From Chloroflexota bacterium (GTDB lineage: Bacteria; Chloroflexota; UBA11872), in assembly GCA_022824495.1 (NCBI GenBank), contig JAJDZU010000006.1, forward strand, positions 186,001-250,000: a stretch of 64,000 nucleotides of DNA, written 5' to 3'. The position numbers were made by a program, and so were the translations under genes. Below the pieces are notes generated by a model, which ran no database searches, was not told the origin of the DNA, and saw nothing but the letters and a program-made list of their open reading frames with translations. Positions 1 to 64,000 of the stretch are shown piece after piece. Numbering within the stretch: position 1 is the first letter of the stretch; every line of letters starts with the position of its first letter.

Positions 1-152
1 ACGCCTCGCCCGTGTGGGTGCGAGCCAGTGAGTCCTAGGCGGCTCCGGGATTCGACAACCGCTTGCCGCTCGCTGGGCGCGCCGCCAAGCTGGACCGCGC
101 CGGTGATCGATAGCGGCCCGAATCGCTGCCGACTCAAGCAAGGAGTTCCAGC

Positions 153-539
153 ATGACCGAGAGGACGACCGGGTCATTCGCGGCGCACGCCAGGGACGCC
201 CGCTGGGGCAAGGATCTGCGGCCCTACTTCGCCTACCGCGACCTGGGCATCAAGGACGCGACCGAGGGCAAGGTGCTGGCCCACATCATTCGCGCCGAAC
301 AACCCTGCGACGGCCCGATGGGTTACCACTCGCACGATCTTGAATTCCAGATGGTCTACCTCATCAGCGGCTGGGCGCGGCTCTACTTTGAGGACATCGG
401 CGAGATTCGGGTGGAGGCGGGCGACGCCTGGTACCAGCCCCCCGGAGTCAAGCACGAAGTCCTGGAGTACTCCGACGACTGGCAGGTCCTGGAGATCACC
501 ATGCCCGCCGAATTCGAAACCCACGACGAGGCGCGCTAG
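153..539 (+). CDS. Small cupin-domain protein
   Basis: A 128-residue single-domain cupin. Cupin motif 1 is visible as G57, H59, H61, E64 and G73, and motif 2 as P97, G98 and H101, so three histidines and a glutamate are available to hold a metal. Cupins of this size may be metal-dependent enzymes, isomerases or ligand sensors, and the sequence does not tell which. AAGGAG lies 7 bases before the ATG. The gene stands alone, convergent with the transporter downstream. Confidence 0.85.
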   Translation: MTERTTGSFAAHARDARWGKDLRPYFAYRDLGIKDATEGKVLAHIIRAEQPCDGPMGYHSHDLEFQMVYLISGWARLYFEDIGEIRVEAGDAWYQPPGVKHEVLEYSDDWQVLEITMPAEFETHDEAR

Positions 540-791
540 TTCGAATCAGCGGCTGCGCAGCGTCAGGGCAGGCCCAGCGCCCGGTGCACCGTCGCCACGC
601 CCTCGGCGAACGACACCCGCGGCAACCCGCAGCCGCCCAGGCTGAGGGTAGTTACCTGATCGCTGGTCCGACCCAGGGGGCGCTGTACCAGTGCGCTCAA
701 GGGCAGGCGCGTTCGCGGACTACGCGGAAGCCGCAAGGCCCGACCGCAGGGCTTTTACACACCCCGACCCGGCTATGTGCTGCGACAAGCA
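540..791. other. Intergenic, convergent
   Basis: No gene or convincing terminator seen between the convergent cupin and MFS genes. Confidence 0.5.
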
Positions 792-2255
792 TCAAGACGC
801 CAGACCGGATTCGGCCGGTTCACCAGTTTCTTCCGGTTTCATCAAGAGGGCCGGCAGGATGGCAACCAGGGCGAGGATCCCCGAGATCATGAAGAGATTC
901 TGGAACACGGTGAGGCCGGCTCCCAGCAGTTTGGCCTGGGTCTCCGCAAAGTTCACACTCAGCGTCACCTCAGCGGTCAGGCTGTAGAAGCGTTCGATTC
1001 CCCAGGCGGACAGTGCCGCCAGCCCCAGCGCCATGCCCACCATTCGGGATGCCGTGACCAGTGAGGCGGCGACGCCCCAGTAGTCGTCGGGCGCCGCGCT
1101 CAAGGCGCTGACGCCTATCGGCGGGATGACCAGGCCGAATCCCAAACCCGCCGCTACCAGCGGCAAAGTTAGTGGCAGGCCCCCAACGTCTTTGTCCCAG
1201 CCGCTCATCAACAGCAAGCCGGTCCCAATCAAGGCGAGCCCGACGATGCACACACTTCTCACGCCCGTCCAGCGAAGGACGTAGCCGCCTGCCAGCGCCC
1301 CGACCGGAATGGCGGCCGTCAGGCGTACCAGGTTCAGAGCGCTTTCCCAGGTCTCCCGCTGCATCACGGTGTTCGACATAAGGGGCACGCAAACGAGCGT
1401 CATGATCAGCGCGATCCCCACCAGGAACTGGGCGATGTTGGACGACATGAACGCCCTGGAGGTGTACAGGAAGGACGCTAGGAGCGGCTGAATGGCGCGT
1501 CGCTCCACGGCGATCACGACGCCGACCAGGACGACCGCCGCGGCAAGCATGAGGTACGGGACGAGAGACTCACCGGTAAAGATGCCTCGTTGGGCCAGCG
1601 CGAATGTGAGGAGCGTGAGCGCCGCGGCAATCGCAAGTGCCCCCGCGTAGTCCATCTTCGCCGCGGGATTGGCACGGTTCGGCAAGATGGCCAGCAGCGC
1701 AACCAGCAGCAGGCTCTGCGGCACGTCCAACCAGAAAATCCAGCGCCAGCCGATCCACTCCACGATGGCTCCGCCGTAAATCGGGCCCACAACCGATCCG
1801 GCTTCGGCGGAAGCGGCCACGAGTCCAATGGCAACCCCGCGTTTCTCGGTCGATACGGCCGCCACGGCCATCGCCAGGCCTATGGGCACCGTCGCTCCCC
1901 CACCCATGGCCTGGATCACCCTCGCGGGAACGATCCAGTTGAAGCTCGGAGCAAGCGCCACAAACGCGGATCCGACGGCAAATACGAGCAGCGCCGCCTG
2001 GAACATCCGGGTTCGGCCATAGACGTCAGACAGGCGCCCGGCCAACGGCATGGCCACGGTGTAGCTGATCAGATACCCCGTCATGATCCACGACGCGGTA
2101 TCCAGGTCCGTGAGGGGAATCTCCAGGTCCACCATCACGCGCGGCAGCGCCGTGACCACAACGGTCTGGTCCAGGGCGGTCGAAAACACCGCCAAACACA
2201 GGACGGTCAGGACGACCGGCTGGGACGAGCCCAGCCGGCTGAGCGACGACCTCAC
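792..2255 (-). CDS. MFS efflux transporter, DHA2 family (14 TM), P55-like
   Basis: A 487-residue inner-membrane transporter with about 14 hydrophobic segments. The DHA2 signature LDQTVVVTALP lies at about 28-38 and the MFS motif A, GRLSDVYGR, at 73-81, both characteristic of proton-driven drug or lipid exporters. The GTG start is only 5 bases downstream of the stop codon of an LprG-like lipoprotein, so the two are almost certainly co-transcribed. In Mycobacterium the same order (lprG then P55) exports triacylglycerides and other lipids; that function here is inference from gene order. A generic multidrug exporter is the alternative. Confidence 0.85.
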   Translation of the reverse strand: MRSSLSRLGSSQPVVLTVLCLAVFSTALDQTVVVTALPRVMVDLEIPLTDLDTASWIMTGYLISYTVAMPLAGRLSDVYGRTRMFQAALLVFAVGSAFVALAPSFNWIVPARVIQAMGGGATVPIGLAMAVAAVSTEKRGVAIGLVAASAEAGSVVGPIYGGAIVEWIGWRWIFWLDVPQSLLLVALLAILPNRANPAAKMDYAGALAIAAALTLLTFALAQRGIFTGESLVPYLMLAAAVVLVGVVIAVERRAIQPLLASFLYTSRAFMSSNIAQFLVGIALIMTLVCVPLMSNTVMQRETWESALNLVRLTAAIPVGALAGGYVLRWTGVRSVCIVGLALIGTGLLLMSGWDKDVGGLPLTLPLVAAGLGFGLVIPPIGVSALSAAPDDYWGVAASLVTASRMVGMALGLAALSAWGIERFYSLTAEVTLSVNFAETQAKLLGAGLTVFQNLFMISGILALVAILPALLMKPEETGEPAESGLAS

Positions 2256-2260
2256 GACGC

Positions 2261-3199
2261 TTACCGCCCGGCGGTCAGGTCAGGAAGCTCAATGTCAACG
2301 GGGACGTTGATGTCCTCGATGGTGATGAGACGAGAAGTCCCTGGGTCGTCCAGGGTAAGGATCTGGCCCTCGAGCCGTACCTGCCGCAAGACCGCCTGTT
2401 CCGGATCAATCCACAGGGTCAGGTTGACCGGATGACCGGGCTCGGCGGTCGTTATGAGGTCGGACAACGCCTCGGACTGAACGACACCCTCCAGGACAGT
2501 GGCCGGGGCGCCCTGAACGGTCTCCTGGCCCGTCACGGTCAGGTCCTCGACCTCGCCGGGCAGGCTGCCAAACAGCTTGGCAATGCCTGCGAAATCAAAG
2601 GGCACCTGGTCCTGGGGCAACTGGAGCCACGGGGCTTCTTCGGTGAGTTTGATGAAGGCTTGGTCTCCCACCTGGACTATCTCGACCTTTACAAATCCAA
2701 ACCCCGGAGCCACCACGTCAACCTTCATCCGCAGGCTGTCGGGGGCCTTAACCACGGCCTCCATCCGCTTCAACGTCGCTCCAAAGAAGGGGGCTCCCGA
2801 TTCCGTCTCGTCGACCATGCTGAACGTTGCGGTCGACATGGTGGATAGATTCTGCGCAACCGCGGCCAGCAACTGCTCCGCCTCCGCGGCGGCTGCGGCG
2901 GCGGGATCGGCGGTGGCGGTAGGTGTCGGCTCGGGCGTAGGCGTGGGGGTAGGTGTTGGCTCGGGCGTTGCCGTGGGCGTGGGCTCCGGCGTCGGCGTGG
3001 GTTGAGGCGTCGGAGTAGCCGTAGGCATGGGAGCAGGCGTCGGAGTATCCGCCGCAGCCGTCGCGGGCGCCGTTGCCGGCGTGGGTGTCGCCGTGGGCGT
3101 GGATTCAGAATCATCGCCGCAGGCCGCGGCCAGGAACAGGGACGTGATCAACACCACGGGAACCAAAAGACCGCGAATCGGAGTCACAGCAGACGTCAC
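2261..3199 (-). CDS. LprG/LppX-like lipid-binding lipoprotein
   Basis: A 312-residue lipoprotein. The signal peptide ends in LAAAC, with Cys27 as the lipidation site. Residues about 33-85 are a low-complexity linker of Thr-Pro, Glu-Pro and Ala-Pro repeats, a type common in Chloroflexota surface lipoproteins. The rest resembles the LppX_LprAFG fold: an initial helix ([12 protein letters not shown]), alternating beta strands, and the family-like [16 protein letters not shown] near the end. In mycobacteria such domains carry acylated lipids across the periplasm. It is the first gene of an operon with the MFS exporter. The repeat DNA (about 2930-3080) reads open in several frames, but only this frame has a signal peptide and a domain. 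Confidence 0.8.
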
Positions 3200-3653
3200 C
3201 TCATCGTCTCCTTCATCGCGTGTCCGGCGAGGCGGCGGAATTCCAACGAGCGAGGGAGCCTGCCTGCACTGCGATCCGGTGGTACCGGAGACGCCAGTGA
3301 TACCAGGGTCCGTTCCCGCGCACCCCTCCCGAGCGACCGGCGCCCTCCGAACGGCGAAGCGCTATTGCTGCCAATTCGCAGCTTGACACTGTCGTCCAGG
3401 CTCGCGGACACGTATCAGGCTAGTGCCGTGATCGCGCGGTGGCAACGCGTGTGGACACAGGAGCGTGATGCAACGGTTTCATGTGCCAAGTCGCCCTGCG
3501 ACCTAAGGGCATAGATAAGGTCTCGGAAACAGACTCCAGTTCTCGCATGGCCTTTCGAAGGCGCGGGATGTTGGAGAATCGGAGAGAATGCTTGGAGTGA
3601 TTCAAGTCGCGACTTCCGTCGCGACAGGAGTATGAGGCCCAGGCGAAGATGCC
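3200..3653. promoter_or_regulatory. Divergent intergenic region with paired GTCGCGAC palindromes
   Basis: About 450 bases between divergent genes with no gene I can support. At 3606-3613 and 3618-3625 the self-complementary octamer GTCGCGAC occurs twice, four bases apart, 28 bases before the DUF3604 gene. This spacing looks like a dimer operator. No regulator gene is next to it. Confidence 0.35.
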
Positions 3654-6035
3654 ATGTCGGTGATTGCTCGGCCTGACACGCCCACGGTTTTGCAAGGCGC
3701 CTACGCCTGCGACGTGGCGCCGGACGCCGACGGCGGCGCCTATGGCGCCTGGGCCGGGAGTGATTGGGCCGAAGAATCGCTCTTCGGTCTGCGTACGTCT
3801 CACCCGGGCGGGCACTGGCAATTCGCGCCGGGCCATGACGAGCGCGACTTCATGGCACGCCTGGGCCTGGGGCGCTTCCGGGTCTACGCCGGCCAGCTGG
3901 ACGCCGACGAACTGAATCCAGTCGAGCTGGCGGAAAGCCGAACCGCGATCCAGGACCCCGCCGTGGCCGCGTTTGGCGATCGGCGCCTGGTGGCCTGGGG
4001 CGAGCGGCTCGACAGCCGCTTCGTCGTGCGGGCCTGGACTGGCGACGAGGTGGAAACCGTGGCCTCAACGCCAGCCTCCCTGACCCGTCCGGCCGCGGCG
4101 ATAGATTCAGACGGCCAGCCGTGGGTCGCCTGGCAAGCGTTCGACGGCGATCGCTGCGTTGTGGTGGTGAGCCGCCGTCGTTCGGGCGACTGGACGCCCC
4201 CGGCGGAGGCCTCGCTAGCCGGGCAGTCGGCCTGGCGACCCACGCTGCGCGCGTCCGCCGGCCACGGTGTCTGGCTGGCCTGGGACGCCTGGACCGGTCA
4301 TCACTTTCACGTCTTCGCCCGGCGCATTGGGCCGGACGGCGCCCTCGGCCCGCCGACGCAGGTCAGCGATGTGCCGCTGCTGGCCATGGATGCGGACATT
4401 GCCGTCGACCCCGACGACACGGCCTGGGTGACCTGGGAACAATCGCCGCCCTGGGGCGAGGATCACCGCTTCAACATGACGCGGCAACTGGTGCTGGCCG
4501 CCGTCGATCCGGAAGGGAAGACCTACTGGGCGCAAAGCCCGTGGACCCACGGCCAGGCGCCCATTCCAATCGAGAGCTTCACCTACAGCCTGTCGCCCGA
4601 GAACATCGTTCCCGTATCGCCGCGGCTTATCGCGGGGCGTGACGGAATCGAGCTGTTTTTCCAGCGTTTCCGCAGCGCCCACCAGAAGGATTTCGGCTGG
4701 CAGCTCGAGCGCATGGTCTACGCCGGCTCGTCCTGGTCCGAGCCCGAGACGGTCAGCCCCTACCACGGGATGCCCGATACCCGCTACGGCGTGGCGGCGC
4801 TAGGCGACGATCGGAGACTGCTGGCTCACAACGCGGCCGAGTACATCCCCATGCACACGCGGGAGCGCATGGCGGCCGGTCTGCCACGGCTGCGGGCGGG
4901 CAGCGCCCCGGTGGACCGCGAGCGAATCGAGATTCTGACGGTCGCGCCATCGGACGCCGCCGTGGCGTCGCCGGTGCGAGTCGAGATCTCTCGCTACGAA
5001 AGCGATCGCAGAAGCACCCCCCAGGCTCGACGCGACGGCCGCACCATCACCGTCGGCGACCATACCTACCAACTCCTCTGGGGCGACATGCACCGGCACT
5101 CGCACCTCTCCAAGTGCATGTCGCCTAACGACGGGACGCCGCTGCAGCACTTCCGCTGGGCCGTCGACCACAACCGCATGGACTGGTGGGCGCTGACCGA
5201 GCACCTGGAATACATGAGCTACAACGAGTGGCGGCGGGTCGAGGAAACAGTCGCCGCCTTCACCAGCGACGGCCGCTTCGAGCCGCTCTTCGGGTTCGAA
5301 TGGGGCAACAACCCCGGCCACACCAATATCTTCTACCGCGACCAGCAGCTCGGTGAGGAACTGCGGGCGCTGACCCTGATGTCCCCGAGCCTTGAGGACC
5401 TGATGGAGCGCTGGGACGCCCGCATGCCCGCCGGCGAGGTGCTGGCCGCGCGTCACTACCAGGGCCACCGGCAGCCCGACGTCTTCGAGGGCTACCGCGC
5501 CGCCTGGGAGCCCTCAATGGAAATCATCCAGACGCGCGGCGACCAGCGCGAATGGATCGAGACCTTCCTTCGCGAAGGTGCAAAGATCGGTTTTCTGGGC
5601 GCGAGCGACCACGCCCGCCACTGGCACTTCGCCTATTGCATGACCGGCGTGTGGGCCACCGAGCCGACCCGAGAGGCCATCTTCGACGCCATCTGGAAGC
5701 GCCGAACCATCGCCGCCTCCGCCAAGATTCTGCTGCACACCGAGGTTTCGGGCATCCCCATGGGCGGCGAGGGCGAGGTCTCGGGCGATCCGCAACTCCG
5801 AGTCGTCGCCGAGTCCGCGCAGCCGCTCCGCGAAATCGAGGTCTACCGCAACGGCGCACTGGCCCACCGCGAGTCGATTGACACCTTCACCCTGGACTGG
5901 ACCTGGACCGACCGCGGCAACCCGCGCACCCACAACTATTACTACGTGCGCCTGGCGGCCCAACCCGCACTTCCCCAATCCACCCCGGCCGTCGCCTACG
6001 CCTCTCCCATCTGGGTGCGCCTTAGCAAGCCCTAG
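3654..6035 (+). CDS. DUF3604 family protein with N-terminal propeller-like region
   Basis: A 793-residue protein with no signal peptide. The first ~440 residues contain repeated strands ending in W or G and 'A-W' patterns (VAWGE, VAWQA, LAWDA, VTWEQ), like a beta-propeller or exo-sialidase-type repeat. The C-terminal half matches DUF3604: GDMHRHSHLS near 477, an ALTEH motif near 520, GFEWGN near 545 and GASDHARHWHF near 650, then a beta-sandwich tail. The HxH, TEH and SDH motifs resemble the metal-binding motifs of PHP phosphoesterases and amidohydrolases, so a metal-dependent hydrolase is likely; the substrate is unknown. Confidence 0.8.
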   Translation: MSVIARPDTPTVLQGAYACDVAPDADGGAYGAWAGSDWAEESLFGLRTSHPGGHWQFAPGHDERDFMARLGLGRFRVYAGQLDADELNPVELAESRTAIQDPAVAAFGDRRLVAWGERLDSRFVVRAWTGDEVETVASTPASLTRPAAAIDSDGQPWVAWQAFDGDRCVVVVSRRRSGDWTPPAEASLAGQSAWRPTLRASAGHGVWLAWDAWTGHHFHVFARRIGPDGALGPPTQVSDVPLLAMDADIAVDPDDTAWVTWEQSPPWGEDHRFNMTRQLVLAAVDPEGKTYWAQSPWTHGQAPIPIESFTYSLSPENIVPVSPRLIAGRDGIELFFQRFRSAHQKDFGWQLERMVYAGSSWSEPETVSPYHGMPDTRYGVAALGDDRRLLAHNAAEYIPMHTRERMAAGLPRLRAGSAPVDRERIEILTVAPSDAAVASPVRVEISRYESDRRSTPQARRDGRTITVGDHTYQLLWGDMHRHSHLSKCMSPNDGTPLQHFRWAVDHNRMDWWALTEHLEYMSYNEWRRVEETVAAFTSDGRFEPLFGFEWGNNPGHTNIFYRDQQLGEELRALTLMSPSLEDLMERWDARMPAGEVLAARHYQGHRQPDVFEGYRAAWEPSMEIIQTRGDQREWIETFLREGAKIGFLGASDHARHWHFAYCMTGVWATEPTREAIFDAIWKRRTIAASAKILLHTEVSGIPMGGEGEVSGDPQLRVVAESAQPLREIEVYRNGALAHRESIDTFTLDWTWTDRGNPRTHNYYYVRLAAQPALPQSTPAVAYASPIWVRLSKP

Positions 6036-6052
6036 TCAGCGAGCGTTGATCG

Positions 6053-6547
6053 ATGTCTACCCGGCTTCGCCAGGTCTTCAGCTTCCCCAATCCGGTCAAC
6101 GAAGTGGCTGCCCGAGTCGTGGCCGGCATGGTCGTGGTCCTGTCCCTTGCGATATTGCTGACGGGCCAGTGGTGGCTGGCATTCCTGCTTGCTTACGGCT
6201 TCCTGGCCCGCGTAGCCACCGGGCCCACGCTGAGCCCGATGGGCCAGTTGTCGACCAGGCTCATCGCGCCGCGAATCGCTCAACCCAAGCTCGTACCGGG
6301 GCCGCCCAAGCGCTTTGCGCAGACGGTCGGCTTTGCCTGCTCGGTCACCGCGCTGCTGTTGCACTTCGTCGCGGGTCTGTCGGTAGCGGCAGGCGTCGTC
6401 CTCGCCATACTGGCCGTCTTCGCCGCGCTCGAGTCACTCCTCGGCTTCTGCGCCGGCTGCTTCGTCTTCAACCACCTGATTCGCTGGGGCCTGATCCCGA
6501 AGTCCGTCTGCGAAGCCTGCGTCAACTTCGCCTCGACCCAGCCTTAG
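6053..6547 (+). CDS. DUF4395 family membrane protein
   Basis: A 164-residue integral membrane protein with about four hydrophobic segments. The opening FPNPVNEVAARVVAG and the later cysteine-containing FCAGCFVFNHL are typical of DUF4395. Members often sit near thiosulfate or sulfur-transfer genes; here the neighbour is a DUF3604 gene 17 bases upstream. The short C-terminal tail carries another cysteine (VCEACVNF), so a thiol redox role is possible but not shown. Confidence 0.8.
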   Translation: MSTRLRQVFSFPNPVNEVAARVVAGMVVVLSLAILLTGQWWLAFLLAYGFLARVATGPTLSPMGQLSTRLIAPRIAQPKLVPGPPKRFAQTVGFACSVTALLLHFVAGLSVAAGVVLAILAVFAALESLLGFCAGCFVFNHLIRWGLIPKSVCEACVNFASTQP

Positions 6548-6896
6548 CCGACTCCACGGGCTGAACGTCTCGTCCTCGGAGTCGCTGTCTGGTGCGCGCC
6601 CGACCATGCGTGTCGGTCAGGCATTTGAGAGCAACGATTCTTCCGGATCCATTCAGCGTCGCAACTGCCTGAGTTCCAGCCGCCGCTTGACTGCCTGGCG
6701 GGTATTCCGGTAGGTCAGGGGGTCTGTACGGCGAACCTTCCGGTCGGAAGTCTCCCTGTAGATTCGGGTGACGGAATGGGCGTAGGCATCCATGTCCGCG
6801 CCTGTTCGTCCGAGTGACCGGGGCCGGACGTTCCCGTCAAGGGAGAAGTCGGCCCTTCCAAATGTGATTGTGATTGAAGGAAAAGCGGGAGCCGAC

Positions 6897-6969
6897 GGTC
6901 CCGACCGAATTCGAACCGGCGATCTTCGCATTGACCGGGAGATATGCTCGGCCACTGCAGTCACCTGCC
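6897..6969 (-). pseudogene. Decayed tRNA-Asp(GTC)
   Basis: Read on the minus strand, the 73 bases have tRNA spacing throughout. The T arm is good (GCCGG, loop TTCGAAT, TCGGT with two G-T pairs), the variable loop is AGATC, and the anticodon loop CGGTCAA keeps GTC for Asp. The anticodon stem has two mismatches (TCTCC against TGCGA) and the acceptor stem fails at five of seven pairs (GGCAGGT against CGGGACC). There is no CCA. This is a non-functional tRNA relic, perhaps left at an integration site. Confidence 0.6.
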
Positions 6970-7082
6970 AACCATACGGCGTTTCCGCCCGAACCGCATC
7001 CCAAATCCAGATCCCGCTCTGGCTGCAGATCCTCGACCAGTTTCGCTAACAACACGTCATGATCTGTGAAGGTGTGGTCCAT
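6966..7082 (-). pseudogene. Amino-terminal fragment of a class I SAM methyltransferase
   Basis: The frame from the ATG at 7082 gives about 39 residues that look like the start of a small methyltransferase: a leader similar to 'DHTF..HDVLL', then motif I as LDLGCGSGGNAVWLA. After that the frame runs straight into the decayed tRNA, and no motif II or later part is found. The fragment touches the 5' end of the tRNA relic, so deletion or insertion probably joined them. Confidence 0.6.
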
Positions 7083-7486
7083 CGTAACCCGGACATCATT
7101 ACGGAATTATACAGTGTCTGCTTCTGTTGAAAGAACCCTCGCTAATGCTCCGTGCGACCTCATCCAAATCTTGGAAACTCCAACCCTTATCGATTGCCGT
7201 TCGACGATCGCGTATGAGGGATTTCCTTTGGGCATTCCATTAGCGTATACTCCATCCACCGCGAAGGTAAATAGTGAATCTCGTTGGCGTTATTGCGTGT
7301 CCTGCACTGCGACCTTTATGGTAGAGTATTTTCCTGTAAGTCATGTCGTGCTACCCTTGCCGAAAGCGTCTCGCCTGTCGGAAGGCTTGACGATTCGTTG
7401 GCCCGGTCGGGCATCTTGACCGGCTCCATGGTGCCGCTTATCGTCCCCATCGGGTCCTCACGAATCCCAAGGAGCGCTCAAAAAGC

Positions 7487-8212
7487 GTGACCCGTTTCGC
7501 CGCATTGATGGTCGGCGCACTGCGCGACTTGGCTCCCATCATCGTCGTGATCGCGTTCTTCCAGATCGTGGTGTTGCGGCAACCCTTTCCCGACCTGCTG
7601 GGCGTCGTCGTGGGGCTGCTCTGTGTCATCGCCGGGTTGACGCTCTTCATACAGGGACTGCAAAGCGGTCTCTTTCCCCTTGGGGAGGGGATCGCTCAGA
7701 GCTTTGGCCAAAAGGGCAGCGCAGTTGCGGTGCTTGCCTTCGCCTTCTGCCTGGGCTTCGGTACGACCGTGGCCGAACCCGCCCTGATTGCCGTAGCCGC
7801 CGAGGCCGCCGACGTTGCCGCGGAAGCCGGCGCCATTAACGATGACGATCAGGCGCGCGACTCTTATGCCTTCCAGGTACGGATGGTCGTTGCCGTATCG
7901 GTCGGAGTGGCGCTCCTGGTGGGTGTCCTGCGCATCCTGAAGGGCTGGCCGATTCACAGGTTGATTATCGGTGGATATTTGATGGTTGCGACCATGACGT
8001 TCTTCGCACCCGCCGAGATCGTCGGCGTGGCCTACGACTCAGGCGGCGTGACCACCAGCACCGTCACGGTGCCGCTCGTGACGGCGCTGGGCGTCGGGCT
8101 GGCCACAACCATCCGAGGACGGAACCCGATGGTCGATGGATTCGGTCTCATAGCGTTCGCCAGCCTGACCCCGATGGTCGGCGTGCTCGGCTACGGAATG
8201 GTGGCGTCATGA
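7487..8212 (+). CDS. DUF1538 membrane protein, first subunit
   Basis: A 241-residue, strongly hydrophobic protein with about six or seven membrane segments. It has the DUF1538 signatures [15 protein letters not shown] (about residues 85-99) and [15 protein letters not shown] (about 183-197), followed by [10 protein letters not shown]. The GTG start is preceded by AAGGAGC. It is the first of four coupled genes: it overlaps the second subunit by ATGA. DUF1538 proteins have no established function; a two-subunit channel or transporter gated by the P-II and CBS proteins downstream is my inference. Confidence 0.85.
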
Positions 8213-8997
8213 GCGACTTCCCGCGCGCCCTCGCCGACGCCATGCTGTCAACGGTTCTGGATGTTGCGCCCATCGTAGTGATCCTCGTTCTGTTCCAGGT
8301 CGTCGTTCTGCGCCGCAAGCCGGCCAACCTGCGGCAGATAGCAACCGGGTCCATCTTGGTACTGCTGGGACTTAGCCTGTTTCTCATAGGTTTGGAGAAT
8401 GCGCTGTTTCCGATAGGCAACACCATGGCGCGGCAACTCACCGCGTCAGCGACCATAGGGGCGGAGAGGTTGAGCGACGGGGTGGACTGGCGGGACTACC
8501 TGCCGATCTACGCATTTGCCGCCGCGATCGGCTTCGCGACGACGGTGGCCGAGCCCTCGCTCGTTGCGGTGGCGCTGAAGGCTCGCGAGGTGTCTGGCGG
8601 CGCCGTTAACGCCTGGGGATTGAGGATAGCCGTGGCCATCGGCGTGGCCGTGGGCGTGGCGCTGGGCTGCTTTCGCATTGTCACCGGCACACCCTTGCCC
8701 TGGTACATCATTGCCGCCTACGTCGTCGTGATACTCCAGACGTTCCGGTCCAGCAAGACGATCGTCCCGCTTGCCTACGACAGCGGCGGCGTCACCACGT
8801 CAACCGTCACCGTGCCTGTGGTTGCCGCCCTCGGGCTGGGCCTTGCCTCGAGTGTTCCTGGTCGAAGCCCGCTGATAGATGGATTTGGACTCATCGCTTT
8901 CGCCAGCGTCTTCCCAATCATGTCCGTCCTGGGATACGCTATGGTGGCGTCCTGGCTGAGCCGCAGGCGAATGTCGAAATTTCGTGAGGAGGCTTGA
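8209..8997 (+). CDS. DUF1538 membrane protein, second subunit
   Basis: A 262-residue homologue of the preceding protein with the same two signatures, [15 protein letters not shown] and [15 protein letters not shown], and the same C-terminal [20 protein letters not shown]. Retention of near-identical motifs in both copies suggests that they form the two halves of one pseudo-symmetric membrane unit. The ATG overlaps the previous stop; the P-II-like gene begins 3 bases after its stop. Confidence 0.85.
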
Positions 8998-9000
8998 GCC

Positions 9001-9351
9001 GTGAAGCTGAAGTTAATTGTCGCCTTGGTGAGCGACGACAAGACTGACGTAGTCGTAGACGCGGCGCGGTCAGCCGGCGCAACCGGCGACACGGTCATTA
9101 CCAGCGTGCGGGGCGGCGGCCTCAGGCCCGAAAAGACCTTCTTCGGCCTTGACCTGTCAGCCAAGCGCGACGTCGCGCTGTTCCTGGTGGCCGACACGCG
9201 GGCGCGCGAAATCCTGGAGCAGATCCGCGATGCTGGAGGTCTTGACACCGAACCGGGCGCAGGCATTGCCTTCCAGATGCCGATTGAGGATGCTGTGGGC
9301 TTGGCGACGCAGTTACCCACGATCCTGGAGGAGGTGGAACCCGAGATATGA
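9001..9351 (+). CDS. P-II-like signalling protein
   Basis: A 116-residue protein with the ferredoxin-like P-II fold. It begins with the usual MKLKLIVALV strand, has a T-loop region around residues 37-55 (RGGGLRPEKTFFGLDL) and a B-loop-like GLDTEPGAGIAF near 80-91. Classical P-II proteins bind ATP, ADP and 2-oxoglutarate and plug membrane proteins such as AmtB. The uridylylated tyrosine segment of GlnB is not recognisable. GGAGG precedes the GTG start. Its place in a membrane-protein operon suggests that it regulates the DUF1538 pair. Confidence 0.85.
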   Translation: MKLKLIVALVSDDKTDVVVDAARSAGATGDTVITSVRGGGLRPEKTFFGLDLSAKRDVALFLVADTRAREILEQIRDAGGLDTEPGAGIAFQMPIEDAVGLATQLPTILEEVEPEI

Positions 9352-9749
9352 CCGAGGATATCTCCATCCGTGTACGGGACCTCATGGTCACGGAGATGCA
9401 CACAATTGACGGGCTCGCGACCGTGGCCCAGGCAATGGCGTTGATGAAGCGGCACCAGGTCGACTCTCTCGTTGTCAATCGACGTAACAGTGACGACGAG
9501 TTGGGAGTAATAACGGTTGGTGACATCGCGCGCGAAGTGATCGCGAACAACCGTTCCCCAAAGCGAGTTAACGTCTACGAGATCATGTCCAAACCGCTGT
9601 TGACGGTGCCCGATGACATGCTCGCCAAGTATGCGGTCCGCCTGCTCGTACGCTTTGAGCGCTCGCGTGCCGTGGTTGTCGACCGGCAGCGCAATGCCCT
9701 CGGCGGGGTGACCCTGCGCGACCTGATCATGGGGTATGCCTCGGAGTGA
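9348..9749 (+). CDS. Tandem CBS-domain protein
   Basis: A 133-residue protein made of two CBS motifs: VRDLMVTEMHTID with a following VDSLVVN strand, and NVYEIMSKPLLTVPDD with SRAVVVD. Paired CBS motifs (a Bateman module) bind adenine nucleotides or S-adenosylmethionine and regulate the partner protein. The ATG overlaps the P-II-like stop by four bases, so it is translationally coupled. It is the last gene of the operon. Confidence 0.85.
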   Translation: MTEDISIRVRDLMVTEMHTIDGLATVAQAMALMKRHQVDSLVVNRRNSDDELGVITVGDIAREVIANNRSPKRVNVYEIMSKPLLTVPDDMLAKYAVRLLVRFERSRAVVVDRQRNALGGVTLRDLIMGYASE

Positions 9750-9911
9750 CGTCGTAGTCCCAATTGGCGACCCTCGCACGCCGTCGAGGCGATCCGGCCC
9801 CCGTCACTCCAAGTCTGTTTCGTTGATCCCGAAGCTGGCCTCTTGCAGCCCACCTGGTGAGAAAGCCCCGAACCTGAACAGGTCGCGAACTGAGCCCGAC
9901 GAGAGCCGCCA

Positions 9912-9975
9912 CTGCCCTCGGCAGGCGCAGCCGTAGGCTGCGGCCGAGGAGTTCGAGTCCCCGCCACCCGCAGCA
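9912..9975 (+). other. Hairpins plus tRNA-like T-loop
   Basis: Two strong hairpins (CTGCC-CTC-GGCAG, then a 7-bp CGCAGCC-GTA-GGCTGCG) are followed by GTTCGAGTCC, which matches a tRNA T-loop, and by GCCACCCG, which resembles an acceptor 3' strand. The T stem has two mismatches and no matching 5' acceptor strand or clean anticodon arm is seen. It may be a relic of a tRNA with a long variable arm. Confidence 0.25.
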
Positions 9976-9981
9976 ATGAAG

Positions 9982-10058
9982 TGGTAGGGCATGCGGGATT
10001 CGAACCCGCGATCTCCGCCTTGAGAGGGCGGTGTCCTAGGCCGCTAGACGAATGCCCC
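9982..10058 (-). tRNA. tRNA-Glu (CTC)
   Basis: On the minus strand the acceptor GGGGCAT pairs with ATGCCCT, followed by discriminator A and an encoded CCA. The anticodon stem CCGCC/GGCGG holds loop CTCTCAA, giving anticodon CTC. The T arm is GCGGG-TTCGAAT-CCCGC. All arms pair, so the gene looks functional. It lies between the CBS gene and ffh, on the opposite strand to both. Confidence 0.95.
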
Positions 10059-10167
10059 GTGCGGACCGAAGTCCGACGCCGCCTATGCTACGAAACTTGA
10101 CCGCGCCCTGGCCCGCCGCCGGCGCTCCGTACAATCGAAGCGGACCTTCGCATGACAATGCCGCCTC

Positions 10168-11505
<1,338 letters not shown>

Positions 11506-11527
11506 ACAGCGGTACCCGGCGGCTGCC

Positions 11528-12667
11528 CTATGCCTCAGCGAGTTCGGACATGAGTTCGACATTGGGGACCAGATGGCCGTCGCGCTCGATCAGCAATTGC
11601 TGATCGAGCAGCAGGCGCAGGTCACGCTGCACGGTGCGCCGACCGGTCCGTCCATACGCCAGGGCCACCAATACGTCAGTCGCCATCTGGTGGTCAGGCA
11701 CGCCGCGCAGCGACTGCTCCGTCAGTCGCCGGATCAGGTCCAGCATTCGTGCCCGCCGTTGCTGGCCAAGTCGGGGAACCGCTTCGAGCCGTTCCTGCGC
11801 ATAGTCGCGGAACGCCATAACGCCAACCATCGCCAACAGTTCGCTGCGGACCGTCGCCAATTCGTCCGCCAGTCCCTCCACGGCGAACAGCACGAAGTTC
11901 GTCAGGTCGCCGCCGGACTGAAACATCGCCGCCGTCAGCGCGTCAATGTACTCGTGGTGGTGCTCGTAGTAGAAGTTGGCCAGCGAGTAGAAGCCGAAGG
12001 CGTGGATACCGGCGCGGCAAAGCATGAAGCTCTCGACCGCGCGCGAGCTGCGCCCGTTGCCATCGCCGAACGGGTGGATTCTCACGACGTAAATGTGGGC
12101 GATCGCCGCACGGGCGATGGGGTCCCAGCGCAGCGCCTCACCCTGGTTGAACCAGCGCACGAAGTCGGCCATCAGGCGGCGGACTTCCTCGCCGGTAGCC
12201 GGCGGGCGGTAGTTCCCGACGGTCACGGCATGGCTGCGGTACTCGCCCGGTACGTTTCCCGGGTAGCGGAGGCCGTCCGTCGTCAGTCGGTGGATTTCCC
12301 TGATCAGCGCTTCGTCGAGCGGCCGCCTCAGATCGGTCCTCACGGTCCGCTCTACGAACTCCAATGCGGCTCGGGCGTTGCGGGCTTCACGCTCATCGCG
12401 CGCCCGGCTGGTCGGTAGCACTGGCCGGTCCGGGGCCGCCGCCAGTACCGCCAGCGCTTCGTCCTCGGAGATGCGAGTGCCCTCGATGGCTGTCGTGCCC
12501 CGCACCGCGCGCGCGATGTTGAGCGCGTTGAGACGCCTTCGCACGCTGGCGGTGACCGGAATGCCGCGAATCGTCTCGGCGATGGCGCGCGAGCGCTCTA
12601 CCGCCCGCACCAGCCGCGGATCTCCGGCGCGAACCCGGACATTGAAGTGGATATCCCACTGAGGCAT
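11528..12667 (-). CDS. Fic family protein with N-terminal inhibitory motif and C-terminal winged helix
   Basis: A 379-residue Fic protein. The catalytic HPFGDGNGRSSR near residue 200 is a complete HxFx(D/E)GNGRxxR motif, so it should transfer AMP or another nucleotide to hydroxyl side chains of target proteins. TTAIEG at 58-63 fits the (S/T)xxxE(G/N) inhibitory helix, making it a self-inhibited class II Fic. The last ~90 residues look like a winged helix-turn-helix. No antitoxin is adjacent. Upstream, at 12697-12709 and 12759-12770, lie palindromes that could be its operator. Confidence 0.9.
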   Translation of the reverse strand: MPQWDIHFNVRVRAGDPRLVRAVERSRAIAETIRGIPVTASVRRRLNALNIARAVRGTTAIEGTRISEDEALAVLAAAPDRPVLPTSRARDEREARNARAALEFVERTVRTDLRRPLDEALIREIHRLTTDGLRYPGNVPGEYRSHAVTVGNYRPPATGEEVRRLMADFVRWFNQGEALRWDPIARAAIAHIYVVRIHPFGDGNGRSSRAVESFMLCRAGIHAFGFYSLANFYYEHHHEYIDALTAAMFQSGGDLTNFVLFAVEGLADELATVRSELLAMVGVMAFRDYAQERLEAVPRLGQQRRARMLDLIRRLTEQSLRGVPDHQMATDVLVALAYGRTGRRTVQRDLRLLLDQQLLIERDGHLVPNVELMSELAEA

Positions 12668-12696
12668 CGATTCCTACAGCCTTCACGACACTAAGC

Positions 12697-12770
12697 GCGA
12701 CAATGTCGCATCCGTCGTCGTACAGTTGAACTACAAATCAAACCTGTTGAAGATACGGTATCGCGCGATA
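12697..12770 (-). promoter_or_regulatory. Palindromes upstream of the Fic gene
   Basis: TATCGCGCGATA (12759-12770) is a perfect 12-base palindrome, and GCGACA-A-TGTCGC (12697-12709) a perfect 6-bp inverted repeat. Both lie within about 100 bases upstream of the Fic start in an otherwise AT-richer spacer, and could bind the Fic winged helix or another repressor. Confidence 0.35.
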
Positions 12771-12802
12771 TTTTGTCCGTCAATGTCATCGTCACTGTCG
12801 TC

Positions 12803-13939
12803 CTAGATTTCGTACTGAACCCACCCTATCCCCGCCAGCGCCTCCTCCAAATACTCACGAGCGTCAGCATCCAGCGCCTGCCAGTAGTGAAGGCTGAAGA
12901 GCGCGAAGGCCAGGCCGTTGGTCGTGTGAATCTCGGCCGGATCGGTGGCGTCGCGTTCGGCCAACTCGTACCAGAAGCCGCCATCCGGCGAGGCCAGGCG
13001 ACCAAACATCGCCGCGACGCAGCGGCGGGTGGACTCGATGGCCTCGGCGCGGCGGTGCTCAGTCCGCCGCCCGTATTCGGCCAGCAGGTGAACGGCGTCC
13101 ATGTTGGCGCACATGCCGCCATCGTGAAACAGCCCATCAGGCCGCCGGCAGGCCAGGGTGGCGTCAATCATGCGCTCGATCTCCGGCTCGTCCACCCCCA
13201 GGGGCCACAGCAGATTCAGGGCCAGGTTGCGGTGGCCGCGCATGGCCCAGCCGAGATCCACGTCCGGCCCCATGCCAATGAAGCCGGTAGCCCGGTCGCG
13301 GCGCGCCTCCATATAGGCCAGCACCTGCCGGCCCTGATCGTCCAGATCGTCAACGCCGTCGCAGCCCGCGAACCGCGTATAGAACCACAGGTACTGAAAC
13401 GCCGCCTTGGCGGCCGAGCGTGGATCCTCGGCCCAGGCCTGGTCCAGCCACGGCCGCCAGGCGTCCTTGCCGACCGGCGCCCAGGGCAATTCGGACAGGC
13501 GATCCAATCCACGCGGGAAGGGCCGCGCGGGCTCGTTCAGCAGCTCGTACCCAATTCGGACCACCGCGTCAAAGTGCATCCGCCATGTGCCCGGGCCGCC
13601 GCCAATCTGGGTCGCTGTCGGCTCATAGATGCCTAACTCGGGGTTGAAAGCCGCATGCAAGGCCGCCAGCGCCCGCGGTCGCGCGCGCTCGATCACGTCC
13701 TCGGCGCCCACCTGCCGCAGGGCCACCAGCGCCCACACGGTGGTCTCGATATCGGTCGAGGCGCCCGCCTGCGGATTCTCGCGGAACGGCAGCGGATCAC
13801 CCGGCGGCGCTTCAACACTCGCCACGTAGCGAACGACCTGATCCCGCAGCCAGCGCGGCGGATTGTGCAGGCCATCAGACTGTGTGATCAGGGGCGACTG
13901 GGCGCCACGATCCGCTAGGCCGTCCGTGTTCGCCGGCAT
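12803..13939 (-). CDS. Alpha/alpha-toroid (terpenoid cyclase-like) protein of unknown function
   Basis: A 378-residue, mainly helical soluble protein. It has repeated helical pairs with glycine- and tryptophan-rich turns such as ASTDIETTVWALVALRQVG, CRRPDGLFHDGG and ASPDGGFWYELA, the pattern seen in prenyltransferase or squalene-cyclase-type toroids. No DxDD or other catalytic motif is evident, so I assign no reaction. It ends about 30 bases upstream of the opine dehydrogenase stop region, with the dehydrogenase gene upstream on the same strand, so the pair may be co-expressed. Confidence 0.65.
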   Translation of the reverse strand: MPANTDGLADRGAQSPLITQSDGLHNPPRWLRDQVVRYVASVEAPPGDPLPFRENPQAGASTDIETTVWALVALRQVGAEDVIERARPRALAALHAAFNPELGIYEPTATQIGGGPGTWRMHFDAVVRIGYELLNEPARPFPRGLDRLSELPWAPVGKDAWRPWLDQAWAEDPRSAAKAAFQYLWFYTRFAGCDGVDDLDDQGRQVLAYMEARRDRATGFIGMGPDVDLGWAMRGHRNLALNLLWPLGVDEPEIERMIDATLACRRPDGLFHDGGMCANMDAVHLLAEYGRRTEHRRAEAIESTRRCVAAMFGRLASPDGGFWYELAERDATDPAEIHTTNGLAFALFSLHYWQALDADAREYLEEALAGIGWVQYEI

Positions 13940-13969
13940 CTCCCAATTCCTCTCGTCGGGGCCGGAGTT

Positions 13970-15064
13970 TCAGCCTTCGCGCGCGTACTCCAGCATCCCG
14001 TCCCGATCCATTCCCTCCAGCCCCAAATCCGTCAACGTCCGGCGGTTGGTATCCAGCGACTCGTGCAGGACGGTGAGGCCGAGAGTGATTACCGCGTCCA
14101 TCACCGCGGTGGGCACCTCCAGGGCGTCGCCCAGACCGGACCAGGCTCGGAGGCCGTAGGGCACGTCCTCGGAGAGCCAGCGAGTATCCAACTGGCCCGG
14201 CGCCTTGAGGGCAGTCAGCATCCGGCTGCCGTTGATGGTGGCCCAGAGATCGGGCGGATCGGCCTGCGGTCCGAAACCGGCGGCGTGGAATGCTTGGGCG
14301 GCGTCGGGCAACTGGTGGCCGAGGGCGGCGGCCACCGCCCGGCGCTCCCCGTCCAGCGCCATGATGGCGTCCACCACCCCGGGCGTAACGCCTTCGTCGT
14401 AGAAGTAAAACTCACCGCGCGAGCGCTCGATGCGTCCGGCGTTCAGCAGCACCCCGGGCGGATGCACCACGGGGTTCATGGCGCCCAGGCCGCAGGCAAA
14501 CACGTCGGGCAGGGCCACGATTCCGGGAAAGAACCGCGCAAGCCCGGCATGCACGCGCTCGGTGGCCGAGGCCGGAAACACGCCCAGCCCCATCTGCGGA
14601 ACCACTCCCCAGATCGTCGCCTCCGCGGGCCCGGTCTTGCGGCAGACGTACGGTGCGGTGTCCGTCTCAGCCACGGGAATCGGCGGCGCACCGGCTTCAC
14701 GCAGGATGCGCGCGACTTCCAGCGCGCCCAGCGTGCCGGGCATCAGGGTCAGGGTCTGATCATCGTGCAGGTGCGGCGCCAGCGCCTCGGCCCACGGCGC
14801 ATGACCGTACGCCGGCACGATCACCAGCAGCGTGTCCGAGGCCGCCGCGGCCGACGCCACGTCGTCCGTGATCTCGGCAATCCGGGCCGACCCCGTGTGC
14901 GCAACGCCCAGCAGCTCAATCCGGCGCGACTCGCGCACCGGCGCAATGGCCTCCGGAAACGCCGGCAGTTCGCCCAGGGTCACCGAACGACCCGCCAGCG
15001 ACAGGTTCGCCGCCACCGCAAACCCGGTGTTCCCCGCCCCCAGCACCGTTACATCCGTAGCCAC
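13970..15064 (-). CDS. NAD(P)-dependent opine (octopine/nopaline) dehydrogenase family protein
   Basis: About 364 residues. The Rossmann motif VLGAGNTGFAVAANLSLAGRSV opens the protein, and the C-terminal helical domain has the family's HPPGVLLNAGRIE and YFYDEGVTPGV segments, with the catalytic-type histidine in NPVVHPPG. Such enzymes reductively join an amino acid to a 2-oxo acid, or run in reverse. I chose the GTG at 15064 because GGGAGG lies 5 bases before it; an ATG at 15091 would add nine residues unlike the family. The next gene on the strand is the toroid protein. Confidence 0.85.
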   Translation of the reverse strand: MATDVTVLGAGNTGFAVAANLSLAGRSVTLGELPAFPEAIAPVRESRRIELLGVAHTGSARIAEITDDVASAAAASDTLLVIVPAYGHAPWAEALAPHLHDDQTLTLMPGTLGALEVARILREAGAPPIPVAETDTAPYVCRKTGPAEATIWGVVPQMGLGVFPASATERVHAGLARFFPGIVALPDVFACGLGAMNPVVHPPGVLLNAGRIERSRGEFYFYDEGVTPGVVDAIMALDGERRAVAAALGHQLPDAAQAFHAAGFGPQADPPDLWATINGSRMLTALKAPGQLDTRWLSEDVPYGLRAWSGLGDALEVPTAVMDAVITLGLTVLHESLDTNRRTLTDLGLEGMDRDGMLEYAREG

Positions 15065-15274
15065 ACAATCCTCCCGCCACCCCGCAACCACGCGCCAAGC
15101 CTACGGCGCGGCGGCCGGAAGACCCCGCCCGCGGGGAGACTGTGCAGACCGGGGACATAGCTGACGCCCGTTCGGAGACATGGTTTACACATCCAGGACT
15201 GAAACGGACTGGAGGAATGGGTGTTTTGGCCTGAATTGGGCTATATTGGTCCAAATGGGTTGAAAAGGGTTGAT

Positions 15275-15607
15275 ATGCGCGGGCATGAAGCCGTGACGAA
15301 GACCGTGGCGGCATCGGAAGCAAAGCGGAACTGGAGCAAGGTCATCAACCGGGTGGTCAGTGGCGAAGTTCGCTTCGTAGTGGAGAAGAACGGGACTCCG
15401 GTGGCTGGGATCGTCTCGGCCAGAGACATTGAGAGGCTGGCTGACCTGGACGCGAGACGGGAACCTGACTTTGAAGTTCTCGAGCGTTTCGGCAGAGCGT
15501 TTCGCGATCAGACGACCGAGCAAATCGAGGAAGCCGTATCTCAAGCGGTCGCCGAAGTGCGAGCCGAGAATCGACGCGGGGCGGAGCGTCAACTTGCGCC
15601 TGAGTGA
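15275..15607 (+). CDS. Phd/YefM family antitoxin
   Basis: A 110-residue antitoxin. The N-terminal half (TKTVAASEAKRNWSKVINRVVSGE, then FVVEKNGTPVAGIVS) is the Phd/YefM DNA-binding fold, which represses its own operon. The acidic C-terminal helix (EQIEEAVSQAVAEVRAE) would wrap the toxin. The ATG at 15275 has AAGGG five bases upstream, which favours it over an in-frame ATG at 15221. It overlaps the PIN toxin gene by GTGA. Confidence 0.85.
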   Translation: MRGHEAVTKTVAASEAKRNWSKVINRVVSGEVRFVVEKNGTPVAGIVSARDIERLADLDARREPDFEVLERFGRAFRDQTTEQIEEAVSQAVAEVRAENRRGAERQLAPE

Positions 15608-16041
15608 TTCGGGTCGTCGCGGACACAAACGTCCTGGCGTCCGGCTTGGCCGCCTACCACGCTGAGGCGAGCCCGGTAGCGCTAATCCTCGACGCGTGGA
15701 GATACGGCTCTCTCGACCTCGTGGCCTCGGCACCGATCGTCGCCGAACTACGCCGGACGCTTGCTAAGCCGTACTTCGCTCAGCGCTTCACCACCGAGGA
15801 GATCGAACGCGCCCTTTACCTCGTGCGGCATCGGTCGAGCTTCGTGCAGGTGCTGGCGGACGTTCAAGGCGTCGCCACGACGCCCGAAGACGACCTGATT
15901 CTGGCAACGGCGGTCGCCGGCAAGGCGCACGTTCTGGTCACAGGCGACCGCCAGCTACGCAACCTGGGCCAATACCAAGGCGTCCGGATTCTTGGACCGC
16001 GTGCGTTCATGGACTGGCTGGCGGCAAACGAGGGCGCCTAA
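15604..16041 (+). CDS. PIN-domain toxin (COG1569-type)
   Basis: A 145-residue PIN ribonuclease toxin. The acidic metal-binding residues are visible: D7 in VVADTNVLASG, the glutamate in IVAELRRTL, and TPEDDLILATAVAGKAHVLVTGD. It starts at a GTG overlapping the antitoxin stop, the usual coupling in type II toxin-antitoxin modules. PIN toxins cleave tRNA or other RNA; the target here is unknown. Confidence 0.9.
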   Translation: MIRVVADTNVLASGLAAYHAEASPVALILDAWRYGSLDLVASAPIVAELRRTLAKPYFAQRFTTEEIERALYLVRHRSSFVQVLADVQGVATTPEDDLILATAVAGKAHVLVTGDRQLRNLGQYQGVRILGPRAFMDWLAANEGA

Positions 16042-16231
16042 GGGGATGGCATGCCCGCCGATGTAAGAGGTGGTTTCGGCCTTTGGGATGACGCCTGCCC
16101 ACTTCATCGATAGGTGGCGGGCGGTGGCGCAGTCGCATTCATGTGTCTTTGGCCCGCCACTGGGGCAGCGGGCGCCGATCGCACCGGCCGCGACTGAGCG
16201 GATCAGCCCGAACGTGGGCGGAGAGCAACGT

Positions 16232-16924
16232 TTACGCCGGACACCTGATCAGTTCCAGCAACATGATCTTGGGCACCGGGTCGTCCGGCAGATGCGGGTC
16301 GCCTGGGTCGGGCGGAACGTCCACCAGGCTGCGCAGCAGGAACCCGGCCTGCCGAAACGCCGCCACCCACTCCTCGAAGGTTCGGTAGTAAAACGGGACT
16401 CTGTACTCCGCTTGATCCGTACCGAATGTCTGGGAGAGCGTTCCGGACGCGAAGTAGTCGTCCACCTTGCCGCGCGCGGCGAGCGCGTAGGGATTGTTCA
16501 GCGACAGCAGCAGGCGGCCGTTGGGCTTGAGGGAGCCGGCAATCCCACATAGGACACCTGCCAAGTCCTCGCAATCGTCGAGCATCATGTTCGCCGTCGC
16601 CAGGTCAAACGCGCCTTTGTGGGAAGGCAGCCCCTTGCCCAGGTCTCTCTCGACGAACTCGATCCCGTGCGGATCCCGCGCCTCAAGTTCCCGTGCGTGT
16701 TCCAGGAGCAGTGGCGAGATATCCACGCCCACGACCCGTGCTCCCTGGCTCGCGAACAGGCGCGCCACGTGACCTTCGCCGCAGCCCGCGTCCAGGACTT
16801 TCGTGCCGGATACGTCGCCTGCCATCTCGAGAAGGCCACGAGCCAGGTGATCGAGGAACCGTCGCAGCGAACCCGACCGGGTTTGCGCCGCGTACCAGTC
16901 GGCAATCGGGTCGTAGGCGGACAT
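16232..16924 (-). CDS. Class I SAM-dependent methyltransferase
   Basis: A 230-residue methyltransferase. Motif I is VLDAGCGEGHVARLF near residues 43-57, followed by an acidic strand end in VVGVDISP and the post-II segment FDLATANMMLDDCEDL. The family is the broad Methyltransf_11/25 type; the substrate cannot be told. The ATG at 16924 shares one base with the phosphoesterase stop (TGATG), so the two genes are translationally coupled. Confidence 0.88.
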   Translation of the reverse strand: MSAYDPIADWYAAQTRSGSLRRFLDHLARGLLEMAGDVSGTKVLDAGCGEGHVARLFASQGARVVGVDISPLLLEHARELEARDPHGIEFVERDLGKGLPSHKGAFDLATANMMLDDCEDLAGVLCGIAGSLKPNGRLLLSLNNPYALAARGKVDDYFASGTLSQTFGTDQAEYRVPFYYRTFEEWVAAFRQAGFLLRSLVDVPPDPGDPHLPDDPVPKIMLLELIRCPA

Positions 16925-17703
16925 CAGACGGTCGAACCCCCTGCCAGACCCGACCAATTCGGGTCGCGCGGCTCGAACGGCGCCCATTCGAACTCGATGC
17001 TCCAGCGCGCGAACCCTGAGAGCGGCCCCCCGCGGTCGGTCAGCACGCAGATGCCCTGGTACCAGGGGCCGGGCCCCTCGCCCGGCAGGTGGCCGGAACT
17101 GCGTACGACCAGCGCCGCTCGGCCGTTGGGCAGCGCCGTGCGGAGCAAAGTGGGACCCGGGGTGTGACCGCAAAGAATCAGGTCGGCCGAGGCGACGGCG
17201 GGGCGGGAGAGGGCGGCGTCAATCTCCGCGGCGGTGAAGTCCGGCGTAAACGCCGGATCGGTGTCCCAGGTGGTGGCGAACGGGTTGCCGGGCATGCCGT
17301 GGCAGACATAGACATCGCCCTGGCGCGCCCCATCCAGCGATAGCTCGGCAGGCAACGCTCGAAGCCAGGCAAGGTCCGCGGCACTGAGCTCCGCCTGCCC
17401 CTGTTCGATCAGCGACAGGAAATAATCGGGCGAGTCGGGACGCCGCCGCCGTTCGGCCACGGTCGCTTCCCAACGGGGCGTCCCCCAGTCCCGGAAATAC
17501 GCCTCGTTGTTGCCGTAGATCACCCTGACACCCTCCGCGCGCAGCAGCTCGATCGTCTCGCCCGGCGGATCCGGCAAAAACGGCGAGGTCAGGAAGTCGC
17601 CGCAATGCACGATCACATCAGGCACATGCCGCCGGCACGCCTGCAGCGCGGCCTCCAGCCCGGGCACAAAGCCGTGGCTGTCACCGATCAGGCAGATCCG
17701 CAT
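16924..17703 (-). CDS. Calcineurin-like metallophosphoesterase (YfcE/MJ0936-like)
   Basis: A 259-residue phosphoesterase. Metal-binding motifs appear in order: GDSHG (residues 7-11), VIVHCGDF near 30, YGNNEAYF, VCHGMPGN and LCGHTPGPTLL. It should cleave phosphodiesters or phosphomonoesters with two metal ions. The ATG at 17703 begins directly at MRICLIGDSHG; longer in-frame extensions to 18039 run through the divergent HAD gene and are rejected. It is coupled to the methyltransferase downstream. Confidence 0.9.
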   Translation of the reverse strand: MRICLIGDSHGFVPGLEAALQACRRHVPDVIVHCGDFLTSPFLPDPPGETIELLRAEGVRVIYGNNEAYFRDWGTPRWEATVAERRRRPDSPDYFLSLIEQGQAELSAADLAWLRALPAELSLDGARQGDVYVCHGMPGNPFATTWDTDPAFTPDFTAAEIDAALSRPAVASADLILCGHTPGPTLLRTALPNGRAALVVRSSGHLPGEGPGPWYQGICVLTDRGGPLSGFARWSIEFEWAPFEPRDPNWSGLAGGSTV

Positions 17704-17884
17704 GCGGTGCCCCAGAGGACGGACCACAGACGGGAGCGAGCGTAGCGCCTCTGATTCGAACCCCTTGATAGTCGCCAATTGCCTTCGTCGCCCATGGTTC
17801 GATGCCGCACGCGGGAATGTCGCGACAGGGGCATTGGTGTCCGGCAAGCTGGCTTGAGCAATTGCCTTCAGCGGACGGAGTGAC

Positions 17885-18589
17885 ATGGCGGAATCGTCAG
17901 TGCAGACCGTGTTCTTTGACATCGACGACACGCTGATCGATGACGCCGCGGCAACGCGAGCCGGCGCGCTGGGCGTCTTCGACAAGTACCGGGATCGGCT
18001 GGATGGCACCGACGAACATTTGATGCAGCGCTGGAACACTCTGCTGGACCACCACTTCGAGCGCTACCTGCGCGGCGAGACCTCGTTCATCGGCCAGCGC
18101 CGCGCACGAATTCGCGATCTGTTCGGACTGACACCGGATCAGATGCCCGACGCCGAAGTCGACGCCATCCATGCCGTCTACCGTGAGTTCTACGACGGGG
18201 CCTGCCGGCTTTCTCCCGATGCAGTCGAAACCCTGGACGCTCTGGCTGGTTGCCGGCTCGGGGTCATCAGCAACGGGTCGTCAACTCAGCAGCGTCAAAA
18301 GCTCGCGTCGGTCGGCATTCTCGATCGCTTCGCCGCCGTGCTGATCTCCGGGGACATCGGCGTCGCGAAGCCGCAACCGGAGATCTTCCAGGCGGCCTGC
18401 GAAGCCGTGGGCGCGTCGCCGTCGGACTGCCTGCACGTAGGGGATCGACTGGACGTGGATGCGCTTGGAGCCCGCGACGCGGGGCTGACGGGCGTGTGGT
18501 TCGACCGAATCGGTAAGGGTGGCGGGCCGCCAGGCGTTTCCACCATCGCGCGGCTCAGCGAACTGCCGGCGTTGGTACCGCGGCGCTGA
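17885..18589 (+). CDS. HAD-family hydrolase
   Basis: A 234-residue haloacid dehalogenase-like phosphatase. Motif I FFDIDDTLID (12-21), motif II ISNGSSTQQ, motif III lysine in VAKPQPEIF, and motif IV HVGDRLDVDALGARDAGL are all present. The helical cap between motifs I and II makes it a C1-type, as in phosphoglycolate or noncanonical-pyrimidine phosphatases (YjjG-like). It is divergent from the phosphoesterase, and convergent with the exonuclease 7 bases away. Confidence 0.92.
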   Translation: MAESSVQTVFFDIDDTLIDDAAATRAGALGVFDKYRDRLDGTDEHLMQRWNTLLDHHFERYLRGETSFIGQRRARIRDLFGLTPDQMPDAEVDAIHAVYREFYDGACRLSPDAVETLDALAGCRLGVISNGSSTQQRQKLASVGILDRFAAVLISGDIGVAKPQPEIFQAACEAVGASPSDCLHVGDRLDVDALGARDAGLTGVWFDRIGKGGGPPGVSTIARLSELPALVPRR

Positions 18590-18596
18590 CCGCCGG

Positions 18597-19475
18597 CTAC
18601 CAGACGCCGATAGTCCTGAGCAGGTCGGCGGCGAGGGGAAGGGGCCGGGACTGGCGGCCGGTGATCAGGATTGACGTCTGGACGTCCGAAGCGAACCGGA
18701 TCAGATCGCGTGACTTCAATGCGGCGTCGGTGCTACCGACGAAATACCGTCCCCACCAAGCCTGCTTGACGACTCCGTTCAGGCTCTCCAGCGAGCGTCC
18801 GCCGGCCAGCGCGGCCGCGGCGCGCTTGGGCCCGATGCCCCGTACGCCCGGAATGTTGTCCGAGGTGTCGCCCACCAGGGCCATGTAGTCGCACCACTGC
18901 CAGGGCTCGACGCCGAAGCGCGCGCGTATCTCAGCGCCATCCACGATCTGGTCACCGCTCTTGCGCATCGTGTTGGCGATGACCACGTGGTCCTCGATCA
19001 GCTGATAGAAGTCCCGATCGGTGGACACGATCACGCGGTACCGCCCCGCGCCGGCGCCGCGCACCAGGTGCGCCATCACATCGTCCGCTTCGGCGCCCGT
19101 CGTTTCTTCAAACTGGAGGCCAATGGTCCGCAAGCCCTCAAAGAGGGTCGGCAGCCACGCCAGGTGCGAGTAGTCGGCGCCGGCTCGATTCGCCTTGTAG
19201 TCCGGCGCCATCTCCACGCGAGATGCCGTGGAACCTTCTCCATCGAACACCACCACCGCCTCGCACGGCATCAGGCCGTGGATGGCCTTCCGAAGCAGAG
19301 CGAAGAAGCCGAACGCGGGCGTCACGTCCTCGCCCTCGCCGTCCCGGATTCGCGCCGGAAATCCGTAGGCGGCCCGCCAGAGCAGGTTCATGCCGTCGAC
19401 GACGACCAGGGGTGGGGGATTGGCCTGTGGACGTTGGTGCGCTGATATCCGGGGCTCGCTCGCGCGCGCGGCCAA
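18597..19475 (-). CDS. Stand-alone 5'-3' exonuclease (PolA N-domain/ExoIX-like)
   Basis: A 292-residue flap-endonuclease/5'-3' exonuclease. Acidic clusters include VVDGMNLLWR, VVFDGEGS, AEADDVMAHL and STDRDFYQL, and the helix-hairpin-helix is GDTSDNIPGVRGIGPKRAAAAL. There is no polymerase domain, so it is a free paralogue of the PolA N-terminal domain, which removes flaps or RNA primers. The start is uncertain: TTG at 19475 is the only usable codon before the conserved core, and no clear Shine-Dalgarno is seen. Confidence 0.88.
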   Translation of the reverse strand: MAARASEPRISAHQRPQANPPPLVVVDGMNLLWRAAYGFPARIRDGEGEDVTPAFGFFALLRKAIHGLMPCEAVVVFDGEGSTASRVEMAPDYKANRAGADYSHLAWLPTLFEGLRTIGLQFEETTGAEADDVMAHLVRGAGAGRYRVIVSTDRDFYQLIEDHVVIANTMRKSGDQIVDGAEIRARFGVEPWQWCDYMALVGDTSDNIPGVRGIGPKRAAAALAGGRSLESLNGVVKQAWWGRYFVGSTDAALKSRDLIRFASDVQTSILITGRQSRPLPLAADLLRTIGVW

Positions 19476-19501
19476 GGGTGTGGTCTGGATGGTTTTCGCG
19501 A

Positions 19502-19879
19502 TCAGTACGGCGACTCTAGGTCGTCGAACATTGGAAAGTGCCTGACGTTGGTGGTCAGGAGATCGGCATCAAGGAGAAGCGCCGTGCCAGCGATGAGATA
19601 GTCAACGTCATCGATGCCCTGGTAGGCCCGACGATACTTTCGGGCCAAAGACCCGGCCGCGCGGACTACGGGCTCATCGACCGGCACCCACGTGAGCGCT
19701 GCGAAGAAGCGCTCCATGCTGTCCCGTTCGTGATCGCGCACGCCCGCCAGCAACTCAAAACGTACGACTTCGCTGGCGGCCACGGTTTCGCCGGTGGTGA
19801 TCAGGCTAAGCAGGAGTGTGCTGGAAGCCTCGACTCCACGCAGATGGTCGATGGCTACCGAAGAGTCCAGTAGCTTCAT
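19502..19879 (-). CDS. VapC-like PIN-domain toxin
   Basis: A 125-residue PIN ribonuclease. D5 in [11 protein letters not shown], the glutamate in VVRFELLAG, the acidic pair in [14 protein letters not shown] and TTNVRHF are the usual VapC active-site elements. Its ATG overlaps the antitoxin stop by four bases. It is probably an RNA-cleaving toxin neutralised by the ribbon-helix-helix protein upstream. Confidence 0.92.
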
Positions 19880-20136
19880 TCAAGACCGAGTTTGCGCAAC
19901 CGTTCATTGAGGTCACCGCGGATGGCGTCTACGTATTCGGCGCCGGTGAATGGACGGTCGGACCACAGACCTGCGGTGGCCTTGATCGCCAGCAGCTTGT
20001 CCGCCGTCGAGACTGTGCCAAAGGTGCGCCTGACCGCGCGCCGGATCAACTCGGACCGCGACGCGCCGGTGGCGCGCACGGCGCGATCCAGGAGCTCGAG
20101 CTCTTCGTCGCCGAGATAGACCTGTGTTCGGCTCAT
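19876..20136 (-). CDS. Ribbon-helix-helix antitoxin
   Basis: An 86-residue antitoxin. The strand [17 protein letters not shown], followed by [17 protein letters not shown], is a CopG-type ribbon-helix-helix that dimerises on DNA. The C-terminal half ([23 protein letters not shown]) would bind the PIN toxin. I chose the ATG at 20136; an alternative ATG at 20154 would put the start inside the operator palindrome. Confidence 0.88.
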
Positions 20137-20140
20137 GACG

Positions 20141-20161
20141 CTACTATACACCATGTGGTGT
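20141..20161 (-). promoter_or_regulatory. Operator palindrome and -10 box of the RHH/PIN module
   Basis: ACACCA-TG-TGGTGT at 20148-20161 is a perfect 6-bp inverted repeat. On the minus strand it abuts TATAGT (20143-20148), a good -10 box that lies 6 bases before the antitoxin ATG. This predicts a leaderless mRNA repressed by the antitoxin. Confidence 0.5.
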
Positions 20162-20324
20162 CTATCGCTCGCCTTGGCGTCGCGGTCGTCGCGAGGGCCG
20201 GGACGGTGAGCGTGGGGGACGCGGAAGTCGATCGGGCAAGGGCATAGACTTGGCGCGAGCGGCGATCAGCGGGCGGCGGCTTGGCCGCGTCGGCTGGTAT
20301 CGAGTCTCATGAGGGCTGTCGGTC

Positions 20325-20747
20325 ATGGCGGTAGCGAAGCGGCTGCTGGCGTTCTTCCTGGTGGCTATCGGCGTCGCCGTGGCCGTGAACTTCATCCTGA
20401 CGCCGGTCTACAACGACGGAACCACCGACTACCCCATCTGGCGCATCCTGAACTGGTTCATGGTGGCTGCGGCGATGGTAATCCTGGTGGTTGGTTTCCA
20501 ACGGCGACGCGACCCGGCCAGCGCCGATGTCAGCGCCGTGGAATACCTGCGCGGCAGCTTCGCCTACTACGGGGGCATCGTGCTCGTCATGCTGATGCTG
20601 TGGGAGTGGTACTGGACGTTGAACCCCTCAAGCGAGTCCGGCGACGCGGTGACAGCCCACCTGATCTACTTCCCGCTGGTCAACGCGCTCTTCGTGGTCT
20701 TGTCGCTGGCCACGGGGCGTTACCTGTGGAACGAGGCCGGCGGGTAG
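20325..20747 (+). CDS. Small integral membrane protein, unknown
   Basis: A 140-residue protein with four hydrophobic stretches (about 7-27, 43-60, 81-97 and 113-131) and charged loops. I recognise no family. It has GAGGG upstream of the ATG. It stands between the toxin-antitoxin module and the dehydrogenase operon, 78 bases from the latter. Confidence 0.7.
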   Translation: MAVAKRLLAFFLVAIGVAVAVNFILTPVYNDGTTDYPIWRILNWFMVAAAMVILVVGFQRRRDPASADVSAVEYLRGSFAYYGGIVLVMLMLWEWYWTLNPSSESGDAVTAHLIYFPLVNALFVVLSLATGRYLWNEAGG

Positions 20748-20825
20748 CTGAACTGAGGGTTACTGCGCCATCGGCCGTCTGATGCGCTACGGTTCGGCGA
20801 CCTGACCGTGCGAGGCCGCCCTTCA

Positions 20826-21860
20826 ATGTCCGAGGATTCGTTCCGCGTTGCCCTGACCGACGGCCTGCGCCACGAGCGGGTGGTCGAACACCGCCAGCCG
20901 CTGGACGCCATTGGCGCCACGCTGGACGTCGTGCCGGCGCCGACCAGCGACGAGGAAGCCGTGGAGCGTTTTTCCGGCTACCAGGGCGTCATCTATTCGC
21001 ACGGGCACTACCGCCTTCATACGTTCGACCAGTTGCCCGACCTGCTGGGCGTGATCGCGCCGACCGTGGGCGTGGACCACGTCGACATCGAGGCGGCAAC
21101 GGCGGCCGGAGTGGTGGTGGGCAACATCCCCACCTTCGCCACCGAGCAGACGGCGGACACCGCGCTGTACCTGATCCTGGGAGCGGTGCGGCGGATCCCG
21201 CGGATTCTGAGCGAGTGGGAGGCCGGGCATCGAGGCATTGCGGAGTGGGAACGCCGGATCGACCACATCGGCGACATGCGCGCCAGCACCCTGGCCCTGA
21301 TTGGGCTGGGTCGGATCGGCCGTGCCGTGGCCGTACGCGCGCAGGCCTTCGGCACCCGCTGCATCGCCTACGCGCCCACCGTCTCGCCCTGGGAAGCGCA
21401 GGGCCTGGGCGTGGAACTGGTGGATCTGCACGAGGCCTTCGAACAGGGGGACATCCTCTCGGTCCACCTGCCCTACACGCCGCGCACTCATCACTTCGTG
21501 GACGCCGGCCTGCTGGCCCGCATGAAATCCACCGCCGTGCTGATCAACGTCTCGCGCGGACCGATCGTGGACGAAGCGGCCCTGGTGTCGGCGCTGGAGT
21601 CGGGCGCCATTGCGGCCGCCGGCGTCGACGTCTTCGAAACCGAACCTCCAACCCCCGACACACCCCTCATCAACCTGCCCAACGTCATCTGGACCCCCCA
21701 CATCGGCGGCTCCACCTCCGTCAGCGTCCACCGCGTCGGCCAGGGCTCCGCCGAACAAATGGCCTGGATCGCCCAGGGCTACTGGCCCCGCGACACCGTC
21801 AACCCCGAAGTCAAGCCCCGCAAACCTCTGCAGCGGCGGGGGTATCCGGAGAGGTCGTGA
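20826..21860 (+). CDS. D-2-hydroxyacid dehydrogenase (CtBP-like)
   Basis: About 344 residues. The NAD-binding motif LGRIGRAVAVRAQAFG near residue 165, the HLPYTPRTHHFVD segment, NVSRGPIVDEAAL and the late catalytic histidine in VIWTPHIGGSTSVS are those of the phosphoglycerate dehydrogenase/CtBP group. It would reduce a 2-oxo acid or oxidise the D-2-hydroxy acid. The ATG at 20826 is preferred over a GTG at 20808. Its stop overlaps the next gene by GTGA. Confidence 0.88.
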   Translation: MSEDSFRVALTDGLRHERVVEHRQPLDAIGATLDVVPAPTSDEEAVERFSGYQGVIYSHGHYRLHTFDQLPDLLGVIAPTVGVDHVDIEAATAAGVVVGNIPTFATEQTADTALYLILGAVRRIPRILSEWEAGHRGIAEWERRIDHIGDMRASTLALIGLGRIGRAVAVRAQAFGTRCIAYAPTVSPWEAQGLGVELVDLHEAFEQGDILSVHLPYTPRTHHFVDAGLLARMKSTAVLINVSRGPIVDEAALVSALESGAIAAAGVDVFETEPPTPDTPLINLPNVIWTPHIGGSTSVSVHRVGQGSAEQMAWIAQGYWPRDTVNPEVKPRKPLQRRGYPERS

Positions 21861-22858
21861 GCGCGGACCCCATCCGCTGGGGAATCTTGTCGACGGCGCG
21901 GATTGCGCGGCGGTCGGTGGGGCCGGGAATTCTGAAGGCTCGGAATGGGGTGCTGGGGGCGGTGGCGAGCCGGTCGCTGGAGCGGGCGCGGAAGTTCGCG
22001 GCGGAGCTGGAGATTCCGACGGCTTATGGGTCGTACGAGGATCTGTTGGCGGATCCGGTGATCGATGCGGTGTACATCCCGTTGCCGACGTCGCTGCATC
22101 ACCGCTGGGTGATTGCGGCGGCGCGGGCCGGGAAGCACGTGCTGGTGGACAAGCCGTTTGCGGTTGACGCCGCCGAGGCGGTGGAGATGGTGCACGCCTG
22201 TCGGGCGGCCGGCGTGCAACTGCTCGAGGGCTTCATGTATCGCTACGACCCTCGGCACGCCCGGCTGCGCGAATTGGTGGCGGACGGGGCGATCGGCGAC
22301 CTGCGCCAGATCAACACGGCGTTCTGCTTCCCCATCACCCGCGACCCCGCCAACGTACGCCTCTCGACCGAACTGGCCGGCGGAGCGCTGGGCGACCTGG
22401 GGACCTACTGCGTGAGCGTCAGCCGCCTGCACATGGGAAGCGAACCGCGACGTCTGGCGGCGCGAATGACGCACGACCCGGAGTTCGGCGTGGACTTTGA
22501 CGGAAACGCGCTGCTGGAGTTCGACGATGGTCGAACCGCGATGGTGGCGTTCAGCTTTCTGTCCTCCCGTCGGCACTTCCTGGAGTTGGTCGGAACCGAG
22601 GGAACCCTGCGGGTCGAACGCCACGTGCTGGCGCCGGGTGAATCGACGAGCATCGAGATCCATACGCTGCGCGGGGTAGTGACGGAGCTGTTTCCGCCGT
22701 TCGACACCTACCAGGCCGAGGTCGAGAATCTGGGCGACGCGATCCGCGGCGAGGCGGCGCCGCTGGTGGACGGCGACGAGGCCATCCGCCAGATGCGAGT
22801 GCTGGACGCCGTGAGCGAGAGTGCGCGCAGCGGCGAGTGGGTCGCGCTCAGCGAGTAG
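21857..22858 (+). CDS. Gfo/Idh/MocA family oxidoreductase
   Basis: A 333-residue NAD(P)-dependent oxidoreductase, the family that oxidises sugars, inositols and related alcohols. The N-terminal Rossmann domain opens with IRWGILSTARIARRSV; the conserved VDKPFAVDAAEAVEM carries the catalytic-type lysine, and EGFMYRYDPRH follows. The GTG start overlaps the preceding stop; an open frame continues upstream but lies inside the dehydrogenase gene. Second gene of the operon. Confidence 0.9.
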   Translation: MSADPIRWGILSTARIARRSVGPGILKARNGVLGAVASRSLERARKFAAELEIPTAYGSYEDLLADPVIDAVYIPLPTSLHHRWVIAAARAGKHVLVDKPFAVDAAEAVEMVHACRAAGVQLLEGFMYRYDPRHARLRELVADGAIGDLRQINTAFCFPITRDPANVRLSTELAGGALGDLGTYCVSVSRLHMGSEPRRLAARMTHDPEFGVDFDGNALLEFDDGRTAMVAFSFLSSRRHFLELVGTEGTLRVERHVLAPGESTSIEIHTLRGVVTELFPPFDTYQAEVENLGDAIRGEAAPLVDGDEAIRQMRVLDAVSESARSGEWVALSE

Positions 22859-22884
22859 AACCTCACGGCCGCGAGGAGGACGCC

Positions 22885-23865
22885 ATGAAGCGGGTAGCGA
22901 AGCCCGAGGGCAAGTTCAACGTGGTGCTGGAAGACGCGCCCATGCCGGCCGTCGGCCCGCACGATGTGCGGGTACGCAACGTGCGCAGCCTGATCAGCCG
23001 CGGCTCGGAACTCTGGCGACGCTACATCCGGCCGGAAGCCGTGGACCCCCAGATCATGGGCTACTCGGTGGCCGGCGTAGTGGACGCCGTGGGCTCGAAG
23101 GTCGTGGGGTTTGCGCCGGGGGACCGGGTGGGGGTATCCGGGCCGCACGCACAGTTCGTGGTGCAGGACAGCCGGATTGCGTCGGCTTCGGACGGTCCGC
23201 GAATCGTGCGGATTCCGGCTGCGCTGGATTTCGAGCAGGCCACCTTCTGGCCGCTGACCACCAGCGCCGTCCTCTGGATCGAAAACGACAACATCCAGCC
23301 CGACGACATGGTGGTGATCGTGGGCCAGGGACTGGTGGGCAGCCTGATGCTGCAGGTCGCCCGGGCCAACGGACAGGGCCGCCTAGTGGCGGTGGACGCC
23401 TTGCCCAACCGCTGCGCGCTGGCGGCCGAACTGGAAGCCGACGAGGTGATCAACGCGGCGGACGAAGACCCGGTGGCTCAGGTGCGGAAACTGACCGGCG
23501 GCAAGGGCGCCGACGTGGTGATCTACGCCGTGGGCGGACGCGCCGGCCTGCGGGCTTTCGACCAGGCCCAACGCATGACCGCGACCGGCGGCCTGTTGCA
23601 GGTGGTTGGGCTCTACGAGGACGACCCGCTGCCGCTGTCGTCCAGCGAGATCCAGCGCAAACGTTTGATTGGCGGCGCCCTGCCCGACAGCGACCGGGTC
23701 GCCGCCTCCGCGCGCTCCCTGGACCTGCTCGCTCAAGGCCGCATCGCCACCGACCGCATGGTCACTCACCGCTTCCCCTACCAACAGGCCCCCGAGGCAT
23801 TCCACTTTCTCCACGACCACCCGGAGACGGCGTTAGGGGTGCTGATCACCTGGGACAACGACTAG
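22885..23865 (+). CDS. Zinc-type alcohol dehydrogenase-like oxidoreductase (MDR family)
   Basis: A 326-residue medium-chain dehydrogenase/reductase. The N-terminal GroES-like fold includes MGYSVAGVVDAVGS and FAPGDRVGVSGPHAQFV; the nucleotide-binding part has VIVGQGLVGSLMLQVA. The usual cysteine and histidine ligands of the catalytic zinc are not evident in the N-terminal part (RSLISRGSELWRR), so zinc may be absent. The ATG at 22885 has GAGGAGG upstream. It is the third gene of the dehydrogenase run, about 27 bases after the Gfo gene. Confidence 0.85.
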   Translation: MKRVAKPEGKFNVVLEDAPMPAVGPHDVRVRNVRSLISRGSELWRRYIRPEAVDPQIMGYSVAGVVDAVGSKVVGFAPGDRVGVSGPHAQFVVQDSRIASASDGPRIVRIPAALDFEQATFWPLTTSAVLWIENDNIQPDDMVVIVGQGLVGSLMLQVARANGQGRLVAVDALPNRCALAAELEADEVINAADEDPVAQVRKLTGGKGADVVIYAVGGRAGLRAFDQAQRMTATGGLLQVVGLYEDDPLPLSSSEIQRKRLIGGALPDSDRVAASARSLDLLAQGRIATDRMVTHRFPYQQAPEAFHFLHDHPETALGVLITWDND

Positions 23866-23874
23866 CTCCAACCC

Positions 23875-24681
23875 TTGATACCTGAGCCCTACTCCGAGTT
23901 CATCGTTCCGGCGTGGGGGGTGCTGCGCTGGTGGAGCGTTTTGCTGGTGGTGGGGGTTCTAGCGGGAGCGCGAGTGGCGCGGTGGCAGGCAGAACGGACA
24001 GGACTGGATCCTAGGCCGGCGCCGCTGCTGCTGCTGGTGACGGTGCCGGCGGGAATCCTGGGCGCGCGGATCTACTACCTGGCGTTCGAGTGGGAGCGAC
24101 GGTTTGCGGATGAGCCGGAGCTTGCCTGGCAGATCTGGGAAGGCGGGGTGGCGCTTCACGGGGCGTTGCTGGGTGGGCTGCTGGGCATGGCGATCTTCGC
24201 GAGGCTGGCGCGCATCAGTTTCTTGCGATGGCTGGACGCCGCGGCTTTGGGGTTTCCGCTAAGTGTTGCCATCGCCCGCTGGGGCGATTACTTCAACCAG
24301 CAGTCGTTCGGGGCGCCGACGGACCTGCCGTGGGCGCTCTCGGTGGAGGAGCAGTTCCGGCCGCTGTTGTACCTGGAACAGAACGGCTTCCACCCGATGT
24401 TTCTGTATGAGTCGCTGTGGGCGCTCGTTGTCTTTCTGGGAGCGCTGGCGGTGGCGAGGCGCGGGCTCACGTCGCGGCGGGGTGACCTGGCGCTGGGGGT
24501 GTTGGCGGCGTATTCGGTGGGGCGGTTCTGGATCGAGTCGATCCGGGCCGATCCGATCATCGTGGGCGAGGGATTGCGCCTGGCGATGATCGTGAGCGCG
24601 GGAATTGCGACCGCTGGGATCGGGGCGCTGGCGCTGCGGCGCTGGCCCGGCCGAATGTTTCACGTGAAACATTCGGGCTAG
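23875..24681 (+). CDS. lgt: Prolipoprotein diacylglyceryl transferase
   Basis: A 268-residue membrane enzyme that attaches diacylglycerol from phosphatidylglycerol to the lipobox cysteine of prolipoproteins. Diagnostic segments are HGALLGGLLG near residue 98 and the Lgt signature RWGDYFNQQSFG near 135, with about seven membrane segments. It starts at TTG, 9 bases after the dehydrogenase. Its last codons (FHVKHSG) overlap a parS site, which probably explains that unusual tail. The many lipoproteins in this window would be its substrates. Confidence 0.95.
   Translation: MIPEPYSEFIVPAWGVLRWWSVLLVVGVLAGARVARWQAERTGLDPRPAPLLLLVTVPAGILGARIYYLAFEWERRFADEPELAWQIWEGGVALHGALLGGLLGMAIFARLARISFLRWLDAAALGFPLSVAIARWGDYFNQQSFGAPTDLPWALSVEEQFRPLLYLEQNGFHPMFLYESLWALVVFLGALAVARRGLTSRRGDLALGVLAAYSVGRFWIESIRADPIIVGEGLRLAMIVSAGIATAGIGALALRRWPGRMFHVKHSG
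24651..24676. promoter_or_regulatory. parS: parS centromere site (ParB/Spo0J binding)
   Basis: A perfect 26-base palindrome whose core, TGTTTCACGTGAAACA at 24656-24671, equals the bacterial consensus parS. ParB loads there to organise the origin region for segregation. It lies inside the last codons of lgt and is the only exact copy I find in the window. parA and parB themselves are not present here. Confidence 0.93.
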
Positions 24682-24683
24682 CG

Positions 24684-26099
24684 TCAGGCGGCGGATTCGG
24701 CGCTCAGGGCTTCGAAGGTGGCGTGAAGCCAGAGAGATTCGAGGGCCAATCCGAGGGCGGAAGCGGTGTCCAGCGTGGGGTCGACGGAGGTCCAGCCCGA
24801 GGCATCGCGGGTTGCGGATCGCGCGAAGAGCGGGGCGGCATTGGTGGGGACGGCGGGGTGACGGTAGGCGGAGGCGTCCAGGTGCTGCTCCCAGGGCTGG
24901 GCCACGCCTTCGGCGCGGCCGGGCGGCGCGCCGCGCATAAGGCCGCTGCGGTTGACCAGGGAGTCCCAGGCCGTCGCCAGCAAATCGCGTGCGTAGCGGC
25001 GTTCGATGGGCGGCTGGCCGTGGAAAGCGGCCAGGCGGAGCGCGCGCAGGAGCGTCGCGACTTCGTCGGCGGTATACGTGAGTCGGTCGCGCAGCCAGCC
25101 ATTGTCCCGGTCGAACGAGGTGGCCAGGTCCAGGAACAGATCGCCGGCGCGCTCGCCGACGCCGCTTTCAGGCGGCATCAGCGGGGTCAGCCGGATCAGG
25201 GCGGACAGGGCGTTGGCGACTTCGAGGATGTTGGCGGGTTGCTGGTCGCGGAGCCGATAGGCGAGGCGCCGCTGCTGGACGGGGATGAAGACGCGGAAGT
25301 CGTCACGGGCCGTCACCGGGCCAAGCCGGGCCTGCGCCCTGACCAGTCGATGGGCCTCGTCGATCTCTTCGGGAAGGCTCTTCCGGTAGAAGGCATATAG
25401 CTGGTCGGCTGCGGATTGCAACCTGGCGGCGGTCTCTTTTGAGCCGGAGGCGAGCGCCAGGCGTGCGGCATCGGCGGTGGCCCAGATGAGGTCGATGTTG
25501 CCGAGCGGGTCGTAGGTGTCGTCGGAGTCGAAGAGGACGCCGAGCCTGGGCCGGAACAGGTCGGCCTGAATGCGGTCGGAGGCCTCGACGGCAAGGGTGG
25601 CGTTTGCCGCCGCGAGCCGGAGTTCGTGCGTTCGGGCAGGGGCCGGCGCCGCGGGTGCGCGCAGCCGGTGGGCGCGGGCCAGGGCCTGGAGGAGGCGCAT
25701 GTACAGGGCGGCTGTGCGGACGCGGATAACGCCGTCGGTTTGCCGCACCCGCGGCGGTCCGCCCGGGGTTGACGGGTCGTCCACGGTGGCAGTGGCGAAT
25801 GGCAGGGCGATCGGGATCGCCTCCGGCCGCGTGGCGGCGAGGGCCGCATGGTGATCGGCTTCGAGGGTGTTGGCCGGCAGGCCAAGGTCGGGCTGGGTGG
25901 CGATGAGGCTGCCGACGACGCGGGCGTACCAGTAGCCCTGCCAGCCGGCGGTGGCCAGGGCGGCGGCGCGATACGGCGAGGGTTCGGGCCAGAGCTGGGA
26001 CAGGCGTCGAGGCGCGACCGTCTCGCCGCAGGCGGCCAGCGCAGGTGCGACCGCAGCTAGAGCCAGCAGACGGCGTCGGCAGATTCGCTTTGTCTTCAG
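24684..26099 (-). CDS. Lipoprotein of unknown function with apparent CTG start
   Basis: About 471 residues. Reading upstream of the first standard start codon (GTG at 25784) the same frame stays open to a stop at 26153 and encodes a classic lipoprotein signal, RRRLLALAAVAPALAAC, so the true start must lie before it. No ATG, GTG or TTG exists there; CTG at 26099 is the best candidate. The mature part is helical, with conserved-looking LDLATSFDRDNGWLRDR and DLIWATADAARLAL. I recognise no family. Its start faces the divergent DUF3179 gene. Confidence 0.65.
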   Translation of the reverse strand: MKTKRICRRRLLALAAVAPALAACGETVAPRRLSQLWPEPSPYRAAALATAGWQGYWYARVVGSLIATQPDLGLPANTLEADHHAALAATRPEAIPIALPFATATVDDPSTPGGPPRVRQTDGVIRVRTAALYMRLLQALARAHRLRAPAAPAPARTHELRLAAANATLAVEASDRIQADLFRPRLGVLFDSDDTYDPLGNIDLIWATADAARLALASGSKETAARLQSAADQLYAFYRKSLPEEIDEAHRLVRAQARLGPVTARDDFRVFIPVQQRRLAYRLRDQQPANILEVANALSALIRLTPLMPPESGVGERAGDLFLDLATSFDRDNGWLRDRLTYTADEVATLLRALRLAAFHGQPPIERRYARDLLATAWDSLVNRSGLMRGAPPGRAEGVAQPWEQHLDASAYRHPAVPTNAAPLFARSATRDASGWTSVDPTLDTASALGLALESLWLHATFEALSAESAA

Positions 26100-26206
26100 G
26101 GGCTCTCGTCCGCGGCGAGCCGATGCATGCCTTGCGATCCCACCTTCGCATCACTCCATGAGCTCGCGTTCGACGCGCTTGGATTGCTTCGGTCTACGAT
26201 CGTGGC

Positions 26207-27196
26207 ATGCGAGGACGACGCGTGCTGCAAGCCGTGGGCGTGGCGGCGGTGGTTGGGGTGCTGTTGTTTCTGCCGCAGCGGTCGACGGCGTATGAGTTGC
26301 GGTGGGACGTGCGGATATTGCGGGACGCCATCCAGCCGATCTACAACCCGAGTCTGACCACGCCGGACAACATCAACCTGAAGCCGCACGAGATGGTGCT
26401 GGCGGTGGAGATCAACGGCGACGCCCGCGCCTATCCGATCGAGCCGCTGGTGAGCTACGAGATCGTGAACGACGTGGTGGGCGGCGTGCCGGTGGCCATT
26501 ACCTGGTGCCCGCTGTGCTACAGCGGGCTGGTCTTTGAACGGGTGTGGGAGGGGCAAACCCTGACCCTGGGGGTGCAAGGCGCGCTCTACAAGGGCGCGC
26601 AGACCTGGTGGGACCACGAGACCGGCAGCATCTGGAGCCAGGTGTTCGGCGAAGCGCTGGACGGTCCGCTGGACGGCGCCACCCTGAAGCCGGTGGTCGC
26701 TTCACTGACGCCCTGGGGCACATGGCTCGAGCAGCACCCGGCCACGCTCGTCCTAAAGCAGCGCCTATCCGTTGGCGCGCCCAACAGCACCTTTCACATC
26801 CAGAGCCAGCCCAGGGACATCTGGGTGATCGGGGTCGACATCGACGGCGCGGCGACCGGGTTCTACTTCGACGAGACGGCCCGGCTGGGCGTGCAGCAAG
26901 CGATGGTGGGCGACACGCCAGTGGTGGCCTTTGCGCACGGGAAGAGTCGGCTGGTGCGGACCTACGAATCGCGGATCGACGGGCGTCGCCTCACCTTCGA
27001 CGCCGACGGAACCGACCTCATCGACCGGGAAACCGGAAGCCGGTGGGATGGGTTGAGCGGCAAGGCGATATCCGGCTCACTGGCAGGCGAGGTGCTGACC
27101 CCGGTGCCGTACTTCAGCATCTGGGACTGGGCGCTGCGATTGCATTACGGAAAGGACACGCCGATTTATCCGACTGAGTTAACGGAAGCAACCTAG
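26207..27196 (+). CDS. DUF3179 domain protein
   Basis: A 329-residue exported protein with a signal or anchor helix near the start. The DUF3179 signature is intact: AYPIEPLVSYEIVNDVVGGVPVAITW leads into CPLCYSG, and later TWWDHETGSIWSQ, GEALDGPLDGATL and VVAFAHGKSRLV follow. The function of DUF3179 is not established; the CPLC pair may bind a metal or act in thiol chemistry. Two more members lie at 59.4-62.2 kb. Confidence 0.9.
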   Translation: MRGRRVLQAVGVAAVVGVLLFLPQRSTAYELRWDVRILRDAIQPIYNPSLTTPDNINLKPHEMVLAVEINGDARAYPIEPLVSYEIVNDVVGGVPVAITWCPLCYSGLVFERVWEGQTLTLGVQGALYKGAQTWWDHETGSIWSQVFGEALDGPLDGATLKPVVASLTPWGTWLEQHPATLVLKQRLSVGAPNSTFHIQSQPRDIWVIGVDIDGAATGFYFDETARLGVQQAMVGDTPVVAFAHGKSRLVRTYESRIDGRRLTFDADGTDLIDRETGSRWDGLSGKAISGSLAGEVLTPVPYFSIWDWALRLHYGKDTPIYPTELTEAT

Positions 27197-27286
27197 CAGC
27201 GCGCTCGCCAAAGAATGTGGTCTGCAGGGTGTGAGCCTCAGCGCTTCCGAAGACTCCTGTTGACGACGGAACTAAGTCATGGATAC

Positions 27287-27694
27287 CTATGCAGTTGTCT
27301 GTCTGTCCACGAATTGAAGAGCGGCGCGCGTGAGTAACCCGGACCGGGTCTCTCTTTCTCGATCCGCCGCTTCATCAATGATGGACAACACGCGTGAGGG
27401 CATTGTGATATTGACACGCACGGTCTTACTGGAGAGTCTAGAAATATCAACGTCTATCAGCGCCCAGACTCCGTTTTCGAAGTCCTGATTGCCTTGATGT
27501 AGATGAATCGGCTTACGTTCCGGGATGGATTCGCCATCCATAAGCAAGCCTTCAATATGACAAGCAACAGCTTCGTGGGCCGAGGTTATCGCCTCCTCGT
27601 ACGATTCGCCTCCAGAGAAGCACCCGGGTAGATCGGGAACCGTGACTCCGTAGCTGCTCGTCTCGTCTTTATGTATCACGATTGGAAACCGCAT
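27287..27694 (-). CDS. HicB-type antitoxin with C-terminal ribbon-helix-helix
   Basis: A 135-residue protein. The N-terminal part has the degraded-RNase-H HicB fold (YGVTVPDLPGCFSGGESYEEAITSAHEAV). Residues about 90-130 (VRVNITMPSRVLSIIDEAADRE, then RSGLLTRAALQFV) form a DNA-binding ribbon-helix-helix. HicA would normally sit next to it, but no HicA-like frame is visible on either side, so it looks like an orphan antitoxin. Confidence 0.88.
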   Translation of the reverse strand: MRFPIVIHKDETSSYGVTVPDLPGCFSGGESYEEAITSAHEAVACHIEGLLMDGESIPERKPIHLHQGNQDFENGVWALIDVDISRLSSKTVRVNITMPSRVLSIIDEAADRERETRSGLLTRAALQFVDRQTTA

Positions 27695-27711
27695 TAGCGT
27701 TTACTCAAAAC

Positions 27712-27927
27712 TTACACGCTAGCTTTGACGCGGGTGGCTCTGCTTTGATGGCACCAGTCGGCTGGCGTCCAGGCATTCTGGAGCGTGTTGTCGCTGATTC
27801 CGCTTTCCGAGCCTTCCTGAATGGCTGCCTGGAGTTGGCGAGGATCGGCGGCGGCGACTTGTTGATGGGTTGTGAGATTCCGGCAGGCGGCGAGCTCGCT
27901 CCTGGGTTCGCCGTGCTTCCGCGCCAC
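27712..27927 (-). CDS. Small uncertain ORF upstream of hicB
   Basis: A possible 71-residue product. The middle (ADPRQLQAAIQEGSESGISDNTLQNAW) reads like real protein and faintly like the tail of a ParD-type antitoxin. A strong GGAGGAG and ATG at 27957 lie just upstream but in another frame, so this could be a frameshifted antitoxin relic. It ends 18 bases before hicB. Confidence 0.3.
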   Translation of the reverse strand: MARKHGEPRSELAACRNLTTHQQVAAADPRQLQAAIQEGSESGISDNTLQNAWTPADWCHQSRATRVKASV

Positions 27928-28038
27928 TGGTCGTTTGCTCTCGGCGATCAGTCATGGCGAACTCCTCCGCCGGCAGTCGGTGCCGGTGCGCGAAGAAACA
28001 TCCGCCCGTAGAGAATGTGAGCAACGAGAGGGTCGTGG

Positions 28039-28113
<75 letters not shown>

Positions 28114-28238
28114 CGCTATTGTAGCGAACCGGCGGGGGCCGGGCGGCATGACTTGTTGGCCGGTGGGGATCGGGCAGCCGGTCTGAACCGAGAAGACGCC
28201 GGGGGATCGGTTTCAGAACGGTCCCGATGACCGGTGAG

Positions 28239-28555
28239 CGTCGGACCGGTCGATAAGCCGCATTCTGTCGTGGGCGGCCATCTATCTTGGACCGGCGTTG
28301 CCGCCGGCCTCGTGCAGCCTACCTGGGACTGGGCGAGCAGCCTGGTGGCGTCCCGACTTGGCCTTGCTTCCGGTAGAGGTTAGCCGTTTCACTCCCGCGC
28401 CCCCGAGGGGGCATGGGCATCGTCACTGTGCCCCTGTTCCGGCCCTTGCCGGCGCGAACCGATTCGGGCGACGGGTGTTACCCGCTACCGCGCTCTGTGA
28501 AGTGCGGACTTTCCTCTCCGGCCGAAGCCGGAGCGGCCGCCTGACCGGCCCGACG
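28239..28555 (-). ncRNA. rnpB: RNase P RNA
   Basis: Minus-strand sequence has the conserved GAGGAAAGTCCGCACTTC and ACAGAGCGCGGTAGCGGG near the 5' end, AAGGCCAAGTCGGG in the middle, and GATAGATGGC plus GACAGAATGCGGCTTA near the 3' end. The ends pair over 13 positions (28543-28555 with 28239-28251). It is the catalytic RNA of tRNA 5' processing. It lies between the 16S gene and tRNA-fMet. Confidence 0.95.
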
Positions 28556-28957
28556 CTCGCGTACATGGTCACACAGCTCGGGTCGTTGGGGAGATTGGTT
28601 GCCTGGAAGCCCCCACCTTCGTCTGGCGAAGGCGCCAGGATTCTCCTTCCCCCAGGAGAGGGGCGGAACCGGCAGCCGCTTGAGGCGATTGACCCCGCAC
28701 ACCCGTGCCTCGGGTTACGCAAAGGTCTCAGGAGCGGGATTGAGAGAGGGCGCACGAATAGATGCAAGCCCAGAGATACAAACATGGCGGTGTTGGCGTG
28801 GGGGCGCCTTAGCAGGGAAAGAGTGAGTGCGAGGTCGTGCCATTCCGGTCGACTCGATGGGTTTGGGTCTGGCGCGGCTGCCGTTCGAAGAACGGCGATC
28901 CACGTGATCGCTCAACCTGGGTGACCTCTCGGCCGAGGCCGAGAGGTGTCATCCCTA
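28556..28957. other. Spacer between 16S rRNA and rnpB
   Basis: About 400 bases without a gene. A perfect 11-bp hairpin at 28924-28947 (ACCTCTCGGCC, loop GA) follows the 16S 3' end and may terminate or process the rRNA; it lacks a T-run. A nested CCTGG/CCTTCG hairpin lies near 28600-28640. No tRNA or 23S gene is present here. Confidence 0.6.
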
Positions 28958-30478
<1,521 letters not shown>

Positions 30479-31369
30479 CAATCTCAACACACGCCCTGGC
30501 GGGCGTGATACAGATCGCAATTACTTCAGGGCCCGGGTGTACCGGAGCCCTGCAGCCACCGAGTCATCCTCGAATCACGTGAATTACTGTCGCGCCAAAC
30601 ACATTGGAATGACACGAGTACTCGCACTCACTCTTCCCCTGTTAAGGTGCCGTCGCGCCCGCACCCGGCCAGTAATGGCCGGTGCGCCACCGGGGCGGCT
30701 GATGAATCAAGCGCCGCCGAAATGCGCGGATGCCTTTTCAGGCAGTCGCCGATCTTAGCACGCCTGGCGGGGCTGTTCCAGGCATATCCCCGACGCGGCG
30801 GCGCGACCAGCCGCGTGTCGGCCAATAGAGCTCGTGTAGCAGCTGCAGGCGACTAGCGGAACGCCCCATGAGCCTGATTGACAGCTGAGAGCCCCATGCT
30901 CGAACGGAGGTAGTGCGAAACCAAGCCGAGCTAAGGTTCTCGGGGAGCACGGTGGACGGCACCCGCACGCGTTTGGGCGCCAAGGGTTGCTGGTGCACGT
31001 GCTGCGGCAAGGATGGCTGGTCGCGGCGACTGCGGAAACTCTGCGAGCCTTGCTTCAGACGGCTATCGGTGGCTCCGGCGCCATCGCCCCGAAGGGCCGA
31101 CCCGCCTCATGGACGGCCTTATGCAATCTCGGTGCATCCGATTCCTGCCCAAGCTTGGATGTTGCTCTGACGCGGCTGCCTGATTCGGCGTCATGGTCGG
31201 CCGTCAGGAGTCGCGAGCAGCCGCGGTTCGCTGTCGGCGCTATTCCTGCGGTCGAATGGCTCTTCAGAGGGAGTGATCAGCAGCGGAAAACGCCTCTCGT
31301 GCTGTCAGACTCGTCGCACTTCAATACAGTGACCGCCGTCGGCGTCCACCGACACCCTTTTAGTAGCAG
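30479..31369. other. 16S leader and gene-poor region
   Basis: About 890 bases without a supportable gene. On the 16S side are two hairpins in the leader: CACGCCC-TGGC-GGGCGTG (30490-30507) and an interrupted 10-bp stem at 30527-30552 (CAGGGC/GCCCTG with CCGG/CCGG inside). They may be rRNA processing stems. The 16S promoter should lie here, but I could not place it. The rest shows nothing. Confidence 0.5.
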
Positions 31370-31879
31370 CTACGTCTCACCCAGTTCGAGGTCCAGCCAC
31401 AGCGCATTCAGGCCGTGTCCATGGCGAGCGGCTTCGTATCTTGGGGAGTCCGGCAGACTATCCACGCAGTGAGCAAGCTGTCGGTGGGCGTTCAGCGCCG
31501 ACTCCAATAGGCCACGTAGCTCCCTGTCGGCGTCCAATTGCATAGTCTTCAACAGATGCAAGACGACGTTGAGGCCTTCGCGCAACACAATGACGCGGGC
31601 TTCAGGCTCAGCATCGAATGCCGCCCTTACAGCGTCGAAGCGAGCTTGGGCAACTCGGTGCGCCTCGAATACCTCGGCACATCCGTCGCAGTAGCTGGGT
31701 TCCTCAAGTTCGGTACCGCCGCGAATTCTGGGAAGTGCTGCCTCTGACATCGAGAAGGGATCGCGGTCGCACGGCGGTCCGGTGCATACCCCGCTTCGAA
31801 GCGTGGCCTCCGAGCTATCGACGGCGGCACGTAGAGCTTCTGTGTAAGTCTCCAAGTCGAGGTGCCAGATGGTAGTCAC
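31370..31879 (-). CDS. Hypothetical soluble protein
   Basis: About 169 residues, mostly helical, with a CDGC cysteine pair near residue 70 and a later ADRELRGLLESALNAHRQLAHCVDSL helix. I recognise no family. The GTG at 31879 has GGGGGA nine bases upstream; an extension to 32008 would run into the inverted repeat and is disfavoured. It is divergent from the zincin gene. Confidence 0.5.
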   Translation of the reverse strand: MTTIWHLDLETYTEALRAAVDSSEATLRSGVCTGPPCDRDPFSMSEAALPRIRGGTELEEPSYCDGCAEVFEAHRVAQARFDAVRAAFDAEPEARVIVLREGLNVVLHLLKTMQLDADRELRGLLESALNAHRQLAHCVDSLPDSPRYEAARHGHGLNALWLDLELGET

Positions 31880-31992
31880 AGCTGGCGTTCCCCCTTTTCG
31901 CTGACCAACGCCAGCAACGTGATGAGGCCGGTCATGGTAACCGCGCCGTTGCGCGCCCCTCTTTGGACGGAAGACTTGCCCACAGCAGCCTG

Positions 31993-32025
31993 ACGGGTAG
32001 TGGGTCACTTTGACCCACTACCCGT
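31993..32025. repeat. Perfect 15-bp inverted repeat
   Basis: ACGGGTAGTGGGTCA, three bases CTT, then its exact complement. It lies between divergent genes. Thirteen bases of the motif recur as an inverted copy at 32970-32982, past the end of the zincin gene. Confidence 0.85.
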
Positions 32026-32161
32026 GCGCTACCCTCCTTGAACCACACGGATCAGCACTGACCTCGCGGCCTCGGGTAGGTCGCTGGGCGCGATCCGTGT
32101 GGTAACAGGTCAGTTGCCAGCGGTTCATTCGGGGTCGCGTTGCGGCCGGGGAGTTCCCGCC

Positions 32162-32962
32162 ATGCGTACCCGACACTTCCTGGCTACGGGCATTGTCTTT
32201 GTGGTCCTTCTGGCCGCTCCGACCACGGCCGTCGCCCAATGGCCGACAACCTGCGTCGAGGCCAACGACGCTTTCGAGTTCGCTGCGGGCCGTCTCCAGA
32301 ACGTCGGAATCTACCCGCGGGTCCATGGAGCTGGCGCCGAAGCCGCGTGCCGAAGCGATCATGGAGACAACCTCCGAGCTTCCTTCGGATGGGCGTTTGG
32401 CGTGACAGTCGATCCAAGACCTGTCACACCAATTCCAGTTCCAGAAGAGCCTCGGATCGACGTTCGGTTGCAGCCGGCCTGGGATCTTCTTGTCACGGCG
32501 GTTCCGTTCATGACGGAAAGTGAACGAGGCTCAACGGTCAAGGTCCGGGTCGGACAGGACCCAGATCCACTGGTGTCCGGTCGCTACATCGTTGACGAGC
32601 ACACGATCATGATCGTCGAGTGGATGCTGGCTGAGCGAACCTCGGCCATTGCCAGCACCATGACGCACGAGCTCTCTCACGCAATGTCGACTCTGGACTG
32701 GAGCGCCAGCTACGAGAACTGCCTAGAAGAAGAGGTTTGGGCCGAAATCAGGGCAGCCGGTACATGGCTGCTTCTCGAAGGCCCGGAGCTCACCGGTCTG
32801 CCGTTTGGCACACGAACGGAAGAGAATCTGTTCGATCTCAGCTGGCGAGTCACTGAGGATTACTTCGCAGGGGCCAGGGCCGATGGGAGCCCATGGGACT
32901 GGACTCTCATGACAGATCGAATCGTTGATCACTACGGCGATCACTGCTCCCAGTACGGCTAA
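32162..32962 (+). CDS. Putative secreted zinc metallopeptidase
   Basis: A 266-residue protein with a signal peptide (RHFLATGIVFVVLLAAPTTAVAQ). HELSH at about 169-173 is a zincin HExxH motif, and the downstream helix with EEEVWAE could give the third, glutamate ligand. Four cysteines in the mature part suggest disulfides. No close family is recognised. GGGGAG precedes the ATG at 32162. The gene is bracketed by inverted copies of GGTAGTGGGTCAC, so it may be a mobile cassette. Confidence 0.6.
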   Translation: MRTRHFLATGIVFVVLLAAPTTAVAQWPTTCVEANDAFEFAAGRLQNVGIYPRVHGAGAEAACRSDHGDNLRASFGWAFGVTVDPRPVTPIPVPEEPRIDVRLQPAWDLLVTAVPFMTESERGSTVKVRVGQDPDPLVSGRYIVDEHTIMIVEWMLAERTSAIASTMTHELSHAMSTLDWSASYENCLEEEVWAEIRAAGTWLLLEGPELTGLPFGTRTEENLFDLSWRVTEDYFAGARADGSPWDWTLMTDRIVDHYGDHCSQYG

Positions 32963-32969
32963 GGTCAGA

Positions 32970-32982
32970 GTGACCCACTACC
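32970..32982. repeat. Inverted copy of the 13-base flanking repeat
   Basis: GTGACCCACTACC, the exact reverse complement of 31996-32008, placed 7 bases after the zincin stop codon. Confidence 0.8.
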
Positions 32983-33368
32983 GCCTGACGGAATGTCCAT
33001 AGCTGAGAAGACCAAGGTGCTAGGCTGGGCGGACACCAAGTTTGACGTGACACACCTCGCATCAAGATTGGTGGAGGGAGTCGGCCCAACGAAGCCGGGC
33101 AACCTTCGAGCGAACGCTCGAGAGGGTGCCAATTCCGGTAGCGGAAGCTGCGAGATGCGAGGGTCACCGGCGCGAGGCAGCGCCCCGGGCGGGGCGCGGA
33201 GCGCCAAGGGGTTTGCGACGGAGTGAGAGGCAAACTCTCCCAAGCTGTTCGGCGGCCGATGGCGATGGCCGAGCCCGCGCGTGACGCGGGCGAGCCGGGT
33301 TACCCGGCGATTCGGGTATTCGCCATCCGCTGACATCTTCGTCGGCGCCTCTGCCAAGGATCATTCGC
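32983..33368. other. GC-rich leader region before threonine synthase
   Basis: About 385 bases with several hairpins: TCGAGCG-AA-CGCTCGA near 33107, a GC-rich cluster at about 33175-33215, and GCCCGCG-CGTGA-CGCGGGC near 33275. It could be a structured leader for thrC, but I recognise no riboswitch or T-box. Confidence 0.4.
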
Positions 33369-34616
33369 ATGTCCACGACTCAGACGCTCCGCTGTCGCGA
33401 GTGCGGTCGCGCCTACCCACTGCAGGCCACGCACATCTGCGAGTTTGATTTCGGACCGCTGGAAGCGCAGTTCGACTACGCGGCCATCCGCAAGACCATC
33501 TCGCGCGACGCCATCGCCAGCCGGCCGCCCACCCTCTGGCGCTACCACGAGTTGCTGCCGGTGGAGGGTGGTTGGGACGAGACCTGGCCGGTCGGGTTCA
33601 CGCCGCTGCAGCGCGCGGACAACCTGGGCGAGCGGTTAGGCCTGACCAACCTGCACATCAAGAACGACACCGTGAACCCCACCTATTCCTTTAAGGACCG
33701 GGTGGTGGCGGTGGCGATCACCAAGGCCCGCGAATTCGGGTTCGAGACCTTCGCCTGCGCGTCCACCGGCAACCTGGCCGGGGCGGTGTCGGCCGCCGGG
33801 GCGCGTCACGGCATGCCCACCTACGTATTCATGCCCGCCGACCTTGAAGTGGGCAAGATCCGCGGGGCGGCGGTGTATGGCGCGGGCATCGTGGCGGTGG
33901 AAGGCACCTACGACGAACTGAACCGGCTGTGCAGCGAAATCGCCGACCTCTACAACTGGGCCTTCTGCAACATCAACATCCGGCCCTACTACGCCGAGGG
34001 ATCCAAGACGCTGGCCTTCGAGTCGGTGGAACAGCTGGGCTGGGTGGCGCCGGATCACATCGTGGCGCCGATCGCCTCCGGCTCGTTGTACACGAAGATG
34101 GGCAAGGCGATGAAGGAATTGGTGGATGTGGGGCTGCTGGACAGCCAATCCACCCGCATCCACGGCGCCCAGGCGGACGGCTGCGCGCCGGTGGCCGAGG
34201 CCTTCGCGCGCGGACAGACCACGTACCGACCGGTTCGCCAGCCCGATACCGTGGCGAAGTCGTTGGCCATCGGCAACCCGGCCGACGGGTTCTACTCGCT
34301 GAAGCTGGCGCAGGAAGTGGATGGCGTGATTGAAGCCGTGACCGACGACGAGATCGTGGACGCCATGCGCCTGCTGGCTTCCACGGAAGGCATTTTTGCC
34401 GAGACGGCCGGCGGCGTGACAATTGCGGTGTTGGCCAAGCTTGCCGAACGCGGCGTAATCGCTCGGGACGACCTGACGGTGGCGCTGGTGACCGGCAACG
34501 GACTCAAGACGCAGGAGGCTATCGACGGCCGAGTGGACGCCCGCTATGACATCCGACCGAGCATCACATCGTTTGAGCAGACGCTGGCCGACCGCGGCGT
34601 GCTGACGCCAGCCTAG
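33369..34616 (+). CDS. thrC: Threonine synthase
   Basis: A 415-residue PLP enzyme converting O-phosphohomoserine to threonine. It has an N-terminal Cys pair (LRCREC, C9 and C12), the PLP lysine K109 in NPTYSFKDR, the phosphate-binding STGNLAGAVSAAG, and GNGLKT near the end. The N-terminal CxxC type is common in Chloroflexota and archaea. The MoaD-like gene follows 20 bases later. Confidence 0.95.
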   Translation: MSTTQTLRCRECGRAYPLQATHICEFDFGPLEAQFDYAAIRKTISRDAIASRPPTLWRYHELLPVEGGWDETWPVGFTPLQRADNLGERLGLTNLHIKNDTVNPTYSFKDRVVAVAITKAREFGFETFACASTGNLAGAVSAAGARHGMPTYVFMPADLEVGKIRGAAVYGAGIVAVEGTYDELNRLCSEIADLYNWAFCNINIRPYYAEGSKTLAFESVEQLGWVAPDHIVAPIASGSLYTKMGKAMKELVDVGLLDSQSTRIHGAQADGCAPVAEAFARGQTTYRPVRQPDTVAKSLAIGNPADGFYSLKLAQEVDGVIEAVTDDEIVDAMRLLASTEGIFAETAGGVTIAVLAKLAERGVIARDDLTVALVTGNGLKTQEAIDGRVDARYDIRPSITSFEQTLADRGVLTPA

Positions 34617-34636
34617 ATCGCGCAGGAGACGTACTC

Positions 34637-34909
34637 ATGCCCCGTGTCCGAATCCCTACCCCGCTCCGCAACCTGACGGACGGCAAGAACAGCGTGGACA
34701 TCGACGCCACGAACGTCGGCGACCTAGTGGAGAAGCTGAACGCCGCTCACCCCGGATTCTCCGAACGGATCCTGGATGAGGACGGCGAACTGCGCCGCTT
34801 CGTCAATATCTACGTGGACGGCGAGGACATCCGCTACCGCGAGGGCTTTGACACGGAGGTCGGCCCAAGCGACGAGGTGTCCATCGTCCCGTCGGTGGCG
34901 GGCGGCTAG
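34637..34909 (+). CDS. MoaD/ThiS/CysO-like ubiquitin-fold sulfur carrier
   Basis: A 90-residue beta-grasp protein ending in GG, the site of C-terminal adenylation and thiocarboxylation. The segment LRRFVNIYVDGEDIRYREGFDTEVGPSDEVSIVPSVAGG is close to CysO/MoaD. Next to thrC, a role in sulfur-carrier-dependent amino-acid synthesis fits better than molybdopterin, but this is inference. No E1-like or Mec protease gene is adjacent. Confidence 0.88.
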   Translation: MPRVRIPTPLRNLTDGKNSVDIDATNVGDLVEKLNAAHPGFSERILDEDGELRRFVNIYVDGEDIRYREGFDTEVGPSDEVSIVPSVAGG

Positions 34910-34947
34910 TCCGAACCAGCCGCACTCGCTGGCGCGGCGCCTCGATC

Positions 34948-34967
34948 CCCGGAGCTTTGGCTCCGGG
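34948..34967. terminator. Hairpin between convergent genes
   Basis: CCCGGAGC, loop TTTG, GCTCCGGG: an 8-bp stem between the converging MoaD-like and substrate-binding genes. It lacks a T-run, so it is only a probable bidirectional stop. Confidence 0.45.
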
Positions 34968-35008
34968 ACGGGGACAGGTGCGCAGTCGGCCGCCGAAGTC
35001 CTCGACGA

Positions 35009-36121
35009 TTACTGGCCGCCGATGGTGTCGTAGACGGCGTCGGCCTTGTCCAGCTCGCTGGGCTGGAACTCAATCCCGAGGCTGCGCGCACGCGCCAGGT
35101 TGAAGTTCGTGTCGGTCTGTTTCGGATCGACGATGGGCGTGGTGCCGGGGTCGGCTCCATTGAGAATGTCCGCGCCCAGCGCGCCGACGTGGGCCCCGGT
35201 TTTGAGCCCCGAGTTGCCCACCGCGACCAGAATGCCGTCGCGTGCCCAGTCGGCCACGAGGCCAAGCTCGGGCAGGTTGTTCTCGGCCACCATCCACTCG
35301 ATCACGTCGGCTGGAGGGACGATGGCGCCGCTTGCATCGCGGAGCTGGTGGAAATTCACGACGGCGATGAGGTCGGCCTTGTTCTGGTAGTCGACGACGG
35401 TGCGTTTCCACTCCTCGAACGTTTCCAACAGTAGAAAATCAAGGACCTCGAACGGCCTGGCTTCGGCTGCCTGATTGACGCGCTGGAAGGCGGTACGAAC
35501 GGCCGCGGCGCCCGGGCCGGCATCGGCGAGGATGACGACCCTGGTCACATCGGGGAATAGCCGCTCAGCGGTTGCGAAGGCCTCGGTGTGCGGAATGCGC
35601 TCCAAGGCCCCGGTAATCGTCCCGCCAGGCTTGTCGAGACTGTTGATGGGGGCGTAGATCGTCGGGTCGATATTGACGCCGGCGAACACGGTGGGGAGCG
35701 GAGCGTCGGGACTCTCCTGGGTGTACCTGACAGCCACGTGCTCGAGCGCGACATCGTCCGTGACAAACAGGAGGTCGGGCTCGAAGGCTCGCAGGGCCTC
35801 GAGGGCCTCGGCGGCCCGCTGGTCGATCTGTTGCGGGCTTGTGAAGTTGATCCGCGTGTCCATTTCGAAGGTCTGCAACTGGTAGTTGCGATCCCTGGTC
35901 AGACCTTCCTGGGCCAGGCCCTGGATGATTCCCTGGTGGAGTTCCCTGGTCCATGAGAACTCGTCGCTGTACGAGTGCACGACAAAGATGCGATGCGGCT
36001 CGCCGGCGGAGGCATCGGTGGGCGCGGAGGTGGACGAGCCGCAGGCCGCGGCGACGGCCAGAGACACCAGGAGTAAAGCCAGCCCCAATGCGAACCGGGG
36101 GATGAAACGCCGATCAGCCAT
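35009..36121 (-). CDS. ABC-type substrate-binding lipoprotein (ABC_sub_bind, PF04392-like)
   Basis: About 370 residues. The signal peptide ends at LAVAAAC, making it a lipoprotein. The core matches the ABC_sub_bind group: RIFVVHSYSDEFSWTRE, DLLFVTDDVALEHVAVRYTQ, PTVFAGVN and VVILADAGPGAAAV. Members bind aromatic amino acids or purines, or act as sensors. No permease or ATPase gene is adjacent, so it is an orphan. I chose ATG 36121; GTG 36130 and TTG 36136 are possible. Confidence 0.85.
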   Translation of the reverse strand: MADRRFIPRFALGLALLLVSLAVAAACGSSTSAPTDASAGEPHRIFVVHSYSDEFSWTRELHQGIIQGLAQEGLTRDRNYQLQTFEMDTRINFTSPQQIDQRAAEALEALRAFEPDLLFVTDDVALEHVAVRYTQESPDAPLPTVFAGVNIDPTIYAPINSLDKPGGTITGALERIPHTEAFATAERLFPDVTRVVILADAGPGAAAVRTAFQRVNQAAEARPFEVLDFLLLETFEEWKRTVVDYQNKADLIAVVNFHQLRDASGAIVPPADVIEWMVAENNLPELGLVADWARDGILVAVGNSGLKTGAHVGALGADILNGADPGTTPIVDPKQTDTNFNLARARSLGIEFQPSELDKADAVYDTIGGQ

Positions 36122-36199
36122 GACACTCACGTGCAATAGCCCTCACAGTCATTGGTAGGCGCGGCGCCTGGGTCTGTCCAGCCTCCACCCGTCGCCCGC

Positions 36200-36610
36200 T
36201 CAGGCGTCGGGGGGCAGGGGTTTGCGGTTGTCGAAGCCTTCGTCGCGGCCGTGCCAGTAGTCGATCGAGTCTTCGCCGAGACGCCAGCAGAGGAACACCT
36301 CGTCGCCGTCGAGTTCCGACGGAAAGTCGATCAGCCCGGTGGAGGGGTCGCGCAGCACGATGTTGCGCGAGCGCAACCAGGCGACCAGCGGCTGCACGTC
36401 CCAGAGGGCGGCGACGAGCGCCTGGTGGGCGAGGCTGACTTCGACGGGGGTGCGGCGGCTGGAGGTCTGGGCGACCTCGAACGCCTGCCGCTCGGAACCG
36501 GCCTCCATCCAGACCTGCTGCAGGCTGCCGACGATGCGGCGGACCTCGGGCAGGAGTTCGGTGGCTTCCTCCAGCGTGTAGGTCAGGCCCTCCTCGTCGT
36601 GCTCGTCCAT
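36200..36610 (-). CDS. DUF2203 family protein
   Basis: A 136-residue protein. The start TYTLEEATELLPEVRRIVGSLQQ and the end FLCWRLGEDSIDYWHGRDEGFDNRKPLP are the DUF2203 hallmarks. Function unknown. The ATG at 36610 begins directly at the family start. It is the last gene of a minus-strand operon after folC, 16 bases away. Confidence 0.88.
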   Translation of the reverse strand: MDEHDEEGLTYTLEEATELLPEVRRIVGSLQQVWMEAGSERQAFEVAQTSSRRTPVEVSLAHQALVAALWDVQPLVAWLRSRNIVLRDPSTGLIDFPSELDGDEVFLCWRLGEDSIDYWHGRDEGFDNRKPLPPDA

Positions 36611-36626
36611 AGGTCGCGGCCTCGCC

Positions 36627-38030
36627 TCAGGTCTGTAGGTAAGTATCGGCCAGCGCGGCGCGTCCGTGCGGCCCGCTAGCGCCAATCGACGGCCACATGG
36701 TGCGTTCTCGCACGACCTGCAGGGTGGGGAACCAGGCGGCGCGGAGGTTGCCGGCCAGGTAGACCGAGCCGCCGGAGACAACGGAGCCGTGGTTGCCGGC
36801 GAACGCGAGCGCGGCCTGGAGGGCATCGTGCGGGTCGGAGGCCTGGGCGATTGGGGGCTGTCCTAGCTTGTCGCCCGCCTCGGCAAGCTGGCCCACGGGG
36901 AGCGCGGGCTTGCGGTAGACCCGCGGCTCGGTGGCCACCCAGACGTCGAGGTGAGGCAGCAACCGCGGCAGCACTTCCGCGGCGGCGCGGTAGCCGACCA
37001 TGCCGATAAGGCCGACACGCGGTCGGGGCAAGCCCCCGACGTCGATCACCTGTCCCAGGGCGCGGGCCTTGTCGCGGTTGTGGGCGCCGTCCAGGTAGAC
37101 GGCGGTTCGGCCGGGCATGCGTTCGAAGCGGCCGGCGAGGCGGCCACGGGCAACCGCCTGCCTGACCTCGGGCGAGAGGGTAGGGCCCGAAGCGCTCAGA
37201 ACTTCAAGGGCGGCCTCGGCGAGGCGGGTGTTGCGGGAACGGAAGTCGGCGCCGTCCAGCGGAACCTCGACCAGCGGTTGGCCGATGGCGGCAGCGGCTT
37301 GGCGCACCGGCGGCTGGGCCTCGGGTGGGAGCGGGCCGCACATTGCAATTGCATCGGGCTTGAAGATGCCGGCCTTGTGCCAGGCCACGGTTTCGAGCGT
37401 GCCGCCGAGGCTCTTGAGATGGTCGCGGCCCACGCTGGTAATCAGCGCCAGGTCGGGGTTGATGACGTTAGACAGGTCGAAGCGTCCGCCGGCGCCAACT
37501 TCCATGACGGCGATGTCGACCCGGGCGCGGGCGAAGTACTCCAACGTGAGGGCCACCCAGACCATGCCGTAGGTGGGCTGGCCGTCGGGATCGGTGGCGG
37601 CGAATCGGTCGACATACGGGCGGATCCAGTCGACCAGGTCGACTAGGTCCGAGGGCCGGGCCAGTTGGCCGTCGCAGACGAACTTTTCCAGGGCGGTCTG
37701 CAGGTAGGGCGTGCAGTGCAGGCCGGTGCGCAGACCGGAGGCGGACAGACCGGCCGCCAGCTTGGCGGCGACGGAGCCTTTGCCGGACGTGCCGCCGACG
37801 TGGACGCAGCGGAGACCGTCCTGCGGGTTGCCGAGGCTGTCGAGGAAGCGACGGAAGCGGGCCAGGCGGCGTTCACCGGCCTGGATGGACTGCTCGAGCG
37901 TGCGCTGGATCGTCGGGCCGGCGGCGCCCTGGATCAGGCCGTTGACGTAGCCGACGGCGGCGTGGCCGGCGGCGATCTCGTCATCGGTGACCGGCGCGTC
38001 GCCGGGGGCCAGGACCGGAGTTTCAGGCAC
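36627..38030 (-). CDS. folC: Bifunctional folylpolyglutamate / dihydrofolate synthase
   Basis: About 467 residues. It adds glutamate to folates, and in many bacteria also joins dihydropteroate to glutamate. The P-loop VGGTSGKGSVAAKLAAGLS, the Mur-ligase-like MEVGAGGRFDLSNVINPD and the C-terminal VYLDGAHNRDKARAL are all present. The GTG at 38030 lies 8 bases inside the upstream epimerase gene. Longer in-frame starts read through that gene in another frame and are rejected. Confidence 0.92.
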   Translation of the reverse strand: MPETPVLAPGDAPVTDDEIAAGHAAVGYVNGLIQGAAGPTIQRTLEQSIQAGERRLARFRRFLDSLGNPQDGLRCVHVGGTSGKGSVAAKLAAGLSASGLRTGLHCTPYLQTALEKFVCDGQLARPSDLVDLVDWIRPYVDRFAATDPDGQPTYGMVWVALTLEYFARARVDIAVMEVGAGGRFDLSNVINPDLALITSVGRDHLKSLGGTLETVAWHKAGIFKPDAIAMCGPLPPEAQPPVRQAAAAIGQPLVEVPLDGADFRSRNTRLAEAALEVLSASGPTLSPEVRQAVARGRLAGRFERMPGRTAVYLDGAHNRDKARALGQVIDVGGLPRPRVGLIGMVGYRAAAEVLPRLLPHLDVWVATEPRVYRKPALPVGQLAEAGDKLGQPPIAQASDPHDALQAALAFAGNHGSVVSGGSVYLAGNLRAAWFPTLQVVRERTMWPSIGASGPHGRAALADTYLQT

Positions 38031-38955
38031 CTTTGCGCTGGGCGAGTTTGAGAGCTTCCAGCATGCCGGCAAAGGACTCGCGGGTGTTGGCCTCCTTGCT
38101 GCGGTGCTCAGGATGCCAGTGCGTTTCCAGATTGACCGCGCCCGCGAAGCCGTCGTCGATGAGGGCGCGGAATTGGCCGACGAAGTCGATTTCGCCGCGG
38201 CCAACGCACTCCGAGGCGATCAGGCCGGTCGCGTGATCGACCACGCTGGCATCCTTGATGTGGACATGTTGTGTCCAGGGGCGAGCAACTTTGTAGCCCA
38301 GCGGAAACGTGTTGCCGCCGGATACGAAGTCGTTGGCGGGATCCCAAATCAGCTTGACGCGCGGATGGGCCGTGGCTTCCAGAATGGGCACGGTGTTGAC
38401 GGCGGTGTTGCCCCAGCAGCTGCGGACGTTCTCGACCAGAAGCGTGACGCCCGCGGCGTCGGCACGGTCGCCGGCATCGCGCAAGACGTTTACGGTGCCG
38501 GCCAGGCGGTCGTCGGGCAGCGGTCCGCCGTCAGGCAGGCGCGGACTGGGGTTGCCCAGGCCGACCATGTCGTCACGACGGCAGGAGAAGATCCGGACGT
38601 AGGGCGAGCCAAGGGCCTGGGCGACGCGGATGCCGCCGTCGAGTTCGCTGCGGTGTTGGTCCCAGCCATCGATCGAGGCCAGGTCGCCTACGTCGCCGGG
38701 CGGCAGGATGAGGGCCTTGAAGGCCTGCGTGCCGACGGCGGATACGTAGAGGCCAGCGCGTTCAACGGCGGCACGGGTGCGTTCGACGAGGGCGTCGTCG
38801 CACTCGTAGGCCGCACGGCCCCAGAAGTCCTCGATCTCAATCTGGGACATGCCCAGGTCGGCGGCGACGGCCACGCCGACGTCGACGTCCGAGGAGATCT
38901 CACTGTTGACCACACCAAGGGAAAACGGAAGGTCCTTGTCTATATCCGACGACAT
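38023..38955 (-). CDS. Sugar phosphate isomerase/epimerase (AP-endonuclease-2 TIM barrel)
   Basis: A 310-residue xylose-isomerase-like TIM barrel. Recognisable segments are VTLLVENVRSCWGN, KLIWDPANDFVSGG and the metal-site-like HVHIKDASVVDH and GRGEIDFVGQFRALIDDGFAGAVNLETHW. Such proteins isomerise or dehydrate sugars; the substrate is unknown. It begins 1 base after a short gene and overlaps folC. Confidence 0.88.
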   Translation of the reverse strand: MSSDIDKDLPFSLGVVNSEISSDVDVGVAVAADLGMSQIEIEDFWGRAAYECDDALVERTRAAVERAGLYVSAVGTQAFKALILPPGDVGDLASIDGWDQHRSELDGGIRVAQALGSPYVRIFSCRRDDMVGLGNPSPRLPDGGPLPDDRLAGTVNVLRDAGDRADAAGVTLLVENVRSCWGNTAVNTVPILEATAHPRVKLIWDPANDFVSGGNTFPLGYKVARPWTQHVHIKDASVVDHATGLIASECVGRGEIDFVGQFRALIDDGFAGAVNLETHWHPEHRSKEANTRESFAGMLEALKLAQRKGA

Positions 38956-38956
38956 G

Positions 38957-39163
38957 TCAGGCCGCCGTCGTTCGAGACCAGAAAGACATCAGCAATTCCT
39001 CCATTTCGGAGCGGCGGTCCACGGCCGCACGCAGGGCCTTCATGTCCAAACCGTCGCTGCTTACCGACACGCCGCGCAGGTGCTCGGCCACGTCGTTTGA
39101 GGCTCGGGTCCAGCCGTGCATGAGGCTGCGGAGTTCGCGGGCCTGTGGCCGCGTGAGCGCCAT
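38957..39163 (-). CDS. Short helical protein, unknown
   Basis: A 68-residue, charged helical protein (ARELRSLMHGWTRASNDVAEHL). The stop is 1 base before the epimerase start, so it is probably translationally coupled as the first gene of the operon. No family recognised. Confidence 0.5.
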   Translation of the reverse strand: MALTRPQARELRSLMHGWTRASNDVAEHLRGVSVSSDGLDMKALRAAVDRRSEMEELLMSFWSRTTAA

Positions 39164-39313
39164 GAGCGGCTCTCCAGCAAGGTAAGTGGGCGAGGGTAGC
39201 GCGTCTGATCTAGGGCGCGCTGTGCCTGATCAATCACCTCGACCGATACTACGGCGCCCTTGGCCGCTGCTACGATCAGGTTGCCAGTCTTCGGCGAGGA
39301 AGGGAACCGCCGA

Positions 39314-39754
39314 GTGACGAGAAAAAACTGGCTCCTGTTGGCCGTTTCCGGGCGCAAGGGGAGTGTTGCGGCGCCTATCGACCCTATGCGGCTCATGAAG
39401 ACTCTCTTCGTATTCCACCAGCAGCTTGGCGCTCACCTAGACGCGCCGGACTTTTATGCGTTCGAGCCCTACAGATACGGCCCCTTCGCTCGCGAGATAT
39501 ATCCAGATTTGGACCAGCTTGAGTACGAGGGGCTCATCGAGCCGGTAGCGAATCCTGGCCGAACCTGGCCACGGTACCGGCTCACCGCCCTGGGAGCCGA
39601 CGCGGCCTCTACCTTGGAATCAAACGCCGGATGGATGGGAAATCATCTGTTCGACGTGCGCGACTGGGCAATGTCGATGTCGTTCCGAGACTTGTTGTAC
39701 TCGGTCTACAAGCAGTGGCCCGACTACGCCACAAACAGCATTGCTCGAGTCTGA
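39314..39754 (+). CDS. YwgA/SocA-like winged-helix protein
   Basis: A 146-residue protein. The pattern MKTLFVFHQQLG, then FYAFEPYRYGPFAREIYPDLDQLEYEGLI and RYRLTALG, resembles the winged-helix fold shared by YwgA proteins and SocA/Panacea-type antitoxins (the 'xYGP' turn is typical). The C-terminal LLYSVYKQWPDYATNS fits the same group. GAGGAAGGG precedes the GTG at 39314. Seven bases downstream lies a proteasome-like hydrolase gene, so the two form an operon. Confidence 0.65.
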   Translation: MTRKNWLLLAVSGRKGSVAAPIDPMRLMKTLFVFHQQLGAHLDAPDFYAFEPYRYGPFAREIYPDLDQLEYEGLIEPVANPGRTWPRYRLTALGADAASTLESNAGWMGNHLFDVRDWAMSMSFRDLLYSVYKQWPDYATNSIARV

Positions 39755-39761
39755 CTAGAGC

Positions 39762-40502
39762 GTGACCCTCATCGTCGCGGCAGCGTGCAAGGGGGGCATC
39801 GTTGTGGCGGCCGACAGCCAAGTAACTATGGGATCGGTGAGGTTCACAACGCCGAAATTGCGCCGGTTGGGCCCACGGGTCATTTGGGGCTCGGCCGGGG
39901 ATGTGGGCACGACTCAGGTCATCGAGCACGAGTTGCAGAAGCACCTTGGAAGCGGTGTTGAGGACGCTTCGATTCACGATCTGCGGCACAAGCTGCTGGA
40001 CGTGGTGAATCCGGTTCAGCGTGAGGCATTGGGCCGATGGCTCGGGTCGTCGGCGACAAATCCCCTGCGAAGCTCGTTCCTCTTCGCCGGCCACACGGCC
40101 GGACATGCCTGGATCTTCAGGATCAACCTCATGGGCGAATCGACCATTCACTCTCCGGACGACTTCTCGGCGATTGGTTCGGGTGAGGCATTTGGCTATC
40201 TCGCTCGAGCGAGCTTGGCGCACTACGACTTACCGAACACCGACTTGGATCTGGCCAGCGTGCTTCTTTACCGCGCCATGGCTGACATCATTCGGACATC
40301 GGCGCACGGTCTGGCCTTTCCGATCAGCCTCGGACAGGTCACGGCCGAGGGCGTGCATTTGCTTGGCGAGCATGAGTGCCAACGCATCGAACGAGACTCG
40401 AACTACATCGGCGAGCTAGAGGCCGAGGTGGTTCGGAATGTCTTTGCCGAGACGTCAAGGAGGATTCCGCCACCTGAACCACCCGTACCGGGCGAACGAT
40501 GA
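39762..40502 (+). CDS. Proteasome-like Ntn-hydrolase
   Basis: A 246-residue protein with a proteasome-beta/HslV-like beginning: after the initiator Met comes T2 (TLIVAAACKGGIVVAADSQVTMG), then KLRRLGPRVIWGSAGDVGTT. T2 would be the N-terminal nucleophile, D18 the conserved aspartate and K33 near the position of the catalytic lysine. The C-terminal ~100 residues differ from known proteasome subunits. It lacks an HslU or ARC/Mpa partner here. Its partner appears to be the winged-helix protein upstream. Confidence 0.75.
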   Translation: MTLIVAAACKGGIVVAADSQVTMGSVRFTTPKLRRLGPRVIWGSAGDVGTTQVIEHELQKHLGSGVEDASIHDLRHKLLDVVNPVQREALGRWLGSSATNPLRSSFLFAGHTAGHAWIFRINLMGESTIHSPDDFSAIGSGEAFGYLARASLAHYDLPNTDLDLASVLLYRAMADIIRTSAHGLAFPISLGQVTAEGVHLLGEHECQRIERDSNYIGELEAEVVRNVFAETSRRIPPPEPPVPGER

Positions 40503-40672
40503 TCCGGTTAGTTGTCTGCGAGAGGCGCGTTGCCATCGGCTGACCGAGTCAGGCAATGCACGCGGCGGTGGCGGAAATGGGCCGGTGGTAGACTCCGCTT
40601 CCTGTTGCCGGCGTGCGGCGCCCAGAGGTTACAGGCGTTGCCGCCGCTCGCCCCTTTGCCGCGGGAGGCCCA

Positions 40673-41191
40673 ATGGCGATTCATGCTGGCGCGCCGCGTC
40701 GCTCGACGCTTGCGCCCGGGGACCACGCCAAGCTGGATGACCTGCGAGCGCGACTGGCCGACCTGAAGGACGAGCCGGGCGCCACGCTGGAAGCGCTTTA
40801 TGCCGCGCAGGCCGTCTTCTCGTACGTGCCGCCCGAGGCCGTGACGATGATCGCCGAGGAACTCAGCCTGCCGGAGAGCGAAGTCTTTGGCGTGCTGACG
40901 TTCTACACGATGTTCCACCGCAAGCCCTCGGCCAAGTACGTGCTGCGGGTGTGCCGGGACCTCAGTTGCCACATCTCGGGAGCCCCAGCGGTGTTGCAGG
41001 CCTTGAATGAGGCGCTGGGCACGCGCGTGGGCGAGGTGACCGAGGACGGGCTGTTCGAGACCGAGTCGGTCTCCTGCCTGGGGCTGTGCGATCTGCAGCC
41101 GGCCGTGATGGTGAACCTGGAGCAGCACGGTCCGCTTGACGCGGAGAAGGCCCGCAGCCTGCTGGCCGAGTTGCGGGCGCGAGAAGACTGA
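40673..41191 (+). CDS. nuoE: NADH-quinone oxidoreductase subunit E-like [2Fe-2S] protein
   Basis: A 172-residue thioredoxin-like ferredoxin. Four cysteines, C94 and C99 (CRDLSC) and C135 and C139 (CLGLC), hold a [2Fe-2S] cluster. With NuoF it passes electrons from NADH. The ATG at 40673 has GGGAGG five bases upstream. It overlaps nuoF by ATGA. No other complex I subunit gene is near. Confidence 0.93.
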   Translation: MAIHAGAPRRSTLAPGDHAKLDDLRARLADLKDEPGATLEALYAAQAVFSYVPPEAVTMIAEELSLPESEVFGVLTFYTMFHRKPSAKYVLRVCRDLSCHISGAPAVLQALNEALGTRVGEVTEDGLFETESVSCLGLCDLQPAVMVNLEQHGPLDAEKARSLLAELRARED

Positions 41192-42438
41192 TGGAACTCG
41201 TCGTCACCAAGAATTTCGGTAACCCGGAGTCGTGGACGCTGGACAGCTACCTCGCGGCGGGCGGGTACCAGGCCCTGAAGAAGGTTCTGGACGAGATGTC
41301 GCCGGAGGACGTCTCGGAGGTGGTGAAGGAGTCAGGGCTGAGCGGGCGCGGCGGGGCGTTCTTCCCGACCGGGCTGAAATGGCAATTCGTGCGATCGGAC
41401 CCCAAGACGCCGCGGTACGTGGTGATCAATGGCGACGAGAGCGAGCCGGGCACGTACGTGAACCGGTATTCGCTGGAGCTGGATCCTCACCTGATGCTGG
41501 AGGGGATGCTGATCGCGGCGTACGCGTGCAACGCCACGCTGGGGTACGTGTACATCCGCGGCGAGTACGGGCTGGCACACGAGCGCACACAAGCGGCAAT
41601 CCGCGAGGCCTACGAGGCGGGCTACCTGGGCCAGGACATCATGGGCAAGGAAGGCTTCGATTTCGAGGTGACGTTCCGCCGCGGCGCCGGGGCCTACATC
41701 GTGGGCGAGGAGACGGCGCTCTTCAATTCGCTTGAAGGCAAGCGCGGAAACCCGCGGTACAAGCCGCCGTTCCCCACGAACGTGGGCGTGTGGGGGTTGC
41801 CGACGGCAATCAATAACGTGGAGACACTGTCGGCGGCGCCGGCGATCATCGAGAACGGGGCCGAGTGGTTCCAGAACCTGGGCCATGGCGAAGCGGCCGG
41901 CACCAAGATGTACTGCCTGTCCGGCCGGGTGGCCAAGCCGGGCGTGCATGAGTTGCCGCTGGGCACCACCGCACGCGAGTTGATCTACGACTATGGCGGC
42001 GGGGTGCTGGATGGACGGCCGCTGAAGGGCTTCAAGCCGGGCGGCGCGTCATCGGCGCCGCTGGGTCCGGAGCACCTGGACGCGCCGCTGGAGCCGGGTT
42101 CCATGGCCGCGCTGGGCACGATCATGGGCACCGGCGGGGTCGTGGTCTACGACGACACGGTCTGCATGGTGGACGCGGCCTACCGCGACGCGCTGTTCTT
42201 CGAGGAGGAGAGTTGCGGGTTCTGCATTCCCTGCCGGGAAGGCACCCCCAACCTTGTGCAGATCCTTGAGCGAATCATGCACGGGCAGGGGAGCATGGAC
42301 GACCTGGACCTGCTGGAAGACCTGGGCGCGAGCATGATGGCCTCGTTCTGCGGGCTGGGGCAGTTTGCGCACCAGCCGGTGCGCGGGGCCGTGCGGGCGT
42401 TTCGCGACGAGTTTGAGGCGTACATTCTCAACCGATAG
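41191..42438 (+). CDS. nuoF: NADH-quinone oxidoreductase subunit F (NADH-binding)
   Basis: A 415-residue flavoprotein. Glycine-rich SGRGGAFFPTGLKW binds NADH; GAGAYIVGEETALFNSLEGKRGNPR is the FMN-site region; SCGFCIPCREG (cysteines about 342-348) plus a cysteine near 387 (FCGLGQ) ligate the [4Fe-4S] cluster. nuoG does not follow, so NuoEF may feed complex I from a separate locus or serve a formate dehydrogenase or hydrogenase. Confidence 0.95.
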   Translation: MELVVTKNFGNPESWTLDSYLAAGGYQALKKVLDEMSPEDVSEVVKESGLSGRGGAFFPTGLKWQFVRSDPKTPRYVVINGDESEPGTYVNRYSLELDPHLMLEGMLIAAYACNATLGYVYIRGEYGLAHERTQAAIREAYEAGYLGQDIMGKEGFDFEVTFRRGAGAYIVGEETALFNSLEGKRGNPRYKPPFPTNVGVWGLPTAINNVETLSAAPAIIENGAEWFQNLGHGEAAGTKMYCLSGRVAKPGVHELPLGTTARELIYDYGGGVLDGRPLKGFKPGGASSAPLGPEHLDAPLEPGSMAALGTIMGTGGVVVYDDTVCMVDAAYRDALFFEEESCGFCIPCREGTPNLVQILERIMHGQGSMDDLDLLEDLGASMMASFCGLGQFAHQPVRGAVRAFRDEFEAYILNR

Positions 42439-42548
42439 TTCGAGGCGCGCGGCTGCCAGTTCGCGAATAACGGGCGACTGGCCTAGGCGGAACGCGGGCT
42501 TTCGTTCGCAGCCCCCTCGGATAGCCGGGAGGGCCTAGAGGCGCCCGG

Positions 42549-43310
42549 TCAGGCTGAGACCTCGGTTTCGCGTGTCTCGTTGGTGTCTTCGGTCCAGCGG
42601 TACTCGCAGCGGTCGTTGTAGTCGCAATAGCGGCAGTGTTGGCCCGGGGTCGGCGTGAAGTCGGCAGCACCGATGCGTGTGGCCAGCGCCTGGTAGCGGT
42701 TGAGCACGTCGTCGGCGACGGCGGGGTCGGGGGACTGGGAGATGCCCTGGTTGTCGGTGAGGTAGTAGACGGTGAGCCTGGAGACGGCACTGTTGAAGCC
42801 GCGTTCGAGCGCGAGGGCGTAGGTGTGGAGTTGGGTGCGCAGGCGGCCCGGTAGTTCGGACGGGCGGCTGCCGCTCTTGTAGTCGATGATTTCGAGGCCG
42901 TCGGGCCGCTGGTCCACCCGATCGATGACGCCTTCGACGGTGTGAGCGTCGTCGGGGCGCAGGCGGAGGCGGAAGCGGCGTTCCAGCATGACGGGACGGC
43001 CGGGGGCGTGGCCGCGGGCGGACCAGAAGCCGTCCAGGAGTTCGTGGCCGCGGTCCCAGATGTCGGGGAAGCGCTCGCGGTTCAGGCGCGGGGCGTCGCG
43101 CCAGTAGGCGGCGTGCAGTTCGTGCAGGTCGGCGCGGGTGAGGCGAACGCCGTCGCGCAGACGCTCGAAGGCCCGGTGAAGGACCGAATGAACGATGGCG
43201 CCCACGGTGAGCCGGGGTGAGAACGGGATGGGGATGCGCTCAACGTAGCGGAAGCGGTATGCGTAGGGGCAGAACTCGTACAGGGAGAGCTTGGTGTAGC
43301 TCAGGCGCAT
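42549..43310 (-). CDS. RecB-family PD-(D/E)XK nuclease with Fe-S cysteines
   Basis: A 253-residue nuclease of the Cas4/AddB-C type. The start LSYTKLSLYEFCPYAYRFRY has the first cysteine; EGVIDRVDQ...LEIIDYKSG gives the PD-(D/E)XK aspartate and lysine; CRYCDYNDRC supplies three more cysteines for a [4Fe-4S] cluster. It should act on single-stranded DNA in repair. No cas or addAB genes are adjacent. Confidence 0.9.
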   Translation of the reverse strand: MRLSYTKLSLYEFCPYAYRFRYVERIPIPFSPRLTVGAIVHSVLHRAFERLRDGVRLTRADLHELHAAYWRDAPRLNRERFPDIWDRGHELLDGFWSARGHAPGRPVMLERRFRLRLRPDDAHTVEGVIDRVDQRPDGLEIIDYKSGSRPSELPGRLRTQLHTYALALERGFNSAVSRLTVYYLTDNQGISQSPDPAVADDVLNRYQALATRIGAADFTPTPGQHCRYCDYNDRCEYRWTEDTNETRETEVSA

Positions 43311-43338
43311 GGCCTGGACTGGGATTCGTTAGTGTGGC

Positions 43339-43563
43339 TCAGCGCGGTGGCTGGGCGGACGACGCCTTCAGCGCGGCGACGTCGTACCCAATCTCCCGCA
43401 TGGCGCGCTCGAACTCGCGCATATCAGCACGCGTGCTTTCGCGGTGTTCGCGTATGTCGGCGCGCACATCGCCGATGAGCCGGAGCAGCAGGCCAATAGT
43501 GCCCAGGAGCAGCGTGACCATGATGCCGAAGCCGGCAAGGTAGACAGTGAGAAGGTCGGTCAT
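43339..43563 (-). CDS. Small membrane protein with coiled tail
   Basis: A 74-residue protein: one membrane helix (LAGFGIMVTLLLGTIGLLLRLI), then a charged amphipathic helix (RADIREHRESTRADMREFERAM). Similar small proteins occur in many bacteria without assigned function. The start at 43563 follows the family layout; longer forms are GC-rich read-through. Confidence 0.6.
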   Translation of the reverse strand: MTDLLTVYLAGFGIMVTLLLGTIGLLLRLIGDVRADIREHRESTRADMREFERAMREIGYDVAALKASSAQPPR

Positions 43564-43709
43564 CGTGGCGGAACTCTCGTTGGCCCGGTGCTCAATCCCA
43601 GCATGCCACGCGTGAGGCGGACGCGGCCTGCAGGGGCGCACTGAAGGACCTTTAAGCCGACGACGCTTTTTCCGGCGGCTGCATCCCAGGGCGTGAGGCG
43701 AGGTACGGG

Positions 43710-44810
43710 TCAGGCGGCGGAGTGGGACGGTCGGCGGGCGGCCGCGGTGTAGGCGCGGCGGAGGACGGACTCGGCGGGTTTGCCGTTGGGGGCGAAGGTG
43801 GAATCGTGGGCGTCGGTCGCATCGGGATTCCAGCGCCACCAGAAGACGCCCTGGAGGGACTCGAGCCGGTACGGCAGGCCGAAGAAGGCGGTGTAGAGGT
43901 TGGCCTGGAGATCGGGATCGACCTCATGCGGCTTGACCGGGTCGGCCGCCCGCGGCTGGGTGGCGGCGGTTGCGGCACTGCGGTAACCGAGTTCGGTGAA
44001 GATGACCGGACGGTCAAGCCCTCGGTCTGCGCGCCAAGTTTCGATCTCTTCCAGCCAGACATTCCAGGCGTCGGCGAGCTGGGCGTGGCTGATAAGGCGA
44101 TCGGCCAGCGGGAAGTAGGCGTTGATGCCGATGAAGTCCAGGTCATCCCAGAAGGGCACGTTGGCGTAGCCGCCCAGACCCGCCGAGGGCGCATGGCTGG
44201 CCGCGTAGGTCAGTGGCCCGCTGAAGCGCTCCCTAACGCCCACGATCAGCCGGCGCCAGTCGTCGGCCCGCGCGGCCTCCGAGAATCCCAGGTCGGTCCC
44301 GAGGCAGAAAAGGTCGGCGCCCGAACTCTCCCCGAGTTCAGCGTAGCGGTAGGTCATCGCGCCGTAGTCGGCGAACCACGCGGACGGGTCGGCTGGCTGG
44401 ATATCGCCGCGCCAAACGCCGTCGTCGCTGTCGACGAATGGCTTGAGCATGACGCGGAGGCCGGCGGCATGCGCCCGATCGATCAACCGCCTGATGTCTC
44501 CGTCCGGGGGTGTCCGAACGGGGTCCGGGCGGATCCGGGATGCGTCGCTGGTTGCCTGGTACCAGCCGGGAGCAATCGACACCCAGTCCGCGCCGGTTGC
44601 CACGGATGACTCAATCAGCCGCGCGGCTCGCTGCTCGGCGAAGTCGGTCTGGGACAGGCCGGCCAGGGTGAGGCCGTGCATGAAGGGCGCGCCGGTGGGA
44701 TCGCGCCGGCTGACACCGGCGAAGCCGCAGGCGGCGAGGGCGGCGCTGGCCGGGGCGAGCGCCGCGACGGCCAGGAGCGACCGGCGCCGGATTCTTGCCG
44801 GCGGGCGCAT
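43710..44810 (-). CDS. Glycosidase-like lipoprotein (GH113-type TIM barrel)
   Basis: A 366-residue exported protein. An RRRSLLAVAALAPASAALAAC leader combines twin arginines with a lipobox cysteine. The mature domain resembles GH113 beta-mannanase-like barrels: WVSIAPGWYQ, GLRVMLKPFVDSD, FCLGTDLGF, DFIGINAYFP, PVIFTELGYRS and GVFWWRW. The glutamate in FTELGY fits a catalytic nucleophile. FCLGTDLG lacks the usual acid/base glutamate (normally GTE), having aspartate instead, so activity is uncertain. Confidence 0.8.
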   Translation of the reverse strand: MRPPARIRRRSLLAVAALAPASAALAACGFAGVSRRDPTGAPFMHGLTLAGLSQTDFAEQRAARLIESSVATGADWVSIAPGWYQATSDASRIRPDPVRTPPDGDIRRLIDRAHAAGLRVMLKPFVDSDDGVWRGDIQPADPSAWFADYGAMTYRYAELGESSGADLFCLGTDLGFSEAARADDWRRLIVGVRERFSGPLTYAASHAPSAGLGGYANVPFWDDLDFIGINAYFPLADRLISHAQLADAWNVWLEEIETWRADRGLDRPVIFTELGYRSAATAATQPRAADPVKPHEVDPDLQANLYTAFFGLPYRLESLQGVFWWRWNPDATDAHDSTFAPNGKPAESVLRRAYTAAARRPSHSAA

Positions 44811-44834
44811 CAGGCGTGAATCGGGCAGCGGGAG

Positions 44835-45179
44835 CTAGCGGCCCAGGATCCAGCGCACGTCCTCACTCATCATCTCTTCGTTCCACATGGGGTTGAAGGT
44901 GAGGTCGATCTCGGCCTTGCGGACGTGGTCCAGGGACTCGGCTTCCTGCTTGACCTGCTGGAGGATGTAGGGACCGGCCGGACAGCCGGGAGTCGTAAGC
45001 GTCATGGTGACGGTGGCGCGCTCGTCGCCGTCGGTGGCTTCGGGTTCGCCTTCGCCGGCAACGTAGGGAACGATGTCGACCTCATAGATGAGGCCAAGGT
45101 CGACGATGTTGATGCCAATCTCCGGGTCGATGACGGAACGTAGCTGATCTCGGACTTGGTCGGGAGTTGTGGTTGCCAC
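44835..45179 (-). CDS. MIP18/DUF59 iron-sulfur assembly protein (SufT-like)
   Basis: A 114-residue protein. VRDQLRSVIDPEIGINIVDLGLIYEVDI and TMTLTTPGCPAGPYILQQVKQEAESL are the DUF59/MIP18 signatures, with the conserved cysteine in PGCP. These proteins help mature Fe-S proteins. It lies 24 bases upstream of the glycosidase-like gene on the same strand. Confidence 0.93.
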   Translation of the reverse strand: MATTTPDQVRDQLRSVIDPEIGINIVDLGLIYEVDIVPYVAGEGEPEATDGDERATVTMTLTTPGCPAGPYILQQVKQEAESLDHVRKAEIDLTFNPMWNEEMMSEDVRWILGR

Positions 45180-45270
45180 GGAAAATCTCGCTTTCAGGGT
45201 TCGCTAGCAAGCTTGGCAGCCGGACAAGGGCGCGACAAGACCCCAAGGCCAGTCCGTGATCGCTTGGTGG

Positions 45271-45999
45271 TCAGCCGGCTTCGTAGCCGGGGAGGATGCG
45301 GACGCCGGGATAGTTGACGGCGCGGCCGGCTTCGATTTCGAGGCGGTGGTCCCACTCGACCTGGTGCACGCGATAAGACCAGGCAGCGTCCCCGGGATCC
45401 CACCAGACCTCGGCCCAGTGGGCCACGTTGGCCCAGTGCGGCTCGTACTTCAGGCCTACGCTGCCGGGGCGCAGGATGGTGGTGGACTTGTATTCGAGCT
45501 CGAGCGGTGCATGGATGTGGCCCACGACCATCAAGGCGGGAGGATTGGGGCCGAGCAGGCGATCCAGTTCGGGCGCGGGCGTGTCGGCCCAAATGAAGTC
45601 CTGCAGATTGACGCCATTAGCGTGAGCCAGCAGCAGTTCCGGTCCGTCGTCGATCTGCAGGCGCAAGTGCTTTGGCAGGGCTGCCGCGCGTTCGCGCAGG
45701 TCCGACGGGAGCCGTTTCACCGTCCAGTCGAAGACGGCCAGGATGAGGTCGCGACGGAGTCCCCGGCCGGGGACGGGCTTGAACGAACCGAGCGCCAGAT
45801 CGCGTTCGGTGTCGCCCATCAGCAGCGCGACGCCGGCGTCCTCCAACTCGTCCCACACTTCCAGCGGGCGAGGGCCGCCGAGGAGTTGATCGCCGGCGGA
45901 AACGACGAGCTGGAACGGACCCCGCGCACGGATGTCATTCATTACCGCGCGCAGGGCGGTCAGGTTGGCGTGTACGTCGGTAAGTACCGCGATTCGCAT
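45271..45999 (-). CDS. Calcineurin-like metallophosphoesterase
   Basis: A 242-residue phosphoesterase. TDVHANLTAL, VVSAGDQLLGG, LLMGDTERDL, LLAHANGVN and VVGHIHAPLEL give the five metal-site motifs; the fourth has AHAN rather than GHxH. A paralogue lies at 16924-17703. ATG 45999 starts at the conserved MRIAVLTDVH. It is divergent from the ribosomal operon. Confidence 0.9.
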   Translation of the reverse strand: MRIAVLTDVHANLTALRAVMNDIRARGPFQLVVSAGDQLLGGPRPLEVWDELEDAGVALLMGDTERDLALGSFKPVPGRGLRRDLILAVFDWTVKRLPSDLRERAAALPKHLRLQIDDGPELLLAHANGVNLQDFIWADTPAPELDRLLGPNPPALMVVGHIHAPLELEYKSTTILRPGSVGLKYEPHWANVAHWAEVWWDPGDAAWSYRVHQVEWDHRLEIEAGRAVNYPGVRILPGYEAG

Positions 46000-46153
46000 G
46001 CAGCGGCCGAGGGGTGGGAGGTTCCGCGCCGGCTCCACAGCGGGGCGGCGGGCAGAAAGGGGCCTGTTTAGCGTAAGCAGCGCACGCTGGGGCTGGCAAT
46101 AGTTTGGCGGGAAAAGCGGAGCGTGCCTGGAAGCTATGGTAGGCTCGCCTGAG

Positions 46154-46185
46154 CGCGACGCCGATCCGTGCGTCGCGTCCTTTTT
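46154..46185 (+). terminator. Intrinsic terminator-like hairpin in the rpmI leader
   Basis: CGCGACGC, loop CGATCCGT, GCGTCGCG: an 8-bp perfect stem, followed by TCCTTTTT. It ends 8 bases before the rpmI ATG and leaves no room for a Shine-Dalgarno, so it may be an attenuator of the L35-L20 operon. Confidence 0.65.
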
Positions 46186-46192
46186 GTCCCCG

Positions 46193-46390
46193 ATGCCCAA
46201 ACTCAAAACCCGTAAGGCAGCCATCAAGCGTCTGCGCCGCACGCGGCGCGGCAAAATCACGTCGTCCAAGTCGTGGGCCGGCCCGTACCGGCGGCGCAAG
46301 AGCCGTCGCGCTCGCCGGGCGAAGAATCGCGAACACTCGCTGCCGCCGGGGCAGCGACGGCAGGCTGAACGCCTGCTGGCGACAAACTGA
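46193..46390 (+). CDS. rpmI: Ribosomal protein bL35
   Basis: A 65-residue, highly basic protein with the L35 start MPKLKTRKAAIKR and RRRGKITSSKSW-like core. The infC gene that usually precedes it is missing. rplT follows 9 bases later. Confidence 0.95.
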   Translation: MPKLKTRKAAIKRLRRTRRGKITSSKSWAGPYRRRKSRRARRAKNREHSLPPGQRRQAERLLATN

Positions 46391-46399
46391 GGCAAACCA

Positions 46400-46753
46400 A
46401 TGGCTCGTGTTAAGCGCGGTGTAACCAAGCGCCGCCGGCACCGCAAGGTGCTGAAGGCCGTGCGCGGCCACCGCGGCGCGCGCAGCCGGCACTTCCGTGC
46501 CGCGCATGAGGAACTCATGCACGCGCGGCAGTACGCCTACCGCGACCGGCGGGCTCGCAAGCGGCAGATGCGGCGCCTCTGGATCATGCGCATCAACGCC
46601 GGCGCCCGCCTGCACGGCCTGACCTACAGCACGTTCATCCGTGGCTTGCAGGCCGCGAACGTCACGCTGGACCGCAAGGCACTGGCGGACCTCGCGGCCA
46701 ACGAGCCGGCCGCCTTCGAAGCTCTGGCCGACACTGCCCGAGCCGCGGCCTAG
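46400..46753 (+). CDS. rplT: Ribosomal protein bL20
   Basis: A 117-residue 23S-binding protein. [42 protein letters not shown] and NRKALADLA-like ending (here [13 protein letters not shown]) identify it. L20 in other bacteria represses its own operon through the leader RNA. Confidence 0.97.
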
Positions 46754-46787
46754 GGCGGCGTAGTCCCGGCGCGGGGCCACTCCCGCC

Positions 46788-47567
46788 ATGATTACCAGCG
46801 TTCGGAATCCGCAGGTAGCGCTGGCGCGCCGATTGCATCGAGCATCCGTGCGGCAGCGCGACGGTCTCATCCTGCTCGAGGGTCCGCGCCTGGTGATGGA
46901 AGCCGCCCAAGCCGGCGTCCTCCAGACCGTCCTGGTTGCGGACTACCCCAAACCCGACATCAAGCTTGCGGCCGACGCGGCGGCGGAGTCCGGGGCGAGG
47001 GTGCTAACCGCCGCGCCGCACGTGCTAACCGCAGCCGCCGACAGCGCCTCGCGACAGGCCATCGTGGCGGTTGGACACCGACCGCAGGTCGCCGAGCTTG
47101 AAGGCACGCCGCTGGTCCTGGTGATCGACGGCGTGCAGGATCCGGGGAACGTGGGAACGCTGGTCAGATCGGGCGCGGCCGCCGGAGCGACGCTGATCGT
47201 TCGCACGCGGGGGAGCGCCGACCCCTTCGGACCCAAGGCCCTGCGCGCCGGGGTGGGCGCACACTTCCGACTTCCAATTCGAGACGCGGCCACCCCTGCG
47301 GACCTGAAGCCGCTGGCGGAAGGCATTGCCTTCTACACCGCGGCGGCCGACGCCGAGCGCGGCTATCACGATATTGACTGGACCGGCCCTTGCGGACTGG
47401 TGGTGGGCGCGGAGACGCGCGGTGTGTCCGACGCCTGGCGAGCCGCCTGCCGGGAAGCCGTGGGCGTACCGATGCTCCGCGGCGTCGAGTCGCTGAATGC
47501 AGGGGCCGCGGCCGCCGTTATCCTGTTCGAGGCCGCGCGGCAGCGCGCGGCACTCCCCCAGAGCTGA
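46788..47567 (+). CDS. TrmH/SpoU family RNA 2'-O-methyltransferase
   Basis: A 259-residue SPOUT methyltransferase with an N-terminal RNA-binding domain (RNPQVALARRLHR). The knotted-domain motifs are VIDGVQDPGNVGTLVRSGAA, LVVGAETRGVS and MLRGVESLNAGAAAAVILFE. It methylates ribose in rRNA or tRNA; its place beside rplT and pheS, as in many bacteria, suggests rRNA. Confidence 0.92.
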   Translation: MITSVRNPQVALARRLHRASVRQRDGLILLEGPRLVMEAAQAGVLQTVLVADYPKPDIKLAADAAAESGARVLTAAPHVLTAAADSASRQAIVAVGHRPQVAELEGTPLVLVIDGVQDPGNVGTLVRSGAAAGATLIVRTRGSADPFGPKALRAGVGAHFRLPIRDAATPADLKPLAEGIAFYTAAADAERGYHDIDWTGPCGLVVGAETRGVSDAWRAACREAVGVPMLRGVESLNAGAAAAVILFEAARQRAALPQS

Positions 47568-47573
47568 CCAACG

Positions 47574-48596
47574 GTGCAAGAGCGACTTGACGCCCTGCTG
47601 AGCGCCGCCCGCGCGGAGCTGGCCGCCGCCACGGACGACGCGGCGCTGGAGCAGTGGCGGGTCACGCACCTGGGACGCCGCAGCGAGCTCACCGGCCTGC
47701 TGCGTTCGGTCGGCAGCCTGCCGCGCGAGGAACGGCGCGAAGCCGGCCAGGCGGCCAACGCCGCGCGACGCGAGTTCGAGTCGGCGTTCGAGGCCCGCCA
47801 GGCGGAGCTGCGGCGCGGCGCCGACGGCGCGCAGGTGGACGTGACCATGCCCGGCTACCCGGTGCGCCTGGGCAGCCTGCATCCGCTGACTCGAACGCTG
47901 CGGGAGATTCGCCGGGTGTTGGCGCCCCTGGGCTTCCGGGCCGTCAGCGGGCCCGAAGTGGAGTGGGACCGCTACAACTTCGAATTGCTGAACATCCCGG
48001 CGGACCACCCGGCGCGGGACATGTGGGACACGTTCCACATTGACGACAAGGCCCGGCCGGGGGAGCTGTTGCTGCGAACTCACACGTCGCCGGTTCAGGC
48101 GAGAGTGATGGAGCAGATCCAGCCGCCGGTACGGGTGATCGTGCCCGGCAAGGTCTACCGCTACGAGGACCGCGACGCCTCGCACGAAGCCGAGTTCATG
48201 CAGGTGGAGGGCCTGGCCATCGACAAGCACATCACGATGGCCGACCTGCGTGGGACGTTGACCTATTTCGTGCGGGCCATGTTCGGCCCTGACCGCGAAC
48301 TGCGGATTCGGGCCAGCTACTTCCCGTTCACGGAGCCCAGCGCCGAGGCCGAGATGTCCTGCCACGCCTGCAACGGCGACGGCTGCCCGGTGTGCGGCGG
48401 GACCGGCTGGATCGAGATCCTGGGTTCCGGGATGGTCCATCCGAAGGTTCTGGCCGACGTGGGCTACGACCCGGACGTGTACCAGGGTTTCGCCTTCGGC
48501 ATGGGCGTGGAGCGGATCGCCATGCTCAAGTACGGCGTGACCGACATCCGGTCCTTCTACCGCAACGACCTGCGGTTCCTGCGGCAGTTGCGCTGA
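47574..48596 (+). CDS. pheS: Phenylalanyl-tRNA synthetase alpha subunit
   Basis: A 340-residue class II synthetase subunit. The N-terminal coiled coil binds tRNA; motif 2 (KVYRYEDRDASHEAEFMQVEG) and motif 3 (GFAFGMGVERIAMLKYGV) are clear. A four-cysteine cluster (CHACNGDGCPVC) precedes GWIEILGSGMVHP. It starts 7 bases after the methyltransferase and ends 3 bases before pheT. Confidence 0.97.
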   Translation: MQERLDALLSAARAELAAATDDAALEQWRVTHLGRRSELTGLLRSVGSLPREERREAGQAANAARREFESAFEARQAELRRGADGAQVDVTMPGYPVRLGSLHPLTRTLREIRRVLAPLGFRAVSGPEVEWDRYNFELLNIPADHPARDMWDTFHIDDKARPGELLLRTHTSPVQARVMEQIQPPVRVIVPGKVYRYEDRDASHEAEFMQVEGLAIDKHITMADLRGTLTYFVRAMFGPDRELRIRASYFPFTEPSAEAEMSCHACNGDGCPVCGGTGWIEILGSGMVHPKVLADVGYDPDVYQGFAFGMGVERIAMLKYGVTDIRSFYRNDLRFLRQLR

Positions 48597-48599
48597 GCC

Positions 48600-51122
48600 A
48601 TGCGGGTTCCCTTCGAGTGGCTGTGCGAGTTGACGGGGATCGAGGCGTCCGTCGACGACGTGGCCACGCGCCTGACCAATGCGGGTTTCGAGGTCGGAGC
48701 GATCCACCGCGCCGGCGAGCACTGGGACCGCATCGTGGTGGGCGAAGTGGTACGTATCGACCCACACCCCAACGCCGACCGACTGAATCTGCCGACCGTG
48801 ATCACGGGCAGCGAGGAGATCCAGGTGGTCTGCGGCGCCTGGAACTTCGAGGTTGGCGACCGGATTGCTTTCGCTCCCGCAGGTGCGCGGCTCTGGGATC
48901 CCTACGCCGATGAGCCGGTGCTGAAGGAACTGAAGCCGACGCGCATTCGGGGCGTGGTCTCGCGCGGCATGTTGTGCTCCACGAAGGAACTGGGCATCAG
49001 CGACGACCACGAGGGAATCCTGGTCCTGGATCCCGACGCGCCGCTGGGCCGGCCGCTGGCGGAGGCGCTGGGCGGCGAAGTGCTGGAGTTCGAGCTCAAG
49101 GCCAACCGCCCGGACGCGCTGTCGGTGCTGGGCATCGCCCGCGAGGCAGCGGCGCTGTACGGAACGCAGGTGCGCTCGCCGGTTCCTGACGACCGCGCGG
49201 GAGAGGATGGACCGAGCCAGCCGGTTCAACTGCAGATCGACGATCCGTCGCTCTGCGCCCGGTATTCGGCCGCCCTCGTGCATGACGTGACGGTCGGCGA
49301 GTCGCCGGCCTGGATGCGGGACCGGCTGGAACAGGCAGGGGTGCGTCCGATCAGCACGATCGTGGATGCCACCAACTACGTGATGCTGGAACTGGGGCAG
49401 CCGCTGCACGCCTTCGACTGGGACACGGTGCGTGGCGGATTCATCGGCGTTCGCACGCCGCGGCCGGGCGAGCGCCTGGTGACGCTGGACGGCCAGGACC
49501 GCGAGCTAACGCCGGAGACCCTCTGCATCGTGGACGCCGAGGGGCCGGTAGCGCTGGCGGGGGTGATGGGCGGCCTGGATACCGAGGTCACGGACAGGAC
49601 GTCGACCGTGTTGCTGGAATCGGCCACCTTCGATCCGGTCAGCATTCGCCGTACGGCGCATCGCCTGAACCTGCGGAGCGAGGCGTCGCGACGCTTCGAG
49701 AAAGGCCTGCCACCCGAGTTGACGGTGCTGGCGCTGCGTCGCTGCGTGCAGCTCATCGAGGAGATTGGCGCCGGCCGGGGCGAGTTCCTGACAGCCGACG
49801 CCTACCCCGAGCCATCGGATCCGGCGCCGGTGTCGCTGGCGTTCGACCGCATCGAGCGGCTGATGGGCGTGGCCTATGACCGAGGCGAGGTCCGGCAGGC
49901 GCTCAGTTCGCTGGAGTTCGGGTTGGACGAGGACGGGGACGCGCTGCGCGTGACTCCGCCGTTCTGGCGACGCGACGTGACGGCGCCGGCGGATGTGGTG
50001 GAAGAAGTGGCCCGCCTGGTCGGCTACGAGCGCATTCCGGACACGCTGCCCACGGGGCAGGTGATGGACCTGGCGCCGGGAGAGATTGACGAGCGCGACG
50101 ACGAAGCGCGGGACGTGATGGCGGGCCTGGGCTTTGCCGAGTGCGTGACATATGCGCTGACCAGCGAGGCGCGGATGGCAAGGCTGGTGCCGCCGGACCT
50201 GCTGGACGCTCCGCCGGAGTCGCCGCTGGGTGATGCGGACGCGTGGGCGGCGGTGCGCGAGACGGCCATGGACGACGCTGGACGGGCCCTGGCGGACCGG
50301 CTGCTGCCCCTTGACCGCGAGCCGCTGCGCCTGCGCAACCCGCTCTCGATGGAAGAGAACGCCCTGCGCCTGACCGGCCTGGGCACCATGCTGGAAACCC
50401 TGCGCGCAAACCGCCGGCACGCGGACCGGGACCTGTTGCTCTTTGACTATCAGCCCTCGTTCCTGGCGCGAGACGGCGACCTGCCGGAGGAACCGAACTT
50501 CCTGACCGCCGTGATCGGCGAGCGGGTCAGCGCCGGTCGCTGGAACGAAACCGGCTCCGTGGAACTGCCGTTCGTGCGCGGGGTGGTTGACGAACTGCTG
50601 TCGCGCTCAGGCGTGCCAGCCGACGAGGCGAGTCACGACGACCTTCAGCACCCGACTTTCGCGTCCGGCGCCTTTGCCGCCGTTACCTACCGGGGCCGCC
50701 TCCTGGCCGCCTACGGCGAGGTGGACGCCGAGGTGGCCGAGGCTTTCGACCTTGACGAACGGTCCTGGGCGCTGCTGGTGGACATGCCGGCGGTTCGCGA
50801 AGCCTCCGCAGGCCCTCCCAGTTTCAGCGCCTGGTCGGAGTACCCCTCAGCCCTGCGCGACCTGGCGATCGTGGTGGACGCCGAAGTGACGCAGGCCGAC
50901 GTCTACGACGCCATCCTGCGCGCCGGCCGTCCGCTCCTTCAGTCGGCCCGCCTCTTCGACGAGTACCGCGGCGAACAAATCCCCCCCGGCAAACGCAGCC
51001 TCGCCTACGCCCTCAGCTACGCCGCACCGGACCGGACGCTGACGGATAAGCAGGCGGATCGCGCGCACAACCGGGTGGTGCGGGCGTTGCAGCATCGGTT
51101 GGGCGCGGAGTTGCGCGGCTAG
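48600..51122 (+). CDS. pheT: Phenylalanyl-tRNA synthetase beta subunit
   Basis: An 840-residue subunit with, in order, an EMAP/tRNA-binding domain (VVGEVVRIDPHPNADRLN), B3/B4 editing domain, the B5 domain (RFEKGLPPELT), the catalytic-like core and the C-terminal ferredoxin-fold anticodon-binding domain (YPSALRDLAIVVDAEV...GKRSLAYALSYAAPDRTL). Complete and of normal length. Confidence 0.97.
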   Translation: MRVPFEWLCELTGIEASVDDVATRLTNAGFEVGAIHRAGEHWDRIVVGEVVRIDPHPNADRLNLPTVITGSEEIQVVCGAWNFEVGDRIAFAPAGARLWDPYADEPVLKELKPTRIRGVVSRGMLCSTKELGISDDHEGILVLDPDAPLGRPLAEALGGEVLEFELKANRPDALSVLGIAREAAALYGTQVRSPVPDDRAGEDGPSQPVQLQIDDPSLCARYSAALVHDVTVGESPAWMRDRLEQAGVRPISTIVDATNYVMLELGQPLHAFDWDTVRGGFIGVRTPRPGERLVTLDGQDRELTPETLCIVDAEGPVALAGVMGGLDTEVTDRTSTVLLESATFDPVSIRRTAHRLNLRSEASRRFEKGLPPELTVLALRRCVQLIEEIGAGRGEFLTADAYPEPSDPAPVSLAFDRIERLMGVAYDRGEVRQALSSLEFGLDEDGDALRVTPPFWRRDVTAPADVVEEVARLVGYERIPDTLPTGQVMDLAPGEIDERDDEARDVMAGLGFAECVTYALTSEARMARLVPPDLLDAPPESPLGDADAWAAVRETAMDDAGRALADRLLPLDREPLRLRNPLSMEENALRLTGLGTMLETLRANRRHADRDLLLFDYQPSFLARDGDLPEEPNFLTAVIGERVSAGRWNETGSVELPFVRGVVDELLSRSGVPADEASHDDLQHPTFASGAFAAVTYRGRLLAAYGEVDAEVAEAFDLDERSWALLVDMPAVREASAGPPSFSAWSEYPSALRDLAIVVDAEVTQADVYDAILRAGRPLLQSARLFDEYRGEQIPPGKRSLAYALSYAAPDRTLTDKQADRAHNRVVRALQHRLGAELRG

Positions 51123-51223
51123 GTCACACTCGTCCCGGTTAGGATCGTAGATTCCAACGCATCATGGCGAAAATAGCCAGTGCCACACTCACTTTGCGCG
51201 ACATTCGTGTTCGATCCAAGCTA

Positions 51224-51745
51224 TCAACGCCAGTCGAACCTAATATCAAGCTCACGCAACACAGTGTAAATGTCCTGGTACTGGATTCCGAACTGCTTAC
51301 AGACGTTCGGCAGGGGCACTCTGTTCTTTGACTCTAGCCGAAGAGTTTCATGAGTAACTACAATCGCGCTATGGACTTTTCCGTAAGCTGCAATCCATCC
51401 GTCAGCTACGCGAGCAAACTCATCCTCAGCAGCCTGCGAGAACTGTTGTCGCTGCCGGACCCACTGCTGCATCTCCGAAAAAGTTTGTACAACGTCTCGT
51501 TCAGCAGTAGAGAAGAACATCACGCCAGCGACCTGATCAGCCCACTCGACTAATCCAGCAGGATAAAGAAGTTCCGCACGAACTCTATCGATACTCGATA
51601 CTCTTCCCTGGTGGGCATAATGCGTAAGACTCTCCCAGAACCCCGGACAGAGGTCCGGCGCATAGTACTGGCGAAAGGCTGTCACGAACACGTTGGTATC
51701 GAGAACATAGGTCCTCGGCTCGCGCGCCGTTGAACTCGCGATCAC
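51224..51745 (-). CDS. DUF4411 PIN-like toxin candidate
   Basis: A 173-residue protein of the DUF4411 family, a PIN-like fold: D16 in YVLDTNVF, ADGWIAAYGKVHSAIVVTHE and the end VPLPNVCKQFGIQYQDIYTVLRELDI. The GTG start shares one base with the stop of the ImmA/IrrE gene (TAGTG). Such pairs behave as toxin-antitoxin-like modules in predictions; toxicity here is inference. Confidence 0.88.
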   Translation of the reverse strand: MIASSTAREPRTYVLDTNVFVTAFRQYYAPDLCPGFWESLTHYAHQGRVSSIDRVRAELLYPAGLVEWADQVAGVMFFSTAERDVVQTFSEMQQWVRQRQQFSQAAEDEFARVADGWIAAYGKVHSAIVVTHETLRLESKNRVPLPNVCKQFGIQYQDIYTVLRELDIRFDWR

Positions 51746-52911
51746 TAAATTGGCAGGCCCATCTTCTCAGGCATGCGCTCAAAGGTCTCGCCACGAATGC
51801 CCGTAAGGCCATATGCCTCACGATACGGCAGGCGACCCTCCTTGACGGCGCGAGCAACGGCGGTGCCAAATCGCGGACCAATACGCCATCGCTGAGTGCT
51901 CCAGAAGTTCCCGCCGCCAGACTCGCCACGCCGAATACTGCGGAGTTCATCATCCCTATAGTCTGAGTAGAAGTCGAAGAACATCCGCCGGCTGATCAAC
52001 TCAGAATCGAGGGCACGACGTGCGGCGACAAGTGAACTTACTTTGAAGTGACGCGCAATGGACTGATATGGATCCCGCGCCCGTCTAGCGTCACTCCAGA
52101 ATTCACTTAGCTCTGCCTCCGGTACCAGAAACTCGGCAGCGGCGCTATTGCAGAGGTTCTCAGTCTCGTCCGGCGGAGGCTGCAGTACCTCGAACCGAGA
52201 GACTCCATCCGATCCAATAAAGATATGCGCCAATTCGTGGGCCAGAGTAAATATCTGCGCGGCCTTGAAATCAGCGCTGTTAACAAACACCAGAGGAGCA
52301 TATTCGTCGACAAGGGCAAAGCCCTGAAATTCGTTTGGGTCGAGTTTTCGCCGCGTATTGTTTCCAACGATTCCATTGAACACGACAAGTACGCCGGCAT
52401 CTTCGATTCGATCACGAAGCCGTCTCAAGGCATCTGACCAAGTGCCCTCGGCCGCTGCCCATCCGTCGCTCAACTGCAGTGCATCGCGCATCGCCGTAGC
52501 TACGCGCTCAGGCCGAGAGTCCAGACTAAAGGCTCCCACAAAGTCCAGCGGGTCACTCTCTTCCTCAACGAGGTCGTCGTGCATCCAGGCCTGACGGCGC
52601 TGCATGAGGTAGACGGTCTCCAGGAGATCAGGACTCGGCCGCTCAAGTGCGTCACCGCTGCGGGTCCGAAAGTCGGAGATTGGCAAACGATCCTCGGGCG
52701 GCTCGTCTAAATACAGAAAACCCGCTGGGGTGTGGGTGTGATGCGCGACCTTGTCGGCTTGCGCAACTGTGATCGTGCCCGAGGCTTCCCATTCGGCCAC
52801 GCGTTCTGGCCGTACGCCAACCTTGCGGGCAAGCGCGTCAACGTCCAGGCTTGCCCGCTCACGCGCCCACTGCAACACAGACGGCTGCAAGGTGATCAGC
52901 AGCCTGCTCAT
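51745..52911 (-). CDS. XRE/ImmA-IrrE metallopeptidase fusion
   Basis: A 388-residue protein. The N-terminal helix-turn-helix (ALARKVGVRPERVAEWEASGTITVAQADKVA) binds DNA. The central ImmA/IrrE domain has the zinc motif in FTLAHELAHIFIG, near residue 222. Related proteins cleave repressors under stress. It probably regulates the DUF4411 gene it is coupled to. Codon use is less GC-biased than in neighbouring housekeeping genes, hinting at transfer. Confidence 0.9.
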   Translation of the reverse strand: MSRLLITLQPSVLQWARERASLDVDALARKVGVRPERVAEWEASGTITVAQADKVAHHTHTPAGFLYLDEPPEDRLPISDFRTRSGDALERPSPDLLETVYLMQRRQAWMHDDLVEEESDPLDFVGAFSLDSRPERVATAMRDALQLSDGWAAAEGTWSDALRRLRDRIEDAGVLVVFNGIVGNNTRRKLDPNEFQGFALVDEYAPLVFVNSADFKAAQIFTLAHELAHIFIGSDGVSRFEVLQPPPDETENLCNSAAAEFLVPEAELSEFWSDARRARDPYQSIARHFKVSSLVAARRALDSELISRRMFFDFYSDYRDDELRSIRRGESGGGNFWSTQRWRIGPRFGTAVARAVKEGRLPYREAYGLTGIRGETFERMPEKMGLPI

Positions 52912-53009
52912 GGCGCTGCCTCCTCGCCGCTAGTCGGCGAATGCATAACCCGGATTATATAAATCAGCCTGACCCGGCTTCCGACGACTGCCCGGTGCAG
53001 GCGTTCGGG

Positions 53010-53360
53010 CTACTCCTGGAAGGTGACGCTCGCCGCGTGGAGTTCGTCGGCGCAGGCCTGGTCGATGGGGACGGGGGTGGGGAGGTTGTTTTGCTGGATG
53101 TAGCCCTTGGAGGCCAGCCAGGCTTCGACTTCCTCGCCGCTGACGTCGGCCAGCATGCGGCCGTCCACGACCACGCACGGTGAGAGGGGCTGGCCGCTCC
53201 TGGCGACCATCTCGTAATAGTTGGTCGCTTCGTTGATGATGTCCTTGTCCTCGTAGTCGAGGCTGTACTTGTCGAACACGGCGCGGACGCCGGCGCTCCA
53301 GCCGCAGACGGGCTTGAGGTAGGCGGTGATGTTGGGCTGCTCGGTTGTCATGGGGTTCAC
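53010..53360 (-). CDS. Glutaredoxin-like protein
   Basis: A 116-residue thioredoxin-fold protein. The redox site is CGWS (C19-S22), followed by the family's SPCVVVDGRMLADVSGEEVEAWL, in which the cis-proline loop reads LSPCVVV. It is divergent from the candidate selenoprotein peroxiredoxin about 140 bases away, so it may be its reductant. ATG at 53360 or 53351. Confidence 0.85.
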   Translation of the reverse strand: MNPMTTEQPNITAYLKPVCGWSAGVRAVFDKYSLDYEDKDIINEATNYYEMVARSGQPLSPCVVVDGRMLADVSGEEVEAWLASKGYIQQNNLPTPVPIDQACADELHAASVTFQE

Positions 53361-53498
53361 TCACAGAGGCTGCACGGGTTGACCGATTCTGGCAGACCGG
53401 AGCGGCGACGGGAAGAGGAGCCTCGCGGGCGGACGAGAGTTGACCGGCGATTCCTGAGCCGCCACGCTGCGGGTGCCGCGCTGGAGAGGATGACCGGC

Positions 53499-53957
53499 AT
53501 GACGCGACTGAACGTAGGCGACCGATTCCCCGAACTGACGGGGCGCTGGGACGACGGCCGACCGGCCCGCATACCGGACGACCTGGAGGCTGGCCCGGCG
53601 GTGCTGCTGTTCTACCGCGGCCACTGGTGATCGCATTGCCGGCGGCAGTTGGTCGCCTATAGCTACGTGCTGGACGCCTTTGCCGCGCTGGGCGTGCAGG
53701 TGGTGGGCCTGTCGGTCGACTCGGCCGCGGACGCCGCGGCGACGCGCGAGCGCTTGCAGGTGGACGTGCCGCTGGTGGGCGAGCTTGCCTACCCGGAGTC
53801 GGTGGACGCGCTGGGGGCGTACCGAAACGAGGATCGGCAGTCGCACCAGGCCAGCGCGTTCGTGCTGGACTCTGACCGCCGCGTGGAGCACGCGGTGTAC
53901 AGCGCCACCAACGTCGGGCGGCTGATGCCCGCAGAGGTGCTGCGGATCCTCAGCTAG
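53499..53957 (+). CDS. Peroxiredoxin-like protein with in-frame UGA (candidate selenoprotein)
   Basis: A 152-residue AhpC/TSA-family protein if the TGA at 53628-53630 is read through. Before it lies VLLFYRGHW, and after it SHCRRQLVAYSYVLDAF, so codon 44 occupies exactly the position of the peroxidatic cysteine in the usual WCPxCRxQL motif. Cysteine 47 remains. The rest (VQVVGLSVDSAADAA, SAFVLDSDRRV) is intact. Just after the UGA, 53641-53657 folds into GGCGGC-AGTTG-GTCGCC, a hairpin with GU in the loop at a distance typical of bacterial SECIS elements. GGAGAGG lies nine bases before ATG 53499. Alternative: a recent nonsense mutation. Confidence 0.75.
53641..53657 (+). promoter_or_regulatory. 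Candidate SECIS hairpin
   Basis: Six-base-pair stem GGCGGC/GTCGCC (one G-U pair) with loop AGUUG, starting 10 bases after the UGA. Bacterial SelB needs such a hairpin with a GU-containing apical loop close downstream of the Sec codon. Confidence 0.5.
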
Positions 53958-53963
53958 CCGAGG

Positions 53964-54983
53964 TCAGGCCAGGTTGGGGTTGACGGAGGACCATTCGGCA
54001 ACGGGCGGGATGATGCCCATCTCGATGGTCTCGTCCCGCAGCGCCTGCAGGTGGGCGTAGGCCGCGTCGAGTTCGGCCATTTCGCCATCGTCGCCCTGCG
54101 GCATGGACCAGGCAACGCCGTCCGGACCGAGTTCGGCCGGCATGGCCATCATGACGTGCGAATAGGGCTCGCCGGTCAGGTAGGCGCCGCAGGGCCACTC
54201 GAAGGTCGACCCGCCGGCGGCAGCATGCACCATCATGGCCGTCTGGTGGCCGGGCGACTGGAAAGATGAGCGTCCGCGCAGCTTGATGATGCGCGAGCCG
54301 CCGTCCAGCACGTCCTGGCGGATGCCCGACCAGCCGTCGGCGTCCAGCCCAAGACCGTTGACCGTGGCGGCGCCCGCGATGACGTCGTTCAAGAGGACGC
54401 CGTCGATACGCGTTTCGCCCTTGAACAGCGCCATTTCCTGGCCGTGGCCGCCGTACGTGCGGCAGCCGGTGACGCGGTGTTGAGGCACGCCAAAGTGCTC
54501 GGCCAGGCGCGTCTGCAGGCGGGTGCTGTCCAGGCCGGCCAGCGTGCTGACGTGCGAGGCAGGCAGTCCGGAATGCACGAGCGTGACCAGCCCGGTGACG
54601 TCGGCCGGGTTGAAGACGATCACGACCAGCTTGGCGTCCGGCGCGTTGGCGGCGATATCGTGGCCCAGTTGGGCGGCGATTTCGGCGTTGCCGCGCAGCA
54701 GATCCTCGCGGGTCATGCCTTCGCGACGCGGCGCGCCGCCGGAACTGAGCACATAGGCGGCGTCGGTCAGGGCCTCAGCAGAGTCGGTGGTCCAGGTGAC
54801 CTCGGCGCCCGGGAAGCCGCAGTGGTGAATCTCGGCAGCCGCACCCTCCAGGCCGGGCCCAAAGGGGTCGAACATGGCGATGCGGTTGGCCGCGCCGGAG
54901 GCCAGCAGCGATTGCACGATGTTGGAGCCCACGGCGCCGGCCGCGCCCATCACGGCGACCTTGTCGTTGGTGACGTATTTCAT
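53964..54983 (-). CDS. Malate/lactate dehydrogenase family protein
   Basis: A 339-residue NAD-dependent dehydrogenase. The Rossmann start VAVMGAAGAVGSNIVQSLL, the GGAPRREGMTREDLL loop and the catalytic-type HRVTGCRTYGGHGQEMA region match the family, though the active-site histidine sits in an unusual GGHGQ context (usually GxHG). The GAPRREGM loop carries arginines typical of malate use. The aldolase gene lies 11 bases upstream on the same strand. Confidence 0.88.
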   Translation of the reverse strand: MKYVTNDKVAVMGAAGAVGSNIVQSLLASGAANRIAMFDPFGPGLEGAAAEIHHCGFPGAEVTWTTDSAEALTDAAYVLSSGGAPRREGMTREDLLRGNAEIAAQLGHDIAANAPDAKLVVIVFNPADVTGLVTLVHSGLPASHVSTLAGLDSTRLQTRLAEHFGVPQHRVTGCRTYGGHGQEMALFKGETRIDGVLLNDVIAGAATVNGLGLDADGWSGIRQDVLDGGSRIIKLRGRSSFQSPGHQTAMMVHAAAGGSTFEWPCGAYLTGEPYSHVMMAMPAELGPDGVAWSMPQGDDGEMAELDAAYAHLQALRDETIEMGIIPPVAEWSSVNPNLA

Positions 54984-54994
54984 GGCCGCGAGCG

Positions 54995-55750
54995 TCAGGC
55001 CTTCATGCCGGCCAGGGCGTCGCTGGCGGCGGTGGTGAGCATGCGCAGGTCGTTGCCGAAGTCGATCAGGGTGAAGCCCTGCTGGACCAACTCGCGGGCC
55101 TTGGCCACGTCCGAGATTGGCGTACCGGCGGGCTTGCCGTTGGCCTTGGCCCCGGCGAGGATCGCGTTAATGGCGGCCACGTGGTCGGCGTCCACAAACG
55201 CTTCCGACGTGTTGAGGCCCATCGAAATGGCCAGGTCGTTCGGCCCGATGAAAGCCACGTCAATGCCGTCCACGGCCATGATGGCCTCGATGTTGTTGAC
55301 GCCCTCCATGTCCTCGATCTGCGGGCAGACCAGCAGTTCGTCGTTGATGCGGTCGCGGTCGGCCATGTTGATGGTGGCGCGGCCAGATCCCGCCGAACGG
55401 TGGCCGACAGGCGGATAGCGGCAGGCGTCGGCGATGGCCTGGGCCTGCGCGACCGTGCTGACGTGGGGAACGATCACGCCCATGGCGCCAGCGTCCAGCG
55501 TGCGGGCCAGGACGACGGGGTCGTGCGACTCCACGCGGGCCATGGGAATGCCGCCGCGGGACTCGATGGCGCGGAAGGCCTCGGTGGTGGTGCCGATGTC
55601 CCACTGGGCGTGCTCCACGTCCACGGCTAGCCACTCGTAGCCGGCCACGACGAGCGCCTCGGCGGCGATGGGCGAGACCAGGTTCAGGAACGAACCGTAG
55701 GACGGCTGGCCGGCCTGGATTTTCTGCCGAACGGGGTTGGGGAACTGCAA
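54995..55750 (-). CDS. HpcH/HpaI family aldolase
   Basis: About 251 residues. A metal-dependent class II aldolase: YEWLAVDVEHAQWDIGTT, ARVESHDPVVLARTLDAGAMGVIVPHV and DVAFIGPNDLAISMG are the HpaI motifs. It would split 2-keto-3-deoxy acids to pyruvate and an aldehyde. I prefer the TTG at 55750, with GAGAGG six bases upstream; GTG at 55801 is the alternative. It forms an operon with the dehydrogenase. Confidence 0.9.
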   Translation of the reverse strand: MQFPNPVRQKIQAGQPSYGSFLNLVSPIAAEALVVAGYEWLAVDVEHAQWDIGTTTEAFRAIESRGGIPMARVESHDPVVLARTLDAGAMGVIVPHVSTVAQAQAIADACRYPPVGHRSAGSGRATINMADRDRINDELLVCPQIEDMEGVNNIEAIMAVDGIDVAFIGPNDLAISMGLNTSEAFVDADHVAAINAILAGAKANGKPAGTPISDVAKARELVQQGFTLIDFGNDLRMLTTAASDALAGMKA

Positions 55751-55929
55751 GGGAGACCTCTCTCGGTGAATCGACGCAAAGCTGGCTTGATTGTTACGCA
55801 CGGATGGGGGGCTGTCAGTCGGACGTGAGTTTGCTGCCGGCTAATGCCTCTCGTACCGTCTCGAATACAGCAGGGCGGCACGAGGTAGTGGCGGGTACCG
55901 ACCGCCGCGAGTCACCGGGAGGCGCTCTG

Positions 55930-56181
55930 ATGCTGCATTCGTACACCGTCGCGGTCTTCGAGGCCGAGTCCGACGAGACCGGCTTCTGGGCTGAGGTTCA
56001 TGAACTTCCCGGCTGCGTGGCGCAGGGCGAGGATCTCGACGACCTTCGGAGCAACGTGCTAGACGCGCTTCAGGCCTGGGAAGCGACCAACGAGGATCTC
56101 GGTGGCGAGCCAGTCGTGCAGAGTGCCTTCACCTGGAATCTGCCCGCCGCCCAGGTGTCTTCGGAGACCGTCCGCGCCTAG
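55930..56181 (+). CDS. HicB-like solitary antitoxin
   Basis: An 83-residue HicB-fold protein (YTVAVFEAESDETGFWAEVHELPGCVAQGEDLDDLRSNVLDAL). GGGAGG precedes the ATG. No HicA gene is adjacent and it has no DNA-binding tail, so it may be a stand-alone HicB-like protein. Confidence 0.85.
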   Translation: MLHSYTVAVFEAESDETGFWAEVHELPGCVAQGEDLDDLRSNVLDALQAWEATNEDLGGEPVVQSAFTWNLPAAQVSSETVRA

Positions 56182-56274
56182 CCGTAGGTGCCCCGCCCAG
56201 GATTGCCCGGCCCCCGACCACCCGGAACAGACGCGCCTACACTGGCTGTAGTGAGTGAACCTGGAGATTCATGT

Positions 56275-56967
56275 ATGCGGACCGAGATCGAGTACAACCC
56301 GGCTTACACGATGCTGACGCTGGAACTGTCCAACGGCGAGTCGATAAAGGCGGAGCCGGGGGCCATGGTGGCCCAGCAGGACGTGGAGATGACCACCGGC
56401 ATGGGCAGCGGCGGGGTATTCGGCGGCCTGAAGCGCATGATGGGCGGCGAGTCCTTTTTCGTGAACACCTTCACGTGCGAGGGACCCGGTAACGGCTGGG
56501 TGAGCCTCGCGCCGCCCGTGCCCGGGGACATCGTGGGTCACGAGCTGGGCTCGGGCGAGAGCCTGATCGTCCAGTCGGGCTCCTTCCTGGCTTCCACGGG
56601 CGGCGTCGAGCTGGACACCAGCTTCTCGGGCGGGCGCGGCTTGTTCAGCGGTGAGGGCCTGTTCCTGCTGCGCGCCTACGCCGACAGCGGCGGCGGCACG
56701 ATCTGGTTCGACTCCTACGGCGCGGTCAAGGAGCTGGAGATCACGCACGGCTCCGAACTGGTGGTGGACACCGGCCACATGGTGGCGTTCACCGAAGGCG
56801 TGGACTACAGCATCGGCAAGGTAGGCGGCATCCGCTCGCTGATCGGCGGCGGCGAAGGCCTGGTGATGAAGTTCCGCGGCATGGGCACCGTGTGGGTGCA
56901 AAGCCGGAACATTTCCGCGCTGGCCAACTCGCTGATCCCGTTCCTGCCGAAGCCGAGTTCCAGGTAG
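56275..56967 (+). CDS. AIM24/TIGR00266 family protein
   Basis: A 230-residue beta-rich protein. SIKAEPGAMVAQQDVEMTTGM, GLKRMMGGESFFVNTF, IVQSGSFLASTGGVELD and HMVAFTEGVDYSIGKVGG are the TIGR00266 hallmarks. Function unknown, perhaps scaffolding in the cell envelope. ATG 56275 has GGAG nine bases upstream. Confidence 0.92.
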   Translation: MRTEIEYNPAYTMLTLELSNGESIKAEPGAMVAQQDVEMTTGMGSGGVFGGLKRMMGGESFFVNTFTCEGPGNGWVSLAPPVPGDIVGHELGSGESLIVQSGSFLASTGGVELDTSFSGGRGLFSGEGLFLLRAYADSGGGTIWFDSYGAVKELEITHGSELVVDTGHMVAFTEGVDYSIGKVGGIRSLIGGGEGLVMKFRGMGTVWVQSRNISALANSLIPFLPKPSSR

Positions 56968-57007
56968 GGCGCGGCACGCGGGTCTACGGCATCTGACGCC
57001 CCTGGGC

Positions 57008-57475
57008 CTAGCCCGATAGACAGGCCATGACCGGGTCGTAGTCGGGCAGTTCGGGCACGTCCGGAGCGGTCTCGATGTGCGCGACCTTGCCATCGGCGTC
57101 AACCACGATGACCACGCGGTTGGCGATGTTCATGCCCTCCAGGAGCACGCCGTAGGCGCTGGCCGTGGCACCGAGGGGGTTGAAGTCGCTGAGTACTGGA
57201 TAGCTGATCCCTGACTGCTCGGCCCAGGCCTGCTGTGACCACCCGTTGTCCGTCGAGATTGCGACCGTCACCGTGCCCTCGAGCCCTGCCAGCTTCTCCT
57301 CGATGATCGGGAGCTGGTTGCTGCAGGTCGGCGAGAACGCCGCCGGCACGAAATTGATGACGACCGTCGACCCGCGCTGGTCGCTCAGCTTGAACGGCTC
57401 CTCGCCCCTGGGCTTCGACGGAAGCTCGAAATCGGGGGCCTCGTCACCAACCTTCAATGTCGCTGTCTCTGACAT
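57008..57475 (-). CDS. Peroxiredoxin (AhpE/BCP-like)
   Basis: A 155-residue thiol peroxidase. Peroxidatic C51 lies in FVPAAFSPTCSNQLP. A second cysteine is near the C-terminus (ACLSG). Its standard cysteine contrasts with the UGA-containing peroxiredoxin 3.5 kb away. GGGAG precedes ATG 57475. Confidence 0.92.
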   Translation of the reverse strand: MSETATLKVGDEAPDFELPSKPRGEEPFKLSDQRGSTVVINFVPAAFSPTCSNQLPIIEEKLAGLEGTVTVAISTDNGWSQQAWAEQSGISYPVLSDFNPLGATASAYGVLLEGMNIANRVVIVVDADGKVAHIETAPDVPELPDYDPVMACLSG

Positions 57476-57531
57476 CACACGTCTCCCGTAGTAGTTGCTG
57501 CCGTGATCGTACGGGCAGCCGCCCCGGCTGG

Positions 57532-59388
57532 CTATTGGTAGGCCGACGCCTGCATACCGAACCAGGTGGCGTAGGTGCCGTCGCGGGCGATCAGTTCCTC
57601 GTGGGTGCCGTGCTCGGAGACGCGGCCGTCCTCGATCACGTATATGCGGTCGGCCATGCGCACGGTGGAGAAGCGGTGCGAGATCAGCACGGCCATGCGA
57701 CCGGCCACGAGTTCCTTGAAGCGCTGGAAGACCTCGTACTCGGAACGGGCGTCCAGGGAGGAGGTAGGTTCGTCCAGGATCAGGAGTTGCGCGTCGCGCA
57801 TGTAACCGCGGGCCAGGGCGATCTTCTGCCATTCGCCGCCCGAGAGTTCCGTGCCGTCGCCCCACCAGCGGCCCAGGGTGGTGTCGTAGGTGCGTGGCAG
57901 GCCCTCGATGGCCTCGGCCGCGCCGCTGCGCTTGGCGGCGGACTCGACCAGGCCGGGCGTGTCCTTCAGCGGCAGGTTGCCATAGCCGATGTTGTCGCCG
58001 GCGGTGGCGTGGTAGCGCACGAAGTCCTGGAAGATCGCGCCGATCTGGCTGCGAATGCTGGCCACGTCGTACACGCGCATGTCGCGCCCGTCGATCAGCA
58101 CTCGGCCGGCGGATGGGTCGTAGAGCCGGGTCAGCAGCTTGACGATGGTGGTCTTGCCCGCGCCGTTGGCCCCCACCAGCGCGATGGTCTCGCCGGCGTT
58201 CACCTTCAGGTTGATTCCGCGCAACACCGGTTCGCGAACGCCCGGATAGGCGAAGTTGACGTCGCGCAGTTCAATCCCGTCCTTGATGGGCCGGGGAACG
58301 GCGCGGCGGCCGGGATCGGGGCGAATGTCCGGTTCGAAGGCGAGGAAGTCGAAGAGGTTGGTGAGGAACAGGTTGGCCTCGTACATCGAGTTGACGCTGG
58401 CGAAGATCATGCGCAGGCGGTCCTGGGTCTGGACGAGCGCCTGGTGGTAGAGCGTCAGGTCGCCCAGCGTCAGCCGGCCGGCGATGGTGGCCAGCGCCAC
58501 GAAGATATAGAGGCCCGAGGCGGTGCCCGCCGACAGGATGCCCAGCACGAAGGTGACGCTCTCGCGGGAGATGGTGAGCTTGCGGTTCTCGCGGTAGAAG
58601 CGGGCGAAGGTGCGACGGTACTGGTCGAGCAGGTGGCCGCCCAGGTCGAAGAGCCGGACTTCCTTGACCGTCTCATCGGACGTCATCACATAACCGAGAT
58701 ACCAGAGCCGTCGGGCGTCCGGGGCGCGCCGCCATTGCATCCGGTGATTGAGGCGGGCAAACCACATGTCCGCGCCCAGGTAGGGGATCGACGTGACCGC
58801 CACCACGATCAGAATCCACCAGGCCAGCGAGGCCAGGAGCGCCGCGACCGATACAAGCTGGATGACGCTGCCAACGAGCGAGAAGGTGTTGGTGACCAGG
58901 CCGGTGGGGCGCATGTTGGCTTCGCGGCGGGCGCGCTCCAGCATGTCGTAGAAGGTCGAGTCCTCGAAGTAGGCCAGATCCAGGGTCTCGGCCTTCTCCA
59001 GGATCATGATGTTGATGCGGTTGGAGAAGCGGTCGCCCAGCATGGCCCGCAGCGCGCTGCCGCCGTGATCGAGCGCGGTGGCCGCCAGGGCCAGGGCCAG
59101 TTGCAGCACGACCAGTGTGATCACTCGATTGACCGATTCGCCGGTGCCGCCGACGGCGATGGCCTCCACGACCGCGTCGATCACCAGCTTGGTCAGCCAG
59201 ATCGTTGCTGCCGGAATCAGGGCGCGGACCGCTGTAATGGCGGCCACTCCGGCGGTGAGTCCGGGGCTGGTCTGCCAGACCATGCCGAGCACGCGCGGCG
59301 TGTAGGCGAAGGTGGTGCTGAGGGCACGCAGGTACTCGCGGGGACTAAAGCCCGCCCGTCCCGACGGAGGCCCGTGCCGAAAACCCAT
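57532..59388 (-). CDS. ABC exporter, fused permease and ATPase
   Basis: A 618-residue half-transporter. About six membrane helices fill residues 30-320, and the ATPase has Walker A GANGAGKTTIVKLL, signature LSGGEWQKIALARG and Walker B LLILDEPTSSLD. Family resemblance is to lipid or multidrug exporters; as a half-transporter it should form a homodimer. Substrate unknown. Confidence 0.93.
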   Translation of the reverse strand: MGFRHGPPSGRAGFSPREYLRALSTTFAYTPRVLGMVWQTSPGLTAGVAAITAVRALIPAATIWLTKLVIDAVVEAIAVGGTGESVNRVITLVVLQLALALAATALDHGGSALRAMLGDRFSNRINIMILEKAETLDLAYFEDSTFYDMLERARREANMRPTGLVTNTFSLVGSVIQLVSVAALLASLAWWILIVVAVTSIPYLGADMWFARLNHRMQWRRAPDARRLWYLGYVMTSDETVKEVRLFDLGGHLLDQYRRTFARFYRENRKLTISRESVTFVLGILSAGTASGLYIFVALATIAGRLTLGDLTLYHQALVQTQDRLRMIFASVNSMYEANLFLTNLFDFLAFEPDIRPDPGRRAVPRPIKDGIELRDVNFAYPGVREPVLRGINLKVNAGETIALVGANGAGKTTIVKLLTRLYDPSAGRVLIDGRDMRVYDVASIRSQIGAIFQDFVRYHATAGDNIGYGNLPLKDTPGLVESAAKRSGAAEAIEGLPRTYDTTLGRWWGDGTELSGGEWQKIALARGYMRDAQLLILDEPTSSLDARSEYEVFQRFKELVAGRMAVLISHRFSTVRMADRIYVIEDGRVSEHGTHEELIARDGTYATWFGMQASAYQ

Positions 59389-59447
59389 GAGCGCGCTGGG
59401 CCGGGATTGATACGAGGACTAGAGGCTAGCAACCGAGCGGCGCGGAC

Positions 59448-60776
59448 CTAGGTGAGGTTCGTCACCAATCGCGTCGCCGGATGGTGAGCCGCCCAGGCCC
59501 ACCAGAAGGGCGCGTTGTGGACGAGCGGCGGCAACTGCGCGCCCGCCAACGGGCCTGACATAGCTCGTCCGCTCAGGTTCCAGACACTGCCGGTTTCGCG
59601 GTCACGGAAAGCGCCGTCGATGAACTCGAACGTGAGCCGCCGGCCATCGACCTCGCGACCGTGGGCGGCGGCCATTCCCACGTCGCGCGCTTCGTCAATT
59701 TGGGGCGTATCCAGAACGGACAAGGCGCCCGGCGACCAGAAGGCAACGACTGGCTGGCCGCCCACGGCGTGGTTCACCACGCGCTGGCTGGCCAGGTGGC
59801 TGAAGTCAAAGGCCACGGCGTCGGTGTTGAGGTCCAGCGCCAGGACGCGTTCCGTTGAATCTAAACGGGGATCGACCACGCCGGCGGAGTATGGCGTCGA
59901 GTCCCGGCTGCCTTCGTAGCCCGCGTACCTGGTGGTGCCGTAGACCGACGCATCAAAGTCATCGGGGCGGCTTCCCGGCTCGAGAACGCGGCCTTGCGGG
60001 AACATGCCCTTGAAGTCTTGATAGCTCACCAGTAGCGATGGGAGCGGCCGAAGTCTCAGGCCCGTGTAGTCGCCGACGATGGCTTCGCCCGTGAACTGAC
60101 GCCACCAACTCTGAGTCAGTGAGTCCCACAAGAGTCGTCCGCCCAGGTGCATGGCGTCGGTCGCTCGAAACCGCATAGCCGCACCCAACTGGCGGCGCTC
60201 ATACACCTGCGCCAGATTTGTCCGGGGGTCGTAAGTGACCAGTAGCGGCTGACCGCCGACCACGTCGTTGACGGTCTCGTGCCAGAGGAGAAACCGAAGC
60301 GGATAGGCGCGGACATCCTCGTGCGCGTCAATCGCAATGACCGGGTCGGTCGGTTTCAGAAAGGCGTCGGCTGCGTGTAGATCCTCGAATCGGGGTGCGT
60401 CGATCGGATCCGCGTCAAAGCCCGCGAGGCCACCCGTGCGCAGCTCCGTCAGTGACACGCTGGTGATCTGGAAGTTGGTGTTCCAATGCCGGTCGCGCAG
60501 CTCCTGGGCACGCCGTAGGTCGGCCGGTGAAGCGGTCACCAGCGTTGACCGGCGTGCCTCAAGTATCTCGGTTGGCAGCCGCATCCGGCTGGCGGCCCCG
60601 GCAATCGATGTGTCGGGCGGAACCACGGCGGCAAACGGCGGCTGCTCCGCCTCGGGCGACACGCGCTCCGGCTGGTCGGTCGTCGCGCTGGAGGCCGGTT
60701 CACCGCAGGCGACAAGGGCCAATCCGGCGACCGAGGCCAGGCCCAGCAGCCGCCTACGGTCGATCCGCGTGTTCAG
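59448..60776 (-). CDS. DUF3179 lipoprotein lacking the CPLC motif
   Basis: About 442 residues. Lipobox cysteine follows DRRRLLGLASVAGLALVAC. It is a DUF3179 paralogue (AYPLRFLLWHETVNDVVGGQPLLV), but where other members have a CPLC motif it reads TYDPRTNLAQVY, so both cysteines are gone. Other DUF3179 segments (SWWRQFTGEAIVGD, VNHAVGGQPVVAFWSPGALS) remain. The best start is CTG at 60776, overlapping the upstream stop as CTGA; GTG at 60911 would overlap that gene by 139 bases. Confidence 0.8.
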   Translation of the reverse strand: MNTRIDRRRLLGLASVAGLALVACGEPASSATTDQPERVSPEAEQPPFAAVVPPDTSIAGAASRMRLPTEILEARRSTLVTASPADLRRAQELRDRHWNTNFQITSVSLTELRTGGLAGFDADPIDAPRFEDLHAADAFLKPTDPVIAIDAHEDVRAYPLRFLLWHETVNDVVGGQPLLVTYDPRTNLAQVYERRQLGAAMRFRATDAMHLGGRLLWDSLTQSWWRQFTGEAIVGDYTGLRLRPLPSLLVSYQDFKGMFPQGRVLEPGSRPDDFDASVYGTTRYAGYEGSRDSTPYSAGVVDPRLDSTERVLALDLNTDAVAFDFSHLASQRVVNHAVGGQPVVAFWSPGALSVLDTPQIDEARDVGMAAAHGREVDGRRLTFEFIDGAFRDRETGSVWNLSGRAMSGPLAGAQLPPLVHNAPFWWAWAAHHPATRLVTNLT

Positions 60777-62245
60777 GAGCTCGCGGCGGTGTAGACGCGC
60801 GTCTTGGGCCGGAAGGCCGCCCAGGCGAACCAGAAGTGGTTGGCGTGGACCAGCGGCGGCAACTCCTTGCCAGCCAGCTCCCCGCTCAGCGCGCGGCCTG
60901 TGATGTCCCACGTCGATCCCGTCTCCTGATCCTTGAACGCATTCTCCTGAACCGTAAAGGTCAGCTCGCGTCCGTCGACCACTCGCCCGTATGCGACGCC
61001 CGACCCAACCGAGCCGGAGTCGGCAATGGAGGTCTTATCCAGCGCCGACACCGTATTAGGCGTCCAGAGCACGACGATCTTCTCACCGCCAACGTCATCG
61101 TTGACGACACGCTGCTCGCTCAGTTCGGTGAACGGGTAGGCCGCGGCTTCGCCGTTGATCTCCAGCGCAACGACACGCTCAGTCGCCCGCAGGCGAGTGT
61201 CCAGGCGGCCCTGGAACAGGAAGGGCCGTTCCTCGATGCGGCCATCGGACTGGAAGGGCCGGTCGTCGACGGTGTCGTATCCACCGTACGGATTGCGGCC
61301 ATAGGGGCGGGTGAATCCCGTGTCGCGGGAGAGGACCCGGCCGTCGGGAAAGGCGGCCTTGAACTCGTCGAACGCGATCAGCTGCGATGGCAGGAACGTC
61401 AGGGTCACTCCGGCAAGGTGGCCGACCAGGCCCTCGCCCGTCAGCTGCTGCCACCAGGTTTCGGTCACGTCGTCCCACATGATGAGGTCGCTGTTGCGCA
61501 GGTTGCCGGAAACGCCAAAGCGCAGGACCGACCCGAAGATCTCGCGATCAAATACGACCGACGAGTTGCACAACGGGCAGAACGTGACGGCGACCGGCCG
61601 GCCGCCGATGACATCGTTCACGATCTCGTGGAAGGTCAGAATCTGCAGCGGATAGGCGCGGGCCTCGCCGTTGACGCGAAGCGCGATGACCGGCTCGCGA
61701 CCAGCGATGAACTGCACGGCTTCCGCGTAGTCGGTGAACTTGGGCTCGTCAATGGGCGGAATGCCGTCGCGGGGCACGCCGCCCGAGAAGATCTCGTCGA
61801 ACCTGACCAGCGACGTATCAAAGTCCGTCTTCCAACCGATGTTGCGCCAGGCGGTGGCGGATAACTGGTCGCGATCGCTGAGGGATATCAGCCGGTCGGC
61901 GCGCGCGGCCAGCACGTCGGCCGGCACCTCGATCGGGCTGTCGGACGCACTGGCCGGCGCGGGCGGCAGGATGCCGACGTCACCCTGCGCCTGCCGCACG
62001 CGGGCCGCGATGTCGGGCAACCGGGTTCCGGCTGGCGGGCCGGACATCGGTGCAGCGGCGGCCGCGGCCGGAGTCGCCGCCGGCGCCCCTGGCGAGGTTG
62101 TCGACGGCGTAACTGGCAGCGAGGCTTCCGGCTCGGCCGGCGTCGATGGCGTGTCCTCGCCGCAAGCGGCCAAAACCGCAAGCGCGGTACCGCCCAAAGC
62201 CGCGGCGAGCAGGCTTCGACGTGTCACTTGGATTGGATTCTTCAT
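60773..62245 (-). CDS. DUF3179 lipoprotein
   Basis: A 490-residue lipoprotein with signal RRSLLAAALGGTALAVLAAC and a long Ala/Pro linker. The full DUF3179 signature is present: AYPLQILTFHEIVNDVIGGRPVAVTFCPLCNSS, SDLIMWDDVTETWWQQLTGEGLVG and RVVNDDVGGEKIVVLWTPNTVSAL. ATG start at 62245. It is the first gene of a pair with the CPLC-less paralogue. Confidence 0.9.
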   Translation of the reverse strand: MKNPIQVTRRSLLAAALGGTALAVLAACGEDTPSTPAEPEASLPVTPSTTSPGAPAATPAAAAAAPMSGPPAGTRLPDIAARVRQAQGDVGILPPAPASASDSPIEVPADVLAARADRLISLSDRDQLSATAWRNIGWKTDFDTSLVRFDEIFSGGVPRDGIPPIDEPKFTDYAEAVQFIAGREPVIALRVNGEARAYPLQILTFHEIVNDVIGGRPVAVTFCPLCNSSVVFDREIFGSVLRFGVSGNLRNSDLIMWDDVTETWWQQLTGEGLVGHLAGVTLTFLPSQLIAFDEFKAAFPDGRVLSRDTGFTRPYGRNPYGGYDTVDDRPFQSDGRIEERPFLFQGRLDTRLRATERVVALEINGEAAAYPFTELSEQRVVNDDVGGEKIVVLWTPNTVSALDKTSIADSGSVGSGVAYGRVVDGRELTFTVQENAFKDQETGSTWDITGRALSGELAGKELPPLVHANHFWFAWAAFRPKTRVYTAASS

Positions 62246-62349
62246 GCGAAATCAGTGGAGGGAGTCAACGGCTTAACAGTACGGCGAGCGACTCGGTTCA
62301 TCAGGAAGTATTCGAACACAGGCGGCGCCCGTGTCGGCTCGACGTGGTC

Positions 62350-64000
62350 TCAGAGGCCCTGCGCGGAAGCGCTGTGGAAGACATCGACGCCGGCGCCGAG
62401 GCCGCCGTCGGCATCGCGCAGGATGATGGCGGGGCTGGCGAAGGCGGTGCGGCCGGGGTAGACGGGGACTCGGACATCCCAGCCGCGCGACCGCAACTCG
62501 GCGATTGCCTCGTCGCCGAAACGCGGATCGACCGTTACCCAGGGGGTGCTGGCGTCCAGGCGCGGCGCGGCCACGGCGTCCTGGGCGCCCATGCCGAAGT
62601 CGAATACGTGCGCGATGAGCTGCGTGAGGCAGTTGGTGATGCGGCGCCCGCCGGAGGCGCCAACGGCCAGCGTGCGGCCGTCCGGCGCGCGCACGATCGT
62701 GGGCGTCATGTTGTTGAGACCGGTGCGGTTGGGCGCGACGGAGTTGGGGCGTCCGGGCACGGGATCGAACCAGAACATGCCGTTGTTCCAGACGATGCCG
62801 GTCTCGCCCGCCACGACTTCCGAACCCCAGGAACCCCCGAGTGTGTTGGTCAGCGACACCAGCGTGCCGTCGGCGTCGGCGGTGCAGAGGTGGGTGGTCG
62901 AGGTTTCCGACTTCTGGCGCTCAAGCGCGCGGGCCGGGTCCTGGTAGGCCCAGGCGTCACCGGCGGCGGGGATTGGAGGCGGGGCCTTTGGGTCAATCCG
63001 GGCGGCGCGCGTGGCGGCGTAGTCCTTCGCGGCTAACGCGTCCCAGGGTGCGTCCGCGCGTTCGGGGTCGGTCATGAACTCGAAGCGGTCGGCAAAGGCC
63101 AGGCGCGACGACCAGAGGTAGGCGTGCAGCCGCTCCACGTCGTCGTGCGACATATCCCCCGACGCGGCCCGTTCGTAGATGTTGAGCGTTTCGATGGTGG
63201 TGGGTCCAGCGCAGCCGGGCCCCGGCGTCAGGACCTCGGCGCCGCGGTAGGTAGTGGTGAGCGGCGGCGAGACGCTGGCGTGATAGGCGGCCAGGTCGGC
63301 GCGTTCGATGACTCCGTCGTTCTCGACGCAGGCCGCGGCAATGGCCGCGGCGATGTCGCCCCGGTAGAACGCCTCAACACCATCCTCGGCCAACACGTCC
63401 AGCGTTTGAGCGAGTTCAGGTTGGGTGATGCGGATTCGCTCCATGTGATCGGACTGCGGCGGGTTGCCGTTGGGGTAGAAGTTCCGCTGTAGCTCGGGAT
63501 GCCGTTGGGCGGCGGCCGCGGCGCCCTCCATGTACATCGTGTCGAACCAGCCGAGTTCGAAGCCATCGCGAGCCAACGTCGCCGCGGGGAGAACGAGGTC
63601 ACGCCAGGGCAGGCGACCGTGGCGCTCGTGCAGCAGGCCCAGCCCGGCCACGGCACCGGGAACGCCCATGGCCCGGTAGCCGTGAATGTTGGCGTCGTCC
63701 ACCACGCCGTCCCAGAGGAAGGCACTGACGTTGGAGCGTCCATCGCGCGGATAGCGGTCCGGCGTGGCCCCGGACCCGGACCGCATGGGGAAGGCCACGA
63801 CCTCAGCCAGTTCGGGACCGGCTACGACGGCGTACCCGCCGCCACCAATGCCGCTGCTCCAGGGTTCGACCACGCCGACGGCAAGAGCGGCCGCCACGGC
63901 AGCGTCAACGGCCGATCCCCCGGCGGCCAGCACGTCCACGCCCACGGCGCTGGCGGCCTCGTGCTTGGTGGCCACCATGCCGCGGCGACCGCGGGCTTCG
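62350..64000 (-). CDS. Gamma-glutamyltransferase family protein (5' end beyond window)
   Basis: At least 549 residues. The frame is open to the window edge, and MVATKHEAASAVGVDVLAAGGSAVDAAVAAA is normally preceded by more residues, so the gene is partial. The catalytic threonine lies in TSTTHLCTADADGTLVS, and GGSWGSEVVAG, GGRRITNCLTQ and AVAAPRLDA are family motifs. It is an N-terminal-nucleophile hydrolase that self-cleaves and removes or transfers gamma-glutamyl groups (e.g. from glutathione), or acylates beta-lactam precursors. Confidence 0.9.
   Translation of the reverse strand, partial: EARGRRGMVATKHEAASAVGVDVLAAGGSAVDAAVAAALAVGVVEPWSSGIGGGGYAVVAGPELAEVVAFPMRSGSGATPDRYPRDGRSNVSAFLWDGVVDDANIHGYRAMGVPGAVAGLGLLHERHGRLPWRDLVLPAATLARDGFELGWFDTMYMEGAAAAAQRHPELQRNFYPNGNPPQSDHMERIRITQPELAQTLDVLAEDGVEAFYRGDIAAAIAAACVENDGVIERADLAAYHASVSPPLTTTYRGAEVLTPGPGCAGPTTIETLNIYERAASGDMSHDDVERLHAYLWSSRLAFADRFEFMTDPERADAPWDALAAKDYAATRAARIDPKAPPPIPAAGDAWAYQDPARALERQKSETSTTHLCTADADGTLVSLTNTLGGSWGSEVVAGETGIVWNNGMFWFDPVPGRPNSVAPNRTGLNNMTPTIVRAPDGRTLAVGASGGRRITNCLTQLIAHVFDFGMGAQDAVAAPRLDASTPWVTVDPRFGDEAIAELRSRGWDVRVPVYPGRTAFASPAIILRDADGGLGAGVDVFHSASAQGL

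Follow-up and report, generated by a model that had tools for sequence, protein, structure and literature searches.

The window, by which we mean the whole stretch of 64,000 nucleotides that was analysed, belongs to a Chloroflexota genome (G000; 3.37 Mb in 25 contigs, 93.5% complete) and carries a peroxiredoxin-like gene crossed by an in-frame TGA. The features at the locus are the following.

53010..53351, minus strand: glutaredoxin-like protein with a CGWS site, divergent neighbour (PF00462, E 1.3e-8)
53499..53957, plus strand: predicted selenoprotein gene of the Prx-like UxxC kind, coding for 152 residues, of which residue 44 would be Sec
53628..53630, plus strand: predicted Sec44 codon, an in-frame TGA, first residue of UxxC; TGA in all 34 close-family copies read, Cys in some relatives
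53637..53639, plus strand: Cys47 codon, second residue of UxxC; in alignments, the counterpart of the peroxidatic Cys in canonical peroxiredoxins
53641..53657, plus strand: SECIS-like hairpin in which 53641-53646 pair with 53652-53657 around the loop AGUUG (53647-53651)

The frame at 53499-53957 (+) opens with ATG, reads MTRLNVGDRFPELTGRWDDGRPARIPDDLEAGPAVLLFYRGHW-TGA-SHCRRQLVAYSY... and closes with a TAG stop at 53955-53957; upstream of the ATG lies GGAGAGG, ending nine bases before the start codon. Ordinary gene calling would end the protein at residue 43. When the TGA is translated as a residue, the Redoxin profile matches with 38.1 bits (cut-off, 26.6) and the AhpC-TSA profile PF00578 with 66.9 bits (cut-off, 26) over residues 6-131, spanning the TGA, which bears out the claim of an earlier note, made from the letters alone, that a peroxiredoxin-like frame continues in register across it. 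The active-site stretch of the product is FYRGHW-U-SHCRRQL, and the family register that the same note had given, RGHW-C-x-x-C-R-x-Q-L, is indeed present in a Cys-containing relative, L069 (FYRGHWCPFCRQQL). The predicted model has a mean pLDDT of 89.9 and places residue 44 just before a helix at 45-56, and the 50 PDB entries listed as structure matches are all peroxiredoxin, AhpC or Bcp, with TM scores of 0.73-0.84 by query length.

The glutaredoxin-like gene at 53010-53351 is the sole PF00462 match in G000 (E 0.001). It was present at 23 of 23 same-family loci tested, in both clades of the family described below, and so was a gene of the malate/lactate dehydrogenase type that flanks the opposite end; the count includes some single records from two collections. 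Neither neighbour is found at L068, L069, L070, L075 or L076, five loci with short flanks. Judged from this neighborhood, the glutaredoxin is a possible reductant or partner of the peroxiredoxin-like protein. Elsewhere in the window, a SAM riboswitch (RF00162, 71 bits) lies at 33056-33161 (+), and a tRNA-Met, a class A RNase P RNA and a 16S rRNA lie close together at 28039-30479 (-).

Conservation of the TGA codon and its Cys counterparts

To see how the TGA codon is kept among relatives, homologues were collected at the level of class and phylum. Matches to the peroxiredoxin-like protein are present in 38 of 41 class genomes. Nineteen matches, in 18 of the 41, reach at least 62% identity (12 at 92-99% and 7 at 62-64%), and every one of these has exactly one TGA and no other stop. 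Pooled from two genome collections (18 + 16, partly the same records), 34 close-family copies representing 19 distinct DNA sequences all have TGA at codon 44. They form two clades, A and B, which are about 63% identical in protein. The 16 named copies come from Chloroflexi or Chloroflexota MAGs, and some of the isolate names, which are the sole basis for this, hint at sponge hosts. Among the literature matches listed, a set whose coverage leaves out most subscription journals, no title dealt with selenoproteins of sponge Chloroflexota. One isolate, jk18x1bzbins.9, has a copy from each clade, L064 from clade B and L030/L059 from clade A; the latter lies on a small contig (5690 bases) and may be a binning contaminant.

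Constraint on the protein extends past the TGA. By the Nei-Gojobori method, dN/dS is 0.126 before and 0.076 after the TGA in clade A (12 sequences, 66 pairs), and 0.148 before and 0.198 after in clade B (7 sequences, 21 pairs). Past the TGA, the sites that vary fall mostly at third codon positions (10/4/52 at first, second and third positions in clade A; 26/15/57 in clade B). These values indicate that the protein downstream of the TGA is under purifying selection. A pseudogene, in which a nonsense mutation had struck a Cys-type peroxiredoxin gene, would account for a frame interrupted by a stop under the ordinary code, but not for a TGA at the same codon in 34 of 34 copies, 19 of them distinct, across two clades so far apart, nor for dN/dS of 0.08-0.20 beyond it; we give this reading virtually no credence. 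The earlier note had remarked that a random nonsense mutation would hit this codon only by chance; chance is excluded by the conservation of the TGA in 19/19 class matches and 34/34 assembled copies.

The alternation of Cys and Sec codons that the note had suggested looking for among homologues is also seen. In a phylum sample of 400 genomes, 67 had a match at E 1e-8, and 12 new loci were read: six (L069-L074) have Cys at the aligned codon, as WCPFC, WCPYC or WCSYC, whereas the other six (L075-L080) have TGA, as FYRGDW-TGA-[PS]YC. Plasmid homologues in Deinococcus aetherius and Lichenihabitans psoromatis, two taken from 49 matching records, likewise have Cys, so that Cys homologues exist for the predicted Sec position. 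A further copy, L068, from a Deltaproteobacteria MAG, has W-TGA-SHCRRQL and is 40% identical after the TGA.

In a tree of 28 rows, the six Chloroflexota W-U-SHC rows form one clade (97/96), which joins seven rows, six with Cys plus L068 (98/97), apart from the WUPYC rows. L068 itself has a long branch (1.62) and is placed with the Cys rows, away from the Chloroflexota W-U-SHC copies; its Sec codon may therefore have a separate origin. The Sec label changes at least twice on the tree by the starred branches and three times in the best tree, where the placement of L068 is unsure.

Decoding machinery and the selenoproteins of the genome

A Sec reading of the TGA calls on selA, selB, selD and a tRNA-Sec with a UCA anticodon, as the earlier note had pointed out, and G000 has them all, so that the lack of machinery which the note named as a refutation does not apply. 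Against curated cut-offs of 268, 242 and 125 bits, selA scores 517, selB 342 and selD 371, and the tRNA-Sec scores 71 bits (gathering threshold, 47) with anticodon TCA by ARAGORN, which marks G000 as a Sec-decoding organism. The selD gene (L010 1501-2427, -) has a single in-frame TGA of its own, in the stretch GAG-U-ACKL, which we take to be the SelD active site; SelD of G000 is thus probably itself a selenoprotein. Across the class, 39 of 41 genomes have a selA match above its cut-off. The two that lack one, G023 and G029, have four Prx matches between them and no TGA in any, a small sample. The presence of selA does not predict Sec in the AhpC-TSA fold, because many selA genomes have TGA-free matches.

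PF00578 matches at 14 places in G000, and in seven of these a single in-frame TGA interrupts the active-site motif: six UxxC (FYRAFW-U-GTC, FVRHTW-U-LSC, FLRHTW-U-PNC, FYRGHW-U-SHC, DFWTFC-U-INC and FLAHW-U-PHC) and one TPGU (ALTPG-U). Besides the gene studied here they are:

L083, L085, L086, L087, L093 and L094, on G000 contigs C4, C3, C16, C3, C16 and C7, respectively: six further AhpC-TSA genes with TGA

From its sequence, L087 looks like a canonical TPGU Sec-peroxiredoxin. The survey of TGA genes in G000 covered PF00578, PF00462 and PF02627 and yields at least eight, selD included; the CMD/AhpD-like family has no match in G000. Within the window, a scan for TGAs that have coding signal in frame before and after them, which left out those flanked by short frames, returned eight, and by eye none besides 53628 looks like a Sec site. 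A relative has a cluster of predicted Sec redoxin genes, in which some 3 kb contain three Prx-like matches, all with a single TGA (G003:C11:506518-509641).

The same data bear on whether UGA might instead be reassigned throughout the genome, for instance to Trp, or read through at a low level. Read-through products would show similar conservation, but the TGAs of the seven AhpC-TSA genes and selD all lie in redox motifs (one family and selD having been read), the Trp directly before the TGA of our gene is encoded by TGG, and the genome has tRNA-Sec, selA, selB and selD. In addition, TGA also appears to serve as an ordinary stop, because the TGA at 48594 closes a frame of 342 codons and is followed six bases later by an 840-aa open reading frame. 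Reassignment or low-level read-through is accordingly very improbable.

Selenoprotein-rich organisms are described in PMC5029168 as those with six or more selenoprotein genes, and 78.3% of those then known are given there as anaerobes. Because its at least eight TGA genes exceed that definition, the G000 lineage would count as selenoprotein-rich. A COX1-type oxidase in G000 makes aerobic respiration likely, and a selenoprotein-rich genome with such an oxidase would be the less usual case by those figures. Ordinary gene calling would misread at least seven more G000 genes, six redoxins and selD.

A SECIS-like hairpin after the UGA

The earlier note had also drawn attention to a short hairpin with GU in its loop 10 bases after the UGA, and this element holds up at 53641-53657. 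It begins 10 nt after the UGA and has a stem of 6 bp (GGCGGC/GUCGCC) with an isolated stem energy of -8.8 kcal/mol; the distance from the UGA to the loop is 16 nt. According to the Fig. 2 legend of PMC13188914, bacterial SECIS elements have a loop of 3-9 nt with G in the first two positions, a stem of 4-16 bp, a spacing of 16-37 nt and an energy of at most -7.5. Applied by hand, the hairpin falls within all four of these limits (AGUUG, 6 bp, 16 nt, -8.8 kcal/mol).

Support comes from comparison between sequences, on which the case for the hairpin rests because the single-sequence fold of 53625-53680 is unremarkable (z -0.83). When 20 copies (15 distinct rows) are aligned without gaps, 96.7% of the cells of the stem are paired and two of the six pairs are changed on both sides, one being GC in clade A and CG in clade B and the other varying among GC, GU and AU. 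Among 500 shuffles, which ignore relatedness, none reached the paired cells, the double-change cells or the covariation score, whereas 172 reached the number of pairs with a double change and 448 the number of pair types, so that these two measures are not exceptional. Versions of the stem slid along the alignment all score far lower. The covariation consists mainly of one change between the clades and one variable pair, that is, of few events. The loop is AGUUG, but AGUUA in three rows, and L068 has GCCGCC AGUU GGCGGC; its 4-nt loop sits in a gap-free alignment, and it therefore scores three unpaired cells.

Other folds were considered and set aside. In the single-sequence minimum-energy fold the UGA is enclosed within a long stem; 89.0% of its cells are paired, but none of its pairs is changed on both sides and two do not form in clade B rows. 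The lower stems of the RNAalifold consensus lie mostly on nearly invariant columns and are not claimed.

A simple hairpin of at least -7.6 in strength follows the TGA in six of the eight TGA genes of G000 (selD and the seven redoxins), although in two of these the loop is only 13 nt from the UGA, below the limit, and one lacks G at the loop start; a good simple hairpin is absent from L094 and selD. Ten Cys genes tested, six of G000 and four of relatives, have no hairpin below -3.9. The distant TGA relatives L075-L080 have weak simple hairpins (-2.3 to -4.0 kcal/mol).

Taken with the machinery, the conserved TGA, the Cys/Sec alternation and the constraint downstream, the covarying hairpin lends strong support to the reading of UGA 53628-53630 as Sec, the decoding that the earlier note had proposed for this organism.

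Active-site register, class and likely mechanism

Where the Sec stands within the active site is a separate matter, and here the earlier note holds in part. Its prediction of Sec decoding stands, but it had placed the UGA exactly at the peroxidatic position, the site known from Sec-peroxiredoxins, and the alignments put it elsewhere. In a phmmer comparison with the PDB peroxiredoxins 5xbs and 6q5v (the two alignments shown of 22 matches), Cys47 is matched to the peroxidatic Cys, and the Thr of TxxC is matched to residue 44. MAFFT and HMM alignments agree, with Cys47 at the peroxidatic site against TPGC (L081), SPTC (L084) and TGTC (L044), and they give the same register against the TGA-type TPGU (L087) and TGGU (L043). 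Residue 44 thus corresponds to the Thr of PxxxTxxC, three residues before Cys47. In place of the PxxxTxxU signature the protein has RxxxUxxC, and its W-U-S-H-C carries UxxC where TxxC or TxxU would stand. No NCBIfam model matches the 53499-53957 protein above cut-off, PrxU (NF040737) giving 19 bits against 270 and the SelL-related redox protein NF040769 giving 25.7 bits against 120.

If the protein were a canonical Sec-peroxiredoxin, its Sec would be the peroxidatic residue. In favor of this are the peroxiredoxin fold and the higher reactivity that Sec would have over its partner Cys under any name; however, PxxxTxxC is absent, and both PDB peroxiredoxins and the TPGC, SPTC and TPGU proteins of the same genome set residue 44 on Thr and Cys47 on the peroxidatic Cys. 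We consider this assignment unlikely. Because the UGA aligns at Thr and Cys47 at the peroxidatic Cys, the protein is better placed in the UxxC Prx-like class than with TxxU Sec-peroxiredoxins. That class has been described: the 2005 Sargasso Sea study (PMC1088965) sets a Prx-like selenoprotein with UXXC apart from the TXXU Sec-peroxiredoxin, Table 2 of PMC2398784 gives Prx-like 1 (pfam00578, UxxC) with 225 sequences, and a Prx-like thiol:disulfide oxidoreductase is a related description in PMC13188914. By motif and alignment, then, the predicted protein belongs to an already known kind of selenoprotein, the Prx-like UxxC kind, and not to the TxxU Sec-peroxiredoxins.

We are highly confident that the gene encodes a 152-residue selenoprotein of this Prx-like UxxC kind, with a thioredoxin/peroxiredoxin fold, UGA read as Sec and a proposed Sec44/Cys47 mechanism. 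The conserved UGA, the constraint after it, the machinery, the Cys/Sec alternation, the hairpin covariation and the fold are borne out at the level of sequence; Sec insertion itself is inferred, as are the steps of catalysis, what the protein acts on and what reduces it. As suggested by the anatomy of the hairpin and the machinery of the genome, SelB and Sec-tRNA(Sec) would bind the hairpin at 53641-53657, and the ribosome would insert selenocysteine at UGA 53628-53630. Sec44, at the N-terminal end of the first active-site helix, would attack a peroxide or a disulfide, and resolution would fall to Cys47, a turn further along the helix, giving a Sec44-Cys47 selenenylsulfide. This could be reduced by glutaredoxin or thioredoxin, with the neighboring glutaredoxin as the first candidate.

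A broader proposal is possible, though we hold it tentatively and rather doubt it: that Sec is obligatory in the W-U-SHC-RRQL proteins, which would act as peroxidases whose attacking chalcogen has come to lie one helical turn N-ward, at the Thr position, with the old peroxidatic Cys resolving, and that they serve an aerobic antioxidant defense rich in selenium. The Chloroflexota family concerned, whose members are perhaps symbionts of sponges, would then have Sec in roughly every second AhpC-TSA protein. Whatever their role, UxxC and TxxU proteins in one genome, with Cys relatives near, would offer a clean set for judging the benefit of Sec at either peroxiredoxin site.

The closest known systems are the Prx-like UxxC selenoproteins, which our protein resembles in its AhpC/TSA fold, in having Sec first and Cys second in a CxxC arrangement, in the existence of Cys homologues and in a function that is unproven. 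The Chloroflexota W-U-SHC-RRQL clade, which is likened to the published Prx-like UxxC proteins by description, differs in having TGA in every copy seen and Cys-type neighbors in the tree. The hairpin can be set beside the SECIS of E. coli K-12 fdhF, which presumably has the 5' arm GGUUGC and the loop AGGUCU. There, 11 nt follow the UGA, against 10 nt here, and the spacing from UGA to loop is 17, against 16 here; both have a 6-nt 5' arm and G and U in the loop, whereas the letters of loop and stem differ, as does the enzyme. The TxxU Sec-peroxiredoxin (PrxU, NF040737), finally, shares the peroxiredoxin fold and an active-site Sec with the protein predicted here, but its Sec lies three residues later.
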